Shown: piece after piece, positions 1-64,000 of the stretch
How the letters are laid out: every line of letters starts with the position of its first letter
How positions within the stretch are numbered: the first letter of the stretch is position 1
Source of the DNA: an uncultured Anaerolineae bacterium
Lineage (GTDB): Bacteria > Chloroflexota > Anaerolineae > Anaerolineales > Villigracilaceae
DNA length: 64,000 nucleotides
Assembly: GCA_903846015.1 (NCBI GenBank)
Contig: CAIMZS010000300.1
Coordinates: 1 to 64,000 of the forward strand
Direction of reading: 5' to 3'
Translations under genes and position numbers: made by a program
Notes under the pieces: model-generated
What the model was told of the DNA's origin: nothing
The model's input: only the letters and a program-made list of their open reading frames with translations
Databases searched by the model: none

Positions 1-300
1 ACCAGCGGGCCAATAGCTGTGGCACTCAGAGATCTGAACGCTACAAGTCCTATTTATTTTTCTGATAACGTGGAAAAATTTTATTGGATGATTAAACAGC
101 CGTCTGCTCCATTGATGGTTGTGGACCAGAGTCTTGGCCCGGTATTTAAACAATACTTACCTGAGCATGATGTTGTTATTACGCTTATCGACCAGGCTGG
201 GGCAAGTTCAGAGCTTACAAAATTTTTTCCATCGGCGCAAAAAAAATACACAGGCGATGATGGTGCCATATTTATTATCTACCAGGTGTCGGTTAAGTAA
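1..300 (+). CDS. C-terminal end of an unidentified protein (cut by window edge)
   Basis: The frame is open from the first base and stops at 298-300, so only about the last 99 residues are visible. They form a mixed alpha/beta region without a membrane segment or a motif I recognise, containing the phrases 'APLMVVDQSLGPVF' and 'GAIFIIYQV'. The soluble tails of membrane glycosyltransferases such as the one at 20847-22376 look broadly similar, and the genes that follow build surface glycans, so this may be the tail of such an enzyme. That is inference from context. The GTG at position 19 is internal and should not be taken as the start. Confidence 0.6.
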   Translation, partial: TSGPIAVALRDLNATSPIYFSDNVEKFYWMIKQPSAPLMVVDQSLGPVFKQYLPEHDVVITLIDQAGASSELTKFFPSAQKKYTGDDGAIFIIYQVSVK

Positions 301-337
301 TTTGTTTCCGCCCTGACGCCCAGGTTAGCTTGCCCCT

Positions 338-739
338 TTGGGCCCCAAACGGACTGCTTATTTCGGAGTAACGATGGATTGGAAAGACAAATTCATGCTG
401 ATCACCGTCGGTGCCAGGCTTGTCGCTGAGAAATTAGTTATTCAATCCAATGGTTGTGCAGCCGGAACTTTCGCCCGATATTCATGCGCGCGTCACCGCA
501 ATGTGGTTGGTTCGCGTGTTTCGGTTGTATCACTCTCTTTGAAACAAAGAAAGCCTGGTCGTATTACCATCATAAATGATCGTTTGACCCGTTTTTGGTT
601 TTTGCTTGAGCAGACAGTAACTGTGCTGGATTGGCTCATCGTACTATCGAATTGGAGCGAATGGATGGATGCGCAGGGCATCAAGCAGTATATTGCCCTG
701 TTTGAAGAAGTTTTCGCCGTTGGTGCCCTGGATGGTTAG
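338..739 (+). pseudogene. Remnant of a PseB-type UDP-GlcNAc 4,6-dehydratase
   Basis: The 133-codon frame matches only a middle piece of the PseB/CapD-like inverting 4,6-dehydratase family. 'LVAEKLVIQSN', 'NVVGSRVSVV', 'LKQRKPGRITI' and 'LTRFW' match the family pattern TKLVAEKL, GNVVGSRGSVV, LKQRKTGRITIT and MTRFW. The N-terminal nucleotide-binding glycine motif and the SDR Tyr-x3-Lys are absent, small deletions separate the matching blocks, and the last 40 residues no longer align. An intact member has about 330 residues. It lies 6 bp before the RmlD-like gene and near a NeuB-type gene, where a PseB would make the precursor sugar. I read it as a decayed gene; a short recruited protein is possible but less likely. 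Confidence 0.6.
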
Positions 740-745
740 CGCCTC

Positions 746-1663
746 ATGAGACTTCTTGTCACAGGCGCATCCGGTCTTCTGGGCCTCAATCTTTCATTGC
801 TGGAAGTTAAAAAGCATGACATCGTGGGTTTTGATCGCAGCAAGCTGGCAGGCACACCCTTCCGGATTTACAGGAATGACCTGCTCGCTCATCAAGCAGT
901 CGATCATATTCTGGATGAAATCAGGCCAGATGCAGTTATTCATACCGCCGCGAATGCCAATGTTGATTCATGTGAATTTGATCCGCAGGGTGCGCATCGT
1001 TTGAATGCCGAACTCCCAGGTGAACTGGCATGGGCTTGTGCGCAGCGCAGTATCCGCCTTGTTCATATCTCAACGGACGCCGTCTTTGATGGCACAAAAG
1101 ATGGCGTGTATTCCGAGACGGATACGCCCAACCCGTTGGGTATTTATGCTCAAACAAAACTGGATGGTGAGCGAAATGTTCTCTCTGTAAATCCGAATGC
1201 AATTGTGGCCCGGGTGAACTTTTTTGGCTGGAGTCTTCAGGGTAACAGGTCGCTTGCGGAATTTTTTTTCAACAAGCTTTCCAAGGCGGAGCAATGCAGC
1301 GGCTTTACGGATGTTTATTTTTGCCCGCTGTTTGTTGGCGATTTGGCTGAGACCCTGGTCTTGATGTTAGAGAAGAATCTCGTCGGGTTGTATCATGTTA
1401 CCGGGTCAAAGGCCCTCTCCAAATTTGATTTTGGGCAGTGCATTGCGGACAAGTTTGGGTTTGACCCTTCACTGGTTATCCCCATATCTGTGGAAGAATC
1501 TGGTTTAATAGCGCGTCGTTCCCATAACTTGCGCCTTTCCATCCACAAGTTATCCACAGATTTAGGCCAGGAAATACCCGATGTATCCACAGGTATTTTG
1601 AAGTTTTATGCACAGGCTCAACAGGGTTATCCACAGAAAATGCGTAGTTATCAACAGGTTTGA
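746..1663 (+). CDS. RmlD-like NAD(P)-dependent sugar reductase/epimerase
   Basis: Extended short-chain dehydrogenase of 305 residues. The N-terminus carries the Rossmann motif GASGLLG (about residues 7-13), 'ISTDAVFDG' supplies the catalytic Ser/Thr region, and YAQTK (Tyr134, Lys138) is the SDR Tyr-x3-Lys. The C-terminal 'NLRLSIHKL' and 'ILKFYAQ' match the end of RmlD (dTDP-4-dehydrorhamnose reductase) proteins. It probably reduces or epimerises a nucleotide-linked keto sugar for the surface glycan; no RmlA, RmlB or RmlC is visible, so the exact substrate is open. The last 120 bases carry six DnaA-box-like nonamers, and the final 18 or so residues lie beyond the conserved family end. Confidence 0.82.
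   Translation: MRLLVTGASGLLGLNLSLLEVKKHDIVGFDRSKLAGTPFRIYRNDLLAHQAVDHILDEIRPDAVIHTAANANVDSCEFDPQGAHRLNAELPGELAWACAQRSIRLVHISTDAVFDGTKDGVYSETDTPNPLGIYAQTKLDGERNVLSVNPNAIVARVNFFGWSLQGNRSLAEFFFNKLSKAEQCSGFTDVYFCPLFVGDLAETLVLMLEKNLVGLYHVTGSKALSKFDFGQCIADKFGFDPSLVIPISVEESGLIARRSHNLRLSIHKLSTDLGQEIPDVSTGILKFYAQAQQGYPQKMRSYQQV
1539..1656 (+). other. Phased cluster of DnaA-box-like nonamers
   Basis: Six nonamers resembling the DnaA box TTATCCACA lie on the same strand: CCATCCACA at 1539, TTATCCACA at 1550, GTATCCACA at 1583, TTATGCACA at 1606, TTATCCACA at 1627 and TTATCAACA at 1648. Start-to-start distances are 11, 33, 23, 21 and 21 bp, close to whole helical turns. They overlap the 3' end of the RmlD-like gene but fall in different codon phases (LST, VST, GYPQ, SYQQ), so a repeated peptide does not explain them. 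The boxes are visible in the sequence; binding by DnaA is inferred. Confidence 0.55.
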
Positions 1664-1744
1664 GCCCGGCAGGGTAGTTTTCTTCCCAATCGCATCTGCC
1701 GTATCATTATCTTATCTCTTGTTCACCCCACGCTGGAGGAATTT

Positions 1745-2812
1745 ATGGAAGTCCAAATTGGCTCGCGAACACTTGGCGCCAGGCACCCAACTTATTTTAT
1801 TGCTGACATCGCTGCCAACCATGACGGAGACCTTGAACGGGCCAAAATGCTGATCCGGCTGGCAAAAGAAGCCGGCGCGGATGCAGCTAAATTCCAGAAT
1901 TTTCAGGCCCCCAAGATCGTTTCTGATTACGGTTTTACCCATATGAACAGCCAGGTTAGTCATCAGGCAGCCTGGAAAAAATCTGTTTTCCAGGTCTATT
2001 CTGATGCGTCCATTCCGTTGGACTGGACGCCTATCCTGGCGGAAGAATGTAATCAGGTTGGGATAGAGTACTTTACATCCCCGTACGACTTTGAATCGAT
2101 TGATGCGGTTGACGGGTATTTATCTGCATACAAGATCGGTTCTGGCGAAATCGATTGGCTCGAATCACTTGAGCGCATTGCGTCCAAGGGAAAACCGGTT
2201 ATCATAGCCACCGGCGCTTCCAGTATTGGTGAGGTGCAAAAGGCTGTGCATGCCATTTTGGCGATTAACAAGCAGTTGGTTTTGATGCAATGCAACACCA
2301 ACTATACCGCCAGCCCTGAGAATTATGATTACATCAATTTGAATGTGCTTAAAACCTTTGCTGCCATGTTTCCGGATGTTGTCCTGGGTCTTTCGGACCA
2401 CACCCACGGTAACGCAACGGTATTGGGAGCGGTTGCCCTGGGTGCGCGCGTGGTTGAGCGTCATTTTACCGACAGCAACGAACGCGAAGGACCTGACCAC
2501 AAATTTGCGATGAATCCCGAAGCATGGGCGCACATGGTTGCAGAGACCCGAATGCTGGAACGAGCGCTGGGCACTGCCGACAAATTTATCGCCGCGAATG
2601 AGAAGGATACACAGGTTGTCCAGCGCCGCTGTCTGCGCGCCGGGCGCGATATCAAGGCTGGAGAAATCTTTACGCGTGAAATGATTGATGTGCTGCGCCC
2701 GGCAACGCCCGGCGCGATCAAACCCGATCAGATCCAGATAATTATTGGCACCAGGGCGCTGCATGATTTGCCTTACGGCAGGGAATTGCGTTGGACGGAT
2801 CTGGGCGAGTAG
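1745..2812 (+). CDS. NeuB/PseI-family nonulosonic (sialic-like) acid synthase
   Basis: 355 residues with the NeuB-family layout: a TIM-barrel domain (about residues 15-275) with 'IAANHDGDLERAK', 'GADAAKFQNF', 'YKIGSGEI', 'GLSDHTHG' and a C-terminal SAF (antifreeze-like) domain (about 290-350) with 'RAGRDIKAGEIF'. The family condenses phosphoenolpyruvate with an N-acetylated hexose to make sialic, legionaminic or pseudaminic acid. The start ATG has a good ribosome-binding site, GGAGG at 1735-1739. Neighbours are sugar-modifying and glycosyltransferase genes, so the product is probably a nonulosonic acid put on a cell-surface glycan. Which acid is made cannot be told from the sequence. Confidence 0.88.
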   Translation: MEVQIGSRTLGARHPTYFIADIAANHDGDLERAKMLIRLAKEAGADAAKFQNFQAPKIVSDYGFTHMNSQVSHQAAWKKSVFQVYSDASIPLDWTPILAEECNQVGIEYFTSPYDFESIDAVDGYLSAYKIGSGEIDWLESLERIASKGKPVIIATGASSIGEVQKAVHAILAINKQLVLMQCNTNYTASPENYDYINLNVLKTFAAMFPDVVLGLSDHTHGNATVLGAVALGARVVERHFTDSNEREGPDHKFAMNPEAWAHMVAETRMLERALGTADKFIAANEKDTQVVQRRCLRAGRDIKAGEIFTREMIDVLRPATPGAIKPDQIQIIIGTRALHDLPYGRELRWTDLGE

Positions 2813-2856
2813 GTCGTTGATGTTTCTGCTACTTAATTCATGTTGTTCGATGTGAT

Positions 2857-4032
2857 ATGAAGATACTCTATTTCTCTTTTGATTACAGCCCTCACGATCA
2901 TCGTTTCCTATCTGCCCTGGCAGAGACGGAGCACGAGGTTTTTTATGCGCGCCTGCAGAAGGGCACCCGGCAAATCGAGGATCGCTCAATCCCAGCCAGG
3001 ATAACCCAGGTTCTTTGGGCGGGTGGCCAAAAACCGTTTGAATGGGGGCAGCTGCCCCGTCTCGCGGTTAATTTTCAACAGGTGGTCAAGCAGATCAAGC
3101 CGGATCTTATCCATGCCGGGCCTATTCAGACCTGCGCATTTATCGCCATCCTATCTGGTTTCCGGCCGGTCTTGACCATGTCGTGGGGCTTCGATCTGAT
3201 GAAAGATGTCGAGCGAGGAGTTTGGTGGCGGTTTGCTACGCGTTATACGCTCTGGCACAGCGCTTACTTTACCAGCGATGCCAACGTCACCCGTGACAAA
3301 GCGGTGGCCTATGGAATGGATCCCGGGCGAACGGTTGTTTTCCCGTGGGGCGTAGACCTGGATCACTTCTCCCAATCCAGGAATAGCCCGCAAGAACGCG
3401 GGGATGAACCCGGTTTGCCCAGTCCGCTTCAAACTTCACCGGGTTCTTTGGAACGAGGAATGACATTGTTTTGCAACCGTTCGTGGGAGCCTAATTATGG
3501 CGTGGACGTTTTGGCCCGGGCGTTTGTGAAAGTGGCGCAGCAAAGGGAAGATGTCAGCCTGTTGCTCTTGGGCGGAGGTTCGCAAGGCCCGCTTATCCGC
3601 AGTATCCTTTCGAGTGGCGGCGTGCTTGATCGTGTCACGTTCGCAGGACAGGTCAGCCAAAAGGATCTGCCGCGTTTTTACCGGATGGCGGATGTGTATA
3701 TTTCATCTTCACATGTCGATGGCTCGTCAGTGTCTCTGATGGAGGCCATGGCTTGTGGGTTGCCATGTTTGGTGTCTGATATTCCGGCCAACAAGGAATG
3801 GGTTGTCGAAGGCGAAAACGGCTGGTTGTTTCCTGATGGAAATGTTGATGCGCTGGTAATGAAAATATTGACTGCAATGGCTATCAACCCTTCTGCGCAT
3901 GTTGCCAGAAGCGGCTTAACTTTGCAAGAGATGGGTTTGCGCGCGCGCCAGACTGCTGAAGAAAAGGCTAACTGGCCTCAAAACTTTCAAAAACTGCTGA
4001 TCGCATACCAGGAGGCGCTTAATGTTGGTTAG
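2857..4032 (+). CDS. Glycosyltransferase family 4
   Basis: 391 residues with the two-Rossmann GT-B layout. The C-terminal half has 'NRSWEPNYGVDVLARAF', 'LLLLGGGSQ', 'VTFAGQVSQKDLPRFY' and the GT4 signature 'VSLMEAMACGLPCLVSD', with the conserved Glu of the nucleotide-sugar site. It should transfer a sugar from a nucleotide donor to a growing surface glycan in the cytoplasm. Between 'WGVDLDHF' and 'NRSWEP' there is an extra Ser/Pro-rich stretch (bases about 3370-3450) with an inverted repeat, GAACCCGGT at 3406 and ACCGGGTTC at 3438, which looks like an in-frame insertion. Confidence 0.85.
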   Translation: MKILYFSFDYSPHDHRFLSALAETEHEVFYARLQKGTRQIEDRSIPARITQVLWAGGQKPFEWGQLPRLAVNFQQVVKQIKPDLIHAGPIQTCAFIAILSGFRPVLTMSWGFDLMKDVERGVWWRFATRYTLWHSAYFTSDANVTRDKAVAYGMDPGRTVVFPWGVDLDHFSQSRNSPQERGDEPGLPSPLQTSPGSLERGMTLFCNRSWEPNYGVDVLARAFVKVAQQREDVSLLLLGGGSQGPLIRSILSSGGVLDRVTFAGQVSQKDLPRFYRMADVYISSSHVDGSSVSLMEAMACGLPCLVSDIPANKEWVVEGENGWLFPDGNVDALVMKILTAMAINPSAHVARSGLTLQEMGLRARQTAEEKANWPQNFQKLLIAYQEALNVG

Positions 4033-4070
4033 TTTTGTGCCTACAATTCCCGTTCTTGTGTGGTTTTAGA

Positions 4071-4916
4071 TTGAACAGCAAAACAACAACCAACCGAACG
4101 GTTGCGATTATTCAGGGCCGCATGGGCTCTTCACGTCTGCCTGGCAAGGTTTTGCTGGATATTGCCGGAAAGCCGATGCTCCAACGTGTAGTTGAACGCA
4201 CCAGGCGCGCCCGTTTTGTGGATGAAGTGGTGGTCGCCACCACCCTGGATCCATCTGATGACCCGGTCGCTGTTTTTTCCGATTCAAAAGCCTTTCCATT
4301 AACCCGTGGCTCGCTGCACGATGTGCTTGACCGCTATTATCAGGCACTCAAGATTCATCAAGCAGATGTGGTTGTTCGTATCACCGCTGACTGCCCACTG
4401 ATCGACCCGGAATTGATTGATAGAACCATCGCATTGGTTATGGATGGCAGGCCGCTCAATACAGTGGATTTTGCAGCAAACCGTTTGCCGCCTCCTTTTA
4501 CGCGCACTTTTCCGATTGGACTGGATGTGGAAGTCTGCAGCTTTGCAGCGCTCGAACGTGCCTGGAGAGAATCAACAGAAATATTTCATCGTGAGCATGT
4601 CATGCCGTATATTTACGAAGGCGCAAGATTGGCACTTCTTACCCCAGAGCTGGCGGAAGGATCATCGCAGCGCGATTTCAAGATTGCTCAACTGCACAAC
4701 GCCATCAATTACGGCTCTTTGCGCTGGACGGTGGATACCCCCGAAGACCTGGAATTCATTCGCCAGGTTTTTGCCCGCCTGGATGACAAGGATGAGTTCA
4801 CATGGCAGGATGTTCTTGCGGTTATCCAAAAAGAACCAGGCTTGTCAGACATCAATTCCGGTGTGCGTCATAAGATGATGACCGAAGTGGATGAAAGAGC
4901 AAAACTCATAAAATGA
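4071..4916 (+). CDS. SpsF/CMP-KDO-synthetase-like nucleotidyltransferase
   Basis: About 281 residues. 'VAIIQGRMGSSRLPGKVL' is the nucleotide-binding N-terminus of the SpsF/cytidylyltransferase-like GT-A family, followed by 'VVVATT', 'RYYQAL', 'VVRITADCPLIDP' and 'TVDTPEDLEFI'. Relatives activate nonulosonic or related acids with CTP or act in spore-coat glycan synthesis. Beside a NeuB-type gene, the likely job is CMP activation of the acid made there. The open frame begins with TTG at 4035, but the conserved part starts near 4095; I chose the TTG at 4071, a weak call because no clear ribosome-binding site precedes either codon. The stop overlaps the next gene's start (ATGA). Confidence 0.78.
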   Translation: MNSKTTTNRTVAIIQGRMGSSRLPGKVLLDIAGKPMLQRVVERTRRARFVDEVVVATTLDPSDDPVAVFSDSKAFPLTRGSLHDVLDRYYQALKIHQADVVVRITADCPLIDPELIDRTIALVMDGRPLNTVDFAANRLPPPFTRTFPIGLDVEVCSFAALERAWRESTEIFHREHVMPYIYEGARLALLTPELAEGSSQRDFKIAQLHNAINYGSLRWTVDTPEDLEFIRQVFARLDDKDEFTWQDVLAVIQKEPGLSDINSGVRHKMMTEVDERAKLIK

Positions 4917-5818
4917 CCTTCATCACTGTTTTTACAGCTCCAAAACCATTTACAGATGCACACATTGCCACGATTCAACGCAATGCAATTGCATCCTGGA
5001 CGAAACTCCCCGATGTGCGGGTGATTTTAATGGGTGACGAACCAGGCCTGGCACAGGCTGCCCAGGATTTGGGGGTAACGCATGTCTCAGATATTCCGCG
5101 CAGCGCCAGCGGCGCCCCGCTGATGGATGCCATGTTTCGCCTGGCACGGAAAATTAGCCCCAGCCAGCTTTATTGCATCGTCAATGCGGATATAATTTTG
5201 TTTCCCCAATTTGTCGAGACCGCCCGGCAGGTGGTCGCCCAAAAGGAAGAATTTGTTGTACTTGGTCAGCGATGGGATTTGGATATCACCACTGCGCTTG
5301 AATTTTCGCCCGGTTGGCCCGAGAGCCTGAAATCCTGGGCGCAAGACCAGGGCAGTCTTCACCGCCCTGTTGGTTCAGATTATTTCCTTTTTCCGGCTTC
5401 CTGTTATAGCCATTTACCGGCTTTTGTGATTGGCCGCGCCGGTTGGGATAATTGGATGATTTACAAGGCCCGCAAGAGTGGTTTCCCGGCCATCGATGCC
5501 ACGCAGGATGTGATGATAATTCATCAGAACCATGACTATGCCCACCTGCCCGGTGGAAAGCCGCATTATAAACACCCTGAAACCGATGAAAACGTGCGGC
5601 TGGCTGGCGGCCGGGCGATGACGCGCTTTACCTTGCTGGACACAGACTACCGTCTCGAGCATGGCATCATCCGGCATCAAAGCATGACACCTGTCCGGCT
5701 ATGGCGCCGGATCGAGGCCTGGCCCTTACTGGCGCTTGGTTCAACGCGTTTAAGCAATTTATTGTGGCGTATCCGAAAAATTTTCTCGAGCTCCAATCAT
5801 CAAAACCTGGATCGGTAG
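4913..5818 (+). CDS. Putative GT-A-type glycosyltransferase
   Basis: 301 residues, beginning 4 bases inside the preceding gene (ATGA), so the two are translationally coupled. It starts with 'FITVFTAPKPF' and has 'LYCIVNADIILFP', where NAD takes the place of the usual metal-binding D-x-D, then 'GSDYFLFP' and 'GRAGWDNWMIYKA'. These features resemble GT-A-fold glycosyltransferases acting on surface polysaccharides, but I cannot place it in a named family. A basic, aromatic C-terminus with 'LWRRIEAWPLLALG' may touch the membrane. The cluster context supports a glycan role. Confidence 0.65.
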   Translation: MTFITVFTAPKPFTDAHIATIQRNAIASWTKLPDVRVILMGDEPGLAQAAQDLGVTHVSDIPRSASGAPLMDAMFRLARKISPSQLYCIVNADIILFPQFVETARQVVAQKEEFVVLGQRWDLDITTALEFSPGWPESLKSWAQDQGSLHRPVGSDYFLFPASCYSHLPAFVIGRAGWDNWMIYKARKSGFPAIDATQDVMIIHQNHDYAHLPGGKPHYKHPETDENVRLAGGRAMTRFTLLDTDYRLEHGIIRHQSMTPVRLWRRIEAWPLLALGSTRLSNLLWRIRKIFSSSNHQNLDR

Positions 5819-5934
5819 CGAGTAAGCTCACCACAACCAGAATCCCCGTAACCGCTTAGTCGCCTGTCATTGCGAAACCGGCGCCTTTGATCCATGTCAG
5901 TTGTGGCAATCTCTGTTTAAAAGGGTCTATTCTT

Positions 5935-6882
5935 ATGCGTAAAGGTCAAAATCCCGCGAAGTCGCTTAACCAGGTCGCCAAACCGGAACGCATCACAGTG
6001 GCGCTGCTCAATTACATCCCCTTTTTAAGTGGTTTCTATGCAGAGGCCCTCGATGTTCTCAAGGTCAGCCTTGAATCGATGCGCAGTGATCCGGGCCTGC
6101 CGTTTGATCTGCTCGTGTTTGATAACGGTTCGTGTCCTGAAGTGCGAGACTTTCTGGTCGCGGAGAAGGAAGCCGGGCGCATCCAGTTTTTGCTGCTCTC
6201 GCAGAAAAACCTGGGCAAAGGCGGGGCCTGGAACATTATGCTGGCGGGGGCGCCCGGCGAGATTATCTCGTATACGGACAGTGATGTGCTTTTTTATCCT
6301 GGCTGGCTTTCACGCTCGGTTGAACTGCTTGAAAGCTTCCCTGACGTGGGCATGGTCACCGGGCGGCCTTTCCGCACTAATCCAGATTTTCATACATCCA
6401 CGCGCACATGGGCACAAAATAATGCTGTCGTGGAGACGGGTTCCTTTATCCCCTGGGAAACCTTCTGGGAGTTTAACCGCTCGCTTGGGCAGGATGAAGC
6501 CGAAAACCGCAAAATCTACACTGAAACCCAGGATTGGAAAATTAACTATAAGGGACTGACTGTCATGGCCGGCGCGTCGCACTGGCAGTTCACGGCTTAC
6601 AAATCAGTTTTAGGGAAGTTTTTACCTTTTGAGATGGATAAACCGATGGGCCAGGTAAAGCAGCTCGATCAGCGTATGAATCAGGCCGGATTGCTGCGCC
6701 TGATGTTGAGCGATCCCCTGACGATGAATCTCTCCAATACCACCGATTATGTGCGAGGCAAGGTTCAAAAGCAGACTGGCCCAGCCCGCAAGTCATTTTT
6801 TCAGCGCCTGGTTAACCTGCCGCCTATTCGAAAGGCGCTTTTGGCAGTTTATGATCAGATTTTCAAATGGTATTATTCATAA
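5935..6882 (+). CDS. Glycosyltransferase family 2
   Basis: About 315 residues from the ATG at 5935; an earlier in-frame TTG at 5887 is less likely because the added residues do not resemble the family. 'LLVFDNGSC', 'NLGKGGAWN' and 'IISYTDSDVLFYPGW' (D-x-D for the metal and donor sugar) are standard GT2 motifs. The enzyme should add a sugar in the cytoplasm during glycan assembly. The 3' end overlaps the converging gene on the other strand by 20 bp (6863-6882). Confidence 0.82.
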   Translation: MRKGQNPAKSLNQVAKPERITVALLNYIPFLSGFYAEALDVLKVSLESMRSDPGLPFDLLVFDNGSCPEVRDFLVAEKEAGRIQFLLLSQKNLGKGGAWNIMLAGAPGEIISYTDSDVLFYPGWLSRSVELLESFPDVGMVTGRPFRTNPDFHTSTRTWAQNNAVVETGSFIPWETFWEFNRSLGQDEAENRKIYTETQDWKINYKGLTVMAGASHWQFTAYKSVLGKFLPFEMDKPMGQVKQLDQRMNQAGLLRLMLSDPLTMNLSNTTDYVRGKVQKQTGPARKSFFQRLVNLPPIRKALLAVYDQIFKWYYS

Positions 6883-8035
6883 ATTGTTGATAAAACTCGG
6901 CTGCGCGAGCCATGCCACGAGTGTATTCGGCCTGATCTGCAATCAAGATTGTATTGATGTGCGCGGCTTGTTTCCGCAAGGCCGGTTCATTTAACCCCCG
7001 CAGGATGGCATCTGCCAGCGCTTGAGGATTGCCCGCATCGACCAGCAGCCCATTCTGCCCCGGTGTGATCCACTCACGGATCGATTCGAGATCGCCGGCA
7101 ACAGGAAAGCAGCCGCACGCCATTGCTTCCAACAAACTGTTGGGTGTGCCGTCATGACTTGTGGGGGAAACGACCACCTGGGCCGAGCGGAATAAGGTGG
7201 CCAACTCGGTTTGTGGGCGCAGGCCCAGCAGTTCGACAGATGTGCTGATTCCAAATTTCTCGATCCACTCCAACACCTGGCGTTCGCCAAGCATAGCAGG
7301 ACAGGCAAAACGGGCGTCCGGTCTTTTGCTTAATACCAGCGGGATGGCATTGAAGAAGGTATCGTTGCGCACATAAGAGCGAAATCCGCGCGGGTTGACT
7401 ACCAGGGGACTTTGGGTCGGTTCTTGAGGTGGAAAGAATAGTTCGCTGCGAATACCCCCGCTGCCGGGCACCACCAGGACAGACTTTTCGGTCGAAAAGC
7501 CCCATTCTCTGCCCAGACGGATATCGCGCTGGCAATCGGCAAGCAGAGCGTCAGCCCGTTTGAGAGTTCGTTGGGTGTAGTGGCGCATCAGCGGGGTGGA
7601 AGGTGCGTGCAGGGTGAAATCGTTTCCCCAAACCGATACCAGCAGCGGAATTGGGCTGGCAGCGCCGGCTGCCAGCATGCCCTCGTAAGGGATGCGCATG
7701 GCATGGATGATCTGTGGCTGTGTGCGCTGGATGATACTGTGCAGTTGTCGAGCGGCGCGTGGGATGGTGAGCGGCCCAAGCCATTGCCGGATAGTTGTCC
7801 GGAGCTGCAGGCTGGATGCTCCCCATACGCCTCCCTGGCGGGGTCTTGAGCCGGGCCTGGGAACGGATTTGATAGCAGAAAAGGCAACGGGTACCGTTGC
7901 CAGCAAATTTAATTTTAGATCAGGCTGGCAGGCAAAGGTGGATGCCAGCAGCACTTCGTCGCCGCGTTCTACAAAATAGCGCATCCAGTTTACGGCAGTG
8001 GGTGAGCGGCCATCGGCCACGAATAATACACGCAT
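6863..8035 (-). CDS. Glycosyltransferase family 4
   Basis: 390 residues from the ATG at 8033-8035, which begins 'MRVLFVADGRSPTAVNWMRYF', a typical GT4 start. The frame stays open to 8494, but those extra 153 residues are unrelated to the family and overlap the next gene. The middle shows 'HAMRIPYEGMLA' and 'SVWGNDF'; the C-terminal half has 'ELLGLRPQTELATLFRSAQVVVSP' and 'NSLLEAMACGCFPVAGD', the GT4 donor-binding signature with Glu. It lies opposite to the preceding glycosyltransferases but belongs functionally with them. Confidence 0.85.
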   Translation of the reverse strand: MRVLFVADGRSPTAVNWMRYFVERGDEVLLASTFACQPDLKLNLLATVPVAFSAIKSVPRPGSRPRQGGVWGASSLQLRTTIRQWLGPLTIPRAARQLHSIIQRTQPQIIHAMRIPYEGMLAAGAASPIPLLVSVWGNDFTLHAPSTPLMRHYTQRTLKRADALLADCQRDIRLGREWGFSTEKSVLVVPGSGGIRSELFFPPQEPTQSPLVVNPRGFRSYVRNDTFFNAIPLVLSKRPDARFACPAMLGERQVLEWIEKFGISTSVELLGLRPQTELATLFRSAQVVVSPTSHDGTPNSLLEAMACGCFPVAGDLESIREWITPGQNGLLVDAGNPQALADAILRGLNEPALRKQAAHINTILIADQAEYTRGMARAAEFYQQFMNNTI

Positions 8036-8236
8036 AGTGCCAATATACCATATCAACCCGGTTGCGCGAAGCTGCCGGGAGTAGTATGATGAATGATACG
8101 TATGGTACCCGGTTCTGCACGGGCATTCTTCACTAGAAAACCATCTGTCACGCAAAGCGGTTGTTTCATCAGCGTGGAACCCAGAGCCTGGTGGGTAAGC
8201 GTTGGCGGGTCGGTATTCAATCGGAACGGAGCCGGA

Positions 8237-8623
8237 ATGGAAAATCATCACGTCCTGCTGGTTGAAGATAATCTTGATAACCAAAATCTGATGAAGTTCT
8301 TGTTGGAGCGGGCCGGCTTTCAGGTTTCCACAGCCAATAACGGGTTGGAAGCCTTGGATGCTGTGCGCAGGGACCCTCCGGACATTGTCTTGATGGATCT
8401 TTCGCTTCCAGAAATGGACGGTTGGACTGCGGCGAAGGTGATGAAGAAGGACCCGGCGTTGGCGGATATTCCTTTGATCGCGGTCACTGCTCATACTTTG
8501 CCTGGCGACCGCCGCAGGGTGCTTGATCTGGGGTTTGATAGTTATATTTCAAAACCCATTAATGTGCGTATGTTTGATGTTGAAGTAACCCGGGTTCTAA
8601 ATCAAAAATCTCAAGCCCGGTGA
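8237..8623 (+). CDS. Single-domain (CheY-like) response regulator
   Basis: 128 residues, all receiver domain. 'VLLVEDNLDNQ' gives the acidic pair, Asp54 in 'IVLMDLSLPEMDG' is the phosphoacceptor, 'AVTAHT' carries the switch Thr, and 'YISKPIN' the conserved Lys. It has no output domain, so it should act by protein contact or in a phosphorelay. No histidine kinase is adjacent. I chose the ATG at 8237 (GGAGCCGGA just upstream) because residues before it in the frame do not match the family and read through a repeat-like stretch at about 8101-8180. Confidence 0.88.
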   Translation: MENHHVLLVEDNLDNQNLMKFLLERAGFQVSTANNGLEALDAVRRDPPDIVLMDLSLPEMDGWTAAKVMKKDPALADIPLIAVTAHTLPGDRRRVLDLGFDSYISKPINVRMFDVEVTRVLNQKSQAR

Positions 8624-8637
8624 GCGCTTGAGATTTT
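8605..8637. terminator. Hairpin at the 3' end of the response regulator gene
   Basis: A 12-bp perfect stem (8605-8616 with 8626-8637) contains the stop codon of the response regulator in its 9-base loop and ends in TTTTATT. With the second hairpin 38 bases on, it probably ends transcription. Confidence 0.6.
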
Positions 8638-8674
8638 ATTCCCTGACAGGGTGAAGGATTTGTAACTTTTTTTG

Positions 8675-8700
8675 AAAGACCGGCCATTGGCCGGTCTTTT
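8675..8700 (+). terminator. Rho-independent terminator
   Basis: Eleven-base arms AAAGACCGGCC and GGCCGGTCTTT around the loop ATT, ending in a short T run. It follows the response regulator and faces the converging AIM24 gene. The rest of the gap to 8917 shows nothing I can name. Confidence 0.8.
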
Positions 8701-8917
8701 GATGTGTTGAGAAAAATGGATATAGTAGAAGGCGCAATCCAGAATGCCCAATGGGTCTGAATGGTCAAGCTTCAACTGGGGTCATTATCATAGTTGTAAC
8801 CAGTCCCGTCAGCAGGTAGTTTGAGCCCATTCTCTGTATTGTTGCCCGTACTCGCGCGGTGGTTGATATAAAGTAGATACAGGTGAAGATTCTGTTGGGT
8901 ATTACCGGGCGGATTTG

Positions 8918-9661
8918 TCAACCACCAGCCGGTCTGGGCATATATTCAGCCAGGCGTTGAGCCATCTTGCTTTCTGTCATCGAATGCAGCCAGATACGGC
9001 CAGGACCTTTCAGCGTGGCAAGGAACAGCCCTTCGCCTCCCAGGAAGATGTTGGCCATGCCTTTGATCATTTCAATGTCGAAAGTTACAGAGGCTTCAAA
9101 CATGGCAACATGGCCCGGCTCGACGCGCATGATTTGCCCGGGTTGAAGATGGTATTCGACGGCATCCCCATCCAATTCGGCAAATGCCATGCCAGGGCCA
9201 GTCAGCTTTTGCAGGATGAAACCCTCGCCCCCGAAAAGCCCCGCGCCAAGCTTGCGGGTAAAGAAAATATCCAGGGTCACACTTTTCTCTGCACACAGGA
9301 AGGCGTGCTTGTGCATAATGATGGTCTGGCCTGCATCCAGCTCCAGCGGCAGTATCTTACCGGGGAAGTCGGTGGTAAAGGCCACCTGCCCGGGGCCGGC
9401 GCCAGCGTTGAAATCGATGATAAATGCCGAAGCGCCGGAGACAGCGCGTTTGAACATACCGCCCAGGCCGCCGCTGCCCCGGGTATTCATGGAGATGGTG
9501 GCTGTCATCCAGGACATTGCGCCCGTGTCTGAGAAGACTATCTGGCCGGGTTGTAGCTCAACCGCCAGGGTTTGCTGAACTGTGCCCATGATATGGTACT
9601 TTATCCCAGTTTTTGATTGCCCACTTAATTCCGGGATGGTAGGGAGATCTGGAATGCTCAT
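8918..9661 (-). CDS. AIM24-family protein
   Basis: 247 residues from the ATG at 9661, chosen because AAAAGGA lies at the proper distance before it; an ATG at 9682 would add seven residues without a ribosome-binding site. The glycine-rich double-domain pattern ('YHIMGTVQQTLAVELQPGQ', 'MFKRAVSGASAFIIDF', 'KLGAGLFGGEGFILQKLTGPG', 'NIFLGGEGLF') is that of the AIM24/TIGR00266 family, a beta-sandwich fold of poorly known bacterial function named after a yeast mitochondrial protein. The two halves appear to be internal repeats. It is read in the same direction as the two cytochrome b561 genes. Confidence 0.85.
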   Translation of the reverse strand: MSIPDLPTIPELSGQSKTGIKYHIMGTVQQTLAVELQPGQIVFSDTGAMSWMTATISMNTRGSGGLGGMFKRAVSGASAFIIDFNAGAGPGQVAFTTDFPGKILPLELDAGQTIIMHKHAFLCAEKSVTLDIFFTRKLGAGLFGGEGFILQKLTGPGMAFAELDGDAVEYHLQPGQIMRVEPGHVAMFEASVTFDIEMIKGMANIFLGGEGLFLATLKGPGRIWLHSMTESKMAQRLAEYMPRPAGG

Positions 9662-9707
9662 TTTGGGATCCTTTTCTGCCATTCAAGGCGAGAATATCAA
9701 CTCGAAA

Positions 9708-10265
9708 CTACTCTTTTGTAAACCACATGCGCCCTAAAAAATTTTCGCCCTTCAGAAACTGGTGAAAAACCGCCACCAACACATGTTGAATAATCAGCAG
9801 CATCAATAGAAGTGAGAGCGTGCCATGCCAGGCGCGCGCCGGGTAAAGATAAAAATTCTCCGGCAGGGCTGTGCCGCTTTGGGTGAAGACTGCAGTAAAC
9901 AGGTTCGCCGGGATGGCGATGGCCATGCCAAGCAGGGCCATCAGCGTTGTGAGAAAATATAGCAGTGGGTGTACATAAACACTCAGCTGATCGAGAAAAG
10001 GTTTGTTTTTGGAAATCACTGCCGGCGCTGATTTGGCTCGCCTGGGTGGTTTGAAAATCAGTACCCGTAAAATATAGCGCAGGAGCACCACCACGAAAAT
10101 GGCAATTCCCAACGCCATGTGAATGCCGAGCGGCACGACCTTTGCGTTTGTATTGGGGGTATTGGCAAGGCTGAACAGCCCGATCGCAAAGGTGATAAAA
10201 ATCAGGAGCGCCATCAGCCAGTGCAGGATCACCCATAGGGGACGGAAGCGTTTTTTTGCAGACAT
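9708..10265 (-). CDS. Cytochrome b561-type membrane protein (copy 1)
   Basis: 185 residues with four predicted membrane helices. 'RPLWVILHWLMALLIF', 'VPLGIHMALGI', 'YVHPLLYFLTTLM' and 'ARAWHGTLSLLLM' carry the His residues that bind two hemes in the bacterial b561 (YodB/YceJ) family. Such proteins move electrons between quinol and a periplasmic partner. It sits 45 bp after a second, similar gene, and the two probably form one unit with the TetR gene upstream. No partner enzyme of the usual YceI type is adjacent. Confidence 0.8.
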   Translation of the reverse strand: MSAKKRFRPLWVILHWLMALLIFITFAIGLFSLANTPNTNAKVVPLGIHMALGIAIFVVVLLRYILRVLIFKPPRRAKSAPAVISKNKPFLDQLSVYVHPLLYFLTTLMALLGMAIAIPANLFTAVFTQSGTALPENFYLYPARAWHGTLSLLLMLLIIQHVLVAVFHQFLKGENFLGRMWFTKE

Positions 10266-10310
10266 GAGATCTTGCGCGCTCAGGGCAATTAACCGAATAC
10301 CCTGAGGAAA

Positions 10311-10841
10311 TTAATCCTTGCCAATGGTCATCCGGCTCATTAGCCCATCTTTGCGGATGACTTGATGATAGAGCGCGGCGCCAATGTGAAGAAGAACAAG
10401 CCCGATCAGCGCTGTTGCCGCAAAGCCGTGACCTGTGCGCACCGGGTATGCATAGAAATCAGGAGGTATTGCGCCGGTGCCACCATAAACGCTGGAAAAT
10501 AACCCGGACTGCAGGGCCAGCCCTACGCCGCTGATACCCATGCCAAGAGCGCCCAGATACAGCAGGATGTGAGTGGCAACGCCGATTTTATCGAGGAATG
10601 AATTCCCGGTGGTGGCTGGCGCAGGTGTTGGGGTGGCGCGGCGAATGACAATCCGGAACAGCGTCAGCACCAGGATGAGAATGCCGATAGTCATGTGCGA
10701 GGCCAGCGGCATGATCTTGGCGGCATCGTTCGGCATCCACTTGAGTACAAAGGTTCCTGCCAGCAGATTCAGAATGATAAGTAAAGCAGTGGCCCAGTGA
10801 ATGACGACCAGCCAGGGATTATAACGTTTGGGATTGGACAT
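10311..10841 (-). CDS. Cytochrome b561-type membrane protein (copy 2)
   Basis: 176 residues from the ATG at 10841, preceded by GGAGAAAC; the longer frame to 10970 adds a stretch unlike the family. Four membrane helices with heme-ligand His in 'PWLVVIHWATALLII', 'MPLASHMTIGIL', 'VATHILLYLGALG' and 'VRTGHGFAATALI'. It is a paralogue of the neighbouring gene at 9708-10265, with the same 'DAAK'/'NAKV' segment before the second His. The pair may form a heterodimer or serve two acceptors; nothing in the sequence decides this. Confidence 0.8.
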   Translation of the reverse strand: MSNPKRYNPWLVVIHWATALLIILNLLAGTFVLKWMPNDAAKIMPLASHMTIGILILVLTLFRIVIRRATPTPAPATTGNSFLDKIGVATHILLYLGALGMGISGVGLALQSGLFSSVYGGTGAIPPDFYAYPVRTGHGFAATALIGLVLLHIGAALYHQVIRKDGLMSRMTIGKD

Positions 10842-10944
10842 TGTTTCTCCTTGCTCAGCTTGAATAGGATAAATTTGAGCAAGTATAGCGCAATTCAGAT
10901 TGAATAACAAGCTCCCAGCGCAAGGCCTCGAGGTCTGCAGGCGA

Positions 10945-11535
10945 TCAATTGCCGGGCTGTGCAACCCCATTCATATAAATACTGGCAATCTGGCGGATGG
11001 TCTCCAGGCTGAGCGGGGATGCCTCGGCGTGGTTTGGGTAGAAGTACGGGAACATGATCCCCAACAGGGCCCAGGTGGCGATACCAGGATCGATTGGGCG
11101 AAATTCCCCGTTCAATACCCCGGCCTGAAAAATATTTTGTAGTTTCCCGATGAATTGGTCGTGATAAGTCTTGTTAAATTTTAGGTGCGCATCTGGGCTG
11201 AGCTGGGCCATTTCCTGGCTGCCCAGACGAATGATGGCGCGCTGGTCGGCAGGCTGTTTCAACACATATTCCACAAACAGGACAATTTGTTTGCCGCATG
11301 AGATACGCATTGCCAGAATGTCATCGATGGCAGTTTCAATCTCATCCAGGTTTTCGCTTAAAATCGCGACAAAAAGTTCTTCCTTGTCTTTGAAGTGATA
11401 ATACAGGGCAGCTTTGGAAACCCCGACTGCATCCGAGATCTGGCGCATGGCAAGCCCGTGGTAGCCATGCTGAATGAACAGGCTTTTCGCCGTCATCAAG
11501 ATTGTTTCGCGCAAACCAGGCTCGGAAGGTTTCAT
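10945..11535 (-). CDS. TetR-family transcriptional regulator
   Basis: 196 residues from the ATG at 11535; the longer frame adds nonhomologous residues. The N-terminal HTH (about residues 8-55), 'LRETILMTAKSLFIQHGYHGLAMRQISDAVGVSKAALYYHFKDKEEL', is cut here only to name its parts: helix 'MRQISDAVGV' then recognition helix 'SKAALYYHF'. The C-terminal ligand domain is variable, as usual for TetR. It precedes the two b561 genes and is divergent from the monooxygenase/alcohol dehydrogenase pair, so it may control one or both, presumably in answer to a small hydrophobic or reactive compound. Confidence 0.85.
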   Translation of the reverse strand: MKPSEPGLRETILMTAKSLFIQHGYHGLAMRQISDAVGVSKAALYYHFKDKEELFVAILSENLDEIETAIDDILAMRISCGKQIVLFVEYVLKQPADQRAIIRLGSQEMAQLSPDAHLKFNKTYHDQFIGKLQNIFQAGVLNGEFRPIDPGIATWALLGIMFPYFYPNHAEASPLSLETIRQIASIYMNGVAQPGN

Positions 11536-11869
11536 GATTGTATTGTAACCTCTCTGGCCTGATATTTCAAAAAAAGTCAGAGAGATTGTGCTCCGTGTAG
11601 TGACTGGAGAGTTTTTTGTGGAGTTGTGACGGGAATACCTTCCTGTCACAACTCCACCTGTAAGGCAAACCATCGTTTTTTGTTCGCCTACGCTGCTAAA
11701 TCATCCTATGTCTTATAGGAGTGGGTGCCAACTGAGGTTGCATATTTACGAGGTCAACAGGTGATTTGAGGATGCCCCAAAGTGTTGGATGATAACGAAA
11801 GGGGTGATATTATCAGGGGAAAGTGATGTTTATGGTGTCTGCGCTTTATAACACAAGGAGTCGGTTTCA
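11536..11869. other. Intergenic region between divergent genes, with a large palindrome
   Basis: This 334-bp gap separates the TetR gene from the monooxygenase gene. It holds a long inverted repeat, arms 11618-11630 and 11645-11657 (13 perfect pairs, three more with one wobble), flanked on the left by TTTTTT. A smaller inverted repeat, TCCTAT/ATAGGA, lies at about 11704-11720. An AAGGAG ribosome-binding site is at 11856-11861. I cannot identify promoters with confidence. The big palindrome does not have the T run needed for a terminator in either direction. Confidence 0.5.
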
Positions 11870-12178
11870 ATGTATATTGTGCACGTTTTCATCAAGGTGA
11901 AACCAGATGGCGTTGAAGACTTCAAGGCGGCCACGCTCGAAAATGCCGCCAACAGCTTGAAGGAGTCTGGCGTGGCGCGCTTTGACGTGATTCAGGAGGT
12001 TGAAGATCCCACCCGTTTTGTATTGATGGAGGTCTATCGAACCAAAAACGATGCGGCACTGCACAAGGAGACCAGTCATTACAACCGCTGGCGCGAAATC
12101 GCTGAACCGTTAATGGCTGAACCGCGCGCACGCATCTTTTATCAGAATATCCACCCATCCGATAGTGATTGGCTATGA
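11870..12178 (+). CDS. Antibiotic biosynthesis monooxygenase (ABM)-domain protein
   Basis: 102 residues covering one ABM domain: 'YIVHVFIKVKPDGVEDFKAAT', 'FDVIQEVEDPTRFVLMEVY' and 'HKETSHYNRWRE'. The fold includes YgiN-type quinol monooxygenases and the LsrG isomerase; the 'SHYNRW' pattern is common to both groups and does not fix the substrate. An AAGGAG site precedes the ATG. Its stop overlaps the next gene's start (ATGA at 12175), coupling it to the alcohol dehydrogenase, so the two likely handle the same carbonyl or quinone-type compound. Confidence 0.78.
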   Translation: MYIVHVFIKVKPDGVEDFKAATLENAANSLKESGVARFDVIQEVEDPTRFVLMEVYRTKNDAALHKETSHYNRWREIAEPLMAEPRARIFYQNIHPSDSDWL

Positions 12179-13329
12179 AGTTTGAATTTGCTACTTCGGC
12201 GCGCATCTTATTCGGTCCCGGTCTTGCGCGTGAGGCAGCTCAACAGGCTCGCGCGCTGGGACAGCACGCCTTGCTGGTTACTGGCCGATTGCGCGCAAGC
12301 GCCAACTTGCTGGTAGATGATCTGCACCGGCTGGGTGTGGAAGTCACTTTTTTTGAAGTAAACGCTGAACCGAGTATTAGGCTGGTTGAAACTGGCGCGC
12401 AGGTCGCCCGTCTGGCGGCGTGTGATCTGGTGATTGGTTTTGGCGGTGGCAGCGCATTGGATGCTTCCAAGGCGATCGCCGCCCTGGTAACCAACCCCGG
12501 CGAAGCGCTCGATTATTTGGAGGTAATCGGCAAGGCTCGAGCCCTGATCAATGCCCCTTTGCCGATCATTGCTGTCCCGACTACAGCCGGTACGGGTTCC
12601 GAGGTGACGCGCAACGCAGTGCTTTTATCGCCTGAGAAGCGCGTCAAGGTGAGTCTTCGGCACGCGTTGATGCTGCCGCGGGTTGCCATCGTCGATCCGT
12701 TGCTGACTCACAGCCTGCCACCTGGCGTGAGTGCCTCTACTGGCATGGACGCGCTCACGCAATTGATAGAACCTTATCTTTCAGTGGCGGCCAATCCGAT
12801 GACTGACTCTTTTTGTGTGGAAGGTATCGCTCGCGCGGCTGGTTCTCTCCGGCGGGTGTTTGATAACGGAAATGATCAGGCTGCCCGTGAAGATATGGCG
12901 CTTGCCAGTTTGCTGGGTGGCATGGCCTTGGCCAATGCGCGCCTGGGCGCTGTGCATGGTTTTGCTGGCGCGTTGGGCGGCATGTTTCCAGCCCAGCATG
13001 GTGAGGTGTGCGCCAGGCTGCTGCCGGTGGTGATGGGGGTCAACTTGCGCGCAATAAAAGAACGCCGGCCTGATTCGGACACCCTACGGCGTTTTGAGCG
13101 TATCGCTGTTTTGCTGACTGGCAGCCCACTGGCACAGGCGCAGGATGGCATAAACTGGTTGAAAGAGACCTGCAGCCTGTTTGGTATTCCCGCGTTGGGG
13201 GCGCACGGTGTTCGGGCACAGGATATCCCTGAAGTGGTGGCCCAGGCCCGTTCTGCCAGCAGCATGAAGGGCAATCCCATCGAGTTGACCGACCTGGAAT
13301 TGATGGAAATCTTACAGGAAGCGCTGTAG
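12175..13329 (+). CDS. Iron-containing (group III) alcohol dehydrogenase
   Basis: 384 residues from the ATG at 12175, which overlaps the previous stop. The NAD(P)-binding half has 'GFGGGSALDASKAIAA', then 'AVPTTAGTGSEVTRNAV'. The metal-binding helical half has 'STGMDALTQLIEPYLS' and 'HGFAGALGGMFPAQHGEVC'. In most family members the first of these reads GMDALTH, with Asp and His binding iron; here His is Gln, a change I believe occurs in some subgroups, so metal use is uncertain. Likely an oxidoreductase on a small alcohol or aldehyde, working with the coupled ABM protein. Confidence 0.85.
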   Translation: MKFEFATSARILFGPGLAREAAQQARALGQHALLVTGRLRASANLLVDDLHRLGVEVTFFEVNAEPSIRLVETGAQVARLAACDLVIGFGGGSALDASKAIAALVTNPGEALDYLEVIGKARALINAPLPIIAVPTTAGTGSEVTRNAVLLSPEKRVKVSLRHALMLPRVAIVDPLLTHSLPPGVSASTGMDALTQLIEPYLSVAANPMTDSFCVEGIARAAGSLRRVFDNGNDQAAREDMALASLLGGMALANARLGAVHGFAGALGGMFPAQHGEVCARLLPVVMGVNLRAIKERRPDSDTLRRFERIAVLLTGSPLAQAQDGINWLKETCSLFGIPALGAHGVRAQDIPEVVAQARSASSMKGNPIELTDLELMEILQEAL

Positions 13330-13522
13330 ACATCACCAGGCTTGCCCCAAGCTGTTATCGGTTCAGGCGTGGGGATGGTATTCCAAAGTCTTTGCTGTTG
13401 AGAGTGGTTTCGCTAAATGCTGCTATTTTGGGCGCATATACGTAGTTAGTCCCCATCAAAATTGGCACGGAGATATGACTTTGAACAGCATTGGGTGGGA
13501 TAATTGTCCAGGTATGACAAAC

Positions 13523-13569
13523 CATCACGCAAAGCGGTAGTTCCATCACGCAAAGCGGTAGTTCCATCA
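13523..13569 (+). repeat. Two tandem copies of a 21-bp unit plus the start of a third
   Basis: The 21-bp unit beginning CATCACGCAAAGCGGTAGTT occurs at 13523-13543 and 13544-13564 without a mismatch, followed by CATCAG. A diverged copy (CACGCAAAGCGGTTGTTTCATCAG) lies at about 8149-8172. The repeat abuts the broken 5' end of the nucleotidyltransferase remnant. Confidence 0.85.
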
Positions 13570-13846
13570 GATCCAGCGCCTACTTGCTGAATTTCCAAAA
13601 CAAGTGGAAAGCAATCTGCGGGGCATTTATCTTCACGGTTCACTTGCTATGGGGGGCTTCAACCCAAATACCAGTGACATAGATCTATTGGCGATTACCG
13701 AGCATGAGATAGCATTACTCACCAAGAAAGGATTGGTTGAGTTTCTCTTGTCGGTTTCCGGCGTATCTCATTCCATTGAGATAAGTTTTCTCCGTCGAGC
13801 AGATTTGATATCCTGGCAATATCCAACGCCATATGACTTTCACTGC
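13562..13846 (+). pseudogene. N-terminal remnant of an aadA-like nucleotidyltransferase
   Basis: The frame reads 'IQRLLAEFPKQVESNLRGIY' then 'LHGSLAMGGFNPNTSDIDLL', the start of ANT(3'')/AadA-type nucleotidyltransferases including the GS-x10-D-x-D catalytic motif. No start codon exists before the conserved part; an in-frame TAG lies at 13559 inside the tandem repeat. After 'YPTPYDFH' (about 13846) the homology ends where a copy of the dispersed repeat begins. About 90 of some 260 residues remain, so this is a relic, not a resistance gene. The same frame stays open to 14125 through the repeat and antisense to the PBP gene. Confidence 0.7.
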
Positions 13847-13912
13847 ACGGTAGTCCCGGTTCCCGCACGAGGCGTAATCATCGAAATCAGCGTAAATTTG
13901 CGGTTCAGACGG
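13844..13912 (+). repeat. Dispersed repeat copy
   Basis: Contains 'GGTAGTCCCGGTTCCCGCAC' followed by 'GAGGCGTAATCATCGAAATC' and ends in GGTTCAGAC. It shares this order with the full-length copy at 18671-18761 and sits exactly where the nucleotidyltransferase homology breaks off. Confidence 0.75.
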
Positions 13913-13920
13913 TCACATCT

Positions 13921-16467
13921 TTACCGCCCGCTGATTCTGATCGCCACTGTAGCTGTCTGGATGGTATTGTCGGTGTGGATCACTATTAATTGCAGCGAAT
14001 ATAGGCCCTGCAGCCCGCTTGTATCCCAGGTAGCCAGGATTCCTGAACTGACTGGCGAGGAGATATCCGGCCCGACCGGCAGCCAGCTGCTCGGGTTCAG
14101 GCCTTGCCCATACTGCAGGCGATAACGGCTGAAGCCAATCCCGCCCACCGACCCGTGGATCGTCACCCTGCCCTGTACCTGCGCGAGCATCCCTGGCAGG
14201 CTGATGTTCGCGTCCGTATTTGGCGCTGCTGGTTGGATGGTGTCATACTGGGCGGGTGGAACGGGCAGGTTGGCCGCCCGGGCCCATGTCTCGGCATCTG
14301 GCGGCACCTGCATAAAGATCTGGTTCTTGATCAACCGTGGAGGTGTAAAAACGGTTGCCAGGAAGCCCGTCTGGCTGTTGATCTCAAAGGCGCGGAAGAG
14401 CGTATCAGCCTGTACCGGTTGGTAACCATCGATAAAGATCTCATTCACCACATTTGGGCAGGCAGGTGTTGGCAGCATGCCGGATGGGTCGCAAACCCTT
14501 AACTTTACCACCCCTGCTGGCAGCACCCAGCCATCCGGTGGCACATTCTGGCTGGCGGTCTGCATGATGGTCGTCCATAATCCCATCACTGTGCGCTGTG
14601 AAAGCCCTTCCCCGCCCATCCAGACTACCGCCACCCGGTGAGGCGTATACCCAGCCATCCACGAGTTCAAACCGTCCAGCGTGAGTCCGGCTTTGACTGC
14701 CACGGGACGCCCCAGATTGGCCAGGTTCGCGCTCAAAACATCGGTTACCAGGTAAGCCAACTGTCCGCTGACCACTTGTTCTGCAGATGGCTGGCCCCAT
14801 TCGGAGTAGGATTGTCCATCTATTCCGCGCACCGCCAGTATCGCCAGTGGCGTCGGCATATCAGCGCCAGGCTGCCCGATTAAAGCCCCTTGCGCCGCGA
14901 ATACGCCGTAGGATTGCGCCATCTGGATCACTGAATAGCGGTTTTCCGTTTCGATTAGATCGTTCAGGCTGGCTGCAGGGATGCTTAGCCCAAAGGGTGT
15001 CATAGTTTGCTGTACCAGCGCTGCGCCCATCTGTTCAAATAGCTGCACGGTTGGAACCAGGCTGTCGTTGACCAATGCTGTCCGCAGCCGAATCGGGCCC
15101 AGGTGACTTGCTTCGGTCGAAGCTGGCGTGTTATCTTTCGATAGTGCCGGTTCTAGCACGGCCGCCGGAATGTCCCATACAAGTGTGGCGGGTGACAACC
15201 CACGGGTGAACCCGGTCAGGTATATAAACGGAGTCAACAGTGTGCCTGGACGATGCGGCGTCAAGAATGGCGCTTCTGACCCATTCTTTGAATCTCCCAC
15301 CAATGCCAGTATTTCACCGCTGCGCGGATCCAACACCACTGCACTGGCAGTGGCATCTGGCACATATTGCCCGGGTGACAGGGGTGCCAGTGTAGGATTG
15401 AAACCTTCCCCGGCTGTATCTGCCTGACATGCTTCCCCGTTTGCGCCATTCAGCCGTGCCATCTGCATCTGCACGGCGCAGTCTGCGCTGCGCTGCAGAT
15501 TGTAGTCCAGGGTCGTCAGCACAATCATGCCTCCACGTTCGGCTCTGGTCCGATCGAAACGGTTTTCGAGCTGGGAAAGCGCCAGCGCAGTAAATGCTGG
15601 CGCAGTGTTCATCAGTGGGGCGGCTGCCTGGAATTTGACTGGCATGTAACGTGCCAGCACGATCTCATCTTTTGAAGCCATTCCACGCGATTCGATCAAA
15701 CCCAGCACATCCTGTTCGCGCTGCAGGGCTGCCTGTGGCGCATCCAGTGGGTTGATTGCCGGTGATTCGTTCACAGAGGCCAGCAGTGCTGCCTCTGCGA
15801 GATTGATCTGCGCCGCGGGCTTGCCAAAATACAACTGAGAAGCGCTTTCTATCCCGTAGGCGAAGTGCCCATAATTTGCGCTGTTTAGATACCATTCAAG
15901 GATTTTTTCGCGCCCATACAGGGCGGTTAGTTCGGCAGCCAGGATGCGCTCCCTGATTGCCCGGCGCAACCCGGGGGTCTCATTCCACAAAAGCAGGTCC
16001 GCCACCATTTTTTGGGCCAGTGTGGGGTGTTCATTCGGGTTGTCCAGTCCATCCAGGTGGTAGCCGGGATGCTGCCAGAAGCTCGGATCGATTACCGCCA
16101 CCGTTGCCCGCACCAGGGTATCCGGGAGATGTTCAGCCTGTGTTGCATTGAGCGGCACGACCTTGCGCATACTCTGGCCCGCAGGAGCCAAGATCGTCAG
16201 TAAATGAGTTCCTGTGCGGTCATAGATGCGAGTTGGCTGCAGCAAGCTGCCTGCAGCTGGATCGAGCATTTGCCCAAGTAAACCCACTGGTGGCAGATCT
16301 GCCGTGATCGAAGCATACCCAAAGGCTGCCCCCATAAACAGGCTGCCTACCAACAGGGATAATATTAACCCGAACCCGATAAACCCACCGGTTCGGGAAT
16401 TTTGTTTGTGTTGGCGTTCAGAAGACCGGCGTTCGCGGCGGCGTCTGAGAATGGGAAGAGCAAACAT
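13921..16467 (-). CDS. Class A penicillin-binding-protein homologue with degenerate active sites
   Basis: 848 residues: basic N-terminus, one membrane anchor (about 29-51), a GT51-like domain (about 70-265), a transpeptidase-like domain (about 370-640) and a long tail with 'CDPSGMLPTPACPN' and 'ATVFTPPRLI'. The architecture is that of a PBP1A, but the key motifs are changed: the catalytic Glu of E-D-x2-F is Ile126 in 'AVIDPSFWQHPG'; GGSTITQQ is replaced by 'HPTLAQKM'; the Ser-x2-Lys motif is Thr409-L-L-Thr412 in 'GTLLTP'; and KTGT is 'KAGL'. Glu173, matching the second GT51 Glu, remains. The frame is intact, so a structural role in wall assembly is more likely than decay. Confidence 0.82.
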   Translation of the reverse strand: MFALPILRRRRERRSSERQHKQNSRTGGFIGFGLILSLLVGSLFMGAAFGYASITADLPPVGLLGQMLDPAAGSLLQPTRIYDRTGTHLLTILAPAGQSMRKVVPLNATQAEHLPDTLVRATVAVIDPSFWQHPGYHLDGLDNPNEHPTLAQKMVADLLLWNETPGLRRAIRERILAAELTALYGREKILEWYLNSANYGHFAYGIESASQLYFGKPAAQINLAEAALLASVNESPAINPLDAPQAALQREQDVLGLIESRGMASKDEIVLARYMPVKFQAAAPLMNTAPAFTALALSQLENRFDRTRAERGGMIVLTTLDYNLQRSADCAVQMQMARLNGANGEACQADTAGEGFNPTLAPLSPGQYVPDATASAVVLDPRSGEILALVGDSKNGSEAPFLTPHRPGTLLTPFIYLTGFTRGLSPATLVWDIPAAVLEPALSKDNTPASTEASHLGPIRLRTALVNDSLVPTVQLFEQMGAALVQQTMTPFGLSIPAASLNDLIETENRYSVIQMAQSYGVFAAQGALIGQPGADMPTPLAILAVRGIDGQSYSEWGQPSAEQVVSGQLAYLVTDVLSANLANLGRPVAVKAGLTLDGLNSWMAGYTPHRVAVVWMGGEGLSQRTVMGLWTTIMQTASQNVPPDGWVLPAGVVKLRVCDPSGMLPTPACPNVVNEIFIDGYQPVQADTLFRAFEINSQTGFLATVFTPPRLIKNQIFMQVPPDAETWARAANLPVPPAQYDTIQPAAPNTDANISLPGMLAQVQGRVTIHGSVGGIGFSRYRLQYGQGLNPSSWLPVGPDISSPVSSGILATWDTSGLQGLYSLQLIVIHTDNTIQTATVAIRISGR

Positions 16468-16506
16468 GGTTCCATTTTATCAGAACCACGCGTCATCCCA
16501 TGTTGT

Positions 16507-16554
16507 CTTGCTCTAATCTGCGATAGTGCCCGTTTTAGCAGGGCCGGTTCAGAC
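16507..16554 (+). repeat. Dispersed repeat copy (short form)
   Basis: 48 bp beginning CTTGCTCTAATCTGCGATAG and ending GGGCCGGTTCAGAC. It matches the right part of the 18671-18761 copy with one difference (TTTTAG for TTCTAG) and, in reverse orientation, the copy at 53438-53485. Confidence 0.85.
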
Positions 16555-16563
16555 ATGGTCTGA

Positions 16564-16595
16564 CAAAAAAAGAGACCAGCATATTGCTGGTCTCT
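16564..16595 (-). terminator. Rho-independent terminator of the acyl-CoA synthetase gene
   Basis: Eleven-base arms (16571-16581 and 16585-16595, AGAGACCAGCA/TGCTGGTCTCT) with loop TAT. Read on the minus strand, the stem is followed by a run of seven T residues. It lies 36 bp past the stop of the minus-strand synthetase. Confidence 0.85.
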
Positions 16596-16630
16596 CATCG
16601 GTCAGAAATAACTTGCTTCCATGTGTCAGG

Positions 16631-18583
16631 TTACAACACGGGGTCATCCTTGTTCTGCCCAGAAATTTCGGCGCGCATTTGCGCCCAGGCCAGGCGCGCT
16701 TCTTCCACTGATGATTCATCTTCGATTGTGCTGATATCGCCCGGGTCCCGCCCGAGGATGACTGCTTTGAACACCCGCCGCATGATCTTGCCAGAGCGCG
16801 TTTTGGGCAGCATGCTTACAAAGTGGATCTCGCCAACAACTGCCAGCGCGCCTAATTCGATGCGCACGGTTTCGATCATTTCGCTCTTAAGTTTGGATGA
16901 AGGTTGGTTTCCTGCGCGCAGCACCACAAAAGCAGAGATCACCTCACCGCGTAACTCGTCCGGCCGGCCAGTGACCCCGGCTTCGGCTACGGCCGGGTGC
17001 CTGAGTAAAGCCGTCTCCACTTCGATTGTTCCGAGACGGTGCGCTGCGATCTTGATCACTTCGTCGGCGCGCCCAGCAAACCAGGCATAACCATCCGAGT
17101 CAAAATGAGCGGCATCGCCCATGTAATAGACACCTTTGCCATCCTGCAACGGGATATGCATCCAATAATCGTTTTTGTAGCGTTCGGGTTCGCCCCATAG
17201 TGACTGGATCAGCCCCGGGAAGGGTTTTGTCACCACCATGATGCCTTTTTCTCCGGGTGGGCATGGTTCCCCTTCGGTTGTGATTACCTTCGCCTCAATG
17301 CCTGCCAGGGGAATGCCCGCCGAACCGGGTTTGATTGGAATGATCCCGATTCCATAGGGATTGCCAAAGACGGGTCCACCCGTTTCGGTCTGCCACATGT
17401 GGTCGATCACAGGCACACGATCCTTGAATACGCGCTTCTGCATCCATTCCCATGCGGGAGCGTTTAGCACCTCGCCTGCGCAGAATACCCTGGTTAATGA
17501 ACTAAAGTCGTATTGGTTTGCATACGATTCGCCGTAGCGCATTAACAGGCGCACGGCTGTCGGTGATGTGAAAATGCCGGTTACCTGGAATTCCTGGACG
17601 ATTTTCCACAGCGTTGCTGGATCGGGATAATCGATGGCGCCCTCATATAGTATGGTTGTGCAGCCCATGATCAGCGGCGCATAGACGATATAGCTATGCC
17701 CCACGATCCAGCCTATATCGGAAGTCGACCACCATACATCAGACGGCTGCAGCCCAAAGGCCCAGCGCGCCATGCTCGCTATCCAAACCTGGTAAGCACC
17801 GTGTGTATGTACAGCCAATTTGGGCTTGGCGGTGGTACCGGATGTGGCGATCATGAAGGCGGGTTCATTGGATTCCATCGGCACATGCGAACCGGGTTGG
17901 CCTTTGCCATGTGCCAGGAATTCATCCCAGGACAGGTCGCGTTCGGGTTGCATTGGCACAGCCTCCGCCCCGCGTTTCAACACCACCACGTGCTCCACCG
18001 AGTGGCCCCCACCTTCCAGGGCCGTATCCACGATGCCCTTCAGCGGCACATCCTTGCCTTTACGATAGGTGATATCGCCAATGAAAACCGCGCGCGAGCC
18101 ACTTGCGCGAATCCGGTCACCCAGCGCCCCGGCGCCAAAGCCTGCGAACACCACGGAATGGATTGCGCCAATGCGCACGGTTGCCAGCATCAGGATGATT
18201 GCTTCTGGGCAGGTGGGCATGTAGATCGTCAACCGGTCACCCTTTTGCAACCCCAACCCGCGCAGCGCTGCCGCGGTCCGTTCCACTTCATGCAAAAGTT
18301 GGGCATAGGTGAACAGCCGTCGTTCCCCTCGTTCGCTTACGTATACCAGCGCAGCGTGGCCTCCGCGGCCTTGCTGCACATGAATATCGAGTGCGTTATA
18401 GGCCAGGTTCGTTTCACCTCCTATAAACCAGCGAAAAGTAGGAAAGTTCCACTGGAAAACGCGTTCCCACGGTCGGAACCAGTGCACCTGTTCGGCGGCT
18501 TTTGCCCAGAACTGATCCGATGATTCTCGGGCATCCTCCAACCAGCGATGAACCAATGGATTAACCAAATCGACGTCAGACAT
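16631..18583 (-). CDS. AMP-forming acetyl/propionyl-CoA synthetase-like enzyme
   Basis: 650 residues, the usual length of AcsA/PrpE. Motifs in order: 'HSVVFAGFGAGALGDRI', the phosphate-binding loop 'TSGTTAKPKL', 'WWSTSDIGWIVGHSYIVYAPL', 'WQTETGG', 'YYMGDAAHFDSDGYAWFAGRADEVIK' parts, and the C-terminal 'RSGKIMRR' with the catalytic Lys. The hinge 'KIAAHRLGTIEVE' replaces the common KVSGHRLGT. It activates a short-chain acid (acetate, propionate or similar) with ATP and CoA in the cytosol. It is a single gene with its own terminator. The substrate cannot be fixed without structural comparison of the acyl pocket. Confidence 0.88.
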   Translation of the reverse strand: MSDVDLVNPLVHRWLEDARESSDQFWAKAAEQVHWFRPWERVFQWNFPTFRWFIGGETNLAYNALDIHVQQGRGGHAALVYVSERGERRLFTYAQLLHEVERTAAALRGLGLQKGDRLTIYMPTCPEAIILMLATVRIGAIHSVVFAGFGAGALGDRIRASGSRAVFIGDITYRKGKDVPLKGIVDTALEGGGHSVEHVVVLKRGAEAVPMQPERDLSWDEFLAHGKGQPGSHVPMESNEPAFMIATSGTTAKPKLAVHTHGAYQVWIASMARWAFGLQPSDVWWSTSDIGWIVGHSYIVYAPLIMGCTTILYEGAIDYPDPATLWKIVQEFQVTGIFTSPTAVRLLMRYGESYANQYDFSSLTRVFCAGEVLNAPAWEWMQKRVFKDRVPVIDHMWQTETGGPVFGNPYGIGIIPIKPGSAGIPLAGIEAKVITTEGEPCPPGEKGIMVVTKPFPGLIQSLWGEPERYKNDYWMHIPLQDGKGVYYMGDAAHFDSDGYAWFAGRADEVIKIAAHRLGTIEVETALLRHPAVAEAGVTGRPDELRGEVISAFVVLRAGNQPSSKLKSEMIETVRIELGALAVVGEIHFVSMLPKTRSGKIMRRVFKAVILGRDPGDISTIEDESSVEEARLAWAQMRAEISGQNKDDPVL

Positions 18584-18670
18584 TGAATACTCCTCCTTTG
18601 GGTGGATAGGGTGTTACTTGGACGGGGATGAAGCTTTTAGCAAGCCTATTTTTTGTCTGTCTGTGATGCT

Positions 18671-18761
18671 CTTGCTCTAATCTGCGGTAGTCCCGGTTCC
18701 TGCACGAGGCGCCATCATCGAAATCTGCGATAGTGCCCGTTCTAGCAGGGCCGGTTCAGAC
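18671..18761 (+). repeat. Dispersed repeat, longest copy
   Basis: 91 bp made of two related halves: CTTGCTCTAATCTGCGGTAG...CCTGCACGAGG, then CATCATCGAAATCTGCGATA...GCCGGTTCAGAC. Shorter copies at 13844, 16507, 45492, 49093 and 53438 match one half or parts of both. It lies in the gap between the divergent acyl-CoA synthetase and rsmI genes. Confidence 0.85.
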
Positions 18762-18847
18762 GCGAAGTTGAAAATATTTGAGATATAAAACCCCGTTGTT
18801 CGTACAAGGTTTTGATGGCGCATCAACCAGGTGATAAAATACCAGAC

Positions 18848-19672
18848 ATGGGTACACTTTTTCTCACTGCAACTCCTATTGGAAATCTTGAAGACATGAG
18901 TTTGCGCGGAATGCGCATTCTACGTGAGGTTGGTCTTATCGCTGCTGAGGATACCCGTCACACCCGCCAATTGCTGACGCATTTCGATATTCACACCCCG
19001 CTGATCAGTTATTACGAACACAACAAACTGACCAGGCTGGATACCATCCTTGCGGCACTAAGCCAGGGTGATGTAGCTCTGGTTTCCGATGCTGGCACTC
19101 CTGCCATCAACGATCCTGGGTACGAACTGGTGAAAGCCGCGCTTGCCGCTGGTCATTCCATCAGCCCGGTCCCGGGGCCGTGTTCCCCCATAGCGGCCCT
19201 GGTTGCTTCCGGGCTGCCAACCGATTCTTTTCTGTATCTCGGTTATTTGCCGCGTAAAACATCCGAACGCAAGGCATTGTTTGAGCGTGTTGGAAAGCTT
19301 CCTTACACACTCATTTTCCTTGAAAGCCCGCATCGTGTGCTTGAATCGCTGGCTGATATGCAGGTTTTCCTTGGCGACCGTGAAGCTGTCGCAGCGCGTG
19401 AGTTGACCAAGCTCTTCGAACAGTTTATCCGCGGTACCATCAGCCAGGTGCGCGCCCACTTCCTTCAGAATGAGCCGCGGGGTGAGTTTGTGCTCGTGAT
19501 CGGAGGTCAGGTGGAATCGTCTGGCGAAAAATGGTCCGAACCTGCGCTCCTGGCTGCCATCGACAAGTCGATTCTGGATGGGAAAAAAGCCAAAGAGATT
19601 TCTGCGGAACTTTCTGAAACAAGTGGCTGGGGTAAAAAAGAGATCTATGCTTTGGTGACCAAAGCCAAATAA
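18848..19672 (+). CDS. rsmI: 16S rRNA (cytidine(1402)-2'-O)-methyltransferase
   Basis: 274 residues. 'GTLFLTATPIGNLEDMSLR' is the signature start of RsmI, followed by 'AAEDTRHTRQLL', 'ALVSDAGTPAINDPGYELVKAA', cut here into its parts, 'VPGPCSPIAAL', 'GYLPRK', 'FLESPHR' and 'ARELTKLFEQF'. RsmI methylates the ribose of C1402 in the decoding centre of 16S rRNA using S-adenosylmethionine. Of three possible starts (TTG 18812, ATG 18815, ATG 18848) the last places the conserved start right at the N-terminus. The C-terminal 'SGWGKKEIYALV' is also typical. Confidence 0.92.
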   Translation: MGTLFLTATPIGNLEDMSLRGMRILREVGLIAAEDTRHTRQLLTHFDIHTPLISYYEHNKLTRLDTILAALSQGDVALVSDAGTPAINDPGYELVKAALAAGHSISPVPGPCSPIAALVASGLPTDSFLYLGYLPRKTSERKALFERVGKLPYTLIFLESPHRVLESLADMQVFLGDREAVAARELTKLFEQFIRGTISQVRAHFLQNEPRGEFVLVIGGQVESSGEKWSEPALLAAIDKSILDGKKAKEISAELSETSGWGKKEIYALVTKAK

Positions 19673-19745
19673 GCTGCGATAGCACGGCGATTTATCGCCG
19701 TGTACCCGGTTCCAGCGATAGTGCCGGTTCTAGCACGGCCACGAG
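19673..19745 (+). repeat. Dispersed repeat copy with small palindrome
   Basis: Starts directly after the rsmI stop codon. It holds the hairpin CACGGCGAT-TT-ATCGCCGTG (19683-19702) followed by 'CCAGCGATAGTGCCGGTTCT' and AGCACGGCC. The hairpin recurs inside a coding region at 31997-32016; the second part belongs to the same family as 18671-18761. Confidence 0.8.
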
Positions 19746-19784
19746 GCTGTAGGCTCTTTATTTTATAAGTGAAAGGAATGCCCT

Positions 19785-20837
19785 GTGAACCTTGATGATC
19801 TCTCATTTATTCAAAAACTCGATCCCGAGAATATGCTGGCAGAAATTGATGGCATGCCCGATAAACTCGCGCATGCCTGGGCTTTAGCTCAAAACATGCC
19901 GCTGCCCGATGTTCAGGATCTGACCAATGTCGTTATCAGCGCCACAGGTGTGCCTGGTATCGCTGCGGAAATCCTGGCCGGTTATGCCGCAGCGTCCTGC
20001 CCCCTGCCAGTCAGCCTTCATCGTGATTATGGTTTGCCCGCTTTTGCCAGGGGCTCAAAAACGCTGTTTATTGCGTGCGATCACTCTGGAAATACTGAGG
20101 AAACCCTGGACGCGTTTCATTGGGCTTCAAAGCAAGGCTGCAGCATTCTCGTTATCACTACTGGCGGCACGCTGGCAGAAAAAGCCGGTGTAGCGGAGTA
20201 TCCATTGTGGCGTCATATACATCACGATCTTGCTTCTTCGTTTGCCTTTCTGCTGACAGCATTTGTCCGGCTTGGTCTTCTGCCGAAGCAGGATGATTTT
20301 ATTGCTGATGCCGTCGCCGCGATGAAGAAACAGCAAGGAAACCTGTTTGCCGCAGTGCCTGCAGCCACCAACCCGGCCAAGCGATATGCCGGTCAATTGG
20401 TTGGCCGCTGGGTAACGATTTTTGGCTCTGGCATACTTGCGGCAGTCGCCAGATGTTGGAAAAGTCAGATCAACAGGCTTGCCAAGGCTCCGGCCAACGT
20501 GGAAATCTTGCCGGAAGCCGACCACAATGCACTGGCCGGCATCATCAACCCATCTGATGAACTGCTCATGCCGCATAGCATCGCGCTCTTCTTGCGTTCC
20601 GGTTTCGACCATCCGCGAAATGTTATCCGCGCGAACACCACCCGCCAGATTTTTATGATTGAGGGTTTGAACACGGATTTTTGCCTGTCCCAGGGCGAAA
20701 CGGTGCTGGCGCAACTCTGGACAGCAATCCATTTTGGTGATTACATGGCGTACTATCTTGCCCTGGCTTATGGCATTAATCCGACTCACATGGATACCCT
20801 GAACAGCCTCAACGCCATGCTTATTGCGCAAAATTAA
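19785..20837 (+). CDS. Bifunctional phosphoglucose/phosphomannose isomerase-type SIS protein
   Basis: 350 residues starting at a GTG with GAAAGGAA upstream. Two SIS (sugar isomerase) domains: 'CDHSGNTEETLDAFHWA' in the first, 'GRWVTIFGSGILAAVARCWKSQIN' region and 'LPEADHNALAGI' in the second; the last matches the ELDHNE-type active-site loop of bifunctional PGI/PMI enzymes. It should interconvert fructose-6-phosphate with glucose-6-phosphate and mannose-6-phosphate, feeding nucleotide-sugar synthesis. It is followed after 9 bp by a membrane glycosyltransferase and probably shares its transcript. Confidence 0.82.
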   Translation: MNLDDLSFIQKLDPENMLAEIDGMPDKLAHAWALAQNMPLPDVQDLTNVVISATGVPGIAAEILAGYAAASCPLPVSLHRDYGLPAFARGSKTLFIACDHSGNTEETLDAFHWASKQGCSILVITTGGTLAEKAGVAEYPLWRHIHHDLASSFAFLLTAFVRLGLLPKQDDFIADAVAAMKKQQGNLFAAVPAATNPAKRYAGQLVGRWVTIFGSGILAAVARCWKSQINRLAKAPANVEILPEADHNALAGIINPSDELLMPHSIALFLRSGFDHPRNVIRANTTRQIFMIEGLNTDFCLSQGETVLAQLWTAIHFGDYMAYYLALAYGINPTHMDTLNSLNAMLIAQN

Positions 20838-20846
20838 ACCGAAGAA

Positions 20847-22376
20847 ATGTCCATTGCCAGCCGCTTAAAATCCCGGCTTTCTGTCGAAACCATTGCCGCC
20901 ATACTGGCGATTGCACTTGGTCTGATTTTGCGCCTGCGCCAGATCAGCATCAACCTGACGTTCTGGCTGGATGAGGCCATGCTTGCGCTCAACATTATCA
21001 ACCGCTCATTCCTGGGGCTGGTAGAGCCGCTGGATTACAACCAGGGTGCCCCGCCTGGTTTTTTGTGGGTTTCCAAGGCGATGGTGACCCTGCTGGGGAA
21101 TCATGAGTATGCCCTGCGCCTTTTCCCTTTTTTGGCCAGCTGCGCAGCTCTCTTCCTGCTGTGGCTGCTGGCCAGGCAATTGACCAGGCCTTTCGGGGTC
21201 ATGTTTACGTTGCTGATCTTTGCATCCAGTCATACTATTGTTTCGTATGCTGCTCAGTTCAAACAATATGCCGTCGATGTTGCCATCACGCTGCTGTTGT
21301 ATCTTCTTGCGCTCAGCTTGCTGCGCAAGGTCTGCTTTCAAAAAGATTACATACTCATGGCGCTGCTTGGCAGTCTATCCATCTGGATGTCGCATCCGGC
21401 GGTCTTCACACTGGCTGGTATTGGCATAATGCTGATGGCCATCAGTATTATAAAAAAAGACCGCGCTGGGATGCGTGGTTATTTTTTTGTGGGGATATTG
21501 TGGTTGTTAAATTTTGCTGCTCTGTATTTTATTCAATTCCGCAGCCTGGCTTCCAATAACTTTCTATCCAATTACTGGTCTGAGTTTTTTATGCCGCTCA
21601 CACCTGCTGCGCCAGGGTGGGTTCTCTCCAGTCTCGCCGGTTTATTTCGCGCTCCCGCAGGCTTATCCGAAGCAGTTCCCACCATTCTTATTCTGGGTTT
21701 ATTCTTTGGTGGGGCAATCTCTTTGTTTTGGATGGAAAAGCGCTGGATTTGGATGTTTACCCTTTCGATCCTGTTTGCGCTGGTGGCATCCAGCCTGGGT
21801 AAATATCCTTTTGGAGGGCGCTTCGGCATGTTTGCCATCCCGGGGTTGTTGATCTGCGTTGGCGAGGGTCTGGAACTGCTGCGCAGGGCTTTTATGAGCA
21901 GTGGATTAACAGCCGGACCAATTTTGGGCCGGGTAAGCGTAATTTTACTGGTTGGGTATATGCTTTATACTCCGCTGGTTCTTTCAATTGAGGCAGCTTT
22001 CAAACCTGGCATGGCTGAGAATATTACCTATAGCCTGGCTTCTCTAAAAGCGAATTATCGTAAGGATGATGTGATCTATCTCCATCCCATGAGTATCCCT
22101 GCCTTCCGCTACTATGCTCCAAAATTTGGTTTGGAAAATGCCAGTGTCTTTAATGGATCTGATTTTCACGAAAACCGACAGGCATATCAGGCCGAGGTCG
22201 CCGGGTTGGCAGGCTACAAGCGAGTTTGGTTTCTGTTCAGCCACCTGACAGATACTCAGTATACAGATGATCTTGACGCCATCCTGAAATATGCCAACCT
22301 GGTGGGTGTTAAAAAACGCGAATTTAGTGAGCCCGGAACACTTATCAAACTCTACCTTTACGAACTGACCCCCTGA
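20847..22376 (+). CDS. Polytopic GT39-like membrane glycosyltransferase
   Basis: 509 residues with around ten predicted membrane helices. 'TFWLDEAMLALNIINRSF' after the first helix holds the acidic pair (DE) found in PMT/ArnT-type enzymes, then 'GAPPGFLWVSKAMVTLLGNHEYALRLF', named here only in part, and a soluble C-terminal end. Such enzymes move a sugar from a lipid-phosphate carrier to a substrate on the outer face of the membrane. The acceptor is unknown. It follows the isomerase gene by 9 bp and converges with the lipoprotein gene. Confidence 0.75.
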   Translation: MSIASRLKSRLSVETIAAILAIALGLILRLRQISINLTFWLDEAMLALNIINRSFLGLVEPLDYNQGAPPGFLWVSKAMVTLLGNHEYALRLFPFLASCAALFLLWLLARQLTRPFGVMFTLLIFASSHTIVSYAAQFKQYAVDVAITLLLYLLALSLLRKVCFQKDYILMALLGSLSIWMSHPAVFTLAGIGIMLMAISIIKKDRAGMRGYFFVGILWLLNFAALYFIQFRSLASNNFLSNYWSEFFMPLTPAAPGWVLSSLAGLFRAPAGLSEAVPTILILGLFFGGAISLFWMEKRWIWMFTLSILFALVASSLGKYPFGGRFGMFAIPGLLICVGEGLELLRRAFMSSGLTAGPILGRVSVILLVGYMLYTPLVLSIEAAFKPGMAENITYSLASLKANYRKDDVIYLHPMSIPAFRYYAPKFGLENASVFNGSDFHENRQAYQAEVAGLAGYKRVWFLFSHLTDTQYTDDLDAILKYANLVGVKKREFSEPGTLIKLYLYELTP

Positions 22377-22388
22377 AGATCGATAGCT

Positions 22389-23444
22389 TTACCGTATCCA
22401 GCCGGCGCAGCACGCCTTCGCCGCCACTTTTTTGGCTTGCCCGCTGGCAACCTCGTAAAACCATACTTCTCGGCCATCTGCCGAGTCATTTGCGGATCCG
22501 CTCCCAGTGCTGAAGGCCAGGAGCGTGCCATCCGGTGACCAGGCCAGTTGGGTTGTGGGTGCTGCCGGGTAGCTGCTAAGTATTTCTTTCCCCAGGTCAT
22601 AAACCGCCAGATTGGCGAAAGCTTGATCGGCAGTTTTTCCGGCGAAGGCGATCCTATCTCCATTCGGCGACCAGGCTGGTGTAATGCCCATGCTTGTATC
22701 TGCCGCTGCCAGTTTGCGCATATTGAAACCTTCCGAATCCATCACCCACAGTTCGCCTATCCGGCTGACGGGCTGCTTATCCGTCAATTTGATGAAAGCG
22801 ATCTGGCTGCCATCTGGTGAATACTGCGCCAGGGTGATGATATTTTGCGCATCCACAGCCAGTTGAGATGGGTTTTGCCCATCTGGTCCAGCCAACCAGG
22901 TTTCGGAGCCAAACCCGGTACCCTTGCTGAGAGAGAATAGCGTTTTCTTCCCATCTGCAGAACTGATCAGATCGTAGGTAAAAGATGAAAGTGACAGCTC
23001 AGTTGTGTGGCTGGTGGCGGCATCCACTTTCAGGAATTGTGGCATCGAAAGAGACCCGATTTTGACAAAAAGCGAGCGCCCATCTGGCAGCCAACCCATC
23101 AATCGGCTGTCGATGCTGGGATCCGCCAGCGCAAAATGCGATTCCCCACTGGCGCTGTCGAATAACTCCACTGCAGGGCCAAAGGGACACTCCCACTCCA
23201 CCACTATCCAGCGGCCTACTGGCGCCGGTCGCAGTGCATACAGTGAACAATCAGCCGGTGGATTAAGCGCGATCTGTTGACGAGGCGTGGAAGCAGGTGT
23301 ATCCATGATCGTCAGGGTGGGATCAGGTCCTGCAGATAAGTAGAAAAAGCCTGGCTGATAGGGGGCATCCGCAGACGGGGTTTCCGCGCAAGCCCACAAT
23401 CCCAGGCAACAAAGCATTACAGTAAACCATCTTAAATACAGCAT
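22389..23444 (-). CDS. TolB-like beta-propeller lipoprotein
   Basis: 351 residues from the ATG at 23444. The N-terminus 'LYLRWFTVMLCCLGLWACAE' is a lipoprotein signal with lipobox LWAC (Cys18). The rest has WD40/TolB-type blades: 'YSPDGSQIAFIKL', 'AWSPNGDRIAFAG', 'AWSPDGTLLAFSTG'. Likely anchored on the outer face of the membrane. Proteins of this kind are common in Chloroflexota and their partners are mostly unknown. Its 3' end is 12 bp from the converging glycosyltransferase gene. Confidence 0.8.
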   Translation of the reverse strand: MLYLRWFTVMLCCLGLWACAETPSADAPYQPGFFYLSAGPDPTLTIMDTPASTPRQQIALNPPADCSLYALRPAPVGRWIVVEWECPFGPAVELFDSASGESHFALADPSIDSRLMGWLPDGRSLFVKIGSLSMPQFLKVDAATSHTTELSLSSFTYDLISSADGKKTLFSLSKGTGFGSETWLAGPDGQNPSQLAVDAQNIITLAQYSPDGSQIAFIKLTDKQPVSRIGELWVMDSEGFNMRKLAAADTSMGITPAWSPNGDRIAFAGKTADQAFANLAVYDLGKEILSSYPAAPTTQLAWSPDGTLLAFSTGSGSANDSADGREVWFYEVASGQAKKVAAKACCAGWIR

Positions 23445-23712
23445 GTGCTGATTATAAATCCTCACCATCTCCGTAAAGCAATTCAACGTTCCGGCCCTGT
23501 TAAAAACCCAAACCGCTTCGATGCCGGCCCAGGCTCTTAGCGGTTTGCTTCTTGCAGGAGAATGTATTTCTATAATAAGCCGTGAGGCTTAGTTTAAGCT
23601 GAGTAAAAAATGAGCGTTTTATGAGAATGTTTACCAGGTATTATTTGCTTTCAGACTCGAAGGGGCCAATTTTCCAGCGAATCGTTAACTTATGGTAGAA
23701 TCGCATCCGCTC

Positions 23713-23797
23713 GGAGGGATGACCGAGCGGCTGAAGGTAACGGTCTTGAAAACCGTCGTGGTGCAAGCCACCGTGGGTTCGAATCCCACTCCCTCCG
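23713..23797 (+). tRNA. tRNA-Ser (anticodon TGA)
   Basis: 85 nt. Acceptor arms GGAGGGA (23713) and TCCCTCC (23790) pair fully; the anticodon arm ACGGT-CTTGAAA-ACCGT gives TGA; a class II long variable arm and the T loop GGTTCGAATCC follow. The 3' CCA is not encoded. Confidence 0.95.
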
Positions 23798-23823
23798 CAG
23801 ATGGTCACCCTAAAAGTGAATAT

Positions 23824-23914
23824 GGGGAGGTGCCAGAGTGGCTGATTGGGCTCGCCTGCTAAGTGAGTGTCGGGGCTTAAACCTCGACCGCGGGTTCAAA
23901 TCCCGCCTTCCCCG
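23824..23914 (+). tRNA. tRNA-Ser (anticodon GCT)
   Basis: 91 nt. Acceptor GGGGAGG pairs with CTTCCCC (one G-T). The anticodon arm CTCGC-CTGCTAA-GTGAG gives GCT; a long variable arm and T loop GGTTCAAATCC fit tRNA-Ser. The CCA end is not encoded. It is 26 bp after the other tRNA-Ser, probably in one transcript. Confidence 0.95.
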
Positions 23915-23918
23915 CTAC

Positions 23919-23948
23919 AAAAAACGCCTGCGCAAGCGGGCGTTTTTT
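23919..23948 (+). terminator. Terminator of the tRNA-Ser pair
   Basis: Arms AAAAAACGCC (23919-23928) and GGCGTTTTTT (23939-23948), with additional pairing in the loop and a six-base T run, directly after the second tRNA. Confidence 0.88.
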
Positions 23949-24011
23949 GTTATCCATATTTAAATTTTACGATTTCGGATATTTCTGTATTTTTTGCCAG
24001 ATGCTCCCGAC

Positions 24012-24242
24012 TTACTGTCCGCGGATTTGCGCTAACAATTGTTCAGTTCTGGTTACCCCATGATTAATATGACGCACTTCGCCGTGAGGATCGATTACAA
24101 AAATCGTCGGCACGCTCAGAACCCCCCAACGGTTGGCAACGTCTGGCTGTTGCTGGGCATCGATTTCCAGAACTTGCAATCCTTTACGCCGTTTTATGGT
24201 TCTCATTGGATTATGCAGCTTTACCTTTCGAAACTGCGAGGC
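24012..24242 (-). pseudogene. C-terminal remnant of a thioredoxin-like protein
   Basis: The last 75 or so residues match a thioredoxin fold: 'LQVLEIDAQQQPDVANRWGV', 'LSVPTIFVIDPHGEVRHI' and 'EQLLAQI', with the conserved cis-Pro in VPT. The region where the redox motif C-x2-C should stand reads 'ASQFRKVKLHNPMRTIK', without cysteine. The frame remains open to 24395, but those residues are not thioredoxin-like and overlap a perfect palindrome. I read it as a truncated gene. No neighbour suggests a present function. Confidence 0.6.
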
Positions 24243-24298
24243 ATCTAGGAACCAGCCCGGTTTCATGGAAGGGTCGGGAGCCGTGTCGAGGTTTAAAT

Positions 24299-24322
24299 AC
24301 GAGCCATCAATTGATGGCTCGT
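24299..24322. repeat. Perfect 24-bp palindrome
   Basis: Arms ACGAGCCATCAA and TTGATGGCTCGT are exact reverse complements with no spacer. It stands where the thioredoxin remnant loses homology. No T run on either side; an operator or a relic of a palindromic repeat are both possible. Confidence 0.7.
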
Positions 24323-24369
24323 TGATTGTCGATAATCCTTGGGTTATGGGGGATGCGCTCAATGAAAAC

Positions 24370-24393
24370 GCCGTCTTCAATGTCGAAGACGGC
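24370..24393 (-). terminator. Terminator of the 24421-24948 gene
   Basis: Nine-base arms GCCGTCTTC and GAAGACGGC with a six-base loop. On the minus strand it is followed by GTTTTC and lies 28 bp past the stop of the exported-protein gene. Confidence 0.7.
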
Positions 24394-24420
24394 ATTTGAC
24401 AGGCATTTTATTCTTCCAGG

Positions 24421-24948
24421 TTAGAAGCCGGTTGATGCAAACCAGGATCCTGCTGGGCTGGTTACGAAGATGATTGGTGCGATGCATGGATTGGGCAGGA
24501 CAAGGGTTTCTTTGATGGTGGCATTGCCCATAGCGTTGGCTGGGAAAGAACTGGATGAAATATTGGTAGTGACCGGGTTTCCGTTTTCGTCCATGCTCAT
24601 GCAGCTCACAATCGCTTTGAAACTGGGGCTGGGGTTTGTCCCGCCTCGGCCAGCCGCGATGGCAGCCGGATCATTCGGATCGATGAGCAAACCTCTTACG
24701 ATGATTACAAGCCGGCCATTGGATCTTAGTTCGCCTTCCGCTGAACTGATAACCCAGGGTAAGCCTCCACCCGGCACACCGCGGATGGCATTCGTTGCGC
24801 CGGTATAGGGTCTGGGTACGCCAAGCATACCGCTGAATTCGAGCATTTTTGTTTCTCTGGCGGTGACTGGGGTTGCTGCCGAGGCCGCAAAGAAGATTAT
24901 GCTCAGGACCAGGGCCAAAGCAATTGAAACGGGAAAGAGTTTTTTCAT
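24421..24948 (-). CDS. Exported protein of unknown function
   Basis: 175 residues with a clear signal peptide: 'MKKLFPVSIALALVLSIIFF' then AASAATPVTA, cleavage likely near residue 24-30. The mature part is small, rich in Gly, Pro and Ser, and has 'NGRLVIIVRGLLIDPN', 'FKAIVSCMSMDENGNPVTTN' and 'LVLPNPCIAPIIFVTS'. Two cysteines could form a disulfide. The pattern suggests a single beta-sandwich domain; I do not recognise the family. It is transcribed away from the ECF sigma gene at 25106, so both may be driven from the 157-bp gap between them. Confidence 0.75.
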   Translation of the reverse strand: MKKLFPVSIALALVLSIIFFAASAATPVTARETKMLEFSGMLGVPRPYTGATNAIRGVPGGGLPWVISSAEGELRSNGRLVIIVRGLLIDPNDPAAIAAGRGGTNPSPSFKAIVSCMSMDENGNPVTTNISSSSFPANAMGNATIKETLVLPNPCIAPIIFVTSPAGSWFASTGF

Positions 24949-25105
24949 TTTATTTCTCCTATAAGGTTGGGTAATTGGGAGCGGTTAAAGGGTACAATTC
25001 TTATTACGCCGTGAAAGTGTGTTTCGGATTTCAAATTAGATAAACAATGTCTGATTTGGCGAAAATTGGTGTGCCCAATGAACAAGAATTAGGTAAAATG
25101 GAGAT

Positions 25106-25651
25106 GTGGTTATCCAGAACGATACTGAACTGCTTGCACAAATAGCGAAGGGCGATGAACTCGCTTTTATTTCTCTTTATGACCGTCACGCCAGTCATGT
25201 TTATGCTCTGGCGCTGCGAATTTTGCACGACCCCATGCTGGCTGAAGAAGCTACTCAGGATGCTTTCCTGAAACTTTGGAGTCGCGCGCGCCAATTTGTG
25301 GCCGAACGCGGCTCGCTGCTGGTCTGGCTGTTGACGATTACACGCCGCACAGCTCTTGACCGGCTGCGGCTTGAATCACGCCGGCCTTCCTTGTCTGATG
25401 CAACCGACCCTGATGAACTTTGGAATATCATTCCTCAAACTGACACGCTTTCGGAAGAAAGTCGCTGGCGCAGTATGGCGCTGGTAATCAAAACCTTGCC
25501 ACCCGACCAATGCCAGGTGCTTGAACTGGCGTATTACCAGGGGATGAGTCAGAGCGAGATTGCCGAGGTGTTGGGTTGGCCGCTTGGAACGGTCAAAACC
25601 CGTTTGCGCGCTGGCCTGGAGCATTTGCGCCAGGCCTGGGGTGAAAGATAA
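25106..25651 (+). CDS. ECF RNA polymerase sigma factor
   Basis: 181 residues from a GTG, the only usable start in frame. Region 2: 'FISLYDRHASHVYALALRIL' and 'AEEATQDAFLKLWSRA'; region 4: 'LPPDQCQVLELAYYQGMSQSEIAEVLGWPLGTVKTR', named here by its end 'PLGTVKTR'. It should direct transcription of a stress or envelope regulon when released. The gene that follows by 44 bp encodes a RskA-type membrane anti-sigma factor, the natural partner. Confidence 0.9.
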   Translation: MVIQNDTELLAQIAKGDELAFISLYDRHASHVYALALRILHDPMLAEEATQDAFLKLWSRARQFVAERGSLLVWLLTITRRTALDRLRLESRRPSLSDATDPDELWNIIPQTDTLSEESRWRSMALVIKTLPPDQCQVLELAYYQGMSQSEIAEVLGWPLGTVKTRLRAGLEHLRQAWGER

Positions 25652-25695
25652 ATCCAAAATATTGATTGGCAACGTATTTATAAGAGAGTAGATGT

Positions 25696-26430
25696 ATGAC
25701 AAACGAACATCCCTTTATTGAAGATATACCTGCATATGCAATTGGCGCGTTGGATGCGGCCCACGCGGCTGTTCTGCAAACCCATCTCAAGACCTGTCAA
25801 ACATGCCAGGCTGAATTGGCTGCCTATGGGGTGGTGAGTGATGCTCTGCTGATGGCTCTCCCGGCGCAGATGCCTCCCGCAGCGCTCCGGCGACGGTTGC
25901 TGACGCGCCTGCCTGGCGCACAGAAGCGGGAGGCCCGCCCCAAACTGGCCTGGTCATTCAATCAATTTGCATTTGGCTTTGCGATGTTCTTGCTGTTGGC
26001 GCTCAATGCTTTTTCAGTGTTCCAGATGCTATCGCTGCAGCGCCAACAGGCTGTGTTAGCCCGCCAGGTGCAAACGGGTCAAACAGCCCTGGCCGCATTG
26101 GCCTATCCTGAAACCCGCTCTTTACCGATCAGCGGCGAAAATATCACTGGCACGTTGTTGCTGGATGAGGAACGGAATGTTGCGGTGGTGATTGCCTGGA
26201 ATCTGCCCGCGTTGCAGGCCAGTCAGACATACCAGATCTGGCTGATCGACCCGCAAGGGAAACGTACCAGCGGCGGAATTTTTACCCCTCAAACAGATTT
26301 GCCTTTCACCTCGGTCTCGGTTCTATCACCAGGCAGCCTATCCAATTTCACAGGCATAGGGGTGACCGTCGAGCCCGCGGGCGGCAGCAGCCAGCCCACT
26401 GGCAAACGAATTTTTAAAGTCGATTTCTAA
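25696..26430 (+). CDS. RskA-type anti-sigma factor
   Basis: 244 residues. The N-terminal zinc-binding anti-sigma motif is H-x3-C-x2-C in 'LQTHLKTCQTCQAEL' (about residues 30-45), preceded by 'YAIGALDAAH' typical of RskA. One membrane helix, 'FAFGFAMFLLLALNAFSVF', is followed by an extracytoplasmic RskA-type domain with 'VVIAWNLPALQASQTYQIWL'. It should hold the upstream ECF sigma factor inactive until a signal outside the membrane leads to cleavage. The 3' end shares a 17-bp sequence with a site past the following lipoprotein gene. Confidence 0.88.
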   Translation: MTNEHPFIEDIPAYAIGALDAAHAAVLQTHLKTCQTCQAELAAYGVVSDALLMALPAQMPPAALRRRLLTRLPGAQKREARPKLAWSFNQFAFGFAMFLLLALNAFSVFQMLSLQRQQAVLARQVQTGQTALAALAYPETRSLPISGENITGTLLLDEERNVAVVIAWNLPALQASQTYQIWLIDPQGKRTSGGIFTPQTDLPFTSVSVLSPGSLSNFTGIGVTVEPAGGSSQPTGKRIFKVDF

Positions 26431-26500
26431 TAAATCCAAAAACCGATTGCACGGCGTATTCTCCGGTGATGGCTTATTCAAAGCCTACAAAGGAGAGAAA

Positions 26501-27376
26501 ATGAAAAAACTGAGTTTTATTGGTACATCGCTGCTCGTTTTGATGTTATTCGTATCGGCTTGCAGCGCGCAGGCCGTCCCCGCCGCCGCTCTACCCCCAA
26601 CCGCACTGCCAGTGAGCACCATGTCTGCCGCGGTTGTGCCTGCTGCTACCGGCGCGACCATCATGCTCGGGAAGAACGATGCTTTGGGTTCCTTCCTGGT
26701 CGATGACAAAAATATGACCCTGTATCTTTTTACCAAGGATACCCCCAATACATCCAACTGTTACGATAAATGCGCCAAAGCCTGGCCCCCACTACTTACC
26801 ACCGGGGCAGCTGTTGGCAAAGATGGTGTTGATGCTTCCAAGCTCGGCACCACCAATCGCACAGATGGTTCTGTGCAGGTCACTTACAACGGTTGGCCGC
26901 TGTATTATTTTGTTAAGGATTCCAAACCTGGCGATGTTACCGGTGAGGATGTTGGCAAAGTCTGGTACGTGGTTTCTTCCACTGGTGAACAGGTAATGGC
27001 GGCGGCCGCGGCACCTGCTGGGATAACCGTCATGCTCGGAAAAAATGACAAGCTGGGTTCCTTCCTGGTCGATGACAAAAACATGACCCTGTATCTTTTC
27101 ACCAAGGATACCTCCAATACATCCAACTGTTACGATAAATGCGCCACTGCCTGGCCTCCGCTGCTTACGAACGGCGCACCCATTGCGGGAAATGGCGTCG
27201 ATGCTTCCAAGCTCGGCACTACCAAGCGTACCGACGGTTCCATGCAGGTTACTTACAACGGCTGGCCACTGTATTATTTTGTCAAGGACAACAACGCTGG
27301 CGATGTTGCTGGTGAGGATGTGGGCCAGGTCTGGTACGTGATTTCTCCAACTGGTGTTCAAATCACTGCGCAGTAA
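26501..27376 (+). CDS. Lipoprotein with two PF03640-type secreted repeats
   Basis: 291 residues from the ATG at 26501 (AGGAGAG before it). The signal 'LLVLMLFVSACSAQ' has lipobox VSAC (Cys21). Two nearly identical copies of the 'secreted repeat of unknown function' (Lipoprotein_15) follow at about residues 50-165 and 172-288, each with 'GSFLVDDKNMTLYLFTKDT', 'SNCYDKCA', 'AWPPLLT', 'VTYNGWPLYYFVKD' and 'GEDVG.VWYV'. At DNA level the copies are almost the same, so the duplication is recent or kept uniform. The gene follows an ECF sigma/RskA pair and is a likely member of its regulon. The two cysteines and aromatic pairs suggest a redox or heme/metal role, which is speculation. Confidence 0.85.
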   Translation: MKKLSFIGTSLLVLMLFVSACSAQAVPAAALPPTALPVSTMSAAVVPAATGATIMLGKNDALGSFLVDDKNMTLYLFTKDTPNTSNCYDKCAKAWPPLLTTGAAVGKDGVDASKLGTTNRTDGSVQVTYNGWPLYYFVKDSKPGDVTGEDVGKVWYVVSSTGEQVMAAAAAPAGITVMLGKNDKLGSFLVDDKNMTLYLFTKDTSNTSNCYDKCATAWPPLLTNGAPIAGNGVDASKLGTTKRTDGSMQVTYNGWPLYYFVKDNNAGDVAGEDVGQVWYVISPTGVQITAQ

Positions 27377-27495
27377 CAGGTCCATCTGAATAGTTCAGAA
27401 AAGCTTTTGCCGTGGTCAGTAAATCCTTGGGCAACTTCTGAATACGGGAATGGTTGATATCACCCATAGGTGAATTCCCAGAGTCGATTTCTAAT

Positions 27496-27532
27496 AAAAA
27501 CTCCCCGTCCAATTAAAGGACGGGGAGTTTTT
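27496..27532. terminator. Bidirectional terminator
   Basis: Fifteen-base arms (27496-27510 and 27518-27532, AAAAACTCCCCGTCC and its complement) with a 7-base loop. The A and T tails serve both the lipoprotein gene and the converging LuxR-type regulator. Confidence 0.9.
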
Positions 27533-27554
27533 AATTGGACCCAACCTGGCGCAA

Positions 27555-28202
27555 TCACTGCCTGTTTTTTTGTGCCAACAGAGCAGCCTGCAGCCTGCTT
27601 TGCACATTCAATTTTTGTAAAATACTGGTCACGTAATGCTTGATTGTTTTTTCGGCCAGGTAAAGATGCTGGCCGATTTCCTGGTTGCTCATACCGTCAG
27701 CGATCAAGAAAAGAATTTGTTTTTCCCGTTCAGATAATCCCGCCAGGGTATCTTCAACCGGTGGCGGCTGAGATGGGGCAGGTTTGCTGATTCCACGCAG
27801 CAGACCTGCTGCCAGAACAGGGGAGACATAACTTTGCCCGGATTGAACCAGATGCAATACATCGATAAGTTCACGAGTCATGACCCCTTTGAGCAGGTAA
27901 GCATGCGCACCTGCTTTGAGCGCATCGAGTACAAATTCATCATCATCCGAGCCGGTTAAAATGACAAGCTTGACTGTAGGGGCAGCTTCCTTGATCGCTT
28001 GGGTTGCATATACGCCTCCGCCCGGCATGTTCATATCGAGCAGCATGATATCTGGTACCAGGGTATGGGCGATATGGATGGCGTTCTCAGCGTTTGATCC
28101 CAGGCCAACGATCTCAATATCCGGCTCTGACCCAAGAATAGAGGCCACCCCTTCTCTAAACATGGGATGGTCGTCTACAACTGCCAGCCGGATCTTGTTC
28201 AT
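27555..28202 (-). CDS. NarL/LuxR-type response regulator
   Basis: 215 residues. Receiver domain with acidic pair 'VVDDHP', phosphoacceptor Asp56 in 'IMLLDMNMPGGG', and 'AYLLKGV'. The C-terminal LuxR HTH (about 148-212) has 'LSEREKQILFLIADGMSNQE' and 'KTIKHYVTSILQKL'. It lacks an adjacent kinase; the regulator at 47272 is a close paralogue (same 'MNKIRL' start and 'FREGV', 'GGG', 'LTGS' phrases) sitting next to a kinase, so the kinase at 45852 could serve both. A strong palindrome lies upstream at 28481-28517. Confidence 0.9.
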   Translation of the reverse strand: MNKIRLAVVDDHPMFREGVASILGSEPDIEIVGLGSNAENAIHIAHTLVPDIMLLDMNMPGGGVYATQAIKEAAPTVKLVILTGSDDDEFVLDALKAGAHAYLLKGVMTRELIDVLHLVQSGQSYVSPVLAAGLLRGISKPAPSQPPPVEDTLAGLSEREKQILFLIADGMSNQEIGQHLYLAEKTIKHYVTSILQKLNVQSRLQAALLAQKNRQ

Positions 28203-28649
28203 GGTTGTGCCTTTCCTGTGCCCCGTGCGGGTACCGGGACAAACGCAGAGTAGATTAATGATTGTCTGAACTGTAGATTGCGCTGATTAGATCAAGGGTG
28301 ATTGAGCCGCGAAGGATACGATGACGCGAAAAAGATAAATGAAGGTTATCGGCAAGTTTAAGGATCGCAGGTTGAAGCTGAGCTGGTGCCTTACGCAGAA
28401 ATCGGGACTATGCCAGACCAAGGGTCGGAAAAGATTGGACTAAAGTCTGAATGAAAATACTACCTTCGCCCGTATTGTCAGGAAGCGATTGCGAATATTA
28501 TATTCTAAATTGCTTCCATAAACGATCTGTGGACAGGTGTGCGAGGAATGAACTCTCCACGACGTGGTTCGAGGCAGACCCCGGCTCTTGTGATGTTGGG
28601 GTACCTCGCCCTTCAGGGTTCAATCTATCTATAATTTTTGAGAGGTTTT
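28203..28649. other. Intergenic region between divergent regulator genes
   Basis: This 447-bp gap holds two structured elements, a 37-bp palindrome at 28481-28517 and a hairpin at 28570-28608 (arms CGAGG and CCTCG outside, ACCCC and GGGGT inside). The rest shows no open frame with coding character. GAGAGG at 28640-28645 is the ribosome-binding site of the next gene. Confidence 0.5.
28481..28517. promoter_or_regulatory. 37-bp near-perfect palindrome, candidate operator
   Basis: Outer arms GGAAGCGATT and AATTGCTTCC (one mismatch), inner arms GAATAT and ATATTC, single central T at 28499. AT-rich centre, no T tail. Its place between two divergent regulatory genes suits a binding site for a dimeric regulator. 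Confidence 0.5.
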
Positions 28650-29138
28650 ATGAGCAAAATAAATTGTTCGACACAGTACCTGCAGTGGACTTATAAATCT
28701 GGCCATGTCCCTTCTTTGTTTGGTTCTGTTTCCCAAACGCGGCAGGTGCTTTTAATTGGAACCGGAAATGCTTTTGCTGATGGCATTGCAAATTTGCTCA
28801 GCCACCAACCTGGTTTGAATATCAGATACGCGATTTATCGGGACGACGTTTCTATTCTGAAAAATGTTGTGCAAAATCAGCCGGACGTGGTGGTTTTGCT
28901 GGTATCCCGCTCCATGAACGTTAAAACAATTGTGAGCATGCTCATGTCGGTTCGTACGACGCCCCATTTGCGTATTCTTGTGTTGAGTTTGGATACCAGC
29001 CAAATTCAAATCTATGAGAAGGGGATTTTAGTTGAAGGAATCAAGTCGACGAATATCTTCCCAGTTAAAGTAAATGATTTTTTGCTGCTTATTGATAAAA
29101 GGCTACCCGGTGATTTATCACCGGGCTACTCGCTCTGA
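28650..29138 (+). CDS. Receiver-like protein without the usual phosphorylation motif
   Basis: 162 residues from the ATG at 28650 (GAGAGG before it). From about residue 30, 'QVLLIGTGNAFADGIANLLS', 'QPDVVVLLVSR' and 'HLRILVLSLD' follow the beta-alpha pattern of a receiver domain, but the acidic pair is missing (GTGN instead of DD/DE) and the phosphoacceptor place reads V-L-L-V-S. The protein at 39720 has the same style ('LLIFGNSLLTDGLVHLLE'). Both may be pseudo-receivers that bind partners without phosphorylation. No output domain is visible. An ECF sigma gene follows after 93 bp. Confidence 0.65.
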   Translation: MSKINCSTQYLQWTYKSGHVPSLFGSVSQTRQVLLIGTGNAFADGIANLLSHQPGLNIRYAIYRDDVSILKNVVQNQPDVVVLLVSRSMNVKTIVSMLMSVRTTPHLRILVLSLDTSQIQIYEKGILVEGIKSTNIFPVKVNDFLLLIDKRLPGDLSPGYSL

Positions 29139-29231
29139 AATTCTTGGGTACGATCCACGATCTGATTTTTGATTTAGTAATTTCCTTGAGTATCGTCACG
29201 TTTTTAGATCTTATTCGTCTTAATAAGTGAG

Positions 29232-29768
29232 ATGAACATCATGCGCATTGAAAGCATCCCAATCAATACTACCAGGACCCTGGACAAACACGATCTGGTG
29301 GTTATATATGAGCAATACAGCCCGGAACTCTTTCGCTATGCAAGCCGGTTGCTTGATGATAGTGACCTGGCAGAGGAATGTGTGTCTGAAACATTCAGTC
29401 GCTTTCTGCAGTCTATCAGAGGCGGAAATCGGCCGGAGAATGTGCGGGCCTATCTATATCGCGCGGCCCATAATTGGATCATTGACCGCTACCGCCACCA
29501 ACCGCTTCCTGAACTTTCACTGGATGAAGAACTGCAGGTCGAATCGGAAAGTAATCCTGCGAATACGGTCATGAAAGCAATGGAACGCCAGCAAATACAC
29601 GCCGCGATCGTAGGGCTGCCTGCAGACCAAAGGCAGGTAATTGTGCTGAGGTTTATGCAAGAGCTTTCCCATGCTGAGGTTGCTGCAGCGATTGGAAAAA
29701 CAATCGAAGCGACCCGCGCCCTTCAGCACCGAGCCGTCTTTGCACTTCGACAAATGCTGGCTGAATAG
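29232..29768 (+). CDS. ECF RNA polymerase sigma factor
   Basis: 178 residues. Region 2: 'IYEQYSPELFRYASRLLDDS', 'AEECVSETFSRFL' and 'NVRAYLYRAAHNWIIDRYR'; region 4: 'LPADQRQVIVLRFMQELSHA' and 'IGKTIEATRALQHRAVFALR'. An earlier ATG at 29223-29225 is out of frame. The next gene begins 19 bp on and encodes a single-pass membrane protein with a DUF5667 domain, a common companion of such sigma factors, likely controlling its activity. Confidence 0.9.
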   Translation: MNIMRIESIPINTTRTLDKHDLVVIYEQYSPELFRYASRLLDDSDLAEECVSETFSRFLQSIRGGNRPENVRAYLYRAAHNWIIDRYRHQPLPELSLDEELQVESESNPANTVMKAMERQQIHAAIVGLPADQRQVIVLRFMQELSHAEVAAAIGKTIEATRALQHRAVFALRQMLAE

Positions 29769-29787
29769 CCCAGAAAGAGAAAGCACC

Positions 29788-30879
29788 ATGAACCAGAATA
29801 CAAATTTCGAACCAGAAGAATCCTTGAAGAAAAAGTTGAAGGCTTACGGCGTGGGTGCACCGAAACGCAAGCCCGAAGCTGAAAAACGCACCAGGGACAG
29901 ATTTATGGCAGAAGTTGATCATCTAACCCTGGAAGCATCCACCCCCAACCACATCCCCAGCGGCCTTTGGGCATCTGGCCTTATGCAACAAAAGGAGAAT
30001 TTAGCCATGTCTTTCAAACAACGTTCCACAATGACAATTATTGCATCAATTCTGATGCTGATGGTTTTCCTATTTGGCGGCGGGGGTATCACCGCTTACG
30101 CAGCGAGCGCGGCACTGCCAGGGGATGCCCTTTACCCGGTGAAAACCGGGATTGAAAATGCGCGCGTAGGCATTACGGGAAGCCCTGAAGACCAGGCCAG
30201 TTTATTCCTGGGTATGGCTGGCAAGCGGCTGGCTGAGATCCAGGCGCTGATTGCTGAGAAGCGCTTGAGCCAGGTTACCGAAACGGCCAGCCAGTTCGAG
30301 AAGGATATTCAGAAGGCGCTTGGCGCCATCCAGAAATTATCCGAGAAAGACTCTGCCAGGGCTGCAGTGCTGAGTGCAGATGCTGCCAGGATTTTAGCTG
30401 GATACAGCAATGCGTTGAATGCGATACTGGCTGCTGCGCCAAAGGATGTGCAGCCAATGATCCAGAATGCGCTGGATGTTTCTCAGTCGGTGTTGGATGA
30501 TGGGAATACCAATGACGACAACGGTAACGCCAATATCAACGATGATGACAGCAACAGCAATATCAACGATGATGACAGCAACAGCAATGTCAACGATGAT
30601 GACAGCAATAGCAATATCAACGATGATGACAGCAACAGCAATATCAACGATGATGACAGCAACAGCAATATCAACGATGACGACAGTAACGCCAATATCA
30701 ACGATGACAACAGCAACGCCAATATCAATGATGACAACGGTAATACCAATACCAACGATAACACTAATGGCAATACCAACGACAACGGTGGCAGTGGGGG
30801 CGGGCATGGTGGGGGCAATGGAAATAGTAATGGCAATGGTAATGATGGCGGTGGTGATCATGGCGGACATGGTGGCTAG
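29788..30879 (+). CDS. DUF5667 membrane protein with Asn/Asp-rich tail
   Basis: 363 residues from the ATG at 29788; the longer open frame overlaps the sigma gene and is not needed. A charged cytoplasmic N-terminus (about 1-80) is followed by one membrane helix (82-104) and the DUF5667 domain starting 'ALPGDALYPVKTGIENARVG' (about 110-230), which is helical. After residue 245 comes a low-complexity tail of nine-residue units NINDDDSNS, then Gly/Asn/His-rich 'GGSGGGHGGGNGNSNGNGN'. The tail lies outside the cell and could bind Ca2+ or other metal ions. The placing next to an ECF sigma factor suggests a regulatory or regulon role. Confidence 0.82.
   Translation: MNQNTNFEPEESLKKKLKAYGVGAPKRKPEAEKRTRDRFMAEVDHLTLEASTPNHIPSGLWASGLMQQKENLAMSFKQRSTMTIIASILMLMVFLFGGGGITAYAASAALPGDALYPVKTGIENARVGITGSPEDQASLFLGMAGKRLAEIQALIAEKRLSQVTETASQFEKDIQKALGAIQKLSEKDSARAAVLSADAARILAGYSNALNAILAAAPKDVQPMIQNALDVSQSVLDDGNTNDDNGNANINDDDSNSNINDDDSNSNVNDDDSNSNINDDDSNSNINDDDSNSNINDDDSNANINDDNSNANINDDNGNTNTNDNTNGNTNDNGGSGGGHGGGNGNSNGNGNDGGGDHGGHGG
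30532..30747 (+). repeat. 27-bp tandem repeat inside the DUF5667 gene
   Basis: Eight copies of a 27-bp unit starting AATATCAACGATGATGACAG, encoding NINDDDSNS. The central copies are identical or differ by one base; the outer ones are more diverged, as expected from slippage or unequal exchange. Confidence 0.92.
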
Positions 30880-30927
30880 CCAGAGACTCTTCATCGTACG
30901 ACCGACCTAAGCTTGAGCAAAGTGTTT

Positions 30928-30970
30928 AGATCGCCTGGCAGGTATTGAAAGAGCCAGGCGATCTCCTTTT
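30928..30970 (+). terminator. Rho-independent terminator after the DUF5667 gene
   Basis: Twelve-base arms AGATCGCCTGGC (30928-30939) and GCCAGGCGATCT (30953-30964), 13-base loop, followed by CCTTTTT. Confidence 0.85.
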
Positions 30971-30998
30971 TACCTTATTCAGAGCGAAAAACAAGGTT

Positions 30999-32483
30999 AT
31001 GAAAAGTCTGTTACTAACACGTATCCCCCCGGTCTTGATCTTCATTGTATTTTGCGCTGCAATGGCGCTGGTGCAGTTTTCCACGCCGTATCTGGCTGAC
31101 AATGATGGCTTTTACCACATCAAAATGGCATGGTTGATGCGTACGCAGGCCTTGAAACCAGTTTTTCCATACCTGCCGCTGACTATCTTGAATGCCAGGG
31201 AGTTTTATGACCACCATTTTCTGTTCCATGTGGCGCTGATCCCTTTCACCTTCGGTGATTTAGTAGCCGGGGCCAAATGTGCAACCGTACTTTTTTCTGC
31301 GCTCGCTTTTCTATCCGTTTGGTATCTATTTGAACAACAAAAAATAGCTTACGCCTGGTTGTGGGCGTTGGGGCTTTTAGGGGTTTCGGATGCGTTTCTG
31401 TTCAGGATGAGCATTCCGAGGGCGCAATCGCTCTCACTGGCGGTGCTGGCATTGGGGCTGGGTTGGATGCTGAAAGGGAAATATTTCAGGTTGGGTGTGT
31501 TGGCGTTTGTGTATGTTTGGCTGTACGACGCATTTCCTTTGCTGTTTGTATTGGCAGTGCTGCACATGCTGGCGGTTGGTCTAACAGAGAAGCGGCTGGA
31601 AATGCGTTCGTTGTATTCTGTGGGCGCCGGGCTGATTCTCGGTATGCTGTTCAACCCATACTTTCCCTATAATCTTATATTTGCATACAGACACATGCTG
31701 CCCAAGTTGGTGGCTGCGACTGCGACCCAGGTGGGGAGTGAGTGGTTCCCGTATACAACCGGGCAGTTATTAAACAATTCGCTCCCTGCGATGATGGCCT
31801 TCGTCAGCGGGGTTTTTGCGCTTGGGTTGGCAGAGCGCAAGATTGATCTGCGAACGATGTTTGGTTTGTTGGTCAGTCTGTTATTTGGGCTGATGCTGTT
31901 CCAGGCCAGGCGTTTTGTAGAGTATTTTCCACCGTTTGCATTGGTCTTCGCTTGCTTTGCGTGGGCGCCGTTCCTGAATGTCAAACCGTCTCGTGTCACG
32001 GCGATAAATCGCCGTGGTTTGTTGGGAAGACTGCCCGTGGCTTTGCTGGCAGCAGGTGTGCTGGCTGCAGGATTATTTTCGCTGCAAGCCGCTGGAAAAA
32101 GTATGCAGGATTCAAAGCCAGCCAACCTGTATGCGGGCGCCTCGGCCTGGCTTGAAACCAATACGCCTGAGGGGGCCCGGGTCTTCCAGACTGATTGGGA
32201 TGATTTTCCCAGGTTGTTTTTTTATAATACCCATAACTCTTATCTGGTCGGATTGGATCCAACTTACATGCAGATTGCGGATCCAAAACTGTATGACCTA
32301 TGGACGAAGGTAACGCAGGGTAAGGTGGAAAATATTGCGGATGTGGTGGCAGGTAAGTTCGGTGCGATGTTTATTCATTCGGACTTGAATCACAGCGAGT
32401 TTATCCGCAAGGCGCAGGCAGATGCAGGTTTGAAGGAAGTGTATCGAGATGATCAAGCTGTGGTGTTTGAAGTGATCAAGTAA
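30999..32483 (+). CDS. Polytopic membrane protein, GT39/GT-C-like
   Basis: 494 residues from the ATG at 30999 with about ten membrane helices and a soluble tail. 'YLADNDGFYHIKMAWLMRTQ' after the first helix resembles the acidic first loop of GT-C enzymes of the oligosaccharyltransferase/PMT superfamily. The tail, 'WLETNTPEGARVFQTDWDDF', 'FYNTHNSYLVGLDPTYM', is typical of such membrane glycosyltransferases. Donor and acceptor are unknown. Bases 31990-32016 carry the palindrome CACGGCGAT-AA-ATCGCCGTG of the dispersed repeats, read as 'SRVTAINRRGLLG', which looks like an in-frame insertion at the end of a loop. Confidence 0.7.
   Translation: MKSLLLTRIPPVLIFIVFCAAMALVQFSTPYLADNDGFYHIKMAWLMRTQALKPVFPYLPLTILNAREFYDHHFLFHVALIPFTFGDLVAGAKCATVLFSALAFLSVWYLFEQQKIAYAWLWALGLLGVSDAFLFRMSIPRAQSLSLAVLALGLGWMLKGKYFRLGVLAFVYVWLYDAFPLLFVLAVLHMLAVGLTEKRLEMRSLYSVGAGLILGMLFNPYFPYNLIFAYRHMLPKLVAATATQVGSEWFPYTTGQLLNNSLPAMMAFVSGVFALGLAERKIDLRTMFGLLVSLLFGLMLFQARRFVEYFPPFALVFACFAWAPFLNVKPSRVTAINRRGLLGRLPVALLAAGVLAAGLFSLQAAGKSMQDSKPANLYAGASAWLETNTPEGARVFQTDWDDFPRLFFYNTHNSYLVGLDPTYMQIADPKLYDLWTKVTQGKVENIADVVAGKFGAMFIHSDLNHSEFIRKAQADAGLKEVYRDDQAVVFEVIK
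31990..32016 (+). repeat. Dispersed-repeat palindrome inside a coding region
   Basis: TCTCGTGT is followed by the 20-bp palindrome CACGGCGAT-AA-ATCGCCGTG (31997-32016). The same palindrome with TT in the centre is at 19683-19702, and its arms enclose the array at 35287-35383. It is in frame within the membrane protein gene. Confidence 0.75.
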
Positions 32484-32625
32484 ATTTTGAGCATATGGCG
32501 CCTCGTCTTTAGCGTTGAAGCGTTCCAATTATAATTGGATAATTACTGTAAAAATATGTATAATATTGTTTTACTCGTTTTGCCACTCAGGAAATAAAAT
32601 AATGTCAACTTCTGTTTCTCCAGAT

Positions 32626-32652
32626 CTCGTGCTGGAATCGGGACTCCCGATA
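32626..32652 (+). repeat. Dispersed repeat copy, short
   Basis: TCTCGTGCTGGAATCGGGAC followed by TCCCGATA. It matches the unit CTCGTGCTGGAACCGGGACTACCG of the 35287 array with a few changes, 27 bp before the kinase gene. Confidence 0.65.
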
Positions 32653-32678
32653 ATGATGGTGAGGAAAAAACAAAGTTA

Positions 32679-34616
32679 ATGCGTCATTCACTGCGGAATT
32701 TATTGTTTTTGATTCTATTGTGTTTTTTGCTGATTATCTTGATATCTCTGGGTTTCAATCAGTTGGATATCCGGTTACGATCAAAACATGATGAAGTGTT
32801 GACCACCTCCTATGAATTGCGCATGAATACCCAAAAAATTGTGACACAGGTTTCATCTCAGGGCCGTGCTAGCGCTAGTGCCGGCACTAGCGCAGTAGGA
32901 AATGATAGCCTGGACCTTACAGCCTCAATAGAAAAATTCGGCCTGGGATTGGAAAAATTGAAGCAAATTGAGCAGTTTGAACAAGGCGTAGTTGACGATC
33001 TGCTTGTTCAAACTGCGATAATCCATGCCACCTATCCATCCGAATTGGTTCAAATCTCTGAGAATTGGTCTGAGTTTTTATCCAATTGGGCTGCTTACAA
33101 AAACCTTTCCGAATCTGATCCGAGTTACGGCAGTGTAAGGCGGTCTGTTATGAATAGTCTGACTGCCTTACTTGGGCGAGTGGATACATTTTCTAATTCA
33201 CTTGAAGCTCTAGGAGATGTGCAGGATAAGAATCAACAAAAAGGCCAATATATTTATCTTGGCTTTGGCCTGTTGCTGCTTACCTGGGGTTCGTATGTGA
33301 TCATCATGCGCGTGATTCGACCGTTGGTCTACCTGGATGGCATTGTGCGCAAGATGGGCCAGGGACAGATGGAACAGCCTATCCAGGTGACCGCCGATGA
33401 CGAATTGGGGCGCCTTTCGCGATCCTTTGAATATATGCGTACGGAGATTTTGGCTTCCCAAAAGCTTCTTGAGGCGCGGGTGGCTGAACGTACCAGGGTC
33501 TTGACCGCGGCTTTCGAATTCAGCCAGGAAATTGTCGCGCAGCCAGATATGAAGAACATCGTTGCGTCTGTCTCGGAACGGGCCAAGGATTTAATGCATG
33601 CTAAATTTTCGAGCCTTTGTCTTATTCCTGATGATATTTCAAAAACAGATTCGAATTCGAAAATGCGCAAGCCTACCACTGGCAGCCTGATTCAGAAGAA
33701 CCCTGCATCGCAAAACGGCAATCCTGATGCCAGCATAGTTTGTCAAAATCATTCTATCGATCCAACTGTAACGCTGCTATCGACACCTTTGCAGGTTGGT
33801 GGTTTGAGTATTGGCTGTTTGTGTGTCGCCCGTGACAAGCTGGAGCCGTTTTCTGAACTGGATATCCACACACTAAAGCTCCTCGCGAACTCCACTGCGG
33901 TGGTGATAGCCAACCTGCGCCTGATCGATTCAGAGCGGCATGAGGCTGAACTGAATGCGACACTTACGGAACGGCAGCGTATTGCGTCGGAACTCCATGA
34001 TGAGGCCGCACAGACCCTCAGCTTGTTAAACCTGAAGGTTTCTGAACTGGATGGGTTTACAACGTTGGAAAAGGAAAGGGTTTCTTCATCGGCGCTGCCC
34101 CAGTTCAACGCGCTTATCGAAAAGGCTCAATCACAAATGCGTATGGCTTTTAGTGGATTGAATGCTCCGGTTGTGGCAAAAAGCGGCGATCTACGCAGCG
34201 ATCTACAGCATTACCTGGCTGAGTTCGAGAGATCTTCGGGCATCACGATTGAACTACTGGCTGATGATCTGTCCACCCTTAATATCCCAGTCCTTGTTCA
34301 AAAACAGATCGTTTATATTTATCGTGAAGCGCTTACGAATGTGAAACGATATTCGCATGCAAAGAAGGGAAAAGTGATCCTGCAGAGAGTGGACGATGGT
34401 ATTCACATCTCCATAAACGATGATGGGGTTGGGTTTGACCCCAATATTACCCGTAGCGATCACCATTTCGGGCTGTCGGTGATGCAAATGCGCACCGAGC
34501 GCATCGGGGGAGCGCTAATGATTGAGACAGCACCCGGCAAAGGCACAAGTGTGGCAGCTTTTATTCCTCTGACTGCCAATGTGCCCAGCCTGTTAACTAC
34601 AAAGGAAACGATATGA
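32679..34616 (+). CDS. NarX-like sensor histidine kinase (HAMP-GAF-HisKA_3-HATPase)
   Basis: 645 residues. Membrane helix 1 (about 7-28), an extracytoplasmic helical sensor region, helix 2 'YIYLGFGLLLLTWGSYVIIM' (about 189-208), HAMP domain ('PLVYLDGIVRKMGQGQMEQP'), a GAF-like domain (about 270-420), then HisKA_3 with the phosphorylated His440 in 'RIASELHDEAAQTLSLL' and HATPase with 'YIYREALTNVKRYSHA' and 'VGFDPN'. The stop overlaps the start of the regulator gene by 4 bases (ATGA), so the two form a system. At 32872-32893 a perfect 22-bp palindrome adds 'ASASAGTSA' to the sensor region. Confidence 0.9.
   Translation: MRHSLRNLLFLILLCFLLIILISLGFNQLDIRLRSKHDEVLTTSYELRMNTQKIVTQVSSQGRASASAGTSAVGNDSLDLTASIEKFGLGLEKLKQIEQFEQGVVDDLLVQTAIIHATYPSELVQISENWSEFLSNWAAYKNLSESDPSYGSVRRSVMNSLTALLGRVDTFSNSLEALGDVQDKNQQKGQYIYLGFGLLLLTWGSYVIIMRVIRPLVYLDGIVRKMGQGQMEQPIQVTADDELGRLSRSFEYMRTEILASQKLLEARVAERTRVLTAAFEFSQEIVAQPDMKNIVASVSERAKDLMHAKFSSLCLIPDDISKTDSNSKMRKPTTGSLIQKNPASQNGNPDASIVCQNHSIDPTVTLLSTPLQVGGLSIGCLCVARDKLEPFSELDIHTLKLLANSTAVVIANLRLIDSERHEAELNATLTERQRIASELHDEAAQTLSLLNLKVSELDGFTTLEKERVSSSALPQFNALIEKAQSQMRMAFSGLNAPVVAKSGDLRSDLQHYLAEFERSSGITIELLADDLSTLNIPVLVQKQIVYIYREALTNVKRYSHAKKGKVILQRVDDGIHISINDDGVGFDPNITRSDHHFGLSVMQMRTERIGGALMIETAPGKGTSVAAFIPLTANVPSLLTTKETI
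32861..32899 (+). repeat. Repeat-like perfect palindrome inside the kinase gene
   Basis: GGGCCGTGCTA precedes the palindrome GCGCTAGTGCC/GGCACTAGCGC (32872-32893, no spacer). GCCGTGCTAG and GCACTA.CGC are parts of the dispersed repeat at 19673 and 53438. It encodes small residues only (R-A-S-A-S-A-G-T-S-A), as expected for a tolerated insertion. Confidence 0.65.
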
Positions 34617-35281
34617 CCCTTGCCCGTATTTTACTTGCCGACGACAATGAACTCTTTCGGGAGGGGTTGGCAAAAATTATCAACAGCCAAACTGATATGG
34701 AGGTGATCGCTCAGGCAGAAGATGGCCTCGAAGCCCTGACCCAGGTGTATGAATTGAAACCGGATTTGATTGTGATGGATATCAACATGCCTCTCAGTGA
34801 TGGTCTGGAAGCAACCCGCATGATCCATGCCAGCAATCCGGAAAGTCGTATTATTATGCTGACGGCCTACGAAGAAGAAGAAAAGCTGTTTGATGCGATC
34901 AAGGCCGGGGCACAAGGTTATATATTAAAGACCAGCAGTGCAGCGGGGCTGCTGCGCGGGTTGCGCGGCGCCCTGGCTGGAGAAGCAACCATCCCTCGCA
35001 AGCTTGCTCGTCAACTTCTGGGCGAATTTTCTAATTTATCGAAAAGGCCGGAAAATATTTCCAGCGGCGACACAATTCCACTCCTTACCCGTCGTGAGCA
35101 TGAAATTTTGAATGTAATGGCCACGGGTGCAACCAACCAGGAGATTGCCGAGCAGCTTTCCATCAGCTTACAGACTGTCAAGAGTCATGTCAGCAGTATT
35201 TTGGAAAAGCTGCAGGCAAAATCACGCTATCAGGCTACCGAACTTGGGCTGAAGCAAGGGCTTATTCGCCGAAAATTGTGA
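34613..35281 (+). CDS. NarL/LuxR-type response regulator
   Basis: 222 residues, starting inside the kinase stop (ATGA). Receiver: 'ILLADDNELFREGLAK', Asp56 in 'LIVMDINMPLSDG', 'MLTAYEEEE', 'GYILKTSS'. LuxR HTH (about 152-215): 'LTRREHEILNVMATGATNQE' and 'QTVKSHVSSILEKL'. It is the partner of the kinase at 32679. The multicopper oxidase locus begins 277 bp downstream on the same strand, so this system may sense copper, redox state or wall conditions and control that locus; the link is from position only. Confidence 0.92.
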   Translation: MTLARILLADDNELFREGLAKIINSQTDMEVIAQAEDGLEALTQVYELKPDLIVMDINMPLSDGLEATRMIHASNPESRIIMLTAYEEEEKLFDAIKAGAQGYILKTSSAAGLLRGLRGALAGEATIPRKLARQLLGEFSNLSKRPENISSGDTIPLLTRREHEILNVMATGATNQEIAEQLSISLQTVKSHVSSILEKLQAKSRYQATELGLKQGLIRRKL

Positions 35282-35286
35282 TGCTC

Positions 35287-35388
35287 TACGGCGATCTCGT
35301 GGCTGTGCTGGAACCGGCACTATCGCTGGAACCGGGACTACCGTCTCGTGCTGGAACCGGGACTACCGTAAATCGCCGTGCTATCATA
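35287..35388 (+). repeat. Dispersed repeat array
   Basis: Three related units in a row, 'CTGTGCTGGAACCGGCACTA', 'GCTGGAACCGGGACTACCG' and 'CTCGTGCTGGAACCGGGAC', enclosed by TACGGCGATCTCGTGG on the left and TAAATCGCCGTGCTATCA on the right, which are the two arms of the palindrome seen whole at 19683 and 31997. It starts 5 bp after the regulator stop. Confidence 0.8.
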
Positions 35389-35398
35389 AAATCACTCA

Positions 35399-35534
35399 TT
35401 TCTCACTCTTAACTACGGTTAAGGGGCATGGTAATTCATCCCGCGCCGGTGCTATCCTATCATCATGATAGAACAGCACCGGCTTTTTGTTTTGAGGTAT
35501 GTCTTGTTTGCCGATGGCCTGTTTCTCTTGTCGA
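35399..35534 (+). promoter_or_regulatory. Duplicated leader, copy A, with start-codon hairpin
   Basis: About 135 bp matching 39654-39790. Identical core GGTTAAGGGGCATGGTAATT then CATCCC, followed by a hairpin with arms GCCGGTGCT and AGCACCGGC; its inner arms CTATC and GATAG hold an ATG (35465) near the top, and TTTTTG follows. It may act as transcription attenuator or hide the start codon. Copy A stands before the multicopper oxidase gene. Confidence 0.6.
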
Positions 35535-35554
35535 CAACTTTTTTTAAGGAGTAA
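35465..35554 (+). pseudogene. 5' remnant (or leader peptide) related to the receiver-like gene
   Basis: Reading from the hairpin ATG gives 29 residues, starting 'MIEQHRLFVLRYVLFADGLF' and ending TTFFKE. The start of the protein at 39720 is 'MIVQRRLLIFGNSLLTDGLV', so both come from one ancestor and this copy is cut short. Its stop lies within the AAGGAG ribosome-binding region (35546-35551) of the oxidase gene, so if translated it could couple to the oxidase as a leader peptide. Confidence 0.5.
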
Positions 35555-35558
35555 TCTT

Positions 35559-38291
35559 ATGTCAATGAGTAATCTCAAGTCCAAGAAAAATACTGATAAT
35601 TTCCTGTTTTCTCGCAGGGATTTTCTGAAGTTGAGCTTGTTGGGCGCAGGAGCGGCTGCCTTATCCAGCTCACCATTATTCAACGCTATTTCCACCGCAA
35701 AGGCTGGTGGACCTTATACAGAAGTCTATCCGACCAGCCCGCTGATCATCACTCCGTTTGTGGATGCGCTTCCGATCCCGAAGGCGCTGGCGCCGGTTCC
35801 GTCGTCGGTCTACAGTACATGGGCAAGCCCTCCCGGCCCTGGCGTTGGTAAGCAGAACTCCCTCGGGAATGAGCGCCATCAGATTTGGCCGAGTTCGCTC
35901 GGGCTGCCCGATCCGATCGTGTACCAGATCAAACTACAGGTCAATACCCATGACTTTACCTCATCCCAGGTACTGCCTATCGACAGCTTGGGAAAGCCAA
36001 CGATTTCATTCGATGCAGCAGGGAACTCTTTTCCGGCGGGAACGGTTCGATCTTTACCATCCAGTACCATCTACGGCTTCAACGGCGTTTTTCCGGGACC
36101 CCGCATCAATAACGAGTATGGCAAGCCAACGCTGGTGCGCTTCGAGAACCATCTGGATGAGAACCCACTCAACCTCGACCGTCAGGACTTTGGGGCTCCA
36201 GACTATTCGTTCCTGACCCACCTGCACAACGCCCATACGGCGCCGGAGAGCGATGGCAACCCGAACTACACCATGAATTATGGACCGAAGTCCCACGGCT
36301 ACCTGCCCGGAACATGGTGTGATAACCTGTATCTCAACTGGCCCGCCGGCGGCGACTCGCGTGAGAAGCAATCCTTTTTCTGGTTCCATGATCACCGCAT
36401 GGATCAGACTGGTTCAAATGTTTACAAGGGCATGGTTGGACTTTACCCAATCTACGATCCCGAGAACAACAAGGATATGGGCGATGAGACCCAGGGCCTG
36501 CGCCTGCCGGGCGTGCGTACGAACAACCCGGATGGCTCCTTTGATGTCGACTACGATATCCCGCTGGCTTTCTATGACTGCGTCCTGGATGATGGCGTCA
36601 CCCTGCATAATGATATTCACGATGCCGAATTCCCGGCTGCCGGAAATCCGCGCACTCATCCGGAATGGTGGGGCAAGACTTTCTTCAAGCATTTCCCAAA
36701 CCACGGTTTTGTCGGTGATATCTTCACTGTCAACGGCACAGCCTACCCGACGCTCACGGTCAACCGTCGCAAGTATCGCCTGCGCTTCCTGGATGCCTCG
36801 ATTTCCCGCATCTATGAATTCAAACTGATGCGCTCCTCGGGCGGACCGGTGGCAGCCAGGGATCTAGGATACACCCTTGACGAACTTCAGGGACAATACC
36901 GCATTCCAGATGGTGTGCAGTGCATGCAGTTCACCCAGATCGCCTCTGACGGCGGCTTGCTGCCCAACACAATCGTTCGCGATTCGTTTGAGTTGTGGCC
37001 CGCCAAACGCCGCGAGTTCATTGTTGACTTTACAAAATACGCGGATGGAACACCGACCCAAAAAGGCGATGTGATCTACCTGACGAACGTGATGAAAATG
37101 CCCGATGGACGTATGTGGGCCAACTCTTCCCGTTTCTCACCCGACCCGAATTACAAGATCCCCGTCCTACGGATCGTGATTGGCGACAATGCTCCCGATA
37201 ACAGCCTGATGCCCAGCCCCACCACTGTCCTGCGCGAACTTCCGCCCATGCCTGTGATTACACAGGCGATGTTGGACAACAGAATGATCTTCGAAGTCCA
37301 GCGCGGCAGTTTCGGCGGAGAGGTCGAATGGCTGATCAATGGGGTGCCCTTCGACCCAACCTTCCCGGCTACCAGCCTCAAGAACCCTGCCGGCAATTCA
37401 CCCCTTGCCCAACAAATCAAGGGCAGTTCCAACGTCTGGGAGATCCGCAACGGCGGCGGCGGCTGGGTCCATCCGTTCCACCTGCATATGGAGGAACACC
37501 GCGTCATCATGCGCAACGGGCGAGTGGTTCCTCCAGCCGATGCAGGGCATCCGGATGACAACTCACGAGAGGATCTGATCAACCTTGACCCAAGCGAGTC
37601 GGTATTTATTTGGCGGCAGTTCAGAGATTTCGTAGGACCCTACGTGGCGCATTGTCACAACCTGGCGCATGAAGACCACGCCATGATGTTCGGCTGGGAG
37701 ATCGTTGCTTCTCCTAATGTGGCGCCAGTCGCCAACCCGGGCGGCCCTTATACCGGTTCTTCTGCTGGATCAATTCCCTTGAGCGGCAGCGCCTCCGGCA
37801 CAGCGCCCATCTCCTATCTTTGGAGTGCCAATGCAGGAACTTTCTCTGATCCTACCAGCCTCAACCCGGTTTACACTGCGCCTGTCGTAACAACAAGCAC
37901 AATTGTTAACCTTTCGCTCACGGCTACGAACGTGGCAGGGTCCAATGTTGCAAGTACGACCATAACGGTGAACCCGGTGGCATTTACCGACACCGTCGCG
38001 CTCACATCGTCGGCGTACAAAATATCAAAGCAGACCTTGACTATAACTGCCACGTCAAACAGCATCGCTGCAGTCTTGAAGCTCAGGCCTTACCTCACGA
38101 CAACCGCAGTCATGTTTGATCCTTCGCTCCTGGGCAATACCTTCGCCAGATCTAATAAAGGCGTGTGGAGCCTTACCTTGACTGGAGCGCCGCAACCCAC
38201 TGCTGGAACTTTGGGAATTGCCGGGTTGCAAGTTAATTCCAGCCTCGGTGGAACCAGCCCGAAGACTGCGCTGCAAAGCGTTACAAAATAA
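35559..38291 (+). CDS. Tat-exported multicopper oxidase (CotA/bilirubin-oxidase type) with PKD-like and C-terminal modules
   Basis: 910 residues from the ATG at 35559 (AAGGAG before it). Tat signal 'FSRRDFLKLSLLGAGAAAL' (RR at 19-20). All four copper motifs are present: 'THLHNAHT' (His221, 223), 'WFHDHRMD' (277, 279), 'HPFHLH' (from 638) and 'AHCHNLAHEDHAMM' (Cys699 with axial Met). So type 1 and trinuclear sites should be complete; it should oxidise an organic or metal substrate with O2 outside the membrane. After residue 720 comes a PKD/Ig-like domain, 'NPGGPYTGSSAGSIPLSGSA', then a 100-residue module also found at the end of the protein at 40237. Confidence 0.9.
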   Translation: MSMSNLKSKKNTDNFLFSRRDFLKLSLLGAGAAALSSSPLFNAISTAKAGGPYTEVYPTSPLIITPFVDALPIPKALAPVPSSVYSTWASPPGPGVGKQNSLGNERHQIWPSSLGLPDPIVYQIKLQVNTHDFTSSQVLPIDSLGKPTISFDAAGNSFPAGTVRSLPSSTIYGFNGVFPGPRINNEYGKPTLVRFENHLDENPLNLDRQDFGAPDYSFLTHLHNAHTAPESDGNPNYTMNYGPKSHGYLPGTWCDNLYLNWPAGGDSREKQSFFWFHDHRMDQTGSNVYKGMVGLYPIYDPENNKDMGDETQGLRLPGVRTNNPDGSFDVDYDIPLAFYDCVLDDGVTLHNDIHDAEFPAAGNPRTHPEWWGKTFFKHFPNHGFVGDIFTVNGTAYPTLTVNRRKYRLRFLDASISRIYEFKLMRSSGGPVAARDLGYTLDELQGQYRIPDGVQCMQFTQIASDGGLLPNTIVRDSFELWPAKRREFIVDFTKYADGTPTQKGDVIYLTNVMKMPDGRMWANSSRFSPDPNYKIPVLRIVIGDNAPDNSLMPSPTTVLRELPPMPVITQAMLDNRMIFEVQRGSFGGEVEWLINGVPFDPTFPATSLKNPAGNSPLAQQIKGSSNVWEIRNGGGGWVHPFHLHMEEHRVIMRNGRVVPPADAGHPDDNSREDLINLDPSESVFIWRQFRDFVGPYVAHCHNLAHEDHAMMFGWEIVASPNVAPVANPGGPYTGSSAGSIPLSGSASGTAPISYLWSANAGTFSDPTSLNPVYTAPVVTTSTIVNLSLTATNVAGSNVASTTITVNPVAFTDTVALTSSAYKISKQTLTITATSNSIAAVLKLRPYLTTTAVMFDPSLLGNTFARSNKGVWSLTLTGAPQPTAGTLGIAGLQVNSSLGGTSPKTALQSVTK

Positions 38292-38306
38292 TAAGTTATC
38301 CCTAAA

Positions 38307-38349
38307 AGTGATTGACGGGCAGCAGGTTCACCGCTGCCCGTCAATCACT
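38307..38349. terminator. Long hairpin after the oxidase gene
   Basis: Seventeen-base perfect arms (38307-38323 and 38333-38349, AGTGATTGACGGGCAGC and its complement) with a 9-base loop, 16 bp after the stop. No T run, so it may stabilise the 3' end or only weaken read-through to the next gene. Confidence 0.6.
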
Positions 38350-38372
38350 ACCTCATTCTCAGAGGCTAAACC

Positions 38373-38939
38373 ATGATATTCAATACTTTACCCAAGAAAC
38401 TCGCACTTGCAGCCCTGATTGCTTTTGGCGGTATCGTGTGGCTTAACCTGTTGCACGAATTTGTTTATACGCGTAGCGCGATTCAATTTCCGCCTGTTTC
38501 GAACTGGCTGCGCGATACGCTGATCGTTCTGGTGCCTGTCATGCTGGCGGTTTGGATCAGTATTGGTCTGGTCCAATGGATGATTGATCGTTTTGGATGG
38601 CGATTGTCTGTATCGACACAGTCGATGCTGGCAGCGACCATCCTTGGAGCGGTGACTTCTTTATCCACCATCGTGATTGAAGCCAATCGAGTTTTTCAAA
38701 CAGGGATTGGCAGTGAATTTGTTTTTTTGGCAAATATTTGCGGTAGGATTTACCCGAATGGCAATCCTGTGCTCAATATTCTGCGCTGGCTTTTCCCGAT
38801 TACTCAAGCTTTTCGGTTTCATATCTTATTACAGGATGGGGTTAATCTGGCCTTGATTAACCTGGCCATTACCATTCTTCTCATAATAATCCTTGAAGGG
38901 TTCGGAAGAAGAAATTCTTTTGATCTCGAAACATTATGA
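38373..38939 (+). CDS. Four-helix membrane protein of unknown function
   Basis: 188 residues. Helices are visible at about 10-28 ('ALAALIAFGGIVWLNLL'), 45-70 ('TLIVLVPVMLAVWISIGLVQ'), 82-103 and 155-178 ('NLALINLAITILLIIILEG'). His29 in 'LNLLHEFVY' and other His/Met residues near the membrane face could bind metal, but no family motif is recognised. It lies between the multicopper oxidase and the SCO1-like gene, all on one strand, so a role in copper handling or electron supply is reasonable but unproved. Confidence 0.65.
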   Translation: MIFNTLPKKLALAALIAFGGIVWLNLLHEFVYTRSAIQFPPVSNWLRDTLIVLVPVMLAVWISIGLVQWMIDRFGWRLSVSTQSMLAATILGAVTSLSTIVIEANRVFQTGIGSEFVFLANICGRIYPNGNPVLNILRWLFPITQAFRFHILLQDGVNLALINLAITILLIIILEGFGRRNSFDLETL

Positions 38940-38972
38940 TTTATATTAACCGTTGACATGGTTTTTTAACCT

Positions 38973-39569
38973 ATGGTTACCCCGGAGCTCGCTTTGTCTC
39001 GCAAAACCCTTTCATTCACACTACTTTCGTTTGCTTTACTCATCAGCATTGTGGCGACCTCCTGTTCTCTTGCATCTTCCCTCAAAGGCAACGTTTATTC
39101 ATCAACTGTCTCCGCCGCTGAAATAAATTTGACAGATCACACGGGGCAACCCTTTAAGTTAAGCAGTTTCCGCGGAAAGGTTGTGCTGGTCTTTTTTGGC
39201 TTTTCAAACTGTTTTACTGAATGTCCAGCGACAATGGCAATCATCCGACAGGCACTTCAGACAGACGGTTTGACATCACAGGATGTGGAGGTCGTAATGG
39301 TCAGCACTGACCCTGACAATGACACTCCGCAGTCAATGAAGGAATTCATGGGCAGGTTCAATCCATCATTTCTTGGGCTGCTCGGCACACCTGATGAATT
39401 GGCGAAGGCCTGGTTGGATTACGGAGTGGCGGTTCTGGATGGTGGCGAGACTCATTCAAGCTTCACTTATGTCGTGGATAAGCGTGGAGATTTGCGTGAA
39501 ACCTTTTCGCCCGACACATCTCCCGATGATATTGCCGCTGACTTACTTCTTTTACTTTCAGAGCATTAA
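38973..39569 (+). CDS. SCO1/SenC-family copper chaperone or thiol protein
   Basis: 198 residues. Hydrophobic N-terminus with a possible lipobox (VATSC, Cys31), then a thioredoxin-like SCO domain. The copper-binding C-x3-C is present as Cys80 and Cys84 in 'GFSNCFTECPATMAII', and the third ligand His161 in 'GGETHSSFTYVVD'. 'VEVVMVSTDPDNDTP' is also typical. SCO proteins deliver copper to cytochrome oxidase or reduce its cysteines; here, 3' of a multicopper oxidase, it may load that enzyme. Sits on the outer membrane face, anchored by helix or lipid. Confidence 0.88.
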   Translation: MVTPELALSRKTLSFTLLSFALLISIVATSCSLASSLKGNVYSSTVSAAEINLTDHTGQPFKLSSFRGKVVLVFFGFSNCFTECPATMAIIRQALQTDGLTSQDVEVVMVSTDPDNDTPQSMKEFMGRFNPSFLGLLGTPDELAKAWLDYGVAVLDGGETHSSFTYVVDKRGDLRETFSPDTSPDDIAADLLLLLSEH

Positions 39570-39653
39570 AGTTTAATGGCGCGACATGGGCTGAAAAAGA
39601 TGTGCGCCCACTTTACCCCAACCCCCTACTCCTTTCCTGGCGCAAATCATACT

Positions 39654-39790
39654 TTTCTCACTCTTAATACAGGTTAAGGGGCATGGTAATTCATCCCACG
39701 CCGGTGCTATCCTATCTTTATGATAGTACAGCGCCGGCTTTTGATTTTTGGCAACTCCCTGCTTACCGATGGTCTGGTTCATTTGTTGGA
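39654..39790 (+). promoter_or_regulatory. Duplicated leader, copy B, with start-codon hairpin
   Basis: Matches copy A at 35399-35534, including the identical GGTTAAGGGGCATGGTAATT and the hairpin GCCGGTGCT/AGCGCCGGC (one G-T pair) with inner arms CTATC and GATAG. The ATG of the receiver-like gene (39720) lies at the top of the hairpin. The base changes keep the pairing. Confidence 0.6.
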
Positions 39791-40055
39791 ACCCAACCGA
39801 AATGTGGCGATTGTCGGCTCCGTTTGTATGCTCGAAGAAGTATTGCCTTATCTGAAAGATGACCAGTTTGACATACTGGTCATTGCCGGTGGAAGCGGTT
39901 TTTCCGAAGAATCTGCCGGGCAATTTCTAGGAAACCATGCCAACATCTCCTTGCTATACATCTACCCGGATAGATCCTACATGGAATTATTCAGTGTCAG
40001 GCGCGTCAACGCCCGATACGCAGACCTCATGGATGCCATTGAGGTCAGACCATGA
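39720..40055 (+). CDS. Receiver-like protein without the usual phosphorylation motif
   Basis: 111 residues. 'RRLLIFGNSLLTDGLVHLLE', 'NVAIVGSVCMLEEVLPYLKD', 'FDILVIAGGS' and 'ISLLYIYPD' follow a receiver-like beta-alpha order. The N-terminal acidic pair is replaced by GNS and the place of the phosphoacceptor reads VIAGG, so it cannot be phosphorylated in the normal way. It is related in style to the 28650 protein and in sequence to the remnant at 35465. The start codon lies in a hairpin, suggesting translational control. A tiny frame begins on its stop (40052). Confidence 0.65.
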   Translation: MIVQRRLLIFGNSLLTDGLVHLLEPNRNVAIVGSVCMLEEVLPYLKDDQFDILVIAGGSGFSEESAGQFLGNHANISLLYIYPDRSYMELFSVRRVNARYADLMDAIEVRP

Positions 40056-40129
40056 AGGCTGACTCAGAAAACTTTTACCAATCCAAGAAGGAGATCGTAT
40101 ATGCCGATGAACACTCCCCTCCGGGCTAA
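40052..40129 (+). CDS. Possible 25-residue peptide (low confidence)
   Basis: ATG overlaps the stop of the receiver-like gene (ATGA) and the frame reads 'MKADSENFYQSKKEIVYADE' then HSPPG. A second tiny frame, ATG at 40101 with AAGGAG at 40088-40093, encodes 14 residues (MPMNTPLRAKAEEF). Neither resembles a known family. They may be leader peptides for the large exported protein at 40237 or chance frames. Confidence 0.25.
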   Translation: MKADSENFYQSKKEIVYADEHSPPG

Positions 40130-40207
40130 AGCCGAAGAATTTTAATCATCCACTTACCCCCCCCGTGTTTTACAAGGAATGCAAACATAGGGACCATCTA
40201 AATTTGT

Positions 40208-40224
40208 GATTTGCACTGCAAATC
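40208..40224. promoter_or_regulatory. Small palindrome over the ribosome-binding site
   Basis: GATTTGCA-C-TGCAAATC stands just before GAGGAC (40225-40230), the likely ribosome-binding site of the gene at 40237. It could bind a regulator or fold in the mRNA to affect translation. Confidence 0.35.
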
Positions 40225-40236
40225 GAGGACAAAAGA

Positions 40237-42912
40237 ATGTTAATAAAATCTTTTAAAAGGACAGTCCGTTCGACCGCTCGCCCCATCTTAATACTGATGA
40301 TAGCAGCGGCATTGGTGTTTTCAAGCGCGAATATTGTATACGCAGTGGCCCCCGCGTTTTCTCCAGCCGCTGTTGTTGCAGCCGTTATCCCGGTCGTGGC
40401 ATCCAGCACGCAGTTCGACATCACTGGCTTTCTACAAAGTGCCACGGTGAACAACACCGCCGACCCGCATTCTGGCGGTGTCTTGACGGTTAACGGCCAC
40501 ACGGTTATCGTGCCCGCTGAAACGATCGTTATTTTGCCGGCCAACGCACTCACCTGGCAGGAACTCTTCACTCATGCCCCGGCCCCGTACACCGGTACTG
40601 CCACCGGCATGGCGCTGAACGATCTTCCCAAGCCCCTCACCACCTACGAAGTTCATGTTGTGGGCAACCGGGTGATTAATGGGAACGGCGACCGTTATAT
40701 TGCCGGTATGGTGGACATTTCTCAACAGGGGCTGAATTCAGGCCAGGGTTACATCAACTTCATCAACTACGCCACCGGCGAAATGGAAGTCGGCGGCACA
40801 CCTGGCGCTGCCGGAACCGGCACACGCCTGCAAATCAACGATCCCGCTGTTGGGCTGACAGGCACAGGCCGCTATGGCCGTGCTGTAACCCCTGACGACC
40901 GCTTCCAGGTCGATCAGGACAACCCGACCATCGCGGCCGAGACAGGCTTCCCGATGTGCCTCCCGCGCACCGATCCGGCTGCAGCTGACGACCCGCTCTG
41001 CCCACAGGCCAATCGCCCGGTTATCAACGCTGCCGCCACTGATCAATCTGGCATTACCCCGCAGCCTAACACACTCATTGCGGGCCAATTCTACACGCTG
41101 TTCCGGATGGACTCCCCAGCGAACATCGATACCAACCCCCTGCTCTGCCTGCGCACGCCTTGCGCGGATCCCCGCATCCAGGCCCCCTTTGAGATTGGTG
41201 ATTATGTGACCTTCGCGGGCAACATCATTCAAGATGGCGGCGCGAACGGCGGCTACTACGTTTCAGCCCACACCATCACCGCCAGCCTGGGTATTTATAC
41301 CCAGCCCGGCATCGACCCGGCCTATGTGACGATCGAAGTGTCACTGATCGGCACCGGCGGTCTGACCGTCTTCGGCGCAGGTGAGGCAGCTGTTCGAACG
41401 AGAATCGAAGGCATGACCACCGATGAGTCCCGCATGATCCGCGTTTATGGTGTTGATATCAATCCAGCCACCGGCGCAACGAGCGATCGCGAATGGGGCA
41501 CCATTTTTGCACAAGTCCCACCCCTCGGCGCTGTACGTGGCCGTTGGCGCTTGCGCCCACCATGCACCGCGGCGATCGCAACTGACAAGGTCTGCACACC
41601 GCCCCCGGCTGGTCAATACATCCCGCCGACCCGCGAATTGCGCGCCGTGATCACTGGACTTTCCCAGTTCGTGCCCGGCACCATCACTCCCAACGCGGCC
41701 AGCCAGATTCCTGTCAGCCCGGCTGTCGCTTGCACCTATGTCAACGGCTTCGCCACTAACCAACCTTGTACGACTGCCAATGGTATCTTCTACGGCCAGT
41801 ATCACGCCCCGATCGGTGAGTACATCTTCCCCGAGAACGTGCCTGGCACGGCCGTGCCTGAGGCCAACTTCAACACGATTAACTTCCTCGCTTATGGTGG
41901 ATACCAGTCGATTACCGGTGTCCAAGCCGGGGTGCTCAATCCCTGGCCCAGCAGCTTCGCCCCGGCAGCACTTGTCTGCGCTGGCGCAACGCTGAACGGC
42001 GCACCCTACTCAGTCGCCAGTGGTGGCAGCATCCAACTGTCCGGCAGTGTGACCGCAGGCGCGACTACACCTGTCAAAGTCCAATGGATAGCTGGAACCA
42101 GCCTGCACGGCACGAATCTGAACGGCGCCTTAACCGGTGCGTCCACAACCACGCCAATCTTCAATGCATTAGGCCTGGTCGCGGGAACCTATTTCCTGGA
42201 CTTCGCAGCTGCGAATCCCTGCGGCGTATCCACCACCAGTTCGACCATTGTGGTGCAAGCGGCGCCACCACCCACCATCAATGCGATCCAGAACCAGAAC
42301 GTCACCGCAGGCAATCCGGTCACCATCAATGCCTCGAGCGCTTCGCTCCCGGCACCGACCTGGGCCTGGTTACAGACTGGCGGGCCAGCCAATCCTATCA
42401 TTACTCAGACACCTTCGGCCGCCACTGCCAGTGCTACATCATCCATAGCATTCACACCAACTATTGCAGGGATTTACACCTACAGTGTAACGGCCACGAA
42501 CGCGAATGGCACATCCCCGGCAACGACTGTCACAGTCAGCGTCACTGCCTCAGTGCCAACCAATATCACGTTCGGCGGCACCCTCGAATATCGTATCTCC
42601 AAGCAGCGCCTGGTGATGACAGCCACCTCAACTGACCCAACCATTACCGGGATGACGTTGATGCCATACCTGACAGATTCCGGAACCATCTTTGATCCGG
42701 CCACACTGGGCGCCAGCCTGACGATTTCACTGGTCACCCCCGGAACCTGGACGATCACGGCAGTCGGCGCTCCGAAACCAGCTTGTAACCTGGTTGCCAC
42801 CTATGCGACACCTTGCTCGCAGACGCCGATCACGGTCAAGGCCTGGTTCAATGTTCCGACGAACTATGTCGGCACCAGTGGCCCAACCGCAATGCAAAAG
42901 ATCAGAAATTAG
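40237..42912 (+). CDS. Large exported protein with Ig-like domains and shared C-terminal module
   Basis: 891 residues. Signal peptide 'PILILMIAAALVFSSANIVY' with cleavage near residue 36 (VYA-VA). The N-terminal 500 residues ('FDITGFLQSATVN', 'TVNGHTVIVPAETIVILPAN', 'GEYIFPENVPGTAVPE') are beta-rich and unfamiliar. Next come two Ig/PKD-like domains (about 580-790). The last 100 residues, 'LEYRISKQRLVMTATSTDPT', 'PYLTDSGTIFDP', 'GTWTITAVGAPKP', parallel the end of the multicopper oxidase ('SAYKISKQTLTITATSNSIA', 'PYLTTTAVMFDP', 'GVWSLTLTGAPQP'). The protein probably sits on the cell surface together with the oxidase; enzymatic activity is not evident. Confidence 0.72.
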   Translation: MLIKSFKRTVRSTARPILILMIAAALVFSSANIVYAVAPAFSPAAVVAAVIPVVASSTQFDITGFLQSATVNNTADPHSGGVLTVNGHTVIVPAETIVILPANALTWQELFTHAPAPYTGTATGMALNDLPKPLTTYEVHVVGNRVINGNGDRYIAGMVDISQQGLNSGQGYINFINYATGEMEVGGTPGAAGTGTRLQINDPAVGLTGTGRYGRAVTPDDRFQVDQDNPTIAAETGFPMCLPRTDPAAADDPLCPQANRPVINAAATDQSGITPQPNTLIAGQFYTLFRMDSPANIDTNPLLCLRTPCADPRIQAPFEIGDYVTFAGNIIQDGGANGGYYVSAHTITASLGIYTQPGIDPAYVTIEVSLIGTGGLTVFGAGEAAVRTRIEGMTTDESRMIRVYGVDINPATGATSDREWGTIFAQVPPLGAVRGRWRLRPPCTAAIATDKVCTPPPAGQYIPPTRELRAVITGLSQFVPGTITPNAASQIPVSPAVACTYVNGFATNQPCTTANGIFYGQYHAPIGEYIFPENVPGTAVPEANFNTINFLAYGGYQSITGVQAGVLNPWPSSFAPAALVCAGATLNGAPYSVASGGSIQLSGSVTAGATTPVKVQWIAGTSLHGTNLNGALTGASTTTPIFNALGLVAGTYFLDFAAANPCGVSTTSSTIVVQAAPPPTINAIQNQNVTAGNPVTINASSASLPAPTWAWLQTGGPANPIITQTPSAATASATSSIAFTPTIAGIYTYSVTATNANGTSPATTVTVSVTASVPTNITFGGTLEYRISKQRLVMTATSTDPTITGMTLMPYLTDSGTIFDPATLGASLTISLVTPGTWTITAVGAPKPACNLVATYATPCSQTPITVKAWFNVPTNYVGTSGPTAMQKIRN

Positions 42913-42924
42913 TAATTAACAAAC

Positions 42925-42964
42925 AGCCGGTGATGAGAAGCTGGGAAGCCTCTCATCACCGGCT
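42925..42964. terminator. Hairpin after the large exported protein gene
   Basis: Fourteen-base perfect arms (42925-42938 and 42951-42964, AGCCGGTGATGAGA and complement), 12-base loop, 13 bp after the stop. Weak T content after it, so termination is likely but not certain. Confidence 0.6.
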
Positions 42965-43076
42965 CATTGGCTTCTGACAGCCTCACCCGAAAAAATGTCA
43001 CCCTGAAAATTCTTGATCAGAAGCCAGGCTGACGCATGACACCAGATTATGCTGGTGGCCAAAAGGAGCATATCCT

Positions 43077-45443
43077 ATGATCACTTCACTAACAAAACCA
43101 ATTCACGGCCTCTGGCTGGAATTTTGCAAAACAACCAGTCGGTTTGCGCGCTACGGTCGCATCCTGAGGTTGGCATTTATTGGGCTTGGGCTTCTTATGA
43201 GCCTGGTTGGCCCTCAAGCTGCGCGCGCCGCCACGATAACCGTATCGAATCTAAATGACAGCGGACCAGGCTCACTGCGGCAAGCGATTGCCGATGCTCT
43301 GCCCGGCGATACCATCACTTTTTCTGTAAGTGGTACGATCACCCTGACCAGTGGCGAACTGGTGGTGAACAAAGACCTGACTCTCAGCGGCCCAGGCGCC
43401 ACCAATCTGAGCATCAGCGGTAACCTGGCCGTCCCCATTCTGGAGCGCGTGATCAATAATTCCGCGATACTGGCGATCAGTGGACTGACCATTCGCAGCG
43501 GCACGGCACTCAGCGGCGGCGGTATCTTGAATTCCGGCGATTTGACCGTCACGGATAGTGTCCTGACGGACAACCGCGCCAAAGGGGAGGGTGGCGGCAT
43601 CTTCAACAACGGCACACTCCACATCAGCAACACTACCATCTCCGCTAATCTTACAGAGCTCTTCAATGCAACAGACGCCAGCGGCGCTGGGATCTATAAC
43701 GCTGGTTCTGCCTTCGTCACCCACAGCACATTCTATAGCAACATCGTCCATGACAATGGCAGCGCTTTCCTCAATGCCATTGGTGCCACTGCAACCATTA
43801 CCGACAGCACATTCTCGTTCAATCAAGAGAATGGCATCGCGGCCGTCTACAACGACAAGTTGGGCGGTCTGCTGCAGCTCAATAATGTAACGCTCACAAC
43901 GAACATTGGAAGTAAGAAGTCTACCGGTCTATTTTCGGATGGAGGGCCGGTGAATTTGGCGAACAGCATTGTGGCTGGCAATACCACCCAGGGTGGCTCC
44001 AGTCTGCCAGATTGCGCCGGTCCGATCACATCTCTTGGTCACAACTTGATTGGCAATGCCACGGGTTGTACGATCAGCGCTGCAACTGGCGATCTGTTGG
44101 GGACCGACATTGCTCCGATCGATGCCAAGCTGGGGCCATTGACGGATAATGGTGGCCCGACCTTGACGCACACTTTGCTGTTGGGCAGCCCGGCGATCGA
44201 TGCAGGCAGCCCTGCTGCGCCTGGCAGTGGTGGTGGCGCTTGTGATTCTACTGACCAACGTGGGTTTGTGCGCCCGGTCACCGGTGCAATCAGTTTGACA
44301 TGTGATATTGGCGCGATCGAGTCTGGCAGCTTTTTACCTTCGACTGCCACGGCAACCAACCTTCCCCCTACGGCGACAAGTCTTCCCCCTACGGCGACCA
44401 GCCTTCCACCCACAGCAACCAACCTTCCGCCCACAGCGACCAGCCTTCCACCCACAGCGACCAGCCTTCCACCCACAGCAACCAACCTTCCACCCACAGC
44501 AACCAACCTTCCACCCACAGCAACCAACCTTCCGCCCACAGTGACCAGTGTGGCCCCGTTTGTGACCGCGCCAGTTTTGATCAGCCCCCAGGGTGATTCA
44601 GAGGTTATCGGCACACCTACCTTTGTCTGGTGGGCAAGTGCAGTGGGATACCAGTTTGAGTATGATAACAACTTTGATTTCTCCAGCCCAACGTTCACTT
44701 CTGTAGAATTGACAACTCGCATTATCATGCCGCCCACAATGGCGCCCGGTATTTATTCATGGCATGTCCGCGCCAAGGATGCTGCTGGAAACTGGAGTGC
44801 CTGGAGTCTGGCGCGCGTAGTCACCATCAAACCGCCGGTTCCATTAGCACCTGTTCTCGTTGCGCCATCCGATGAACTGGTTACCAATGACACCAGCCCC
44901 AACCTGGCATGGAAAGCTGTGCCTTATGGGAATACCTACGAGATTGAGATTTACAGGGTAACCAACTTCGCCTTAAAGATACAGAGCTTTATTGGAGCGC
45001 CCGGAATTCTCAACTACACCGCAGCAGATCTGGTTGATGGTGTTTACTATTGGCATGCGCGCGCGATCAATGTCAACAATGTGCCCGGAGTATGGAGCAG
45101 GGCTCGCTTGTTCAAGATCGACACCGTTCCGCCCGTCGCGCCACTCTTGAGCAAGCCATGGGATGGTGCGTCTGTTACCCATACCCCAATATTTGTGTGG
45201 CTGCCAGCTAGAACTGCAGCCAGGTATCAGTTCCAATACGACAATGAAGCAGATTTCTCCAGTCCGATTTTTACATCTGGAGAACTGGCGAAGCTAAAAA
45301 TTAACCCGCCCGCAATGTTGGTTGGCACGTATTTCTGGCATGTACGCAGCCGGGATGCTGCCGGTAATTGGAGCGCCTGGAGCCTGGCGCGGAGTGTCAC
45401 AATTGTTCAAGTCGTGGTTGGCAAACCTGCCCTGGCTAAATAA
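43077..45443 (+). CDS. Exported adhesin-like protein: choice-of-anchor Q domain, LPPTAT linker, Fn3-like repeats
   Basis: 788 residues. A long signal region (about 1-51, cleavage near AARA-AT) precedes 'NLNDSGPGSLRQAIADALPG', the classical start of choice-of-anchor Q / right-handed beta-helix proteins, with repeated 'GGGIFNNGTLHISNTTIS'-type turns up to about residue 420. A linker of nine LPPTATS/N heptads follows, then three domains of about 95 residues with 'FVWWASAVGYQFEYDNNFDF', 'YSWHVRAKDAAGNWSAWS' and near-identical phrases again at the end, fibronectin type III-like. Likely a surface adhesin or matrix protein. It ends the copper locus on the same strand, behind a hairpin. Confidence 0.8.
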   Translation: MITSLTKPIHGLWLEFCKTTSRFARYGRILRLAFIGLGLLMSLVGPQAARAATITVSNLNDSGPGSLRQAIADALPGDTITFSVSGTITLTSGELVVNKDLTLSGPGATNLSISGNLAVPILERVINNSAILAISGLTIRSGTALSGGGILNSGDLTVTDSVLTDNRAKGEGGGIFNNGTLHISNTTISANLTELFNATDASGAGIYNAGSAFVTHSTFYSNIVHDNGSAFLNAIGATATITDSTFSFNQENGIAAVYNDKLGGLLQLNNVTLTTNIGSKKSTGLFSDGGPVNLANSIVAGNTTQGGSSLPDCAGPITSLGHNLIGNATGCTISAATGDLLGTDIAPIDAKLGPLTDNGGPTLTHTLLLGSPAIDAGSPAAPGSGGGACDSTDQRGFVRPVTGAISLTCDIGAIESGSFLPSTATATNLPPTATSLPPTATSLPPTATNLPPTATSLPPTATSLPPTATNLPPTATNLPPTATNLPPTVTSVAPFVTAPVLISPQGDSEVIGTPTFVWWASAVGYQFEYDNNFDFSSPTFTSVELTTRIIMPPTMAPGIYSWHVRAKDAAGNWSAWSLARVVTIKPPVPLAPVLVAPSDELVTNDTSPNLAWKAVPYGNTYEIEIYRVTNFALKIQSFIGAPGILNYTAADLVDGVYYWHARAINVNNVPGVWSRARLFKIDTVPPVAPLLSKPWDGASVTHTPIFVWLPARTAARYQFQYDNEADFSSPIFTSGELAKLKINPPAMLVGTYFWHVRSRDAAGNWSAWSLARSVTIVQVVVGKPALAK
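44361..44549 (+). repeat. 21-bp tandem repeat encoding LPPTATS/N
   Basis: Nine copies of a 21-bp unit (CTTCCACCCACAGCAACCAA type) form the Pro/Thr linker of the adhesin-like protein. Inner copies are almost identical, the first two use CCCCCTACGGCG. Confidence 0.92.
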
Positions 45444-45491
45444 TGCTGCCATGTAAATGCGTCATTATGCGGGACTGCTCTTGATCTTGTT

Positions 45492-45537
45492 CTTGCTCTA
45501 ACCAGCGATAGTCCCGGTTCCTGCACGAGGTGCCATC
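45492..45537 (+). repeat. Dispersed repeat copy
   Basis: CTTGCTCTAACCAGCGATAG, then TCCCGGTTCCTGCACGAGGT and GCCATC. Same order as the left half of the 18671-18761 copy, in the gap after the adhesin-like gene. Confidence 0.85.
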
Positions 45538-45552
45538 CGTGTAATCAGTGAC

Positions 45553-45596
45553 AATCTGTCTGCCAGGGAAGTAACCTGACAGACAGATTTGTTTTT
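45553..45596 (+). terminator. Terminator after the adhesin-like gene
   Basis: Ten-base arms AATCTGTCTG (45553-45562) and CAGACAGATT (45580-45589), loop with extra pairing, then TGTTTTTG. The rest of the gap to 45851 is AT-rich with no feature I can name; it should hold the promoter of the kinase gene. Confidence 0.75.
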
Positions 45597-45851
45597 GAGA
45601 AGTAATATGTCGATGCGTACAGAATAATGGGGATACCCTTTTTCCCACAAATCTGATGAGATCCCCTTTTAGCATCCATTAATTGGGAGATATAATTCAA
45701 AGTTATAATACTGAAATAGGATCAGTGTAAAACAAGTAAAGTTCTGAAAATTTAGCGGTGGTTGGTTTATGATCTTTCCGGGTTTGGCAGGGTCTTTAAT
45801 CCCAGGTCATAGTTTGCGAACTTGTCGGTGTTTTCCAGAGGCAAAGAGAAA

Positions 45852-47279
45852 ATGTTTACTGGTATTTTTAATCATATAGCTCGCTTGAGCCTGGTTCAGC
45901 GGTTTACCTTCGTCAGCCTGATCTTTATGCTGGCTGGTTCGGCTGGAATTGGCTGGTGGGTGGGGGAACAAATAAAAATTGGGGTGGTCAAAGAGTCGGC
46001 TGCCACCACCGCTTTGTACATGGATAGTTTTATTGATCCCAACCTTCAAGAACTCAGCCATTCAGCATCACTTACACCTGAGCACATCTCGAACCTGACC
46101 AGTTTGCTCAACCAAACTGCGTTTGGTAGCCAGATCGTTGCCTTCAAAGTCTGGGATTCTGAAAACCGTATTCTATACAGCGCCAATCCAGTCTTGATTG
46201 GGCGCGTCTTTCCCTCGGATGGGGACATTGCGCGTGCCTGGCAGGGCGAAGTGGTGGCGAGCATCAGCAATTTGCAGGATGAAGAAAACGTTGAAGAACG
46301 GCTAGGCTATTCAAGATTGCTTCAAATCTATAGCCCCGTACGGTTAGATGGAACGGGGCAAACTATTGCAGTAGCCGAGTTCTACCAGAAGATCGATACA
46401 TTGGACCTGGAAATTGCAACTGCGCAAAGGCGCAGCTGGTTGGTATTGGCTACAACCATGCTGAGCATATTTTTGTTGTTGGTGGGTTTTGTAAACCGGG
46501 CCGGCAGAACTATTAATGTTCAAAAAACAGAATTAACCCAGCAGGTGGCCCAGTTGACGGAACTCATGACTCAGAACGATGAACTTAATGGACGCATCAA
46601 ACGCGCTGCCGCCAATGCCACTGCCATCAACGAACGCTTTCTGCGCCGGATCAGCGCTGAACTGCACGATGGGCCAACTCAGGATCTCGGCCTGGCCCTG
46701 CTGCGGTTGGGTCATGTGATTGAAAAAAACGGTGCAGGTCGGGTTGAATCTGAAAATAGCCCATTGCATGAACAACTGCCAGTCATCCAGGATTCTCTAA
46801 ATAATGCTCTTACCGAAATGCGTACGATCGCAGCCGGTCTGGGGCTGCCGCAGTTGGAGAAACTGACACTCGCAGAGGTTTTTTCGCGCGCCATCCGCTC
46901 ACATGAGCGCCGTACCGGCACCCAGGTCGTCCTGGAAACCATCGATTTGCCAGCGCAAGCCGCGTTGTCGGTCAAAATCACCGTTTATCGTCTTGTTCAG
47001 GAAGCTCTCAATAACGCTCATCGTCACGCAAAAGGGATCGGTCAGCAAGTTCGTGCCACTTGTAAACGCAATGAACTGAATATCGAGATTACAGATCAGG
47101 GCCCTGGGTTCGATGTTGACGGTCCCATTGATTGGGATGAGCATCTGGGCCTGGCTGGGATGCGCGAGCGAGTGGAAAGCCTGGGAGGGTTGTTTCGTAT
47201 CGAAAGCGAAATTGGTAAGGGCACAAAAGTTGTGGCCCATCTAATGTTGAAAGAATCTGGAGTCCGTCTCGATGAATAA
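45852..47279 (+). CDS. Sensor histidine kinase (HisKA_3/HATPase)
   Basis: 475 residues from the ATG at 45852. Membrane helix 1 (about 15-38, 'FTFVSLIFMLAGSAGIGWWV'), an extracytoplasmic PAS/CACHE-like sensor of 150 residues ('KVWDSENRILYSANPVLIG'), helix 2 ('WLVLATTMLSIFLLLVGFV'), a short coiled coil, HisKA_3 with His272 in 'RRISAELHDGPTQDLGLALL', and HATPase with 'YRLVQEALNNAHRHA' and 'GLAGMRERVESLGG'. Its 3' end overlaps the regulator gene by 8 bases, so the two are one system. Because that regulator has no DNA-binding domain, output may go through another protein. Confidence 0.9.
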   Translation: MFTGIFNHIARLSLVQRFTFVSLIFMLAGSAGIGWWVGEQIKIGVVKESAATTALYMDSFIDPNLQELSHSASLTPEHISNLTSLLNQTAFGSQIVAFKVWDSENRILYSANPVLIGRVFPSDGDIARAWQGEVVASISNLQDEENVEERLGYSRLLQIYSPVRLDGTGQTIAVAEFYQKIDTLDLEIATAQRRSWLVLATTMLSIFLLLVGFVNRAGRTINVQKTELTQQVAQLTELMTQNDELNGRIKRAAANATAINERFLRRISAELHDGPTQDLGLALLRLGHVIEKNGAGRVESENSPLHEQLPVIQDSLNNALTEMRTIAAGLGLPQLEKLTLAEVFSRAIRSHERRTGTQVVLETIDLPAQAALSVKITVYRLVQEALNNAHRHAKGIGQQVRATCKRNELNIEITDQGPGFDVDGPIDWDEHLGLAGMRERVESLGGLFRIESEIGKGTKVVAHLMLKESGVRLDE

Positions 47280-47748
47280 AATTAGACTGGTAATTGTGGA
47301 TGATCATCCCCTTTTTCGGGAGGGTGTCGTTGCGATACTTGGAACTGAGCCTGATCTTGAGTTTGTAGGCCAGGGCGCTTCTGCCGAAGATGCCATGCGT
47401 TTGGCTCTTAGCCTGCTGCCGGATATCATTATTCTTGATATCAATATGCCTGGCGGAGGTATTGACGCCGCCCAGGCCATCACCGATGCGCTTCCGGTCA
47501 TAAAGATCATGGTACTCACCGGATCAAATGATGAAGATGATGTCTTGAACGCGCTTCAGGCGGGTGCAAAGGCGTATGTATTGAAGGGTGTAACCGCGGG
47601 AGAGCTGGTTGATATCTTGCATAGAGTACAAGATGGGCAAAGGGTTGTGACCCCGTCGTTGATGGCAAGCTTGCATCTGGAGATAAAGCCAATCTCACTG
47701 GATGATCCCGATCACGGCGCGGGAAACAAACCCGGAGTAGCTGTGTGA
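47272..47748 (+). CDS. Response regulator with receiver domain only (LuxR HTH lost)
   Basis: 158 residues. Receiver: 'VIVDDHPLFREGVVAILGTE', Asp56 in 'IIILDINMPGGG', 'MVLTGSNDEDD', 'AYVLKGV'. It parallels the full-length regulator at 27555 up to about residue 140, then ends in 'ISLDDPDHGAGNKPGVAV' instead of a LuxR HTH; no HTH remnant follows in any frame I checked on this strand. It is either a truncated gene or a receiver-only protein whose phosphate passes to another regulator. The start overlaps the kinase gene. Confidence 0.82.
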   Translation: MNKIRLVIVDDHPLFREGVVAILGTEPDLEFVGQGASAEDAMRLALSLLPDIIILDINMPGGGIDAAQAITDALPVIKIMVLTGSNDEDDVLNALQAGAKAYVLKGVTAGELVDILHRVQDGQRVVTPSLMASLHLEIKPISLDDPDHGAGNKPGVAV

Positions 47749-47815
47749 TCTTTCGCAGGATACCGCGCCGGGGCGACATCACCGGCATCAGGGCTTCAAT
47801 CGCTTTTGCTTTGTT

Positions 47816-49051
47816 CTAATTATGGTCATCCTGCGAGGTAGACTCCGGTTCCTGGGGACCAGTCCGGATAATCATGGTCTTCCTTTGATAAAAAAACACA
47901 CCCAGCCCCAGCCCGGCTGTGGCCAGCAATATCCCTGCCCCCCAGAGAAGGGTACCGTTTCCGGCGAACGGGAGCGGCGTTGGTGTGGGGGTTGGGCTGG
48001 GATGAACGGGTGTGGCTGTTATCGAAATCGGTGTATCCGTGGCAGTCGGGGTCAACGTTGACGGCAATGGGGTTGGTGTAACGGTGGCGGGCGGAGTTAC
48101 CTGCAAGTATAGTTTTTGATTGGGTTGAATAATGGATGTTTTGGTCAGCCCATTCCAGGCCATCAAATCGTTGACTGAAACAGAATATCGGGCTGCAATC
48201 CACGAGAGGGTTTCGCCGCTCCTGACAGTGTGGTAATACTTGCCGTCAAGGGCGGGGGTCAGAAGTTGGAGCGGGCCTAAGGTTGGGCTGAGGGTGCTCA
48301 GTGCCGTATAGATGATTAATTTTTGCCCAATTTTCAGCGTAGCGTTTTGGGCCAGGTTATTCCAATTTTTGAGATCAATGATGGTGATTTTATAAGCGAT
48401 TGCAATCGCCCAGAAGGATTGTCCAGCTTCGACGGTATGGAATACTTTGCCATCCGAATCGGGCGTGGCGATTTTGACAGGCATGACTAACTGGGAAACG
48501 CTGCTGCCGGGTGTGCCGCCAGGGTTGGCAGGAGTTGTTCCACCGGATGTGTATTCACCGCATGATTTTCCGCTGGTGTAAGCGGCCTGTAAAATGTAGT
48601 AGGTCATGCCGTTGGCAGCTTTGGCGGTTCCGGCGCCAACATTGCAGTAGGCCGGAATGACCGCTGGAAGCATGTGATCCGGGTCAGACCATACCGAAAG
48701 AATCCAATCGATGGATGAATTAAGACCGACTGCAAAGTTTTCGGTGGCCCACACTTTTGAGCCTCCACCATAACCGGCGGAGGCCAATCGCCCCGAAACG
48801 TCACCGATGTGCCATGACATCTGGCTGGCAGCCATGGTTTGAGCGGTGGATTGAGCCACGGCATCGATGATGGGGTCCTCGACCAGCGCTGGCAGTCCAT
48901 TGGAGACCCGCAAGGAATTCATCGCCGCGATCAGAGCATAGGCTGAGACTTCAGCCGCGGGCTGTCTCGCCTGCGCACCGGCTGGCAGGCAAACAAGCCC
49001 CACCAGCAGCAACAATACAAGATAACTCCTGAGCAGTGTTTTTGCTTTCAC
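47816..49051 (-). CDS. CAP-domain protein with two LysM repeats and C-terminal anchor
   Basis: 411 residues from the GTG at 49051 (the ATG 8 bases earlier runs into a stop). Signal peptide (1-28, PAGAQA), CAP/SCP domain (about 35-160) with 'LIAAMNSLRVSNGLPALVED', 'MSWHIGDVSGRLASAGY', 'ATENFAVG' and 'WILSVWSDPDHMLPAVIPAY'. Two LysM modules (about 203-247 and 272-316): 'FHTVEAGQSFWAIAIAYKIT', 'YHTVRSGETLSWIAARYSVS'. Then a Thr/Pro-rich wall-spanning linker, a membrane helix near 370-390 and a polar tail. LysM should bind peptidoglycan, the helix anchors it; CAP activity is unknown. Confidence 0.88.
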   Translation of the reverse strand: MKAKTLLRSYLVLLLLVGLVCLPAGAQARQPAAEVSAYALIAAMNSLRVSNGLPALVEDPIIDAVAQSTAQTMAASQMSWHIGDVSGRLASAGYGGGSKVWATENFAVGLNSSIDWILSVWSDPDHMLPAVIPAYCNVGAGTAKAANGMTYYILQAAYTSGKSCGEYTSGGTTPANPGGTPGSSVSQLVMPVKIATPDSDGKVFHTVEAGQSFWAIAIAYKITIIDLKNWNNLAQNATLKIGQKLIIYTALSTLSPTLGPLQLLTPALDGKYYHTVRSGETLSWIAARYSVSVNDLMAWNGLTKTSIIQPNQKLYLQVTPPATVTPTPLPSTLTPTATDTPISITATPVHPSPTPTPTPLPFAGNGTLLWGAGILLATAGLGLGVFFYQRKTMIIRTGPQEPESTSQDDHN

Positions 49052-49092
49052 AAACTCATTATAATAGCGGAACGGGTCTTATTCAACCTTCC

Positions 49093-49128
49093 CATGCTGC
49101 AACCGGGACTATCGCAGATTAGAGCAAG
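49093..49128 (-). repeat. Dispersed repeat copy, reverse orientation
   Basis: CATGCTGCAACCGGGACTAT followed by CGCAGATTAGAGCAAG, which is the reverse complement of the start of the 18671 copy (CTTGCTCTAATCTGCG...). It lies in the divergent gap between the CAP/LysM gene and the phosphatase gene. Confidence 0.82.
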
Positions 49129-49199
49129 AGCATCCGGATAGGTGGCTGCAATATTCTGATGGATCATAAAAACAAAGCCAGACATACAAGGAATCATCC

Positions 49200-49748
49200 A
49201 TGTCCAACCATCTTTACGCACAAACCGTCTATTTGATCCGTCATGCCACCCCGGATTGGGCGCGCACAGACATCCCCTATGACATTCCTCCGGGGCCACC
49301 GTTGACACCCCAGGGAATACAAGAGGCGCAAGCCCTGGGTGTTTTTCTCGAAACCGTGGGCATTAAAAAGCTTTATTACAGTCCGCTTGAACGCAGCACC
49401 CACACTGCGCAGATCGCCGCAGCGGTGGCAAAAGTCCCAGTGATGGAACAAGCGGGGCTGGCAGAGTGGCGCAAGGGCGAAACGGATCGTGAAGTCCAAA
49501 CCCGTTTTTGGCCCTTATTGGAATCCAGCCTTGCAGAAAGTGTTCAGGCCGGCCCGGTGGGGTTGGTGACGCATGGCGGTCCGATCGCTCATATATTGAA
49601 GCAGTTGAATATTGATCCGGTCAGGCTTGAAAAACATCGCAAGATGTTTGACCATTCCAATCCTCTGCCACCGGCGGGTGCCTGGCTCGTCCAGCGCAAT
49701 CCCAATACCGATGCCTGGGATTTACAATTGGTATTCATCCCTTCGTAG
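49200..49748 (+). CDS. Histidine phosphatase (PGAM-like) family protein
   Basis: 182 residues. The catalytic 'VYLIRHATPDWAR' (RHAT) near the N-terminus, 'LTPQGIQEAQALG', 'YYSPLERSTHTAQIAA', 'LAEWRKGE' and the second active His in 'VGLVTHGGPIAHIL' are complete. The family removes phosphate from small molecules such as sugar or nucleotide phosphates, or from proteins. Substrate cannot be told. An ECF sigma gene follows after 45 bp. Confidence 0.87.
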   Translation: MSNHLYAQTVYLIRHATPDWARTDIPYDIPPGPPLTPQGIQEAQALGVFLETVGIKKLYYSPLERSTHTAQIAAAVAKVPVMEQAGLAEWRKGETDREVQTRFWPLLESSLAESVQAGPVGLVTHGGPIAHILKQLNIDPVRLEKHRKMFDHSNPLPPAGAWLVQRNPNTDAWDLQLVFIPS

Positions 49749-49793
49749 AGCATAATGTCCCGTTTTCAATTCCATTCCGTTTAACAATATAGA

Positions 49794-50336
49794 ATGCGAC
49801 CGGATAACACCCCCAACCTGGTAAAAGATGCACAACGCGATCCCGCAGCATTTGCGATGGTCTATGATCGCTATTTGATGCCGGTCTACCGTTATCTCTA
49901 CAGCCGGGTGGGCAATGCCGTGGATGCGGAGGATTTGACGACTCAAACCTTTCTTTCTGCGCTGGAGCGTTTGAGCGGTTACCGGGAAAACGGTAACTTT
50001 GCCGGGTGGTTGTTTGCGATTGCGCACAGCAAGGTTATCGATCACTACCGGCGGGAAAAACCACATGCTGGGAGCGATGTCCTGTGGAAAATTGCGGGGC
50101 AGGATGACCCGGTCCTTGATGTTGAGAAACGGCTGGAATTGGAGAAACTGGCTTCGATTCTCCAACACTTGAGCGCTGACGAACAGGAAATCATCCGGCT
50201 GCGCTATGCGGCTGATCTGTCATTTTCAGAGATGGCTGTCGCACTGGGCAAACGTGAAGATGCTGTTAAAAAGTCACTGTATCGCTTGCTGGAACGCCTG
50301 AAACAGCAGGCCGAGAACCAGATGGAGACGCCATGA
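49794..50336 (+). CDS. ECF RNA polymerase sigma factor
   Basis: 180 residues. Region 2: 'FAMVYDRYLMPVYRYLYSRV', 'AEDLTTQTFLSALERL', 'NFAGWLFAIAHSKVIDHYRR'; region 4: 'LSADEQEIIRLRYAADLSFS' and 'KREDAVKKSLYRLLERLK'. The stop overlaps the ATG of the next gene by 4 bases (ATGA), so sigma factor and membrane partner are made together. Confidence 0.92.
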   Translation: MRPDNTPNLVKDAQRDPAAFAMVYDRYLMPVYRYLYSRVGNAVDAEDLTTQTFLSALERLSGYRENGNFAGWLFAIAHSKVIDHYRREKPHAGSDVLWKIAGQDDPVLDVEKRLELEKLASILQHLSADEQEIIRLRYAADLSFSEMAVALGKREDAVKKSLYRLLERLKQQAENQMETP

Positions 50337-53311
50337 GCGAACCCAACTTGAATCCTGAACTCGAACACAAGCTGCGCGAAGCGCTCAATGCGCCTGCGCC
50401 CGATGTGGCGTTTGCCAACCGTTTGCGCGCAACGCTGCTCGCGAAGGCAGAAAACATGAAGCCTGAACCGAAATCATCCCGGCTGGCCTGGCGGCTGGCG
50501 TTTGCAAGCGTGGTACTGATCCTATTGGGTGTTTTCTTTGGGCCGAAAATTGTGACTGCCATGCGGCAGCTTTTTGGCTATGTGCCCGGCGCCGGACTGG
50601 TAGACCAGAGCATCCCTCTGCGCGTGTTGTCTGAACCGGTGACCGTGACGCGTGATGGCGTGACTCTGACTGTAAAAAGCGCTGTTTTGAGCATCGATAA
50701 GAGTGTGGTGAGCTATTCGCTGAAGAACGTGCCCTGGGAGGCGCTTTCACATCAGGAAAATATTTCCGGTTGTTCCAGTTCCGCCGCGCTGCGCCTGCCG
50801 GGTGGCACGATCCTGGCTGCGGAGAATGGCGGCGGCACGATGAATAGCGTTACCTTCTCCTTTCCCGCCATCCGGGCGGATGTGAATGAAGCCACGTTGG
50901 TGCTGCCCTGCATCCAGAATGCCTTGCCAGGAAAAGCCCCTGAAAATTGGGAGCTGTTGCTGCGTTTTGTGCCTGCCCCGCCTGATTTTCCGGTGGCCCC
51001 GGTGGTGGAAGTGCCCACGCCCACAGCCGCTCCGATTGCCACAGATATTACACTTCCGACCGCTGTACCCAACCCGATGAACCTTGTCAAAGTGGTCGAT
51101 TTGCCGGATGGCTATATCTTTGCGGGCACCTTCCACGCGATTGACCTGCCCAAAGGCGCAGATTCGATGCATCCTTCCGGCATATACAGGGTTACGGACG
51201 CCAACGGTCAGGAAGTTTTCGCCAGCGAGTCTTACGAGCAGCTTTTGCCCATGCCAACTGACCCGACCATCTACAACTGGGGTGCGCAAATCAAAGGCAA
51301 GCAATTTGCCTTTCCGCTGACCATTGCGTTGGATGGCGCGATGGCTGGAACCGCTTCGGCTATAACAACCTTCGAGTTTGATGCAGGCGCGCACCCAAAG
51401 GTTGACCAGGTCTTCAAGCCAAACATCACCGTTGAATTTAGCGGCCGCCAGGTGACCGTGGATACCATCCGTTATACTGGCACAGGCTACGTTTTTGAAT
51501 TTACTACCGATCCGGATGTTACCAACCTGGGTGTGGAAATCCGCGACTTTACTAACAATGGCAGCGATGGCGGCAGGGATCAAGCTGGGCATCTTTTTGC
51601 CAGCATAGATTATGACACCCAGGTTCCAAAGGGGCGCTTTACCGTGATATTGACCGGGATCAGTTTTCATGTCGCTGGCCCCTGGTCGGTACAGTGGCAG
51701 CCAGATGGCGCGCAGCCGGATGCGCCCTCGCCCTTCGGTATTGCCCTTACGATTGACCAATATATCCCGATCGAGGACGGCTATTATCTCATCGGCCACA
51801 CGACCTGGGATGATAAGCGCCTCAGCCGTGTCAGCCTGGGTGACTGGACTATCCGCGCCTACGACGCCGCTGGCAGTGAAATTCCGATGGAACCGGCCTC
51901 CGCCAGCGATGCTGGCATCGATACCAGCGACCCCAGCCAGTGGGTCTACAAAATCTACGGCAAAGCTTTCAATGGCCCGGTCACACTGCGCGCCAGCGAA
52001 GTCACGCTCGGTTTTGCCAGCGCTCCGTCCGTCGAAATCGACCTGCAGCAATACGGCTTTACCGGCGGCGCTGACCAGATCGGCTATGCCTGGAAAGTTG
52101 GCATGCTTTCGCTCGAGCTGCCCGGTCTGATCGCTAAAATCCAGATGCTGGCTTACCAGCGCGAGCGCGATCTGAAAGGCTTCGTTATCACCATCGAGGC
52201 CGACCCGTCCATCACCTCGCTGCCGCTCGACCTGTCGCCGACACCGGCAGGTGCGCAGAGCGGCAGCGGCGGCTCGGCGCGCAACGCTGAAGGCCGCCTG
52301 ATCGATAACATCTTCAGCGATGGAACCATCACCGGCCAGTTCACTCTCACAGCCCACACGGTCAACATCTCTGGCAAGTGGCAGGTGGAGTGGACTCCGC
52401 CGGTTGTGGATGCCGCTGCCAGGCCGGATTCGCCCACTCCAGCCTGTCTTGATCTGGCTAATTGGAAGAAATCCGCCCTGATAACGGTTCCTTTGCCCGA
52501 AATTGGCGGTAGGCTGGTGGTGTATGGGCGCATACTGGAAGACAATCAGCCGCCCTCGCCCGAAAACTACGGCAACCTGCTCACCGACCTGACCGGAAGC
52601 CAGAAACAGATTTTCGGCAAAGGTGTCAACCCTTCCATCTCGGCGGATGGCTCGCTGCTGGCGTATAACTGGAGCGATGGCATCCATGTTGTGGATACCG
52701 CCAGCGGGAAAGATAGCCTGCTCCCCAATCTGAACAGCGATGATTTTGGCCCCAAACTCTCCCCGGATGGCCGAGCACTGGTGTTTGTGCGCCCGGCGGA
52801 ACTGAATCTGTACCTGGTCAATGTCGATGGTTCTGGGCTGCGGCAGTTCACCAGTACCCCCGGGATCGAGGAATACGCCCAGGGCTGGAGCGCGGATGGC
52901 AGCCAAGTGTTGTATCTGAAAATCGACTCGGGTCTGCAGAGCCTGGTGGCAAAAAATATCTCGGACCGGCTGGAAACCACGCTGCTGGCCTTCCCCGCCA
53001 GTGTGGGCGCGCTGGCGCTTTCACCGGATGGCAAGACGCTGGCTTATTCTGCCCCTGTGCATGGACGCATGGCGGGAGGTATCTACCTCGCCCGGTTGGA
53101 CGGCAGCTCCGCGCCCAGGCTGTTTGCCCAACTGGAGCACTGGACGGTCGACACCCCGGTCTGGTCGCCGGATGGTGCCTGGCTGCTGCTCAACATCGTT
53201 GATACGGATGCGTATGCTGCTCAATCTGCTTCGGCCCTGTTGAATATCTCCACCTGCCAGGTCTTCCCGGTCAACGGCTTTGAAGGCACGGCACTGGGCT
53301 GGGTTAAATGA
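50333..53311 (+). CDS. 992-residue membrane protein, probable anti-sigma partner with extracytoplasmic beta-propeller
   Basis: Short cytoplasmic N-terminus (1-50, 'LEHKLREALNAPAPDVAFAN'), one membrane helix (about 52-72, 'AWRLAFASVVLILLGVFF'), and a very large outer part. Residues 85-720 hold repeated beta-sandwich domains, each ending like 'GRFTVILTGISFHVAGPWSV' and 'GQFTLTAHTVNISGKWQVEW'. From about 745 there are TolB/WD40-type blades: 'ISADGSLLAYNW', 'LSPDGRALVFVR', 'WSADGSQVLYLK', 'LSPDGKTLAYS', 'WSPDGAWLLLN'. No zinc motif is present in the N-terminus. Coupling to the ECF gene suggests that it controls that factor and senses something outside; other known anti-sigma factors are far smaller. 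Confidence 0.75.
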   Translation: MSEPNLNPELEHKLREALNAPAPDVAFANRLRATLLAKAENMKPEPKSSRLAWRLAFASVVLILLGVFFGPKIVTAMRQLFGYVPGAGLVDQSIPLRVLSEPVTVTRDGVTLTVKSAVLSIDKSVVSYSLKNVPWEALSHQENISGCSSSAALRLPGGTILAAENGGGTMNSVTFSFPAIRADVNEATLVLPCIQNALPGKAPENWELLLRFVPAPPDFPVAPVVEVPTPTAAPIATDITLPTAVPNPMNLVKVVDLPDGYIFAGTFHAIDLPKGADSMHPSGIYRVTDANGQEVFASESYEQLLPMPTDPTIYNWGAQIKGKQFAFPLTIALDGAMAGTASAITTFEFDAGAHPKVDQVFKPNITVEFSGRQVTVDTIRYTGTGYVFEFTTDPDVTNLGVEIRDFTNNGSDGGRDQAGHLFASIDYDTQVPKGRFTVILTGISFHVAGPWSVQWQPDGAQPDAPSPFGIALTIDQYIPIEDGYYLIGHTTWDDKRLSRVSLGDWTIRAYDAAGSEIPMEPASASDAGIDTSDPSQWVYKIYGKAFNGPVTLRASEVTLGFASAPSVEIDLQQYGFTGGADQIGYAWKVGMLSLELPGLIAKIQMLAYQRERDLKGFVITIEADPSITSLPLDLSPTPAGAQSGSGGSARNAEGRLIDNIFSDGTITGQFTLTAHTVNISGKWQVEWTPPVVDAAARPDSPTPACLDLANWKKSALITVPLPEIGGRLVVYGRILEDNQPPSPENYGNLLTDLTGSQKQIFGKGVNPSISADGSLLAYNWSDGIHVVDTASGKDSLLPNLNSDDFGPKLSPDGRALVFVRPAELNLYLVNVDGSGLRQFTSTPGIEEYAQGWSADGSQVLYLKIDSGLQSLVAKNISDRLETTLLAFPASVGALALSPDGKTLAYSAPVHGRMAGGIYLARLDGSSAPRLFAQLEHWTVDTPVWSPDGAWLLLNIVDTDAYAAQSASALLNISTCQVFPVNGFEGTALGWVK

Positions 53312-53394
53312 CAAAGGGCGCGAACAGCGCGTATCAGGGCTGTTAATTTTTTTGATTGGACCGCAAAAATTCCTGGTTGGGATGTTTTTTTTGT

Positions 53395-53416
53395 GCCCGG
53401 ACGTTTACGTCCGGGC
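53395..53416. repeat. 22-bp palindrome with TT centre
   Basis: Arms GCCCGGACGT and ACGTCCGGGC around TT, 84 bp after the sensor gene. T residues lie on its left side only, so it is not a terminator for the plus-strand gene. Form and place resemble the CACGGCGAT palindromes that accompany the dispersed repeats. Confidence 0.6.
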
Positions 53417-53437
53417 GGAGAAGGCAAACCGCCTCGT

Positions 53438-53485
53438 GTCTGAACCGGCCCTGCTAGAACGGGCACTATCGCAGATTAGAGCAAG
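53438..53485 (-). repeat. Dispersed repeat copy, reverse orientation
   Basis: 48 bp from GTCTGAACCGGCCCTGCTAG to CGCAGATTAGAGCAAG; its reverse complement is the 16507-16554 copy except one base, and equals the right half of 18671-18761 with the CTTGCTCTAA start added. Confidence 0.87.
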
Positions 53486-53538
53486 TGCGAGTGTCTGATT
53501 CCCCTGCAAAAGAGCTTATCTCTCGTCAGGGCGCCGGG

Positions 53539-54252
53539 CTACTTGCAGTACTTTGTCAGCTCAACCCGGTTCTGAACCAGCACTTTGCCGGAGGGGGTGA
53601 TGGCGATAAACTCTTGCTCTCTGAAATACACCATCACCTGGTTGACACGTTTGCGTGAGGCGCCCACCAGGTCGGCGATGTCGCCCTGGGTGATGTGAAT
53701 GGGGATCAGTACGGCGCCATCGGCGGCATCCTGACCGTATTTATCCGCAAACGCCAGCAGTTGGCGCGCTACGCGTCCATAAACATCCAGCGCAGCCAGG
53801 GCCTGGATCAGTTCGTTGGCCAATCGCAAGCGCGCCGAGAGGATGCGCACCAGGTTGTGAGAAACAGGCGGGAAATCATCCAGCATTTGTTGAAAAGCGC
53901 TTTTATCCATCCATAAAAGGAACGAATCTTCGAGGGCAATGGCGCTGGCTGAACGCCCGGCGCTATCGAGCAGACTCATCTCGCCCAGAGTATCCCCTGC
54001 GCCGATCAGAGCCAGCACCACGTCGCGGCCATCAGCCTGTTCGATATGGATCTTGACGGTTCCGACCAGGATAATGTAAACGGCTTCGCCCGGCTGTTCG
54101 GCAGTGACAATGCTGGTACCAGCCGAAAACATGCGGCGATGGGCGTGGTGGCCAATCCAGGCCAATTCTGCCTGACCAAGTCCCTCAAAAAGGGGAATAG
54201 ATGAAAGGATGTTGCGGGTATCGTTCGTTTTGACATCCATCATAGATAGCAT
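53539..54252 (-). CDS. Crp/Fnr-family transcriptional regulator
   Basis: 237 residues from the ATG at 54252, which has GGAGGAG 5 bases upstream. Cyclic-nucleotide-binding-like domain (about 15-130): 'IPLFEGLGQAELAWIG', 'EAVYIILVGTVKIHIEQADG', 'GDTLGEMSLLDSAGRSASAI' with G-E-x-S-L-L and R-S-A-S close to the cAMP pocket of Crp. The C-terminal winged HTH has 'ITQGDIADLVGASRKRVNQV'. No Fnr-type cysteine cluster. It probably responds to cAMP or another nucleotide. Target genes are unknown. Confidence 0.88.
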   Translation of the reverse strand: MLSMMDVKTNDTRNILSSIPLFEGLGQAELAWIGHHAHRRMFSAGTSIVTAEQPGEAVYIILVGTVKIHIEQADGRDVVLALIGAGDTLGEMSLLDSAGRSASAIALEDSFLLWMDKSAFQQMLDDFPPVSHNLVRILSARLRLANELIQALAALDVYGRVARQLLAFADKYGQDAADGAVLIPIHITQGDIADLVGASRKRVNQVMVYFREQEFIAITPSGKVLVQNRVELTKYCK

Positions 54253-54323
54253 TATTGTACTCCTCCCGCAAACATAGCGGTCAAAAAACAGCACAGCAAA
54301 GCCAAAACGATCGGTTTTAGTGC

Positions 54324-55268
54324 CTATGCCGAAGCGGAATAAGCGCTGGTTGGCGCAGCACAGCGCCTGCGCTCGGCTGGCAAGGCCTTTTTATTGACTG
54401 TAAGCTCGAGGGTCTGCCCCTCGCGGGCAGCAAAAACCCCTTTGAAGACTGACCGCGCCTGCTGTTCAAGGGCGTGAAGGCTGGAATCGTCATAAGATGG
54501 GTCATAGTGGAACAAGGCCAACTGCTTTACACCTGCCATAAGCGCCAGTTCGCAAGCCATGCGTGGGGTGGAATGACCAAAACCCTGTTTAAGGGCATAA
54601 TCGGCATCAGAATATTGGGCGTCATGGATGAGCAGGTCCGCGCCGCTTGCAAACGCTGCCAGGCGCTGATCCACTCCAATATAACCTTCGGTATCGGTGG
54701 CGTAAACAAGACTGTGACCGTGCCAATCGATGCGGTAGATGATGACCCCGCCAGGATGAGCATACGATTTCATCATCCGGATTCTGAGGTCATCCGCCAA
54801 ACCTGGTTTGGATGACTGCTGGACGAGACACGGACTGCCGTTCTCAAACGTGATTACATCCGTTTCCGTCACCGCTTGGATTACTTTCGCAGCACGCATT
54901 TCGTCCAGCCTGATCGGAAATGCCGGAGGCGCCTGGTTGCGGTCGAGCACATTCTTCAGGGTCTGATCTGCGCTGTCCGGGCCATAGATGTCCAGATGGG
55001 CGGCTGGGTGGTAGGCCGGGCTAAAAAAAGGAAATCCCTGGGTGTGATCATGATGCAAATGGCTGAACAGCAGGACCGGCTGGGTATCTCGGCGAACGAG
55101 TTCACGACCCAGCGGGATGATACCGGTGCCGGCGTCCAGTATGATGGTGTGGCCGGCCACGCGCACCTCAACACAGGCTGTGTTGCCGCCATAATAAACG
55201 GTTTGCGCTCCCGGGGCGGGGTAACTGCCACGCACGCCCCAAAATTTTACGGTAAAGTTGTTATTCAT
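54324..55268 (-). CDS. MBL-fold metal-dependent hydrolase
   Basis: 314 residues. The N-terminus 'KFWGVRGSYPAPGAQTVYYG' and 'GGNTACVEVRVAGHTIILDA' are typical of the RNase Z-like/PhnP-like MBL group; the metal motif H-x-H-x-D-H is His70-L-His72-His73-Asp74-His75. Later ligands are 'SYAHPGG', 'LVYATDTEG' (Asp) and 'GHSTPRMACEL'. It should cleave a phosphodiester or similar bond in the cytosol. The last 20 residues are basic and Ala/Ser-rich, unlike the family, perhaps a read into former intergenic DNA. Confidence 0.85.
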   Translation of the reverse strand: MNNNFTVKFWGVRGSYPAPGAQTVYYGGNTACVEVRVAGHTIILDAGTGIIPLGRELVRRDTQPVLLFSHLHHDHTQGFPFFSPAYHPAAHLDIYGPDSADQTLKNVLDRNQAPPAFPIRLDEMRAAKVIQAVTETDVITFENGSPCLVQQSSKPGLADDLRIRMMKSYAHPGGVIIYRIDWHGHSLVYATDTEGYIGVDQRLAAFASGADLLIHDAQYSDADYALKQGFGHSTPRMACELALMAGVKQLALFHYDPSYDDSSLHALEQQARSVFKGVFAAREGQTLELTVNKKALPAERRRCAAPTSAYSASA

Positions 55269-55452
55269 AGGTGCCTCCTGTATTCGACATGGTTATTATG
55301 CTGCAAGAGGGCAACTGTCACAAGGAAAAATGGGACAGGGCATGTGAGAAATATTTCACAGGTGCAGGCTAAAGTCTATTCAAAGAAACATAATCAATTC
55401 GCAAGATGGTGGCAAGTAGATGAAAAAAATCGGTTAGAATAAATGTGCTACC

Positions 55453-55695
55453 ATGAAACCCATTCGCGCATCTGACATTGGCTCTTACCTGTACTGCCGC
55501 CGGGCATGGTGGTATCGCCTGATCGGGCAGGAATCCATCAACCACGCCGAAATGGCGGCGGGTACCGATCTGCACCGTCAGCACGGGCGGCAGGTGCTGA
55601 CCGCCGGGCTGATGCGTACGCTTGGCTTTGTCCTGCTGCTGCTGGCTTGCGTCATGCTGACCGCATTCGGATTATTAAACTTCCTGGGCGGCTGA
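55453..55695 (+). CDS. Cas4/Dna2-like nuclease, N-terminal half with membrane helix
   Basis: 80 residues. 'IRASDIGSYLYCRRAWWYRL' is the usual start of Cas4-type PD-(D/E)xK nucleases, with Cys15 as first iron-sulfur ligand; 'GTDLHRQHG' holds the motif I His41. The rest is a membrane helix (about 55-77, 'LGFVLLLLACVMLTAFGLL') that ends the protein. Everything else of the nuclease is in the next gene, whose ATG overlaps this stop by one base (TGATG). It has no function alone by family rules. No CRISPR array or cas gene is near. Confidence 0.75.
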   Translation: MKPIRASDIGSYLYCRRAWWYRLIGQESINHAEMAAGTDLHRQHGRQVLTAGLMRTLGFVLLLLACVMLTAFGLLNFLGG

Positions 55696-56216
55696 TGATC
55701 ATTTTTTATGCTGCCGTCTTCGTTGTGCTGATCGCAATCATCCTGTTTTGGCAATCCGGACGGGCACAAAAAGCCGCTGGTCTGCCGGGTGGGCGTGTGA
55801 TTTATACCGATACGCGCAGTTGGGGCAGCAAGGTTGAAAAGCCGTTGTATGACCCAATGCTGGGGTTGGTAGGAAAACCAGATTACCTGGTTGAAAAGAA
55901 TGGGCGCATCATCCCAGTGGAAGTAAAATCGGGACGGGCGCCGCAGGCTCCCTACGATTCGCACATTTATCAGTTGGCATCTTACTGTCTGCTGGTCGAA
56001 AAAACGATGGGATCGCGCCCGCCCTATGGCATCATCCATTATGAAGACCGCGATTTTGCGATCGATTACACGCGCGAACTTGAACTTGCCTTGCTCGATA
56101 TCCTTGCCGAGATGCGCCGTGACGAGAGGCGTGGCGAAGTAAATCGTTCGCATGAAAATTCTGCGCGCTGCGCCAGGTGCGGTTTCCGGCATGTGTGTGA
56201 GCAGAAAATAGATTGA
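55695..56216 (+). CDS. Cas4/Dna2-like nuclease, catalytic half with membrane helix
   Basis: 173 residues from the ATG at 55695. A membrane helix (3-19) comes first, then the PD-(D/E)xK core: Asp63 in 'GLVGKPDYLV', Glu76 and Lys78 in 'IIPVEVKSGRAP', the QxxxY motif in 'HIYQLASYCLLVE' (Gln93, Tyr97), and the three C-terminal iron-sulfur cysteines 159, 162 and 168 in 'CARCGFRHVC'. Together with the previous gene this completes the Cas4-like set: four Cys, His, Asp, Glu, Lys. Topology fits: both nuclease parts would be in the cytosol, joined by a two-helix hairpin in the membrane. It may act in repair or uptake of DNA at the membrane. Confidence 0.8.
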   Translation: MIIFYAAVFVVLIAIILFWQSGRAQKAAGLPGGRVIYTDTRSWGSKVEKPLYDPMLGLVGKPDYLVEKNGRIIPVEVKSGRAPQAPYDSHIYQLASYCLLVEKTMGSRPPYGIIHYEDRDFAIDYTRELELALLDILAEMRRDERRGEVNRSHENSARCARCGFRHVCEQKID

Positions 56217-56290
56217 TGGCGATATTTCATAAGCTGAACTGAAATTTCAAGCATGGCGTTGAATTCAAATTAACGCTTTATAATTTACAC

Positions 56291-57157
56291 ATGATTGCAT
56301 CCTTTATTCCCCGTCGAATCGTAGTGGCAGGTCATCCCAAGCTGGTTGAATCCTTGCATGAAGCCGGTATTATCTGTGATTATCTTAAGAGCAGAGGTCT
56401 GGAAAGTGCCCACGGCTCATTGTATGATGCCAAACTGCGCAAGCGCGTGCACAACGGAGATTTTGATTTGCTGATCGCCGTTGGAGGCGACGGCACCATG
56501 CTGCGCGCCGGGCATTTGTGCGCCCCGCATGACATCCCAATTATGGGAGTCAACATGGGCAGACTGGGCTATCTCTATCAAGTTGATGCCGGCGATTGGC
56601 AAAAAATGATCGATCTGCTGCTTGGCGGAGATTATTGGACCGAAAAACGCATGATGCTCAGTGCCGAACATTTTCGCGCGGGCGAAAGCCTGGGTTCATG
56701 GCATGCCCTCAATGATGTCGTCGTTTGTCGTGGCGGCTTGCTGCGGCCAATCCACATTAAGACCAGTGTTGACGAACAGTATCTGACCACTTATGTGGCG
56801 GATGGCTTGATCGCCTCCACCGCCACCGGATCAACGGCTTATGCCCTGGCCTCGGGCGGCCCCATTTTACCGCCAGAACTGCGCAACATCCTGTTGATCC
56901 CTATTGCTCCGCACTTATCGGTCGATCGCGCCATTGTGCTGTCCGAAGGATCAAAGGTAAGCATGACCGTACTGAGCGAAAACGCTGTTTGCAGCGTGGA
57001 TGGGCAGATCCCGGTTGGGCTGGCTGAAGATGACCGGGTGGATGTCCACGCCGGGAATGACAGCGTGAAATTCATTCGTTTTGGAGATCCCGGTTATTTC
57101 TATCGCAACCTGACTGCACACATGAATCAGAACGCAACCATAGGACTTCCCCGATGA
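56291..57157 (+). CDS. nadK: NAD kinase
   Basis: 288 residues. The signature GGDGT (65-69) in 'LLIAVGGDGTMLRAGHL', 'PIMGVNMGRLGYLYQV', 'ALNDVVVCRGG', 'YVADGLIASTATGSTAYALA' (in parts) and 'GGPILPPEL' are all present. It phosphorylates NAD to NADP. Its stop overlaps the next gene (ATGA), and nadK followed by a recN one gene away is a common neighbourhood. Confidence 0.94.
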   Translation: MIASFIPRRIVVAGHPKLVESLHEAGIICDYLKSRGLESAHGSLYDAKLRKRVHNGDFDLLIAVGGDGTMLRAGHLCAPHDIPIMGVNMGRLGYLYQVDAGDWQKMIDLLLGGDYWTEKRMMLSAEHFRAGESLGSWHALNDVVVCRGGLLRPIHIKTSVDEQYLTTYVADGLIASTATGSTAYALASGGPILPPELRNILLIPIAPHLSVDRAIVLSEGSKVSMTVLSENAVCSVDGQIPVGLAEDDRVDVHAGNDSVKFIRFGDPGYFYRNLTAHMNQNATIGLPR

Positions 57158-57678
57158 CCGTAAACACCAGCCCCACAACCTGCGCCAATCATCCTGGCGT
57201 TGAAACCATGCTGCGCTGTAACCGCTGTGAGAAACCAATCTGTGTCAAGTGCGCTGTCAGATCGCCCGTCGGATACCGCTGCCCCGAATGCGTCCGCAGC
57301 CAGCAAAAAATCTTTGACACCGCTGTCTGGTCGGATTATGCCCTGGGTTTTGTCGTGGCAGGTATCCTTTCGGGCATCGCCAGTATTTTGATCGGGCTGG
57401 TTGGTTCGATTGGATTTATTGGCTGGTTCCTGGTGATCGCCGGAGCGCCAACCGCGGGGCTTGCGATCGCCGAGGGCACCCGCCTGGTGATCAAGCGTCA
57501 TCGCTCCCGTTCGCTTTTTATCACCATCGCGGTCGCGGTGGCGCTTGGAGCATTTCCTTCCATATTACTGCACCTGGTTAGCTTTAATTTTTTTGGCCTG
57601 GCATTTCAGGGTATCTACCTGGCGATGGCCATTCCCGCCGTTTACACCCGCCTTTCTGGTATTCAGTTGTTTAAATAA
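57154..57678 (+). CDS. B-box-type zinc-finger membrane protein
   Basis: 174 residues, translationally coupled to nadK. The N-terminus has a B-box-like zinc motif: 'TTCANHPGVETMLRCNRCEK' and 'CVKCAVRSPVGYRCPECVR' with paired Cys/His ligands. Three to four membrane helices follow ('YALGFVVAGILSGIASILIG', 'FLVIAGAPTAGLAIAEG', 'LFITIAVAVALGAFPSILLH'). The family occurs beside varied genes in Chloroflexota; function unknown. It is followed after 3 bp by recN, so the three genes are one operon. Confidence 0.78.
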   Translation: MTVNTSPTTCANHPGVETMLRCNRCEKPICVKCAVRSPVGYRCPECVRSQQKIFDTAVWSDYALGFVVAGILSGIASILIGLVGSIGFIGWFLVIAGAPTAGLAIAEGTRLVIKRHRSRSLFITIAVAVALGAFPSILLHLVSFNFFGLAFQGIYLAMAIPAVYTRLSGIQLFK

Positions 57679-57681
57679 GCC

Positions 57682-59418
57682 ATGCTGACCGAACTCCGCA
57701 TTGAAAATTTTGCCATCATCGACAAACTCGAACTCGATCTCAAACCGGGGCTGGTTATTTTTACCGGTGAAACCGGCGCGGGTAAATCCATCATTATGGA
57801 CGCGCTCGAAATGCTGTTGGGCGGGCGTACCGACGCCACTGTTTTGCGCACCGATGCCGAGCGCGCCAGTGTGGAAGGTATCTTCAGACTTTCTGGCATT
57901 ACCCGGGATGCCGTCAACGAGATCCTGAAGCGCGAAGACCTGTTGGATGATGAAGCGTATATTACCCTGGCGCGCGAGGTACGCCGCGAAGGCCGCTCCA
58001 TCGCCCGAATCAATGGGCGCACGGTCAACGTGGCGCTCTTAAAAGAAATCGGCGCTTTTTTGGTGGATATTCATGGGCAGACTGAACATCTGTCGATTCT
58101 GGATGCGCGTACTCACCTGGGGCTGCTTGATCGTTTTGCGGATGTTGATACGCTGTTGGTCCCCTATCGCCAGGCCTATTCCGCGCTGCAGAGTATTCGC
58201 CGCGAGTTGGGCGAGCTGCGCAGCGCCCAGGCTGATTCGGCGCGGCGGATTGAGATGCTCACCTTTCAGGCTGAGGAGGTCGAATCCGCCAGGCTGAAAC
58301 CTGGCGAAGATGAAGAGCTCCGCCTGGAGCGTGATCGCCTGGCTAATTCCGAATCGCTGGCTGCCAGCGCCCAGGAAGCTTTGCAGTTGTTGGATGAGGG
58401 CACCCCTGAAATACCGGCAGTCACAGACCAATTGGGGCAGGCCGTTGCAGCGCTTGCAATGCTGGCTCGCGTTGATTCGGCCAGAACAGAACTTTCCCTG
58501 CGTGCTGAAGCGCTGTTGGAAAATATCTCCGATATTTCGCATGAACTGCGTGATTACCTGGAGCGGATCGAATACAACCCTCGCCGGTTGGAAGATGTCG
58601 AAGAACGTCTCGACATGATGCACCGTTTGATGCGCAAATACGGCGGCACGATTGAATCGGTAATGGCCTTTGGCGTAAAAGCTCGCCGCGATCTGGAGAC
58701 CATCACCAATGCTTCTGAAAAGATTGCCGGGCTGGAAACCCAAGAAGCAGACCTGCTCAAGCAATTGTCTGAGCGCGGCCTCAAGCTCTCCGAAAAGCGC
58801 AAGAAGATTGCCGATACACTCGCTAAAAATATCGAAAGCGAATTGGATGATCTAAAAATGGCCTCCGCGCGTTTCGGCGTGGATTTCCAGACCAGGGCCG
58901 ACGGTGCCGGGCTGCCGTTGAGCAAGGACAACCGGGTCGCTTTTGATGCCAGTGGTTTTGATAGGGTCGAATTTCTGGTGGCGCCCAACCCGGGCGAGGG
59001 CTTGAAGCCACTCGCGCGCATCGCATCCGGAGGAGAAACCTCGCGCCTGATGTTGGCACTCAAAAACACACTGGCTCGCGCAGATCAGATCCCCAGCCTG
59101 GTTTTCGATGAGATCGATCAGGGCATTGGCGGGCGGGTGGGCGGGGTGGTCGGACAAAAGCTTTGGCACCTGGGGCGCGCTCACCAGGTATTATGTATCA
59201 CACACCTGCCACAGTTGGCTGCTTTTGGCGACCAACATTTCAGGGTGCAGAAACTGGTCAGCAATGGGCGCACCACTACGCTGGTGACTGCGATGGAAGG
59301 CGATGAGCGCCTGTTGGAACTTGCCCAAATGTTGGGCGAAGTGACCGAGGGTACGCTGCGCTCGGCGCATGAAATTTTACAATCCGCGCAAACAGTTGCC
59401 GCAAAAGGGAAAAAATAA
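57682..59418 (+). CDS. recN: DNA repair protein RecN
   Basis: 578 residues. 'MLTELRIENFAIIDKLELDL' start, Walker A 'FTGETGAGKSIIMDAL' (GETGAGKS 29-36), 'VDIHGQTEHLSILD', long coiled coil (about 160-370), then the signature 'LARIASGGETSRLMLALKN' and Walker B 'SLVFDEIDQGIGGRVG' with 'CITHLPQLAAFGD'. RecN is an SMC-like ATPase which helps double-strand-break repair. A terminator hairpin follows. Confidence 0.95.
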   Translation: MLTELRIENFAIIDKLELDLKPGLVIFTGETGAGKSIIMDALEMLLGGRTDATVLRTDAERASVEGIFRLSGITRDAVNEILKREDLLDDEAYITLAREVRREGRSIARINGRTVNVALLKEIGAFLVDIHGQTEHLSILDARTHLGLLDRFADVDTLLVPYRQAYSALQSIRRELGELRSAQADSARRIEMLTFQAEEVESARLKPGEDEELRLERDRLANSESLAASAQEALQLLDEGTPEIPAVTDQLGQAVAALAMLARVDSARTELSLRAEALLENISDISHELRDYLERIEYNPRRLEDVEERLDMMHRLMRKYGGTIESVMAFGVKARRDLETITNASEKIAGLETQEADLLKQLSERGLKLSEKRKKIADTLAKNIESELDDLKMASARFGVDFQTRADGAGLPLSKDNRVAFDASGFDRVEFLVAPNPGEGLKPLARIASGGETSRLMLALKNTLARADQIPSLVFDEIDQGIGGRVGGVVGQKLWHLGRAHQVLCITHLPQLAAFGDQHFRVQKLVSNGRTTTLVTAMEGDERLLELAQMLGEVTEGTLRSAHEILQSAQTVAAKGKK

Positions 59419-59450
59419 CCCAGGTTACAAGCGCAGGCTATCGACAGTTC

Positions 59451-59500
59451 AAACATGCCGAAAACGGAGGAAATAACTCTGCTTTCGGCATGTTTCATTT
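59451..59500 (+). terminator. Terminator after recN
   Basis: Thirteen-base arms AAACATGCCGAAA (59451-59463) and TTTCGGCATGTTT (59483-59495), followed by CATTT. The gap from here to 59762 is AT-rich at first and shows no gene or repeat I can support. Confidence 0.72.
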
Positions 59501-59762
59501 ATCCAACTCTATTAAAATTCTATATAAATCTACATTGACGTATTCTCAATTGAACGATAAATTTGTGCTTCGTGTTAAGTAACATCAATTGGATAAATTA
59601 TGCTGCGAAAATGACTGCAACCCGGTCTTGTCCGTGGAACGGTGGCGATTGGAATTCTGCTTATGATCGACGCTGAATCCGTTTATGAACAGGTTGCAGC
59701 AGTCCCTATCAATGAGCGCCTGGCGCTCAGCGATTAATGATCCATCCAGAAAAGGTAGATTA

Positions 59763-60398
59763 ATGGCCGAAAGACCGCGGGAAGATTGGTTATCGTTATC
59801 CGGTGTCGCCAGTATGCTCGGGGTGCACCCATCCACAGTGCGGTTGTGGTCGGATAAGGGTGTTTTCCCGGTGCACCGCACCTCTGGTGGGCACCGGCGT
59901 TATATGCGCGCTGAAGTTGAGCTGTGGATGCAGGCTTCCAGCCAGAAACATGTGATGGAACCTGCCAGCGCTATGCAAAGCGCAGTTGGAAAGATGCGCA
60001 TGCAGATTACAGAGGGGCGGCTGCAAGCCGAACCGTGGTATCAAAAACTGGATGAGAACGCCCGCTCGCAGTATCGGGCCAGCGGAATGAAGCTGGTGGG
60101 AGGCCTGATGAATTATCTTTCAGGCGATGCCACGGGTGCCTCTGCGGAAGCCTATGCGCTTGGCTATGACTACGCCCTGCGCGCCAGGCGCTATGGACTG
60201 GACAGCGTGGATGCAACCCAGGCGTTTTTATTTTTCCGCAGCAGCTTGCTTGAGGCACTGGTGAATGCCTACGAGGAAGCAAAGGTGCCGCCGGGGTTGG
60301 CCTGGAGCAATATGCTCAACCGTATTCATACTTTTACTGATCTGATTCTTATTGACCTGCTAAAGACCTACCAGGTATTTGATGAGGTACACCCATGA
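59763..60398 (+). CDS. MerR-like HTH regulator with RsbR-N-like sensor domain
   Basis: 211 residues from the ATG at 59763. An HTH of the MerR/excisionase type opens it: 'LSLSGVASMLGVHPSTVRLW' and 'GVFPVHRTSGGHRRYMRAEV'. The rest (about 85-205) is helical, 'GLMNYLSGDATGASAEAYAL', 'RSSLLEALVNAYEEAKVPPG', resembling the non-heme globin-like N-terminal domain of RsbR stressosome proteins. It may sense a small ligand or redox state. Its stop overlaps the start of a 48-residue membrane peptide gene (ATGA), and a larger membrane protein gene follows. Confidence 0.75.
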   Translation: MAERPREDWLSLSGVASMLGVHPSTVRLWSDKGVFPVHRTSGGHRRYMRAEVELWMQASSQKHVMEPASAMQSAVGKMRMQITEGRLQAEPWYQKLDENARSQYRASGMKLVGGLMNYLSGDATGASAEAYALGYDYALRARRYGLDSVDATQAFLFFRSSLLEALVNAYEEAKVPPGLAWSNMLNRIHTFTDLILIDLLKTYQVFDEVHP

Positions 60399-60541
60399 AT
60401 AAGAAAAGATCGCAGCGTTTCCACCCTTCAGTCCTTACCAAAAAACTGGTGCCTGTATTCATGGCGGTGATCCTGCTGGGGCTGTTGACCGTAATCGTCG
60501 TGACCGCAATGGCAGTTCTTAGCATCACCCCCGGCTTCTAG
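60395..60541 (+). CDS. 48-residue single-pass membrane peptide
   Basis: Starts on the stop codon of the HTH gene (ATGA at 60395-60398) and ends in TAG at 60539-60541. It reads 'MNKKRSQRFHPSVLTKKLVP', then the membrane helix 'VFMAVILLGLLTVIVVTAMA' and VLSITPGF. A positively charged N-terminus and one helix suggest an inner-face-positive anchor. Too small for most gene finders. The overlap with a regulator gene and the membrane protein 33 bp on suggest a small operon; the peptide may be a partner of either. Confidence 0.65.
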   Translation: MNKKRSQRFHPSVLTKKLVPVFMAVILLGLLTVIVVTAMAVLSITPGF

Positions 60542-60574
60542 CCCGCGAGTTTAATACCATCTTCAGGAGACCGT

Positions 60575-61261
60575 ATGAATTTCATCCCCTTGCTTTCCAC
60601 ACTGGTTAGTTTCGCATTTACTTACGCAGTTTTTCGCCGCTACCAGTTAAAGCGCGGCACCCATTTGCTTTTATGGGCTTTTGGGCTGCTGTTGTATGGC
60701 TTGGGGACACTCTCTGAGGTGATACTCGGGTTTGTGTTCAATGGGATGTTGATCAAATTATGGTATCTGACTGGCGCCATGCTGACTGCGGCATGGCTGG
60801 GTCAGGGAAGCATGTTCCTGTTGATCCGCAAAGGGAATTGGGCCCGGTATCTGGCATTTGGGTTGGCGGCACTCTCTGTTCTGGCGGTGGTGATGCTGGC
60901 GATTGCTCCGGTAGCGGCAGGCGCGCAAGCCAGTTACAACGTGGCGGGCACCATCTCTGAGCAGTATAAAGCCATCCTGACACGCAGCGGGCTGATCATC
61001 TTTCTGACAATTATCCTGAATATCTACGGCACACTCGGGTTGGTTGGCGGGGCGTTATACTCGGCCTTCCTTTTTTGGCGCAAACAGGTGCTGGCAAATC
61101 GCATGTTCGGCAATATCCTGATCGCGGCAGGGGCGCTTTCACCAGCGATGGCGGGGTCATTTGTGAAGGCTGGTATTGTGGATGCGCTGTATGTCAGCGA
61201 ATTAATAGGCGTGGTGTTAATGTTCATTGGTTTTATTCAGGCTACCAGCGGCAAAGATTAA
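60575..61261 (+). CDS. Seven-helix membrane protein of unknown function
   Basis: 228 residues, AGGAGACC ribosome-binding site. About seven membrane helices: 'NFIPLLSTLVSFAFTYAVF', 'LLLWAFGLLLYGLGTLSEVI', 'LWYLTGAMLTAAWLGQGSMF', 'YLAFGLAALSVLAVVMLAIA', 'GLIIFLTIILNIYGTLGLVG', 'MFGNILIAAGALSPAMAGSF', 'LYVSELIGVVLMFIGFIQ'. No transport or enzyme motif that I know. It belongs with the HTH gene and the 48-residue peptide upstream; the three might form a membrane sensing unit. Confidence 0.7.
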   Translation: MNFIPLLSTLVSFAFTYAVFRRYQLKRGTHLLLWAFGLLLYGLGTLSEVILGFVFNGMLIKLWYLTGAMLTAAWLGQGSMFLLIRKGNWARYLAFGLAALSVLAVVMLAIAPVAAGAQASYNVAGTISEQYKAILTRSGLIIFLTIILNIYGTLGLVGGALYSAFLFWRKQVLANRMFGNILIAAGALSPAMAGSFVKAGIVDALYVSELIGVVLMFIGFIQATSGKD

Positions 61262-61315
61262 ATCACCACGCGGGTCTCTTTTTATCATTCTCACTGTGAG
61301 TGATAAAATACATGC

Positions 61316-61813
61316 ATGAATAATATCCTGGAAACCCCGCTTGTAGGTAATACCCGCCGCAACCATGCCCTCGAACATGCCACCATCCATATCCTGAGTG
61401 AACGCTTTCCGCGCCGGGCAATGGCAGGCCATTCAAACCCGAGCGGTTTTTTTCTGCTCGGCGATCTGCCAACCGAACAGGTGCGTGAGGCAGTCACAGA
61501 GGCGCTCGCCCGTTTGCAAAACGGCGAAAGCCACCTGGCTATTCACGAAGGCTGTGGCACCAATTACGTTGTGACCGGCGGGTTGGCAGCCCTGTTTGCC
61601 TTTGTGGGCATGAGCGGCACCCGCAGCAACCGCGAGCGCGCTGAACGCATCCCAATGGTGATGCTGCTTTCAATACTGGCCTTCATATTTGGGCAGGCGC
61701 TTGGGCCGGCCTTACAAAAAAATATCACCACGCAGCCCGATCCGGGCCGCATGGCACTGGTGGATGTATACCCTGTGGCAAACAATGTGCATCGGGTGGT
61801 AACCAGCAACTGA
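61316..61813 (+). CDS. Conserved protein of unknown function (DUF6391-like)
   Basis: 165 residues. 'NTRRNHALEHATIHILSERF' with HALEHAT near the N-terminus, 'AGHSNPSGFFLLGDLPTEQV', 'ALARLQNGESHLAIHEGCGTN', named in part, and one or two membrane helices ('VTGGLAALFAFVGM', 'IPMVMLLSILAFIFGQALGP'). I recall this pattern from a family of uncharacterised proteins in Cyanobacteria and Chloroflexota (DUF6391), but I am not sure of the number. The paired His/Glu of HALEHAT could bind metal. It is 13 bp before holA. Confidence 0.65.
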   Translation: MNNILETPLVGNTRRNHALEHATIHILSERFPRRAMAGHSNPSGFFLLGDLPTEQVREAVTEALARLQNGESHLAIHEGCGTNYVVTGGLAALFAFVGMSGTRSNRERAERIPMVMLLSILAFIFGQALGPALQKNITTQPDPGRMALVDVYPVANNVHRVVTSN

Positions 61814-61826
61814 GCTTCCATTCTCG

Positions 61827-62816
61827 ATGTCAGACGTTCATATTACCTATTTCCTGGGCAGCGATGATCTGGCCATCCGCAAAGCAGCGGATAAGCTGGC
61901 GGCTGCAATGTTTAACGATCCCACAGCAGCCGGGATGAATACCTCACGTCTGGATGCGCGCACCGTTGGCGAAAATGACCTGGCGAATGCCATCGGCGCA
62001 ATGCCATTCCTGGCTTCACAGCGGTTGGTGGTGCTGGAATATGTTTCTAAAAAATATACCGGTCTGGATGGGCATAAGAAATTCCTGGCCTTTCTGGAAA
62101 CGGTACCCCCATCTACACGCCTGGTGCTGATCGATATTGAAGAGATCAAAGATAAGGAAGTCGCGAACCACTGGTTGGTGAAATGGACAGGGAAGAATGC
62201 TGGCAAGGCAGAATATAAGGCCTTGATGATGCCGAACCAGAAGGCGATGCCTGGCTGGATCGTGGCGGAGGCCAAACATCAGGGTGGAACAATAGCGCCG
62301 CCAGCAGCGCTGCGCCTGGCAGAAATGACCGGCGAAAATACCCGTCAGGCGGCACAGGAGATCACCAAGCTGCTGACTTATGTCAATTACGCGCATGCTA
62401 TTGATATTGAGGATGTGGAAGCGGTCAGCATCCTGACCGCCAGCGTGGATGTTTTTGAACTGGTGGACGCCATGGGAAAACAGGATGGCAAAACCGCTCA
62501 AAAGCTCTTCCACCTGCTGATGGAAGAAAAGGATGCTTTTGAAATCTTTGGGCTGGTGGTGCGCCAGTTCCGGCTGCTGACCCTGGCGCGCGATGTAATG
62601 GATGACGGCGGGACATTAGCGGAAGTGACCGATGTGCTGGGCGTTCATCCTTATGTGGCCCAAAAGTCATTCGATCAGGCGCGCGCCTTCACTATGAGCA
62701 CACTGGATGCCATCTATCATCGCCTGTTAGCGATGGACGAGGCCGCCAAGACTGGCGGCATGCCGTTGGATGCCTCGCTGGATATGTTGATCACGGAATT
62801 GGCTGGCAAGCGTTAA
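61827..62816 (+). CDS. holA: DNA polymerase III subunit delta
   Basis: 329 residues. 'VHITYFLGSDDLAIRKAADK' start, 'AIGAMPFLASQRLVVLEYVS', 'GGTIAPPAALRLAEMTGENT', 'AAQEITKLLTY', 'VFELVDAMGKQDGKTAQKLF' and 'IFGLVVRQFRLLTLARDV' follow the HolA order from the ATPase-like domain to the collar domain. Delta opens the sliding clamp within the clamp loader. It lacks a functional ATP site, as usual for delta. Confidence 0.9.
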   Translation: MSDVHITYFLGSDDLAIRKAADKLAAAMFNDPTAAGMNTSRLDARTVGENDLANAIGAMPFLASQRLVVLEYVSKKYTGLDGHKKFLAFLETVPPSTRLVLIDIEEIKDKEVANHWLVKWTGKNAGKAEYKALMMPNQKAMPGWIVAEAKHQGGTIAPPAALRLAEMTGENTRQAAQEITKLLTYVNYAHAIDIEDVEAVSILTASVDVFELVDAMGKQDGKTAQKLFHLLMEEKDAFEIFGLVVRQFRLLTLARDVMDDGGTLAEVTDVLGVHPYVAQKSFDQARAFTMSTLDAIYHRLLAMDEAAKTGGMPLDASLDMLITELAGKR

Positions 62817-62827
62817 GGCAGCGCAAG

Positions 62828-63124
62828 TTACTCTACGAATACGCCGCCTGATTCAACCTTTTTCTCCAGCAGTTTGCGTTTGGCGTCAAATTTCAACCCG
62901 ACTTCAATCTGTTGGTAACACAGGTTTTTTCCGTCACCCATTAAGACCTTGCGGCAGTAGAACCGATCGCCGCCTTCCTCATATTCCACACTCAGGTCAT
63001 TATCCACATCCACCCGGCCTTCGACCAGCTCCCCACAGCGCAGGCATTTAACATTGAATACATAGTATTCCTTCTTGCCAGAGCGAGCCTTGCTGCCGCC
63101 AAATAATTTTTGAAAAAAGCCCAT
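62828..63124 (-). CDS. Small protein with zinc-ribbon-like cysteines
   Basis: 98 residues. 'MGFFQKLFGGSKARSGKKEY' then 'YVFNVKCLRCGELVEGRVDV' gives C-x2-C, and Cys57 and Cys69 follow in 'RFYCRKVLMGDGKNLCYQQI', so a zinc ribbon is possible. The ending is 'KRKLLEKKVESGGVFVE'. Nothing tells its role. It converges with holA, 11 bp apart. Confidence 0.65.
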   Translation of the reverse strand: MGFFQKLFGGSKARSGKKEYYVFNVKCLRCGELVEGRVDVDNDLSVEYEEGGDRFYCRKVLMGDGKNLCYQQIEVGLKFDAKRKLLEKKVESGGVFVE

Positions 63125-63134
63125 CCCGACTCCC

Positions 63135-63180
63135 GTGGTATTAGGTGGTATTAGTAGGTGGTATTAGTAGGTGGTATTAG
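63135..63180 (+). repeat. Short tandem repeat GTGGTATTAG(TAG)
   Basis: Four copies of GTGGTATTAG at 63135, 63145, 63158 and 63171; the middle two have an added TAG, making a 13-bp unit. They stand in the gap between two minus-strand genes, just before the start of the zinc-ribbon gene. No similarity to the other repeats. Confidence 0.9.
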
Positions 63181-63268
63181 ATTGAAGGCCATAATAAAAA
63201 GCGCAGGGGTTCTGGCTGCCATTATGGTACCCGGTTTTGCACTGGCATTGAAACTGGCAGCCTGTTGC

Positions 63269-64000
63269 TTAGCCCTGCAGGATCGCGTCAATTGCGTCCA
63301 ACTCTTCTTGCGAGAATGAAAGGTTGTTCAGCGCATCCAGGTTGTCGTCCAACTGTGTCACGCTGCTCGCGCCAATCAGCGCCGAAGTGACCTGAGATTT
63401 GCGCAGTACCCAGGCAATGGCCATCTGGGATAGTTTTTGGCCGCGTTTTTGCGCCATATCATTTAATAAGTGGATTCGGCTGAGATTGCCCTCAACCTCG
63501 GCGGGTGTCAGCCAGACGCGTTCAGTTTTGGTGGCGCGCGCGCCGGCAGGGATACCGTTCAGATAACGCCCGGTCAACTGGCCCTGAGCCAGAGGAGAAA
63601 ACACGATCGCGCCGATGCCTTCCTGGTCCAGCACATCCAACAAGCCATCCTCGACCCAGCGATCGAACATATTATAGGAAGGCTGGTGGATCAGGCAGGG
63701 TGTGCCCATCTGACGTAGGATCTGAGCCGCCTCCTGGGTTTGTTCTGGAGAATAGGAAGAGATCCCAACGTAGAGCGCTTTTCCCTGGCGTACGGCGGTA
63801 TCCAGCGCAGACATGGTTTCTTCCATCGGCGTCTCAGGATCGGGGCGGTGGCTGTAAAAAATATCGACGTATTCGAGCCCCATGCGTTTGAGCGATTGGT
63901 CAAGGCTGGCCAACATGTATTTGCGAGAACCCCATTCACCGTACGGCCCGGGCCACATATCGTAACCGGCTTTGGTTGAGATGATCAGTTCATCACGATA
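63269..64000 (-). CDS. Aldo/keto reductase, L-glyceraldehyde-3-phosphate reductase (YghZ) type, N-terminus cut
   Basis: 244 visible residues; the frame runs through the window end (the ATG at 63958 is internal). Reading from the edge: 'YRDELIISTKAGYDMWPGPY', 'GEWGSRKYMLASLDQSLKRM', 'GLEYVDIFYSHRPDPETPME', 'FSPLAQGQLTGRYL' and 'SALIGASSVTQLDDNL' match the YghZ/Gpr group very well, with the active-site Lys in STKAG and His in YSHR. It reduces aldehydes with NADPH. The beginning, including the active Asp and Tyr, is outside the window. Confidence 0.88.
   Translation of the reverse strand, partial: YRDELIISTKAGYDMWPGPYGEWGSRKYMLASLDQSLKRMGLEYVDIFYSHRPDPETPMEETMSALDTAVRQGKALYVGISSYSPEQTQEAAQILRQMGTPCLIHQPSYNMFDRWVEDGLLDVLDQEGIGAIVFSPLAQGQLTGRYLNGIPAGARATKTERVWLTPAEVEGNLSRIHLLNDMAQKRGQKLSQMAIAWVLRKSQVTSALIGASSVTQLDDNLDALNNLSFSQEELDAIDAILQG

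Follow-up and report, generated by a model that had tools for sequence, protein, structure and literature searches.

An array of DnaA boxes at the 3' end of rmlD

In an uncultured Anaerolineae bacterium, the codons at the 3' end of an RmlD-type sugar reductase gene (rmlD) contain an array of DnaA-box-like nonamers which, judging from comparative sequence analysis, is probably a DnaA-binding locus outside oriC that is selected as DNA, lies on the origin side of the chromosome, and restrains re-initiation by holding or inactivating DnaA. The window (the whole stretch of 64,000 nucleotides analysed) belongs to contig C300 of this genome's assembly (G000; 6.5 Mb in 662 contigs). Within it, rmlD is followed by a neuB-like gene and then a glycosyltransferase gene, and is preceded by an open frame at 338-739 whose partial match to Polysacc_synt_2 (PF02719) is confined to profile positions 142-212, as if it were what is left, or a piece, of a gene for a sugar epimerase/dehydratase. 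For rmlD, matches were found in 97 of the 101 genomes searched.

The original prediction had described six nonamers at 1539-1656 on one strand, and their coordinates, sequences, and single-strand placement all proved correct, as did the claim that they fall in different codon phases (1, 0, 0, 2, 2, 2). All six lie within the last 125 bases of rmlD (Table 1), and a seventh box with one mismatch (TTATCCCCA) is found at 1476, outside the span first described. The accompanying claim that the boxes share one face of the helix holds for the last three (steps of 21 and 21 bp, at 10.5 bp per turn) but not for the first three, which are approximately 70-140 degrees off. Boxes 1 and 2 form a double box with 2-bp spacing, and a CCACA half-box is present 2 bp 5' of box 2 in 27 of 30 orthologs; box pairs spaced by 2-3 bp are bound by DnaA of Escherichia coli and are its preferred arrangement in vivo (PMC11317965). 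The codons of box 5 (GGT TAT CCA CAG) are nearly frozen across the 30 aligned orthologs.

Table 1. Coordinates in the window of rmlD and of the boxes in its 3' end
Feature	Position	Strand	Sequence	Match	Remarks
RmlD-type NAD-dependent sugar reductase gene	746..1663	+		PF04321 RmlD_sub_bind, E=9.9e-62	305 aa; array at 3' end
Box 1	1539..1547	+	CCATCCACA	nonamer, 2 mismatches	weak
Box 2	1550..1558	+	TTATCCACA	nonamer, 0 mismatches	perfect
Box 3	1583..1591	+	GTATCCACA	1 mismatch	TTTTCCACA in several relatives
Box 4	1606..1614	+	TTATGCACA	1 mismatch	mostly TTATACACA in relatives
Box 5	1627..1635	+	TTATCCACA	0 mismatches	perfect; present in 30/30 orthologs
Box 6	1648..1656	+	TTATCAACA	1 mismatch	TTATGCACA, TTATTCACA, TTATCCACA, or TTTTCCACA in relatives

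The array is the densest box cluster of the window (sliding score of 13 on the plus strand versus a maximum of 3 on the minus strand), and the window as a whole contains 26 near-boxes versus 13 expected, a number reached in none of 100 shuffles. Genome-wide counts were obtained by pattern searches plus sampled stretches. TTATCCACA occurs 85 times in the 6.5-Mb assembly versus 27 times for its reversed control, and the pair pattern TTATCCACA-N8-30-TTATNNACA occurs at only two sites, the array and a second cluster on contig C58, the control pattern matching nowhere. Equal box density throughout the genome, which had been named in advance as speaking against the array, was therefore not observed, and these counts rule out a generally high box density. 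Several near-consensus boxes within a few hundred base pairs, above chance, are what is generally expected of a DnaA-box cluster outside oriC, and the array has them.

Distribution across Anaerolineales and the possibility of a transcriptional role

We surveyed 80 named Anaerolineales loci over a stretch beginning 220 bases ahead of the stop codon and ending 300 bases past it. At least two boxes were present in 79 of them, at least three in 69, and at least five in 31; the commonest step between boxes was 21 bp (142 steps), most box variants fit TTWTNCACA, and the array continued past the stop codon in 38 loci. Orthologs from other families of the order carry zero to three boxes and often none, which indicates that the array took shape within this family or close to it. 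Several family members do not have the gene (G015, G021, G024, G038, G043, and G060), and no replacement array was found in these genomes, only an oriC-like pair or no pair; the function of the array must therefore be dispensable or replaceable. A further TTATCCACA cluster with 12-bp steps was observed on a 15-kb contig of G052 (L070 5726-5812; C6, about 13.7 kb), which is distinct from both oriC and the rmlD array and possibly belongs to a small replicon.

The main rival of DnaA titration is that DnaA on the array acts on transcription, either by forming a roadblock or terminator where rmlD ends or by regulating the glycan genes that follow, so that envelope glycan synthesis would be tied to replication state. 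A complex of DnaA with its box is able to block a transcribing RNA polymerase in E. coli, and the boxes nearly all point with the gene (357 in sense versus 3 in antisense orientation over the 80 loci). Many loci also run directly into neuB, the largest group of downstream genes. However, what lies downstream differs from locus to locus: 31 have neuB, 19 encode an unrelated small membrane protein, 8 have a gene of a third type, and others have singletons of various kinds. The array, by contrast, stays with rmlD whichever gene follows. Because the downstream genes differ, the idea of a promoter serving one conserved downstream gene is weakened, and arrays of up to nine boxes would seem to exceed what a roadblock needs. 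A transcriptional role is thus considered rather unlikely, though it deserves more weight than any of the other rivals discussed below.

A likely oriC at spoVS

The second cluster of G000 is intergenic (C58:24500-24790; likely oriC at 24491-24787, about 6490-6790 of L001) and adjoins spoVS (C58:23982-24227). It contains inverted box groups and the stretch TTATCCACATATCCACAGGCCCTACTACAATTACTATATATATATA, which comprises a box pair, a run of DnaA-trios (CCCTACTAC), and an AT-rich tract. The combination of box(es), DnaA-trios, and an AT-rich tract is known as the basal unwinding system, or BUS (PMC8287927). The same BUS-type element was found at the spoVS cluster in G002, G023, G045, G049, G052, and G054, and by pattern in further genomes; an exact 15-base pattern was too strict for this search (3 of 61 genomes), but a looser one worked. 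The spoVS-linked cluster is therefore likely to be oriC.

The C58 cluster has the same head-to-tail box pair at 20-21 bp as the array, and since both loci share it, the simplest view is that one protein reads the two. DnaA domain IV (PF08299) had no match in the G000 assembly, which is 97% complete, but all 14 relatives and order members that were searched have one, so that the absence of dnaA probably reflects an assembly gap. The DnaA proteins of relatives have a standard domain IV with GGRDH[TS]T. It is conceivable that a DNA-binding protein other than DnaA uses the direct repeats of TTATCCACA-like nonamers, since other initiators likewise bind iteron-like 21-bp direct repeats. However, the nonamer agrees exactly with the bacterial DnaA consensus, most variants follow the degenerate form given above, and the likely oriC has the nonamer again at equal spacing, which makes a different protein quite improbable.

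Could the array itself be the chromosomal origin, or a second active one? That it is the densest box cluster of the window and that the genome has just one other pair site might suggest so, and the original prediction had left the choice between oriC and a regulatory DnaA site of the datA or DARS type. Nevertheless, no DnaA-trio or BUS was seen at the array loci of the genomes examined, whereas the spoVS-linked cluster has one in most, and the array is without an AT-rich unwinding tract and without inverted box groups. In G018, a relative closed into one contig (4.40 Mb), the AT skew switches sign at 440-550 kb and switches back near 2.36 Mb; the spoVS cluster, at 505 kb, lies inside the first turn, and no turn is found at the array (150 kb), about 355 kb away. 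GC skew was weak in G018 (cumulative minimum at 0.66-1.0 Mb) and AT skew clearer, while the skew of G049 was noisy, with no clear turn at the spoVS cluster. Because the BUS-type element is at the spoVS cluster and the skew turn of G018 near it, the array is rejected as oriC, and its being an origin of any kind is very improbable; the regulatory part of the prediction is well supported by conservation at the codon level. The gene dnaA is at 3.07 Mb in G018, and in relatives the spoVS-linked cluster is far from dnaA.

The array lies on C300 and the likely oriC on C58, that is, away from each other in G000. In eight genomes both loci are on one contig, at distances of 73 (G052), 107 (G016), 155 (G049), 197 (G102), 355 (G018), 358 (G101), 417 (G023), and 465 kb (G103), a range of 73-465 kb in which contigs bias toward short distances, only G018 being closed. 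On the strength of one closed genome and these contigs, the array is probably origin-proximal.

Conservation of the array as DNA

We aligned 30 genes, namely rmlD of the window and 29 relatives with 59-75% protein identity. The orthologs are from Anaerolineales (Chloroflexota) assembled from metagenomes, among them records named Ca. Desulfolinea nitratireducens and Ca. Villigracilaceae. Boxes were in register in all 29 relatives' orthologs, which were those examined first. Among 157 columns with a conserved amino acid, the 11 most codon-frozen were all in boxes or inter-box spacers; the gene-wide median of the majority-codon fraction was 0.6. In the last box, the amino acid varies (YQQ, YAQ, YSQ, YPQ, YTQ, and FPQ, with Q/A/S/P/T at the varying residue) while the DNA stays a DnaA-type box. 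Comparison with relatives, which had been proposed as a check, thus reveals boxes conserved beyond codon needs, and the absence of boxes where the protein is kept, which would have counted against the array, was seen at one locus only (L180) and not in the other 79 of 80.

That the C-terminal FYTQ, GYPQ, and SYQQ, which follow at 7-residue steps, are encoded by box-like DNA through mere coincidence is almost certainly wrong: YxQ residues do recur every 7 residues and the protein motif is partly invariant, but synonymous-codon shuffles within each gene, keeping protein and codon usage, seldom recreate boxes (on average 6.4 boxes and never more than 15 over 1000 trials, versus 97 observed), boxes extend past the stop codon and outside the protein in the 38 loci mentioned above, and L180 keeps the rmlD protein motif yet has lost its boxes to decay (TTATCCTCA and TTATCAATA). 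Codon shuffling and this natural control together rule out a protein-driven coincidence. An informal look also gave no support for an overlapping reading frame (ORF 1608-1853), considering that boxes pass the stop codon in so many loci; at other loci, the alternative frame is merely a stop-to-stop stretch running into the next gene, whichever gene follows. Conservation of the array by selection on the DNA itself therefore appears well supported by the aligned sequences.

Relation to known DnaA-control sites and proposed function

DnaA-box clusters outside oriC are of an already known kind. In E. coli, the action of datA needs IHF binding and consists of IHF-dependent stimulation of DnaA-ATP hydrolysis, whereas DARS1 and DARS2 reactivate ADP-DnaA with the help of IHF and Fis. 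Like the array, datA is a DnaA-box cluster away from oriC, and it lies on the chromosome's origin side, as the array probably does. Several high-affinity boxes in one locus are typical of datA, and the array, judged by sequence match, likewise combines two perfect boxes with near-consensus ones. However, datA is non-coding (PMC12371093, PMC4585315), in contrast to the array, which lies inside the rmlD reading frame and is built on 21-bp same-strand steps. The proposed role of datA is to lower active DnaA after initiation (PMC5295017). In Bacillus subtilis, six DnaA-box clusters (DBCs) outside the origin are oriC-proximal, as the array may be, and their joint loss is reported to lead to early initiation (Okumura 2012, cited in PMC5295017); these six are dispersed, whereas the array is found once per genome and invariably in the 3' end of rmlD. 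DARS1 and DARS2 are likewise DnaA-box loci outside oriC that regulate DnaA (PMC5295017), but nothing at the array indicates action in their direction, reactivation. The likely BUS-type oriC at spoVS resembles the array in its TTATCCACA pairs at 20-21-bp steps and differs from it in its trio, AT-rich tract, and inverted box groups. A search of the open-access literature found nothing on oriC or DnaA-box clusters of Anaerolineae or on the rmlD array. What is new here is that the array sits in the codons of one particular gene, that its nucleotides are conserved throughout the family, that it follows a single-strand design with 21-bp steps, and that it occurs in this phylum.

Taken as sequence evidence, a role of the array as a regulatory DnaA-binding site appears well supported. 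We infer binding by DnaA from the biology of this protein, by analogy and with the standard domain IV of the relatives in mind, and we infer likewise that DnaA occupies the array and affects the timing of initiation, by titration or by ATP hydrolysis. Under the proposed DnaA-control function, DnaA would assemble head-to-tail on the 21-bp-spaced boxes and on the 2-bp-spaced double box, an arrangement also present at the likely oriC, and would be held or inactivated there soon after duplication of the locus. Free or ATP-bound DnaA would then fall once the array had been copied, and re-initiation would be restrained, in a mode of action that may resemble that of datA or of oriC-proximal DnaA-box clusters. 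Origin-proximal boxes are known to titrate DnaA in E. coli (PMC12371093). In B. subtilis, DnaA sites within open reading frames may be empty in vivo despite being bound in vitro (rplB, PMC4447404); frozen codons would not be expected of such an empty site. It is also possible, though on balance unlikely, that the array is a dedicated DnaA-control locus in the codons of a cell-surface sugar gene which couples envelope glycan expression to initiation via DnaA occupancy. If true, one stretch of DNA would be both a protein code and a replication regulator.

The array hypothesis can be tested with purified DnaA alone, even though the organism is uncultured. A DnaA-type site appears to have been long maintained inside a coding sequence, whose codons are apparently constrained by DNA binding. 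Little is known of how replication is controlled outside E. coli, B. subtilis, and a handful of further models, and for one large uncultured family the present analysis supplies two concrete loci: the spoVS-linked cluster as the likely oriC and, at rmlD, an accessory DnaA-box array that is conserved.

Follow-up and report, generated by a model that had tools for sequence, protein, structure and literature searches.

The locus

The window, a 64,000-nucleotide stretch of contig C300 in a draft genome of 6.5 Mb, carries two small genes, called g1 and g2 here, which together resemble a gene for a Cas4-like nuclease (Table 1). The first runs from an ATG at 55453 to a TGA at 55693-55695, and the second from an ATG at 55695 to a TGA at 56214-56216. 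An initial annotation of this DNA had given these gene positions and the TGATG overlap, and had assigned the first Cys and the motif I His to g1 and the Asp, Glu-x-Lys, QxxxY and three further Cys to g2; both the positions, on re-reading of the coordinates, and the assignment of residues were exact. Downstream of g2 lie genes that, judged by their sequences, are presumably those of NadK and RecN. Elsewhere in the window (23713-23915) there are two neighbouring tRNA-Ser genes whose anticodons differ.

Table 1. Features of the split nuclease locus, in window coordinates
Feature	Position	Strand	Support or occurrence
g1, 80 aa: Cys and motif I His, N-terminal nuclease part, membrane helix 1 last	55453..55695	+	
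g2, 173 aa: membrane helix 2, then the remaining Cas4-like core	55695..56216	+	
TGATG, g1 stop and g2 start, one-base overlap	55693..55697	+	
Cys15 codon (g1), predicted first iron-sulfur ligand	55495..55497	+	128/128 readable homologues
His41 codon (g1), motif I, GxxxH	55573..55575	+	131/131
Membrane helix 1, g1 residues ~57-75, predicted N-in/C-out	55621..55677	+	hydropathy, charge, model helix 30-78
Membrane helix 2, g2 residues 1-19, predicted N-out/C-in	55695..55751	+	hydropathy, charge, model helix 84-111
Asp63 codon (g2), motif II	55881..55883	+	147/152
Glu76-x-Lys78 codons (g2), motif III	55920..55928	+	Glu 149/152, Lys 151/152
Gln93-x3-Tyr97 codons (g2)	55971..55985	+	Gln 150/152, Tyr 146/152
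Cys159, Cys162 and Cys168 codons (g2), predicted three further iron-sulfur ligands	56169..56198	+	each 152/152
Context 3' of g2: genes for NAD kinase (presumed), B-box zinc finger protein and RecN (presumed)	56291..59418	+	

Cas4-type active-site residues divided between two genes

The two products tile the NCBIfam cas4 model (TIGR00372). Residues 5-49 of g1 align with model positions 2-46 (E 7.9e-6) and residues 47-169 of g2 with positions 57-179 (67.8 bits, against a cut-off of 65), with g1 by itself below the cut-off; the roughly 10 model positions between the halves coincide with the two hydrophobic segments at the end of g1 and the start of g2. In Pfam, g2 matches PDDEXK_1 (8e-9) and Cas_Cas4 (PF01930; 2e-8, score 35 against a cut-off of 22.7), and g1 matches Exo5 alone, weakly (0.009). 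PADLOC matches g2 to Cas4 and, more weakly, to DruK, and no defence system is inferred from these matches.

Conservation was counted over distinct homologues, 131 of g1 and 152 of g2, leaving out a truncated g2 copy (L166) and every g1 candidate below 30 bits. The motif I His and the first Cys of g1 (the latter readable in 128, with three sequences cut by contig ends) and the three Cys of g2 have no exceptions. The catalytic residues of g2 are each retained in 146-151 of the 152 sequences, the exceptions being divergent members from other classes. When the two chains are combined, the set of Cas4-type motifs (His, Asp, Glu-x-Lys and Gln-x3-Tyr) is complete, and the pattern of one N-terminal and three C-terminal cysteines by which Cas4 has been defined (PMC3466216) extends over g1 and g2. 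The tiling and these counts bear out the earlier proposal of a Cas4/RecB-type nuclease spread over two genes with its catalytic and iron-sulfur residues complete across the pair. Cas4 is by definition a single polypeptide, and the pair is not, with one exception (L162, see below).

Two genes rather than one interrupted gene

The one-base overlap of stop and start in the window would also fit a single gene, encoding one membrane Cas4, that has been interrupted by a sequencing error or by a recent or programmed frameshift. The one-piece homologue L162 and the 25 of 78 Anaerolineales pairs in which both genes share a frame speak for this explanation, but the broader survey argues strongly against it. 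A search of 41 genomes (that of the window and its relatives) found g2 in 37, and in all 30 loci from this search g1 is a separate ORF on the same strand upstream of g2; at two of them (L015 and L016) g1 was detected by profile only, about 0.65-0.75 kb from g2, and a contig end truncates a third (L026). Spacing was surveyed at 80 named Anaerolineales loci, 78 of them with both genes. The gap is at most 30 nt (down to -4) at 33 loci, 31-300 nt at 19 and more than 400 nt at 26; at the remaining two, both within 0.7 kb of a contig end, g1 is absent. The two frames differ in 53 of the 78 pairs, and gene-free spacers span -4 to about 230 nt, with spacers of up to 225 nt weighing against an interrupted gene. 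At 24 of the 26 wide-gap loci (24 of the 78 pairs) the halves are separated by a same-strand HEAT-like gene of about 210 codons, present in one or two copies and with weak PDS5/Cnd1 matches (L065, L088, L102, L125 and 20 more); at the other two, another ORF lies between the halves (L066) or g1 itself is disturbed (L094).

The variable spacing, the intervening genes and the differing frames argue that the halves are translated separately. Together with the unlinking of the halves in nine of nine tested genomes (see below), spacing and intervening genes rule out a frameshift or assembly error, and the explanation by a single interrupted gene is left with next to no likelihood. The initial annotation had named an uninterrupted single gene as the result that would overturn it, and as a general state this is now ruled out.

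A predicted membrane hairpin at the gene break

The helix at the end of g1 has a mean hydropathy of 2.68 over 19 residues, and the N-terminal hydrophobic stretch of g2 reaches 2.96; the one-piece Cas4 encoded in the same genome has no comparable stretch (maximum 1.32). The net charge on the N-terminal side of the g1 helix is +2.9 and on its C-terminal side +0.3, a bias found in 120 of 128 homologues; for the g2 helix the corresponding values are about 0 and +2.6, with the bias in 139 of 152. Hydropathy is below 1.6 in 10 of the 152 g2 sequences, and as far as can be seen these are sequences cut near the first residue of the profile. The charge bias argues that both parts of the core lie inside the cell and that the two genes are divided at the outer tip of a hairpin, which also follows from the presence of one hydrophobic helix per gene at the break.

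AlphaFold2 was run on locus L089 as a read-through chain, with one stop translated as Gln, so that the model (mean pLDDT 76.6, pTM 0.64) is of a single artificial chain and not of a complex. A helix (residues 30-78) runs from motif I into the membrane and is followed by a tight turn, a second helix (residues 84-111, pLDDT mostly above 90) and then the core. Confidence is low at the cysteine-rich end (mean pLDDT 40-58 across the blocks covering residues 231-255); with this region poorly modelled and the chain artificial, the case for a shared cluster is drawn from Cas4. The best Foldseek matches of the model are Cas4 chains (8d3l, E 2.4e-5), followed by Dna2 and MGME1. In VIA-align the Cas4 chain 7mi4 aligns with Z 14.8 and an rmsd of 2.5 over 126 residues, spanning model positions 1..235 and thus both halves, and is followed by other Cas4 chains and then by AdnA, MGME1, DinG and EXO5 at 10-11. 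Hydropathy and the two-helix hairpin on a Cas4 core agree with the membrane hairpin that had been placed at the gene break, and the cytosolic location proposed for both parts is the one that the charge bias predicts.

Co-occurrence of the two genes

Strong g2 matches (at least 146 bits) were found in 61 of 301 sampled genomes of the phylum Chloroflexota, and all 61 also contain g1; the division into 61 genomes with strong and 30 with divergent g2 is our own choice. In nine genomes g2 has no g1 beside it (G039, G075, G133, G188, G244, G297, G311, G318 and G323). A g1 profile search located g1 elsewhere in all nine: about 0.89 Mb from g2 on the same contig in G323, away from g2 in the single-contig genome G244, and on a different contig in the other seven. 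Conversely, the same search found no g1 in four genomes that lack g2 (G025, G038, G204 and G236), and a fifth genome without g2 (G005) gave a match of 18 bits only.

The association is looser among the divergent members. A g1 match is present in 19 of the 30 genomes with divergent g2, and the profile found nothing in the other 11, at four of which (L162, L164, L170 and L172) g1-like genes are visible by eye. One genome that is 82% complete (G100) has g1 at 76 bits with no g2 found. The other g1-only matches (G165, G189 and G251) are of 22 bits in long frames and look like the N-termini of ordinary Cas4 proteins. Weaker g2 matches that start well within the profile, several of them adjoining cas1, were likewise set aside as ordinary Cas4.

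A mirror-tree comparison of g1 and g2 gave r 0.85 (60 pairs drawn from 127), which fits co-inheritance and is no proof of contact; the tree from this analysis did not resolve classes. The pair is present in all 18 sampled genomes of the window's family, and in Anaerolineales it is inherited like a core gene. Separate g1 and g2 genes are found throughout the phylum, and the two-gene arrangement is an old one, retained in many related bacteria.

Divergent and decayed copies

Locus L162 (genome G307) is the one-piece homologue with both helices that the initial annotation had advised looking for. Both halves lie in one ORF with the helices in tandem, which is what a hairpin predicts, and the Asp has been lost. 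By eye, L162, L164, L170 and L172 have a g2 without Asp, Glu or more and a g1 without the motif I His, and all four retain the cysteines of both parts; their g1 sequences score below 30 bits and are outside the residue counts given above. At L163 the motif I His is lost and g2 is apparently intact, and at L165 no g1 was found. Genome G265 has a second, interrupted g2 copy (L166) in addition to a complete pair.

That catalytic residues have decayed in parallel in both proteins while the cluster ligands persist suggests, from the sequences, that g1 and g2 form one functional unit. The persistence of the four cysteines after the loss of Asp, Glu or His at L162, L164, L170 and L172 could also mean that the membrane form is primarily a non-catalytic iron-sulfur scaffold or sensor, with nuclease activity secondary. 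This is improbable for the pair in general, however, given that each active-site residue is present in no fewer than 146 of the 152 distinct g2 sequences and in all 131 g1 sequences counted.

Chromosomal neighbourhood and CRISPR

At 73 of the 80 Anaerolineales loci nadK comes after g2, and at 70 of 80 the order nadK, B-box zinc finger protein gene, recN follows. In the window the B-box protein gene (57154-57678), so assigned by Pfam, encodes several hydrophobic segments. In other Chloroflexota classes the pair is preceded in several loci by a gene for an M50 (RseP-type) protease and at some loci by an HD-domain gene. No cas gene was recognized within window positions 50000-62000, no cas or restriction gene among the flanking ORFs listed for 20 Chloroflexota loci, and no defence gene among the flanking genes listed in Chloroflexota. 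The pair thus lacks the adjacent cas1/cas2 by which CRISPR-associated Cas4 (the equivalog) is recognized and, like solo-Cas4, is encoded away from CRISPR loci. The window's genome does contain cas1 adjoining the one-piece cas4, on another contig (C116, 910-2436).

That coexistence, and a strong association across the 301 genomes (cas1 in 48 of 61 genomes with strong g2 against 66 of 240 others; Fisher p 5e-13), might suggest that the pair is an accessory membrane-bound Cas4 that aids CRISPR adaptation. The association is confounded by ancestry, however, and 13 of the 61 genomes have the pair without cas1. Within the window's family, cas1 occurs in only 10 of the 18 genomes, all of which have the pair, and at the loci read the pair is away from cas genes. 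A role in CRISPR adaptation is accordingly very unlikely. Co-occurrence with ComEC was considered as a test of a link to DNA uptake, and is uninformative because ComEC is present in 270 of the 301 genomes.

Plasmids and phages

The pair also occurs on plasmids of Bacillus (three records) and of planctomycetes (three records). It lies beside a Helicase_C_2 helicase gene on a Bacillus subtilis plasmid, beside a DNA methyltransferase gene on a Paludisphaera plasmid, and, in Singulisphaera, on a conjugative plasmid that also encodes a MobF relaxase and an N-6 methylase; a Planctomyces plasmid carries a shorter relative. By eye, the translated Bacillus and Paludisphaera pairs have every key residue and both helices. 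On the Bacillus subtilis plasmids (L183, 1333-4414, and L187) the gene order is an XPD/DinG-type helicase, a small gene, the split pair, and then Hfq, thermonuclease and toprim. Plasmid queries with g2 of other classes returned the same records and otherwise mostly annotated CRISPR cas4, and so added no new phylum.

Phages gave no match for the pair, and none of the 17 IMG/VR stretches that fit a pattern encodes a relative. With these results and so few plasmid records, a mobile or phage origin was rejected.

A proposed membrane-tethered nuclease at DNA ends

The reading that we favour, with a probability of about 0.6, is that the pair is a membrane-tethered, two-chain nuclease of the solo-Cas4 type, whose chains are stapled by an iron-sulfur cluster and which handles DNA ends at the membrane. 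The g1 and g2 chains would pair through their helices, and the Cas4 core would sit at the inner side of the membrane. A [4Fe-4S] cluster held by one g1 residue and three g2 residues would probably staple the chains together, in which case nuclease activity would need both subunits and an intact cluster. Tethering would hold the enzyme off the bulk of the chromosome and place it where DNA ends may appear, from incoming phage, conjugative or transforming DNA or from repair near the membrane, and the enzyme might trim such ends as Cas4, AddB and EXO5 do.

End handling at the membrane could serve to guard DNA entry or to repair DNA, and the two are given here without ranking; broad retention among relatives and the nadK-recN neighbourhood speak for repair as much as the parallel with SNIPE does for entry guarding. 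In the first case, which accords with the part in defence at DNA entry or exit that the initial annotation had suggested, the pair would be a defence nuclease resembling SNIPE, able to tell self from non-self by its tethering and to cut DNA as it comes in at the membrane. This is a possible role, if a doubtful one. The predicted topology of g2 is that of SNIPE (PMC13190303), and on plasmids the pair has genes for a MobF relaxase and for DNA methylases in its vicinity. Against this, inheritance in Anaerolineales follows the pattern of a core gene (18 of 18 sampled genomes of the window's family), phages and IMG/VR are without a match, the nadK-recN synteny holds at 70 of 80 loci, and no cas or restriction gene was recognized among the listed Chloroflexota flanking ORFs; the flanks in the genomes read point towards housekeeping (nadK-recN, rseP) and away from DNA entry.

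In the second case the pair would process ends at the membrane during double-strand-break or fork repair, in a pathway linked to RecN. The conserved g1-g2-nadK-B-box-recN order in Anaerolineales (again 70 of 80 loci), the structural kinship with AdnA, MGME1, EXO5 and Dna2, and persistence throughout the phylum are consistent with such a role, which we put forward tentatively. In other classes, however, the pair comes after the gene for an rseP-type M50 protease. The genes nadK and recN are adjacent in many bacteria that do not have the g1-g2 pair, and the link between the pair and recN may therefore be passive.

A further extension of the favoured reading, which is speculative, is that the nuclease, with its shared active site and stapling cluster, guards DNA ends at the membrane under redox control while sparing the cell's own DNA, that it is ancestral in Chloroflexota, and that plasmids have taken it to other phyla. 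Loss of the cluster to oxygen, nitric oxide or iron shortage would let the halves part and switch the nuclease off.

Cas4, AddB, EXO5 and Dna2 keep their clusters inside one protein. If cluster ligands and active site are indeed divided between two chains, the task of the cluster (to assemble, regulate or catalyse) becomes directly addressable. It is suggested, moreover, that the solo-Cas4 found throughout the phylum, described as functionally uncharacterized, is membrane-bound and needs a partner, annotation having divided the whole into a fragment of Cas4 and a small protein without a name; studying the annotated half by itself would be expected to fail.

Comparison with known systems

The closest known relative is Cas4 itself (TIGR00372, PF01930), which shares with the pair the RecB-like motifs, the order of the four cysteines and the fold (Z 14.8, 7mi4). 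Cas4 is one chain, whereas the pair consists of two, has a predicted membrane hairpin separating motif I from the strand that bears the Asp, and lacks a cas1/cas2 neighbour.

Solo-Cas4 proteins encoded outside CRISPR loci are reported to form a monophyletic group in many Chloroflexi (Hudaiberdiev 2017, PMC5704561), and this group and the g2 proteins of the present study, which come from the same phylum, probably have members in common. In the available text of that paper the words 'split' and 'transmembrane' do not occur, and neither a first gene nor a membrane anchor is mentioned. Within the open PMC literature (subscription papers and preprints being outside this scope) no description of a split or membrane Cas4 was recognized; solo-Cas4 in Chloroflexi is known, and the gene split and the membrane hairpin, of which no mention was found, are apparently new.

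AddB, AdnA, EXO5, Dna2 and MGME1 have the PD-(D/E)XK fold in common with the pair. In these enzymes the nuclease domain is a single chain with no known membrane hairpin, and several are joined to helicases. AddB, EXO5 and Dna2 contain an iron-sulfur cluster (PMC3466216, PMC11981726).

SNIPE is a membrane-bound anti-phage nuclease with GIY-YIG and DUF4041 domains in one chain, and illustrates how a tethered nuclease can leave the chromosome intact and still cut DNA on its entry at the membrane (PMC13190303). Its outer N-terminus, single helix and cytosolic nuclease are like those predicted for g2 from hydropathy and charge. The nucleases themselves are unrelated, however: GIY-YIG and DUF4041 belong to SNIPE, and neither has a Pfam match in g1 or g2 at E up to 10.

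A precedent for the split comes from split-Doa10, a naturally split membrane protein (PMC3464245). There too a membrane protein has been divided by gene fission and its two chains reassemble. The g1-g2 pair differs in that the division would extend beyond a helix bundle to a catalytic core of the soluble type, with an active site shared between the two chains.
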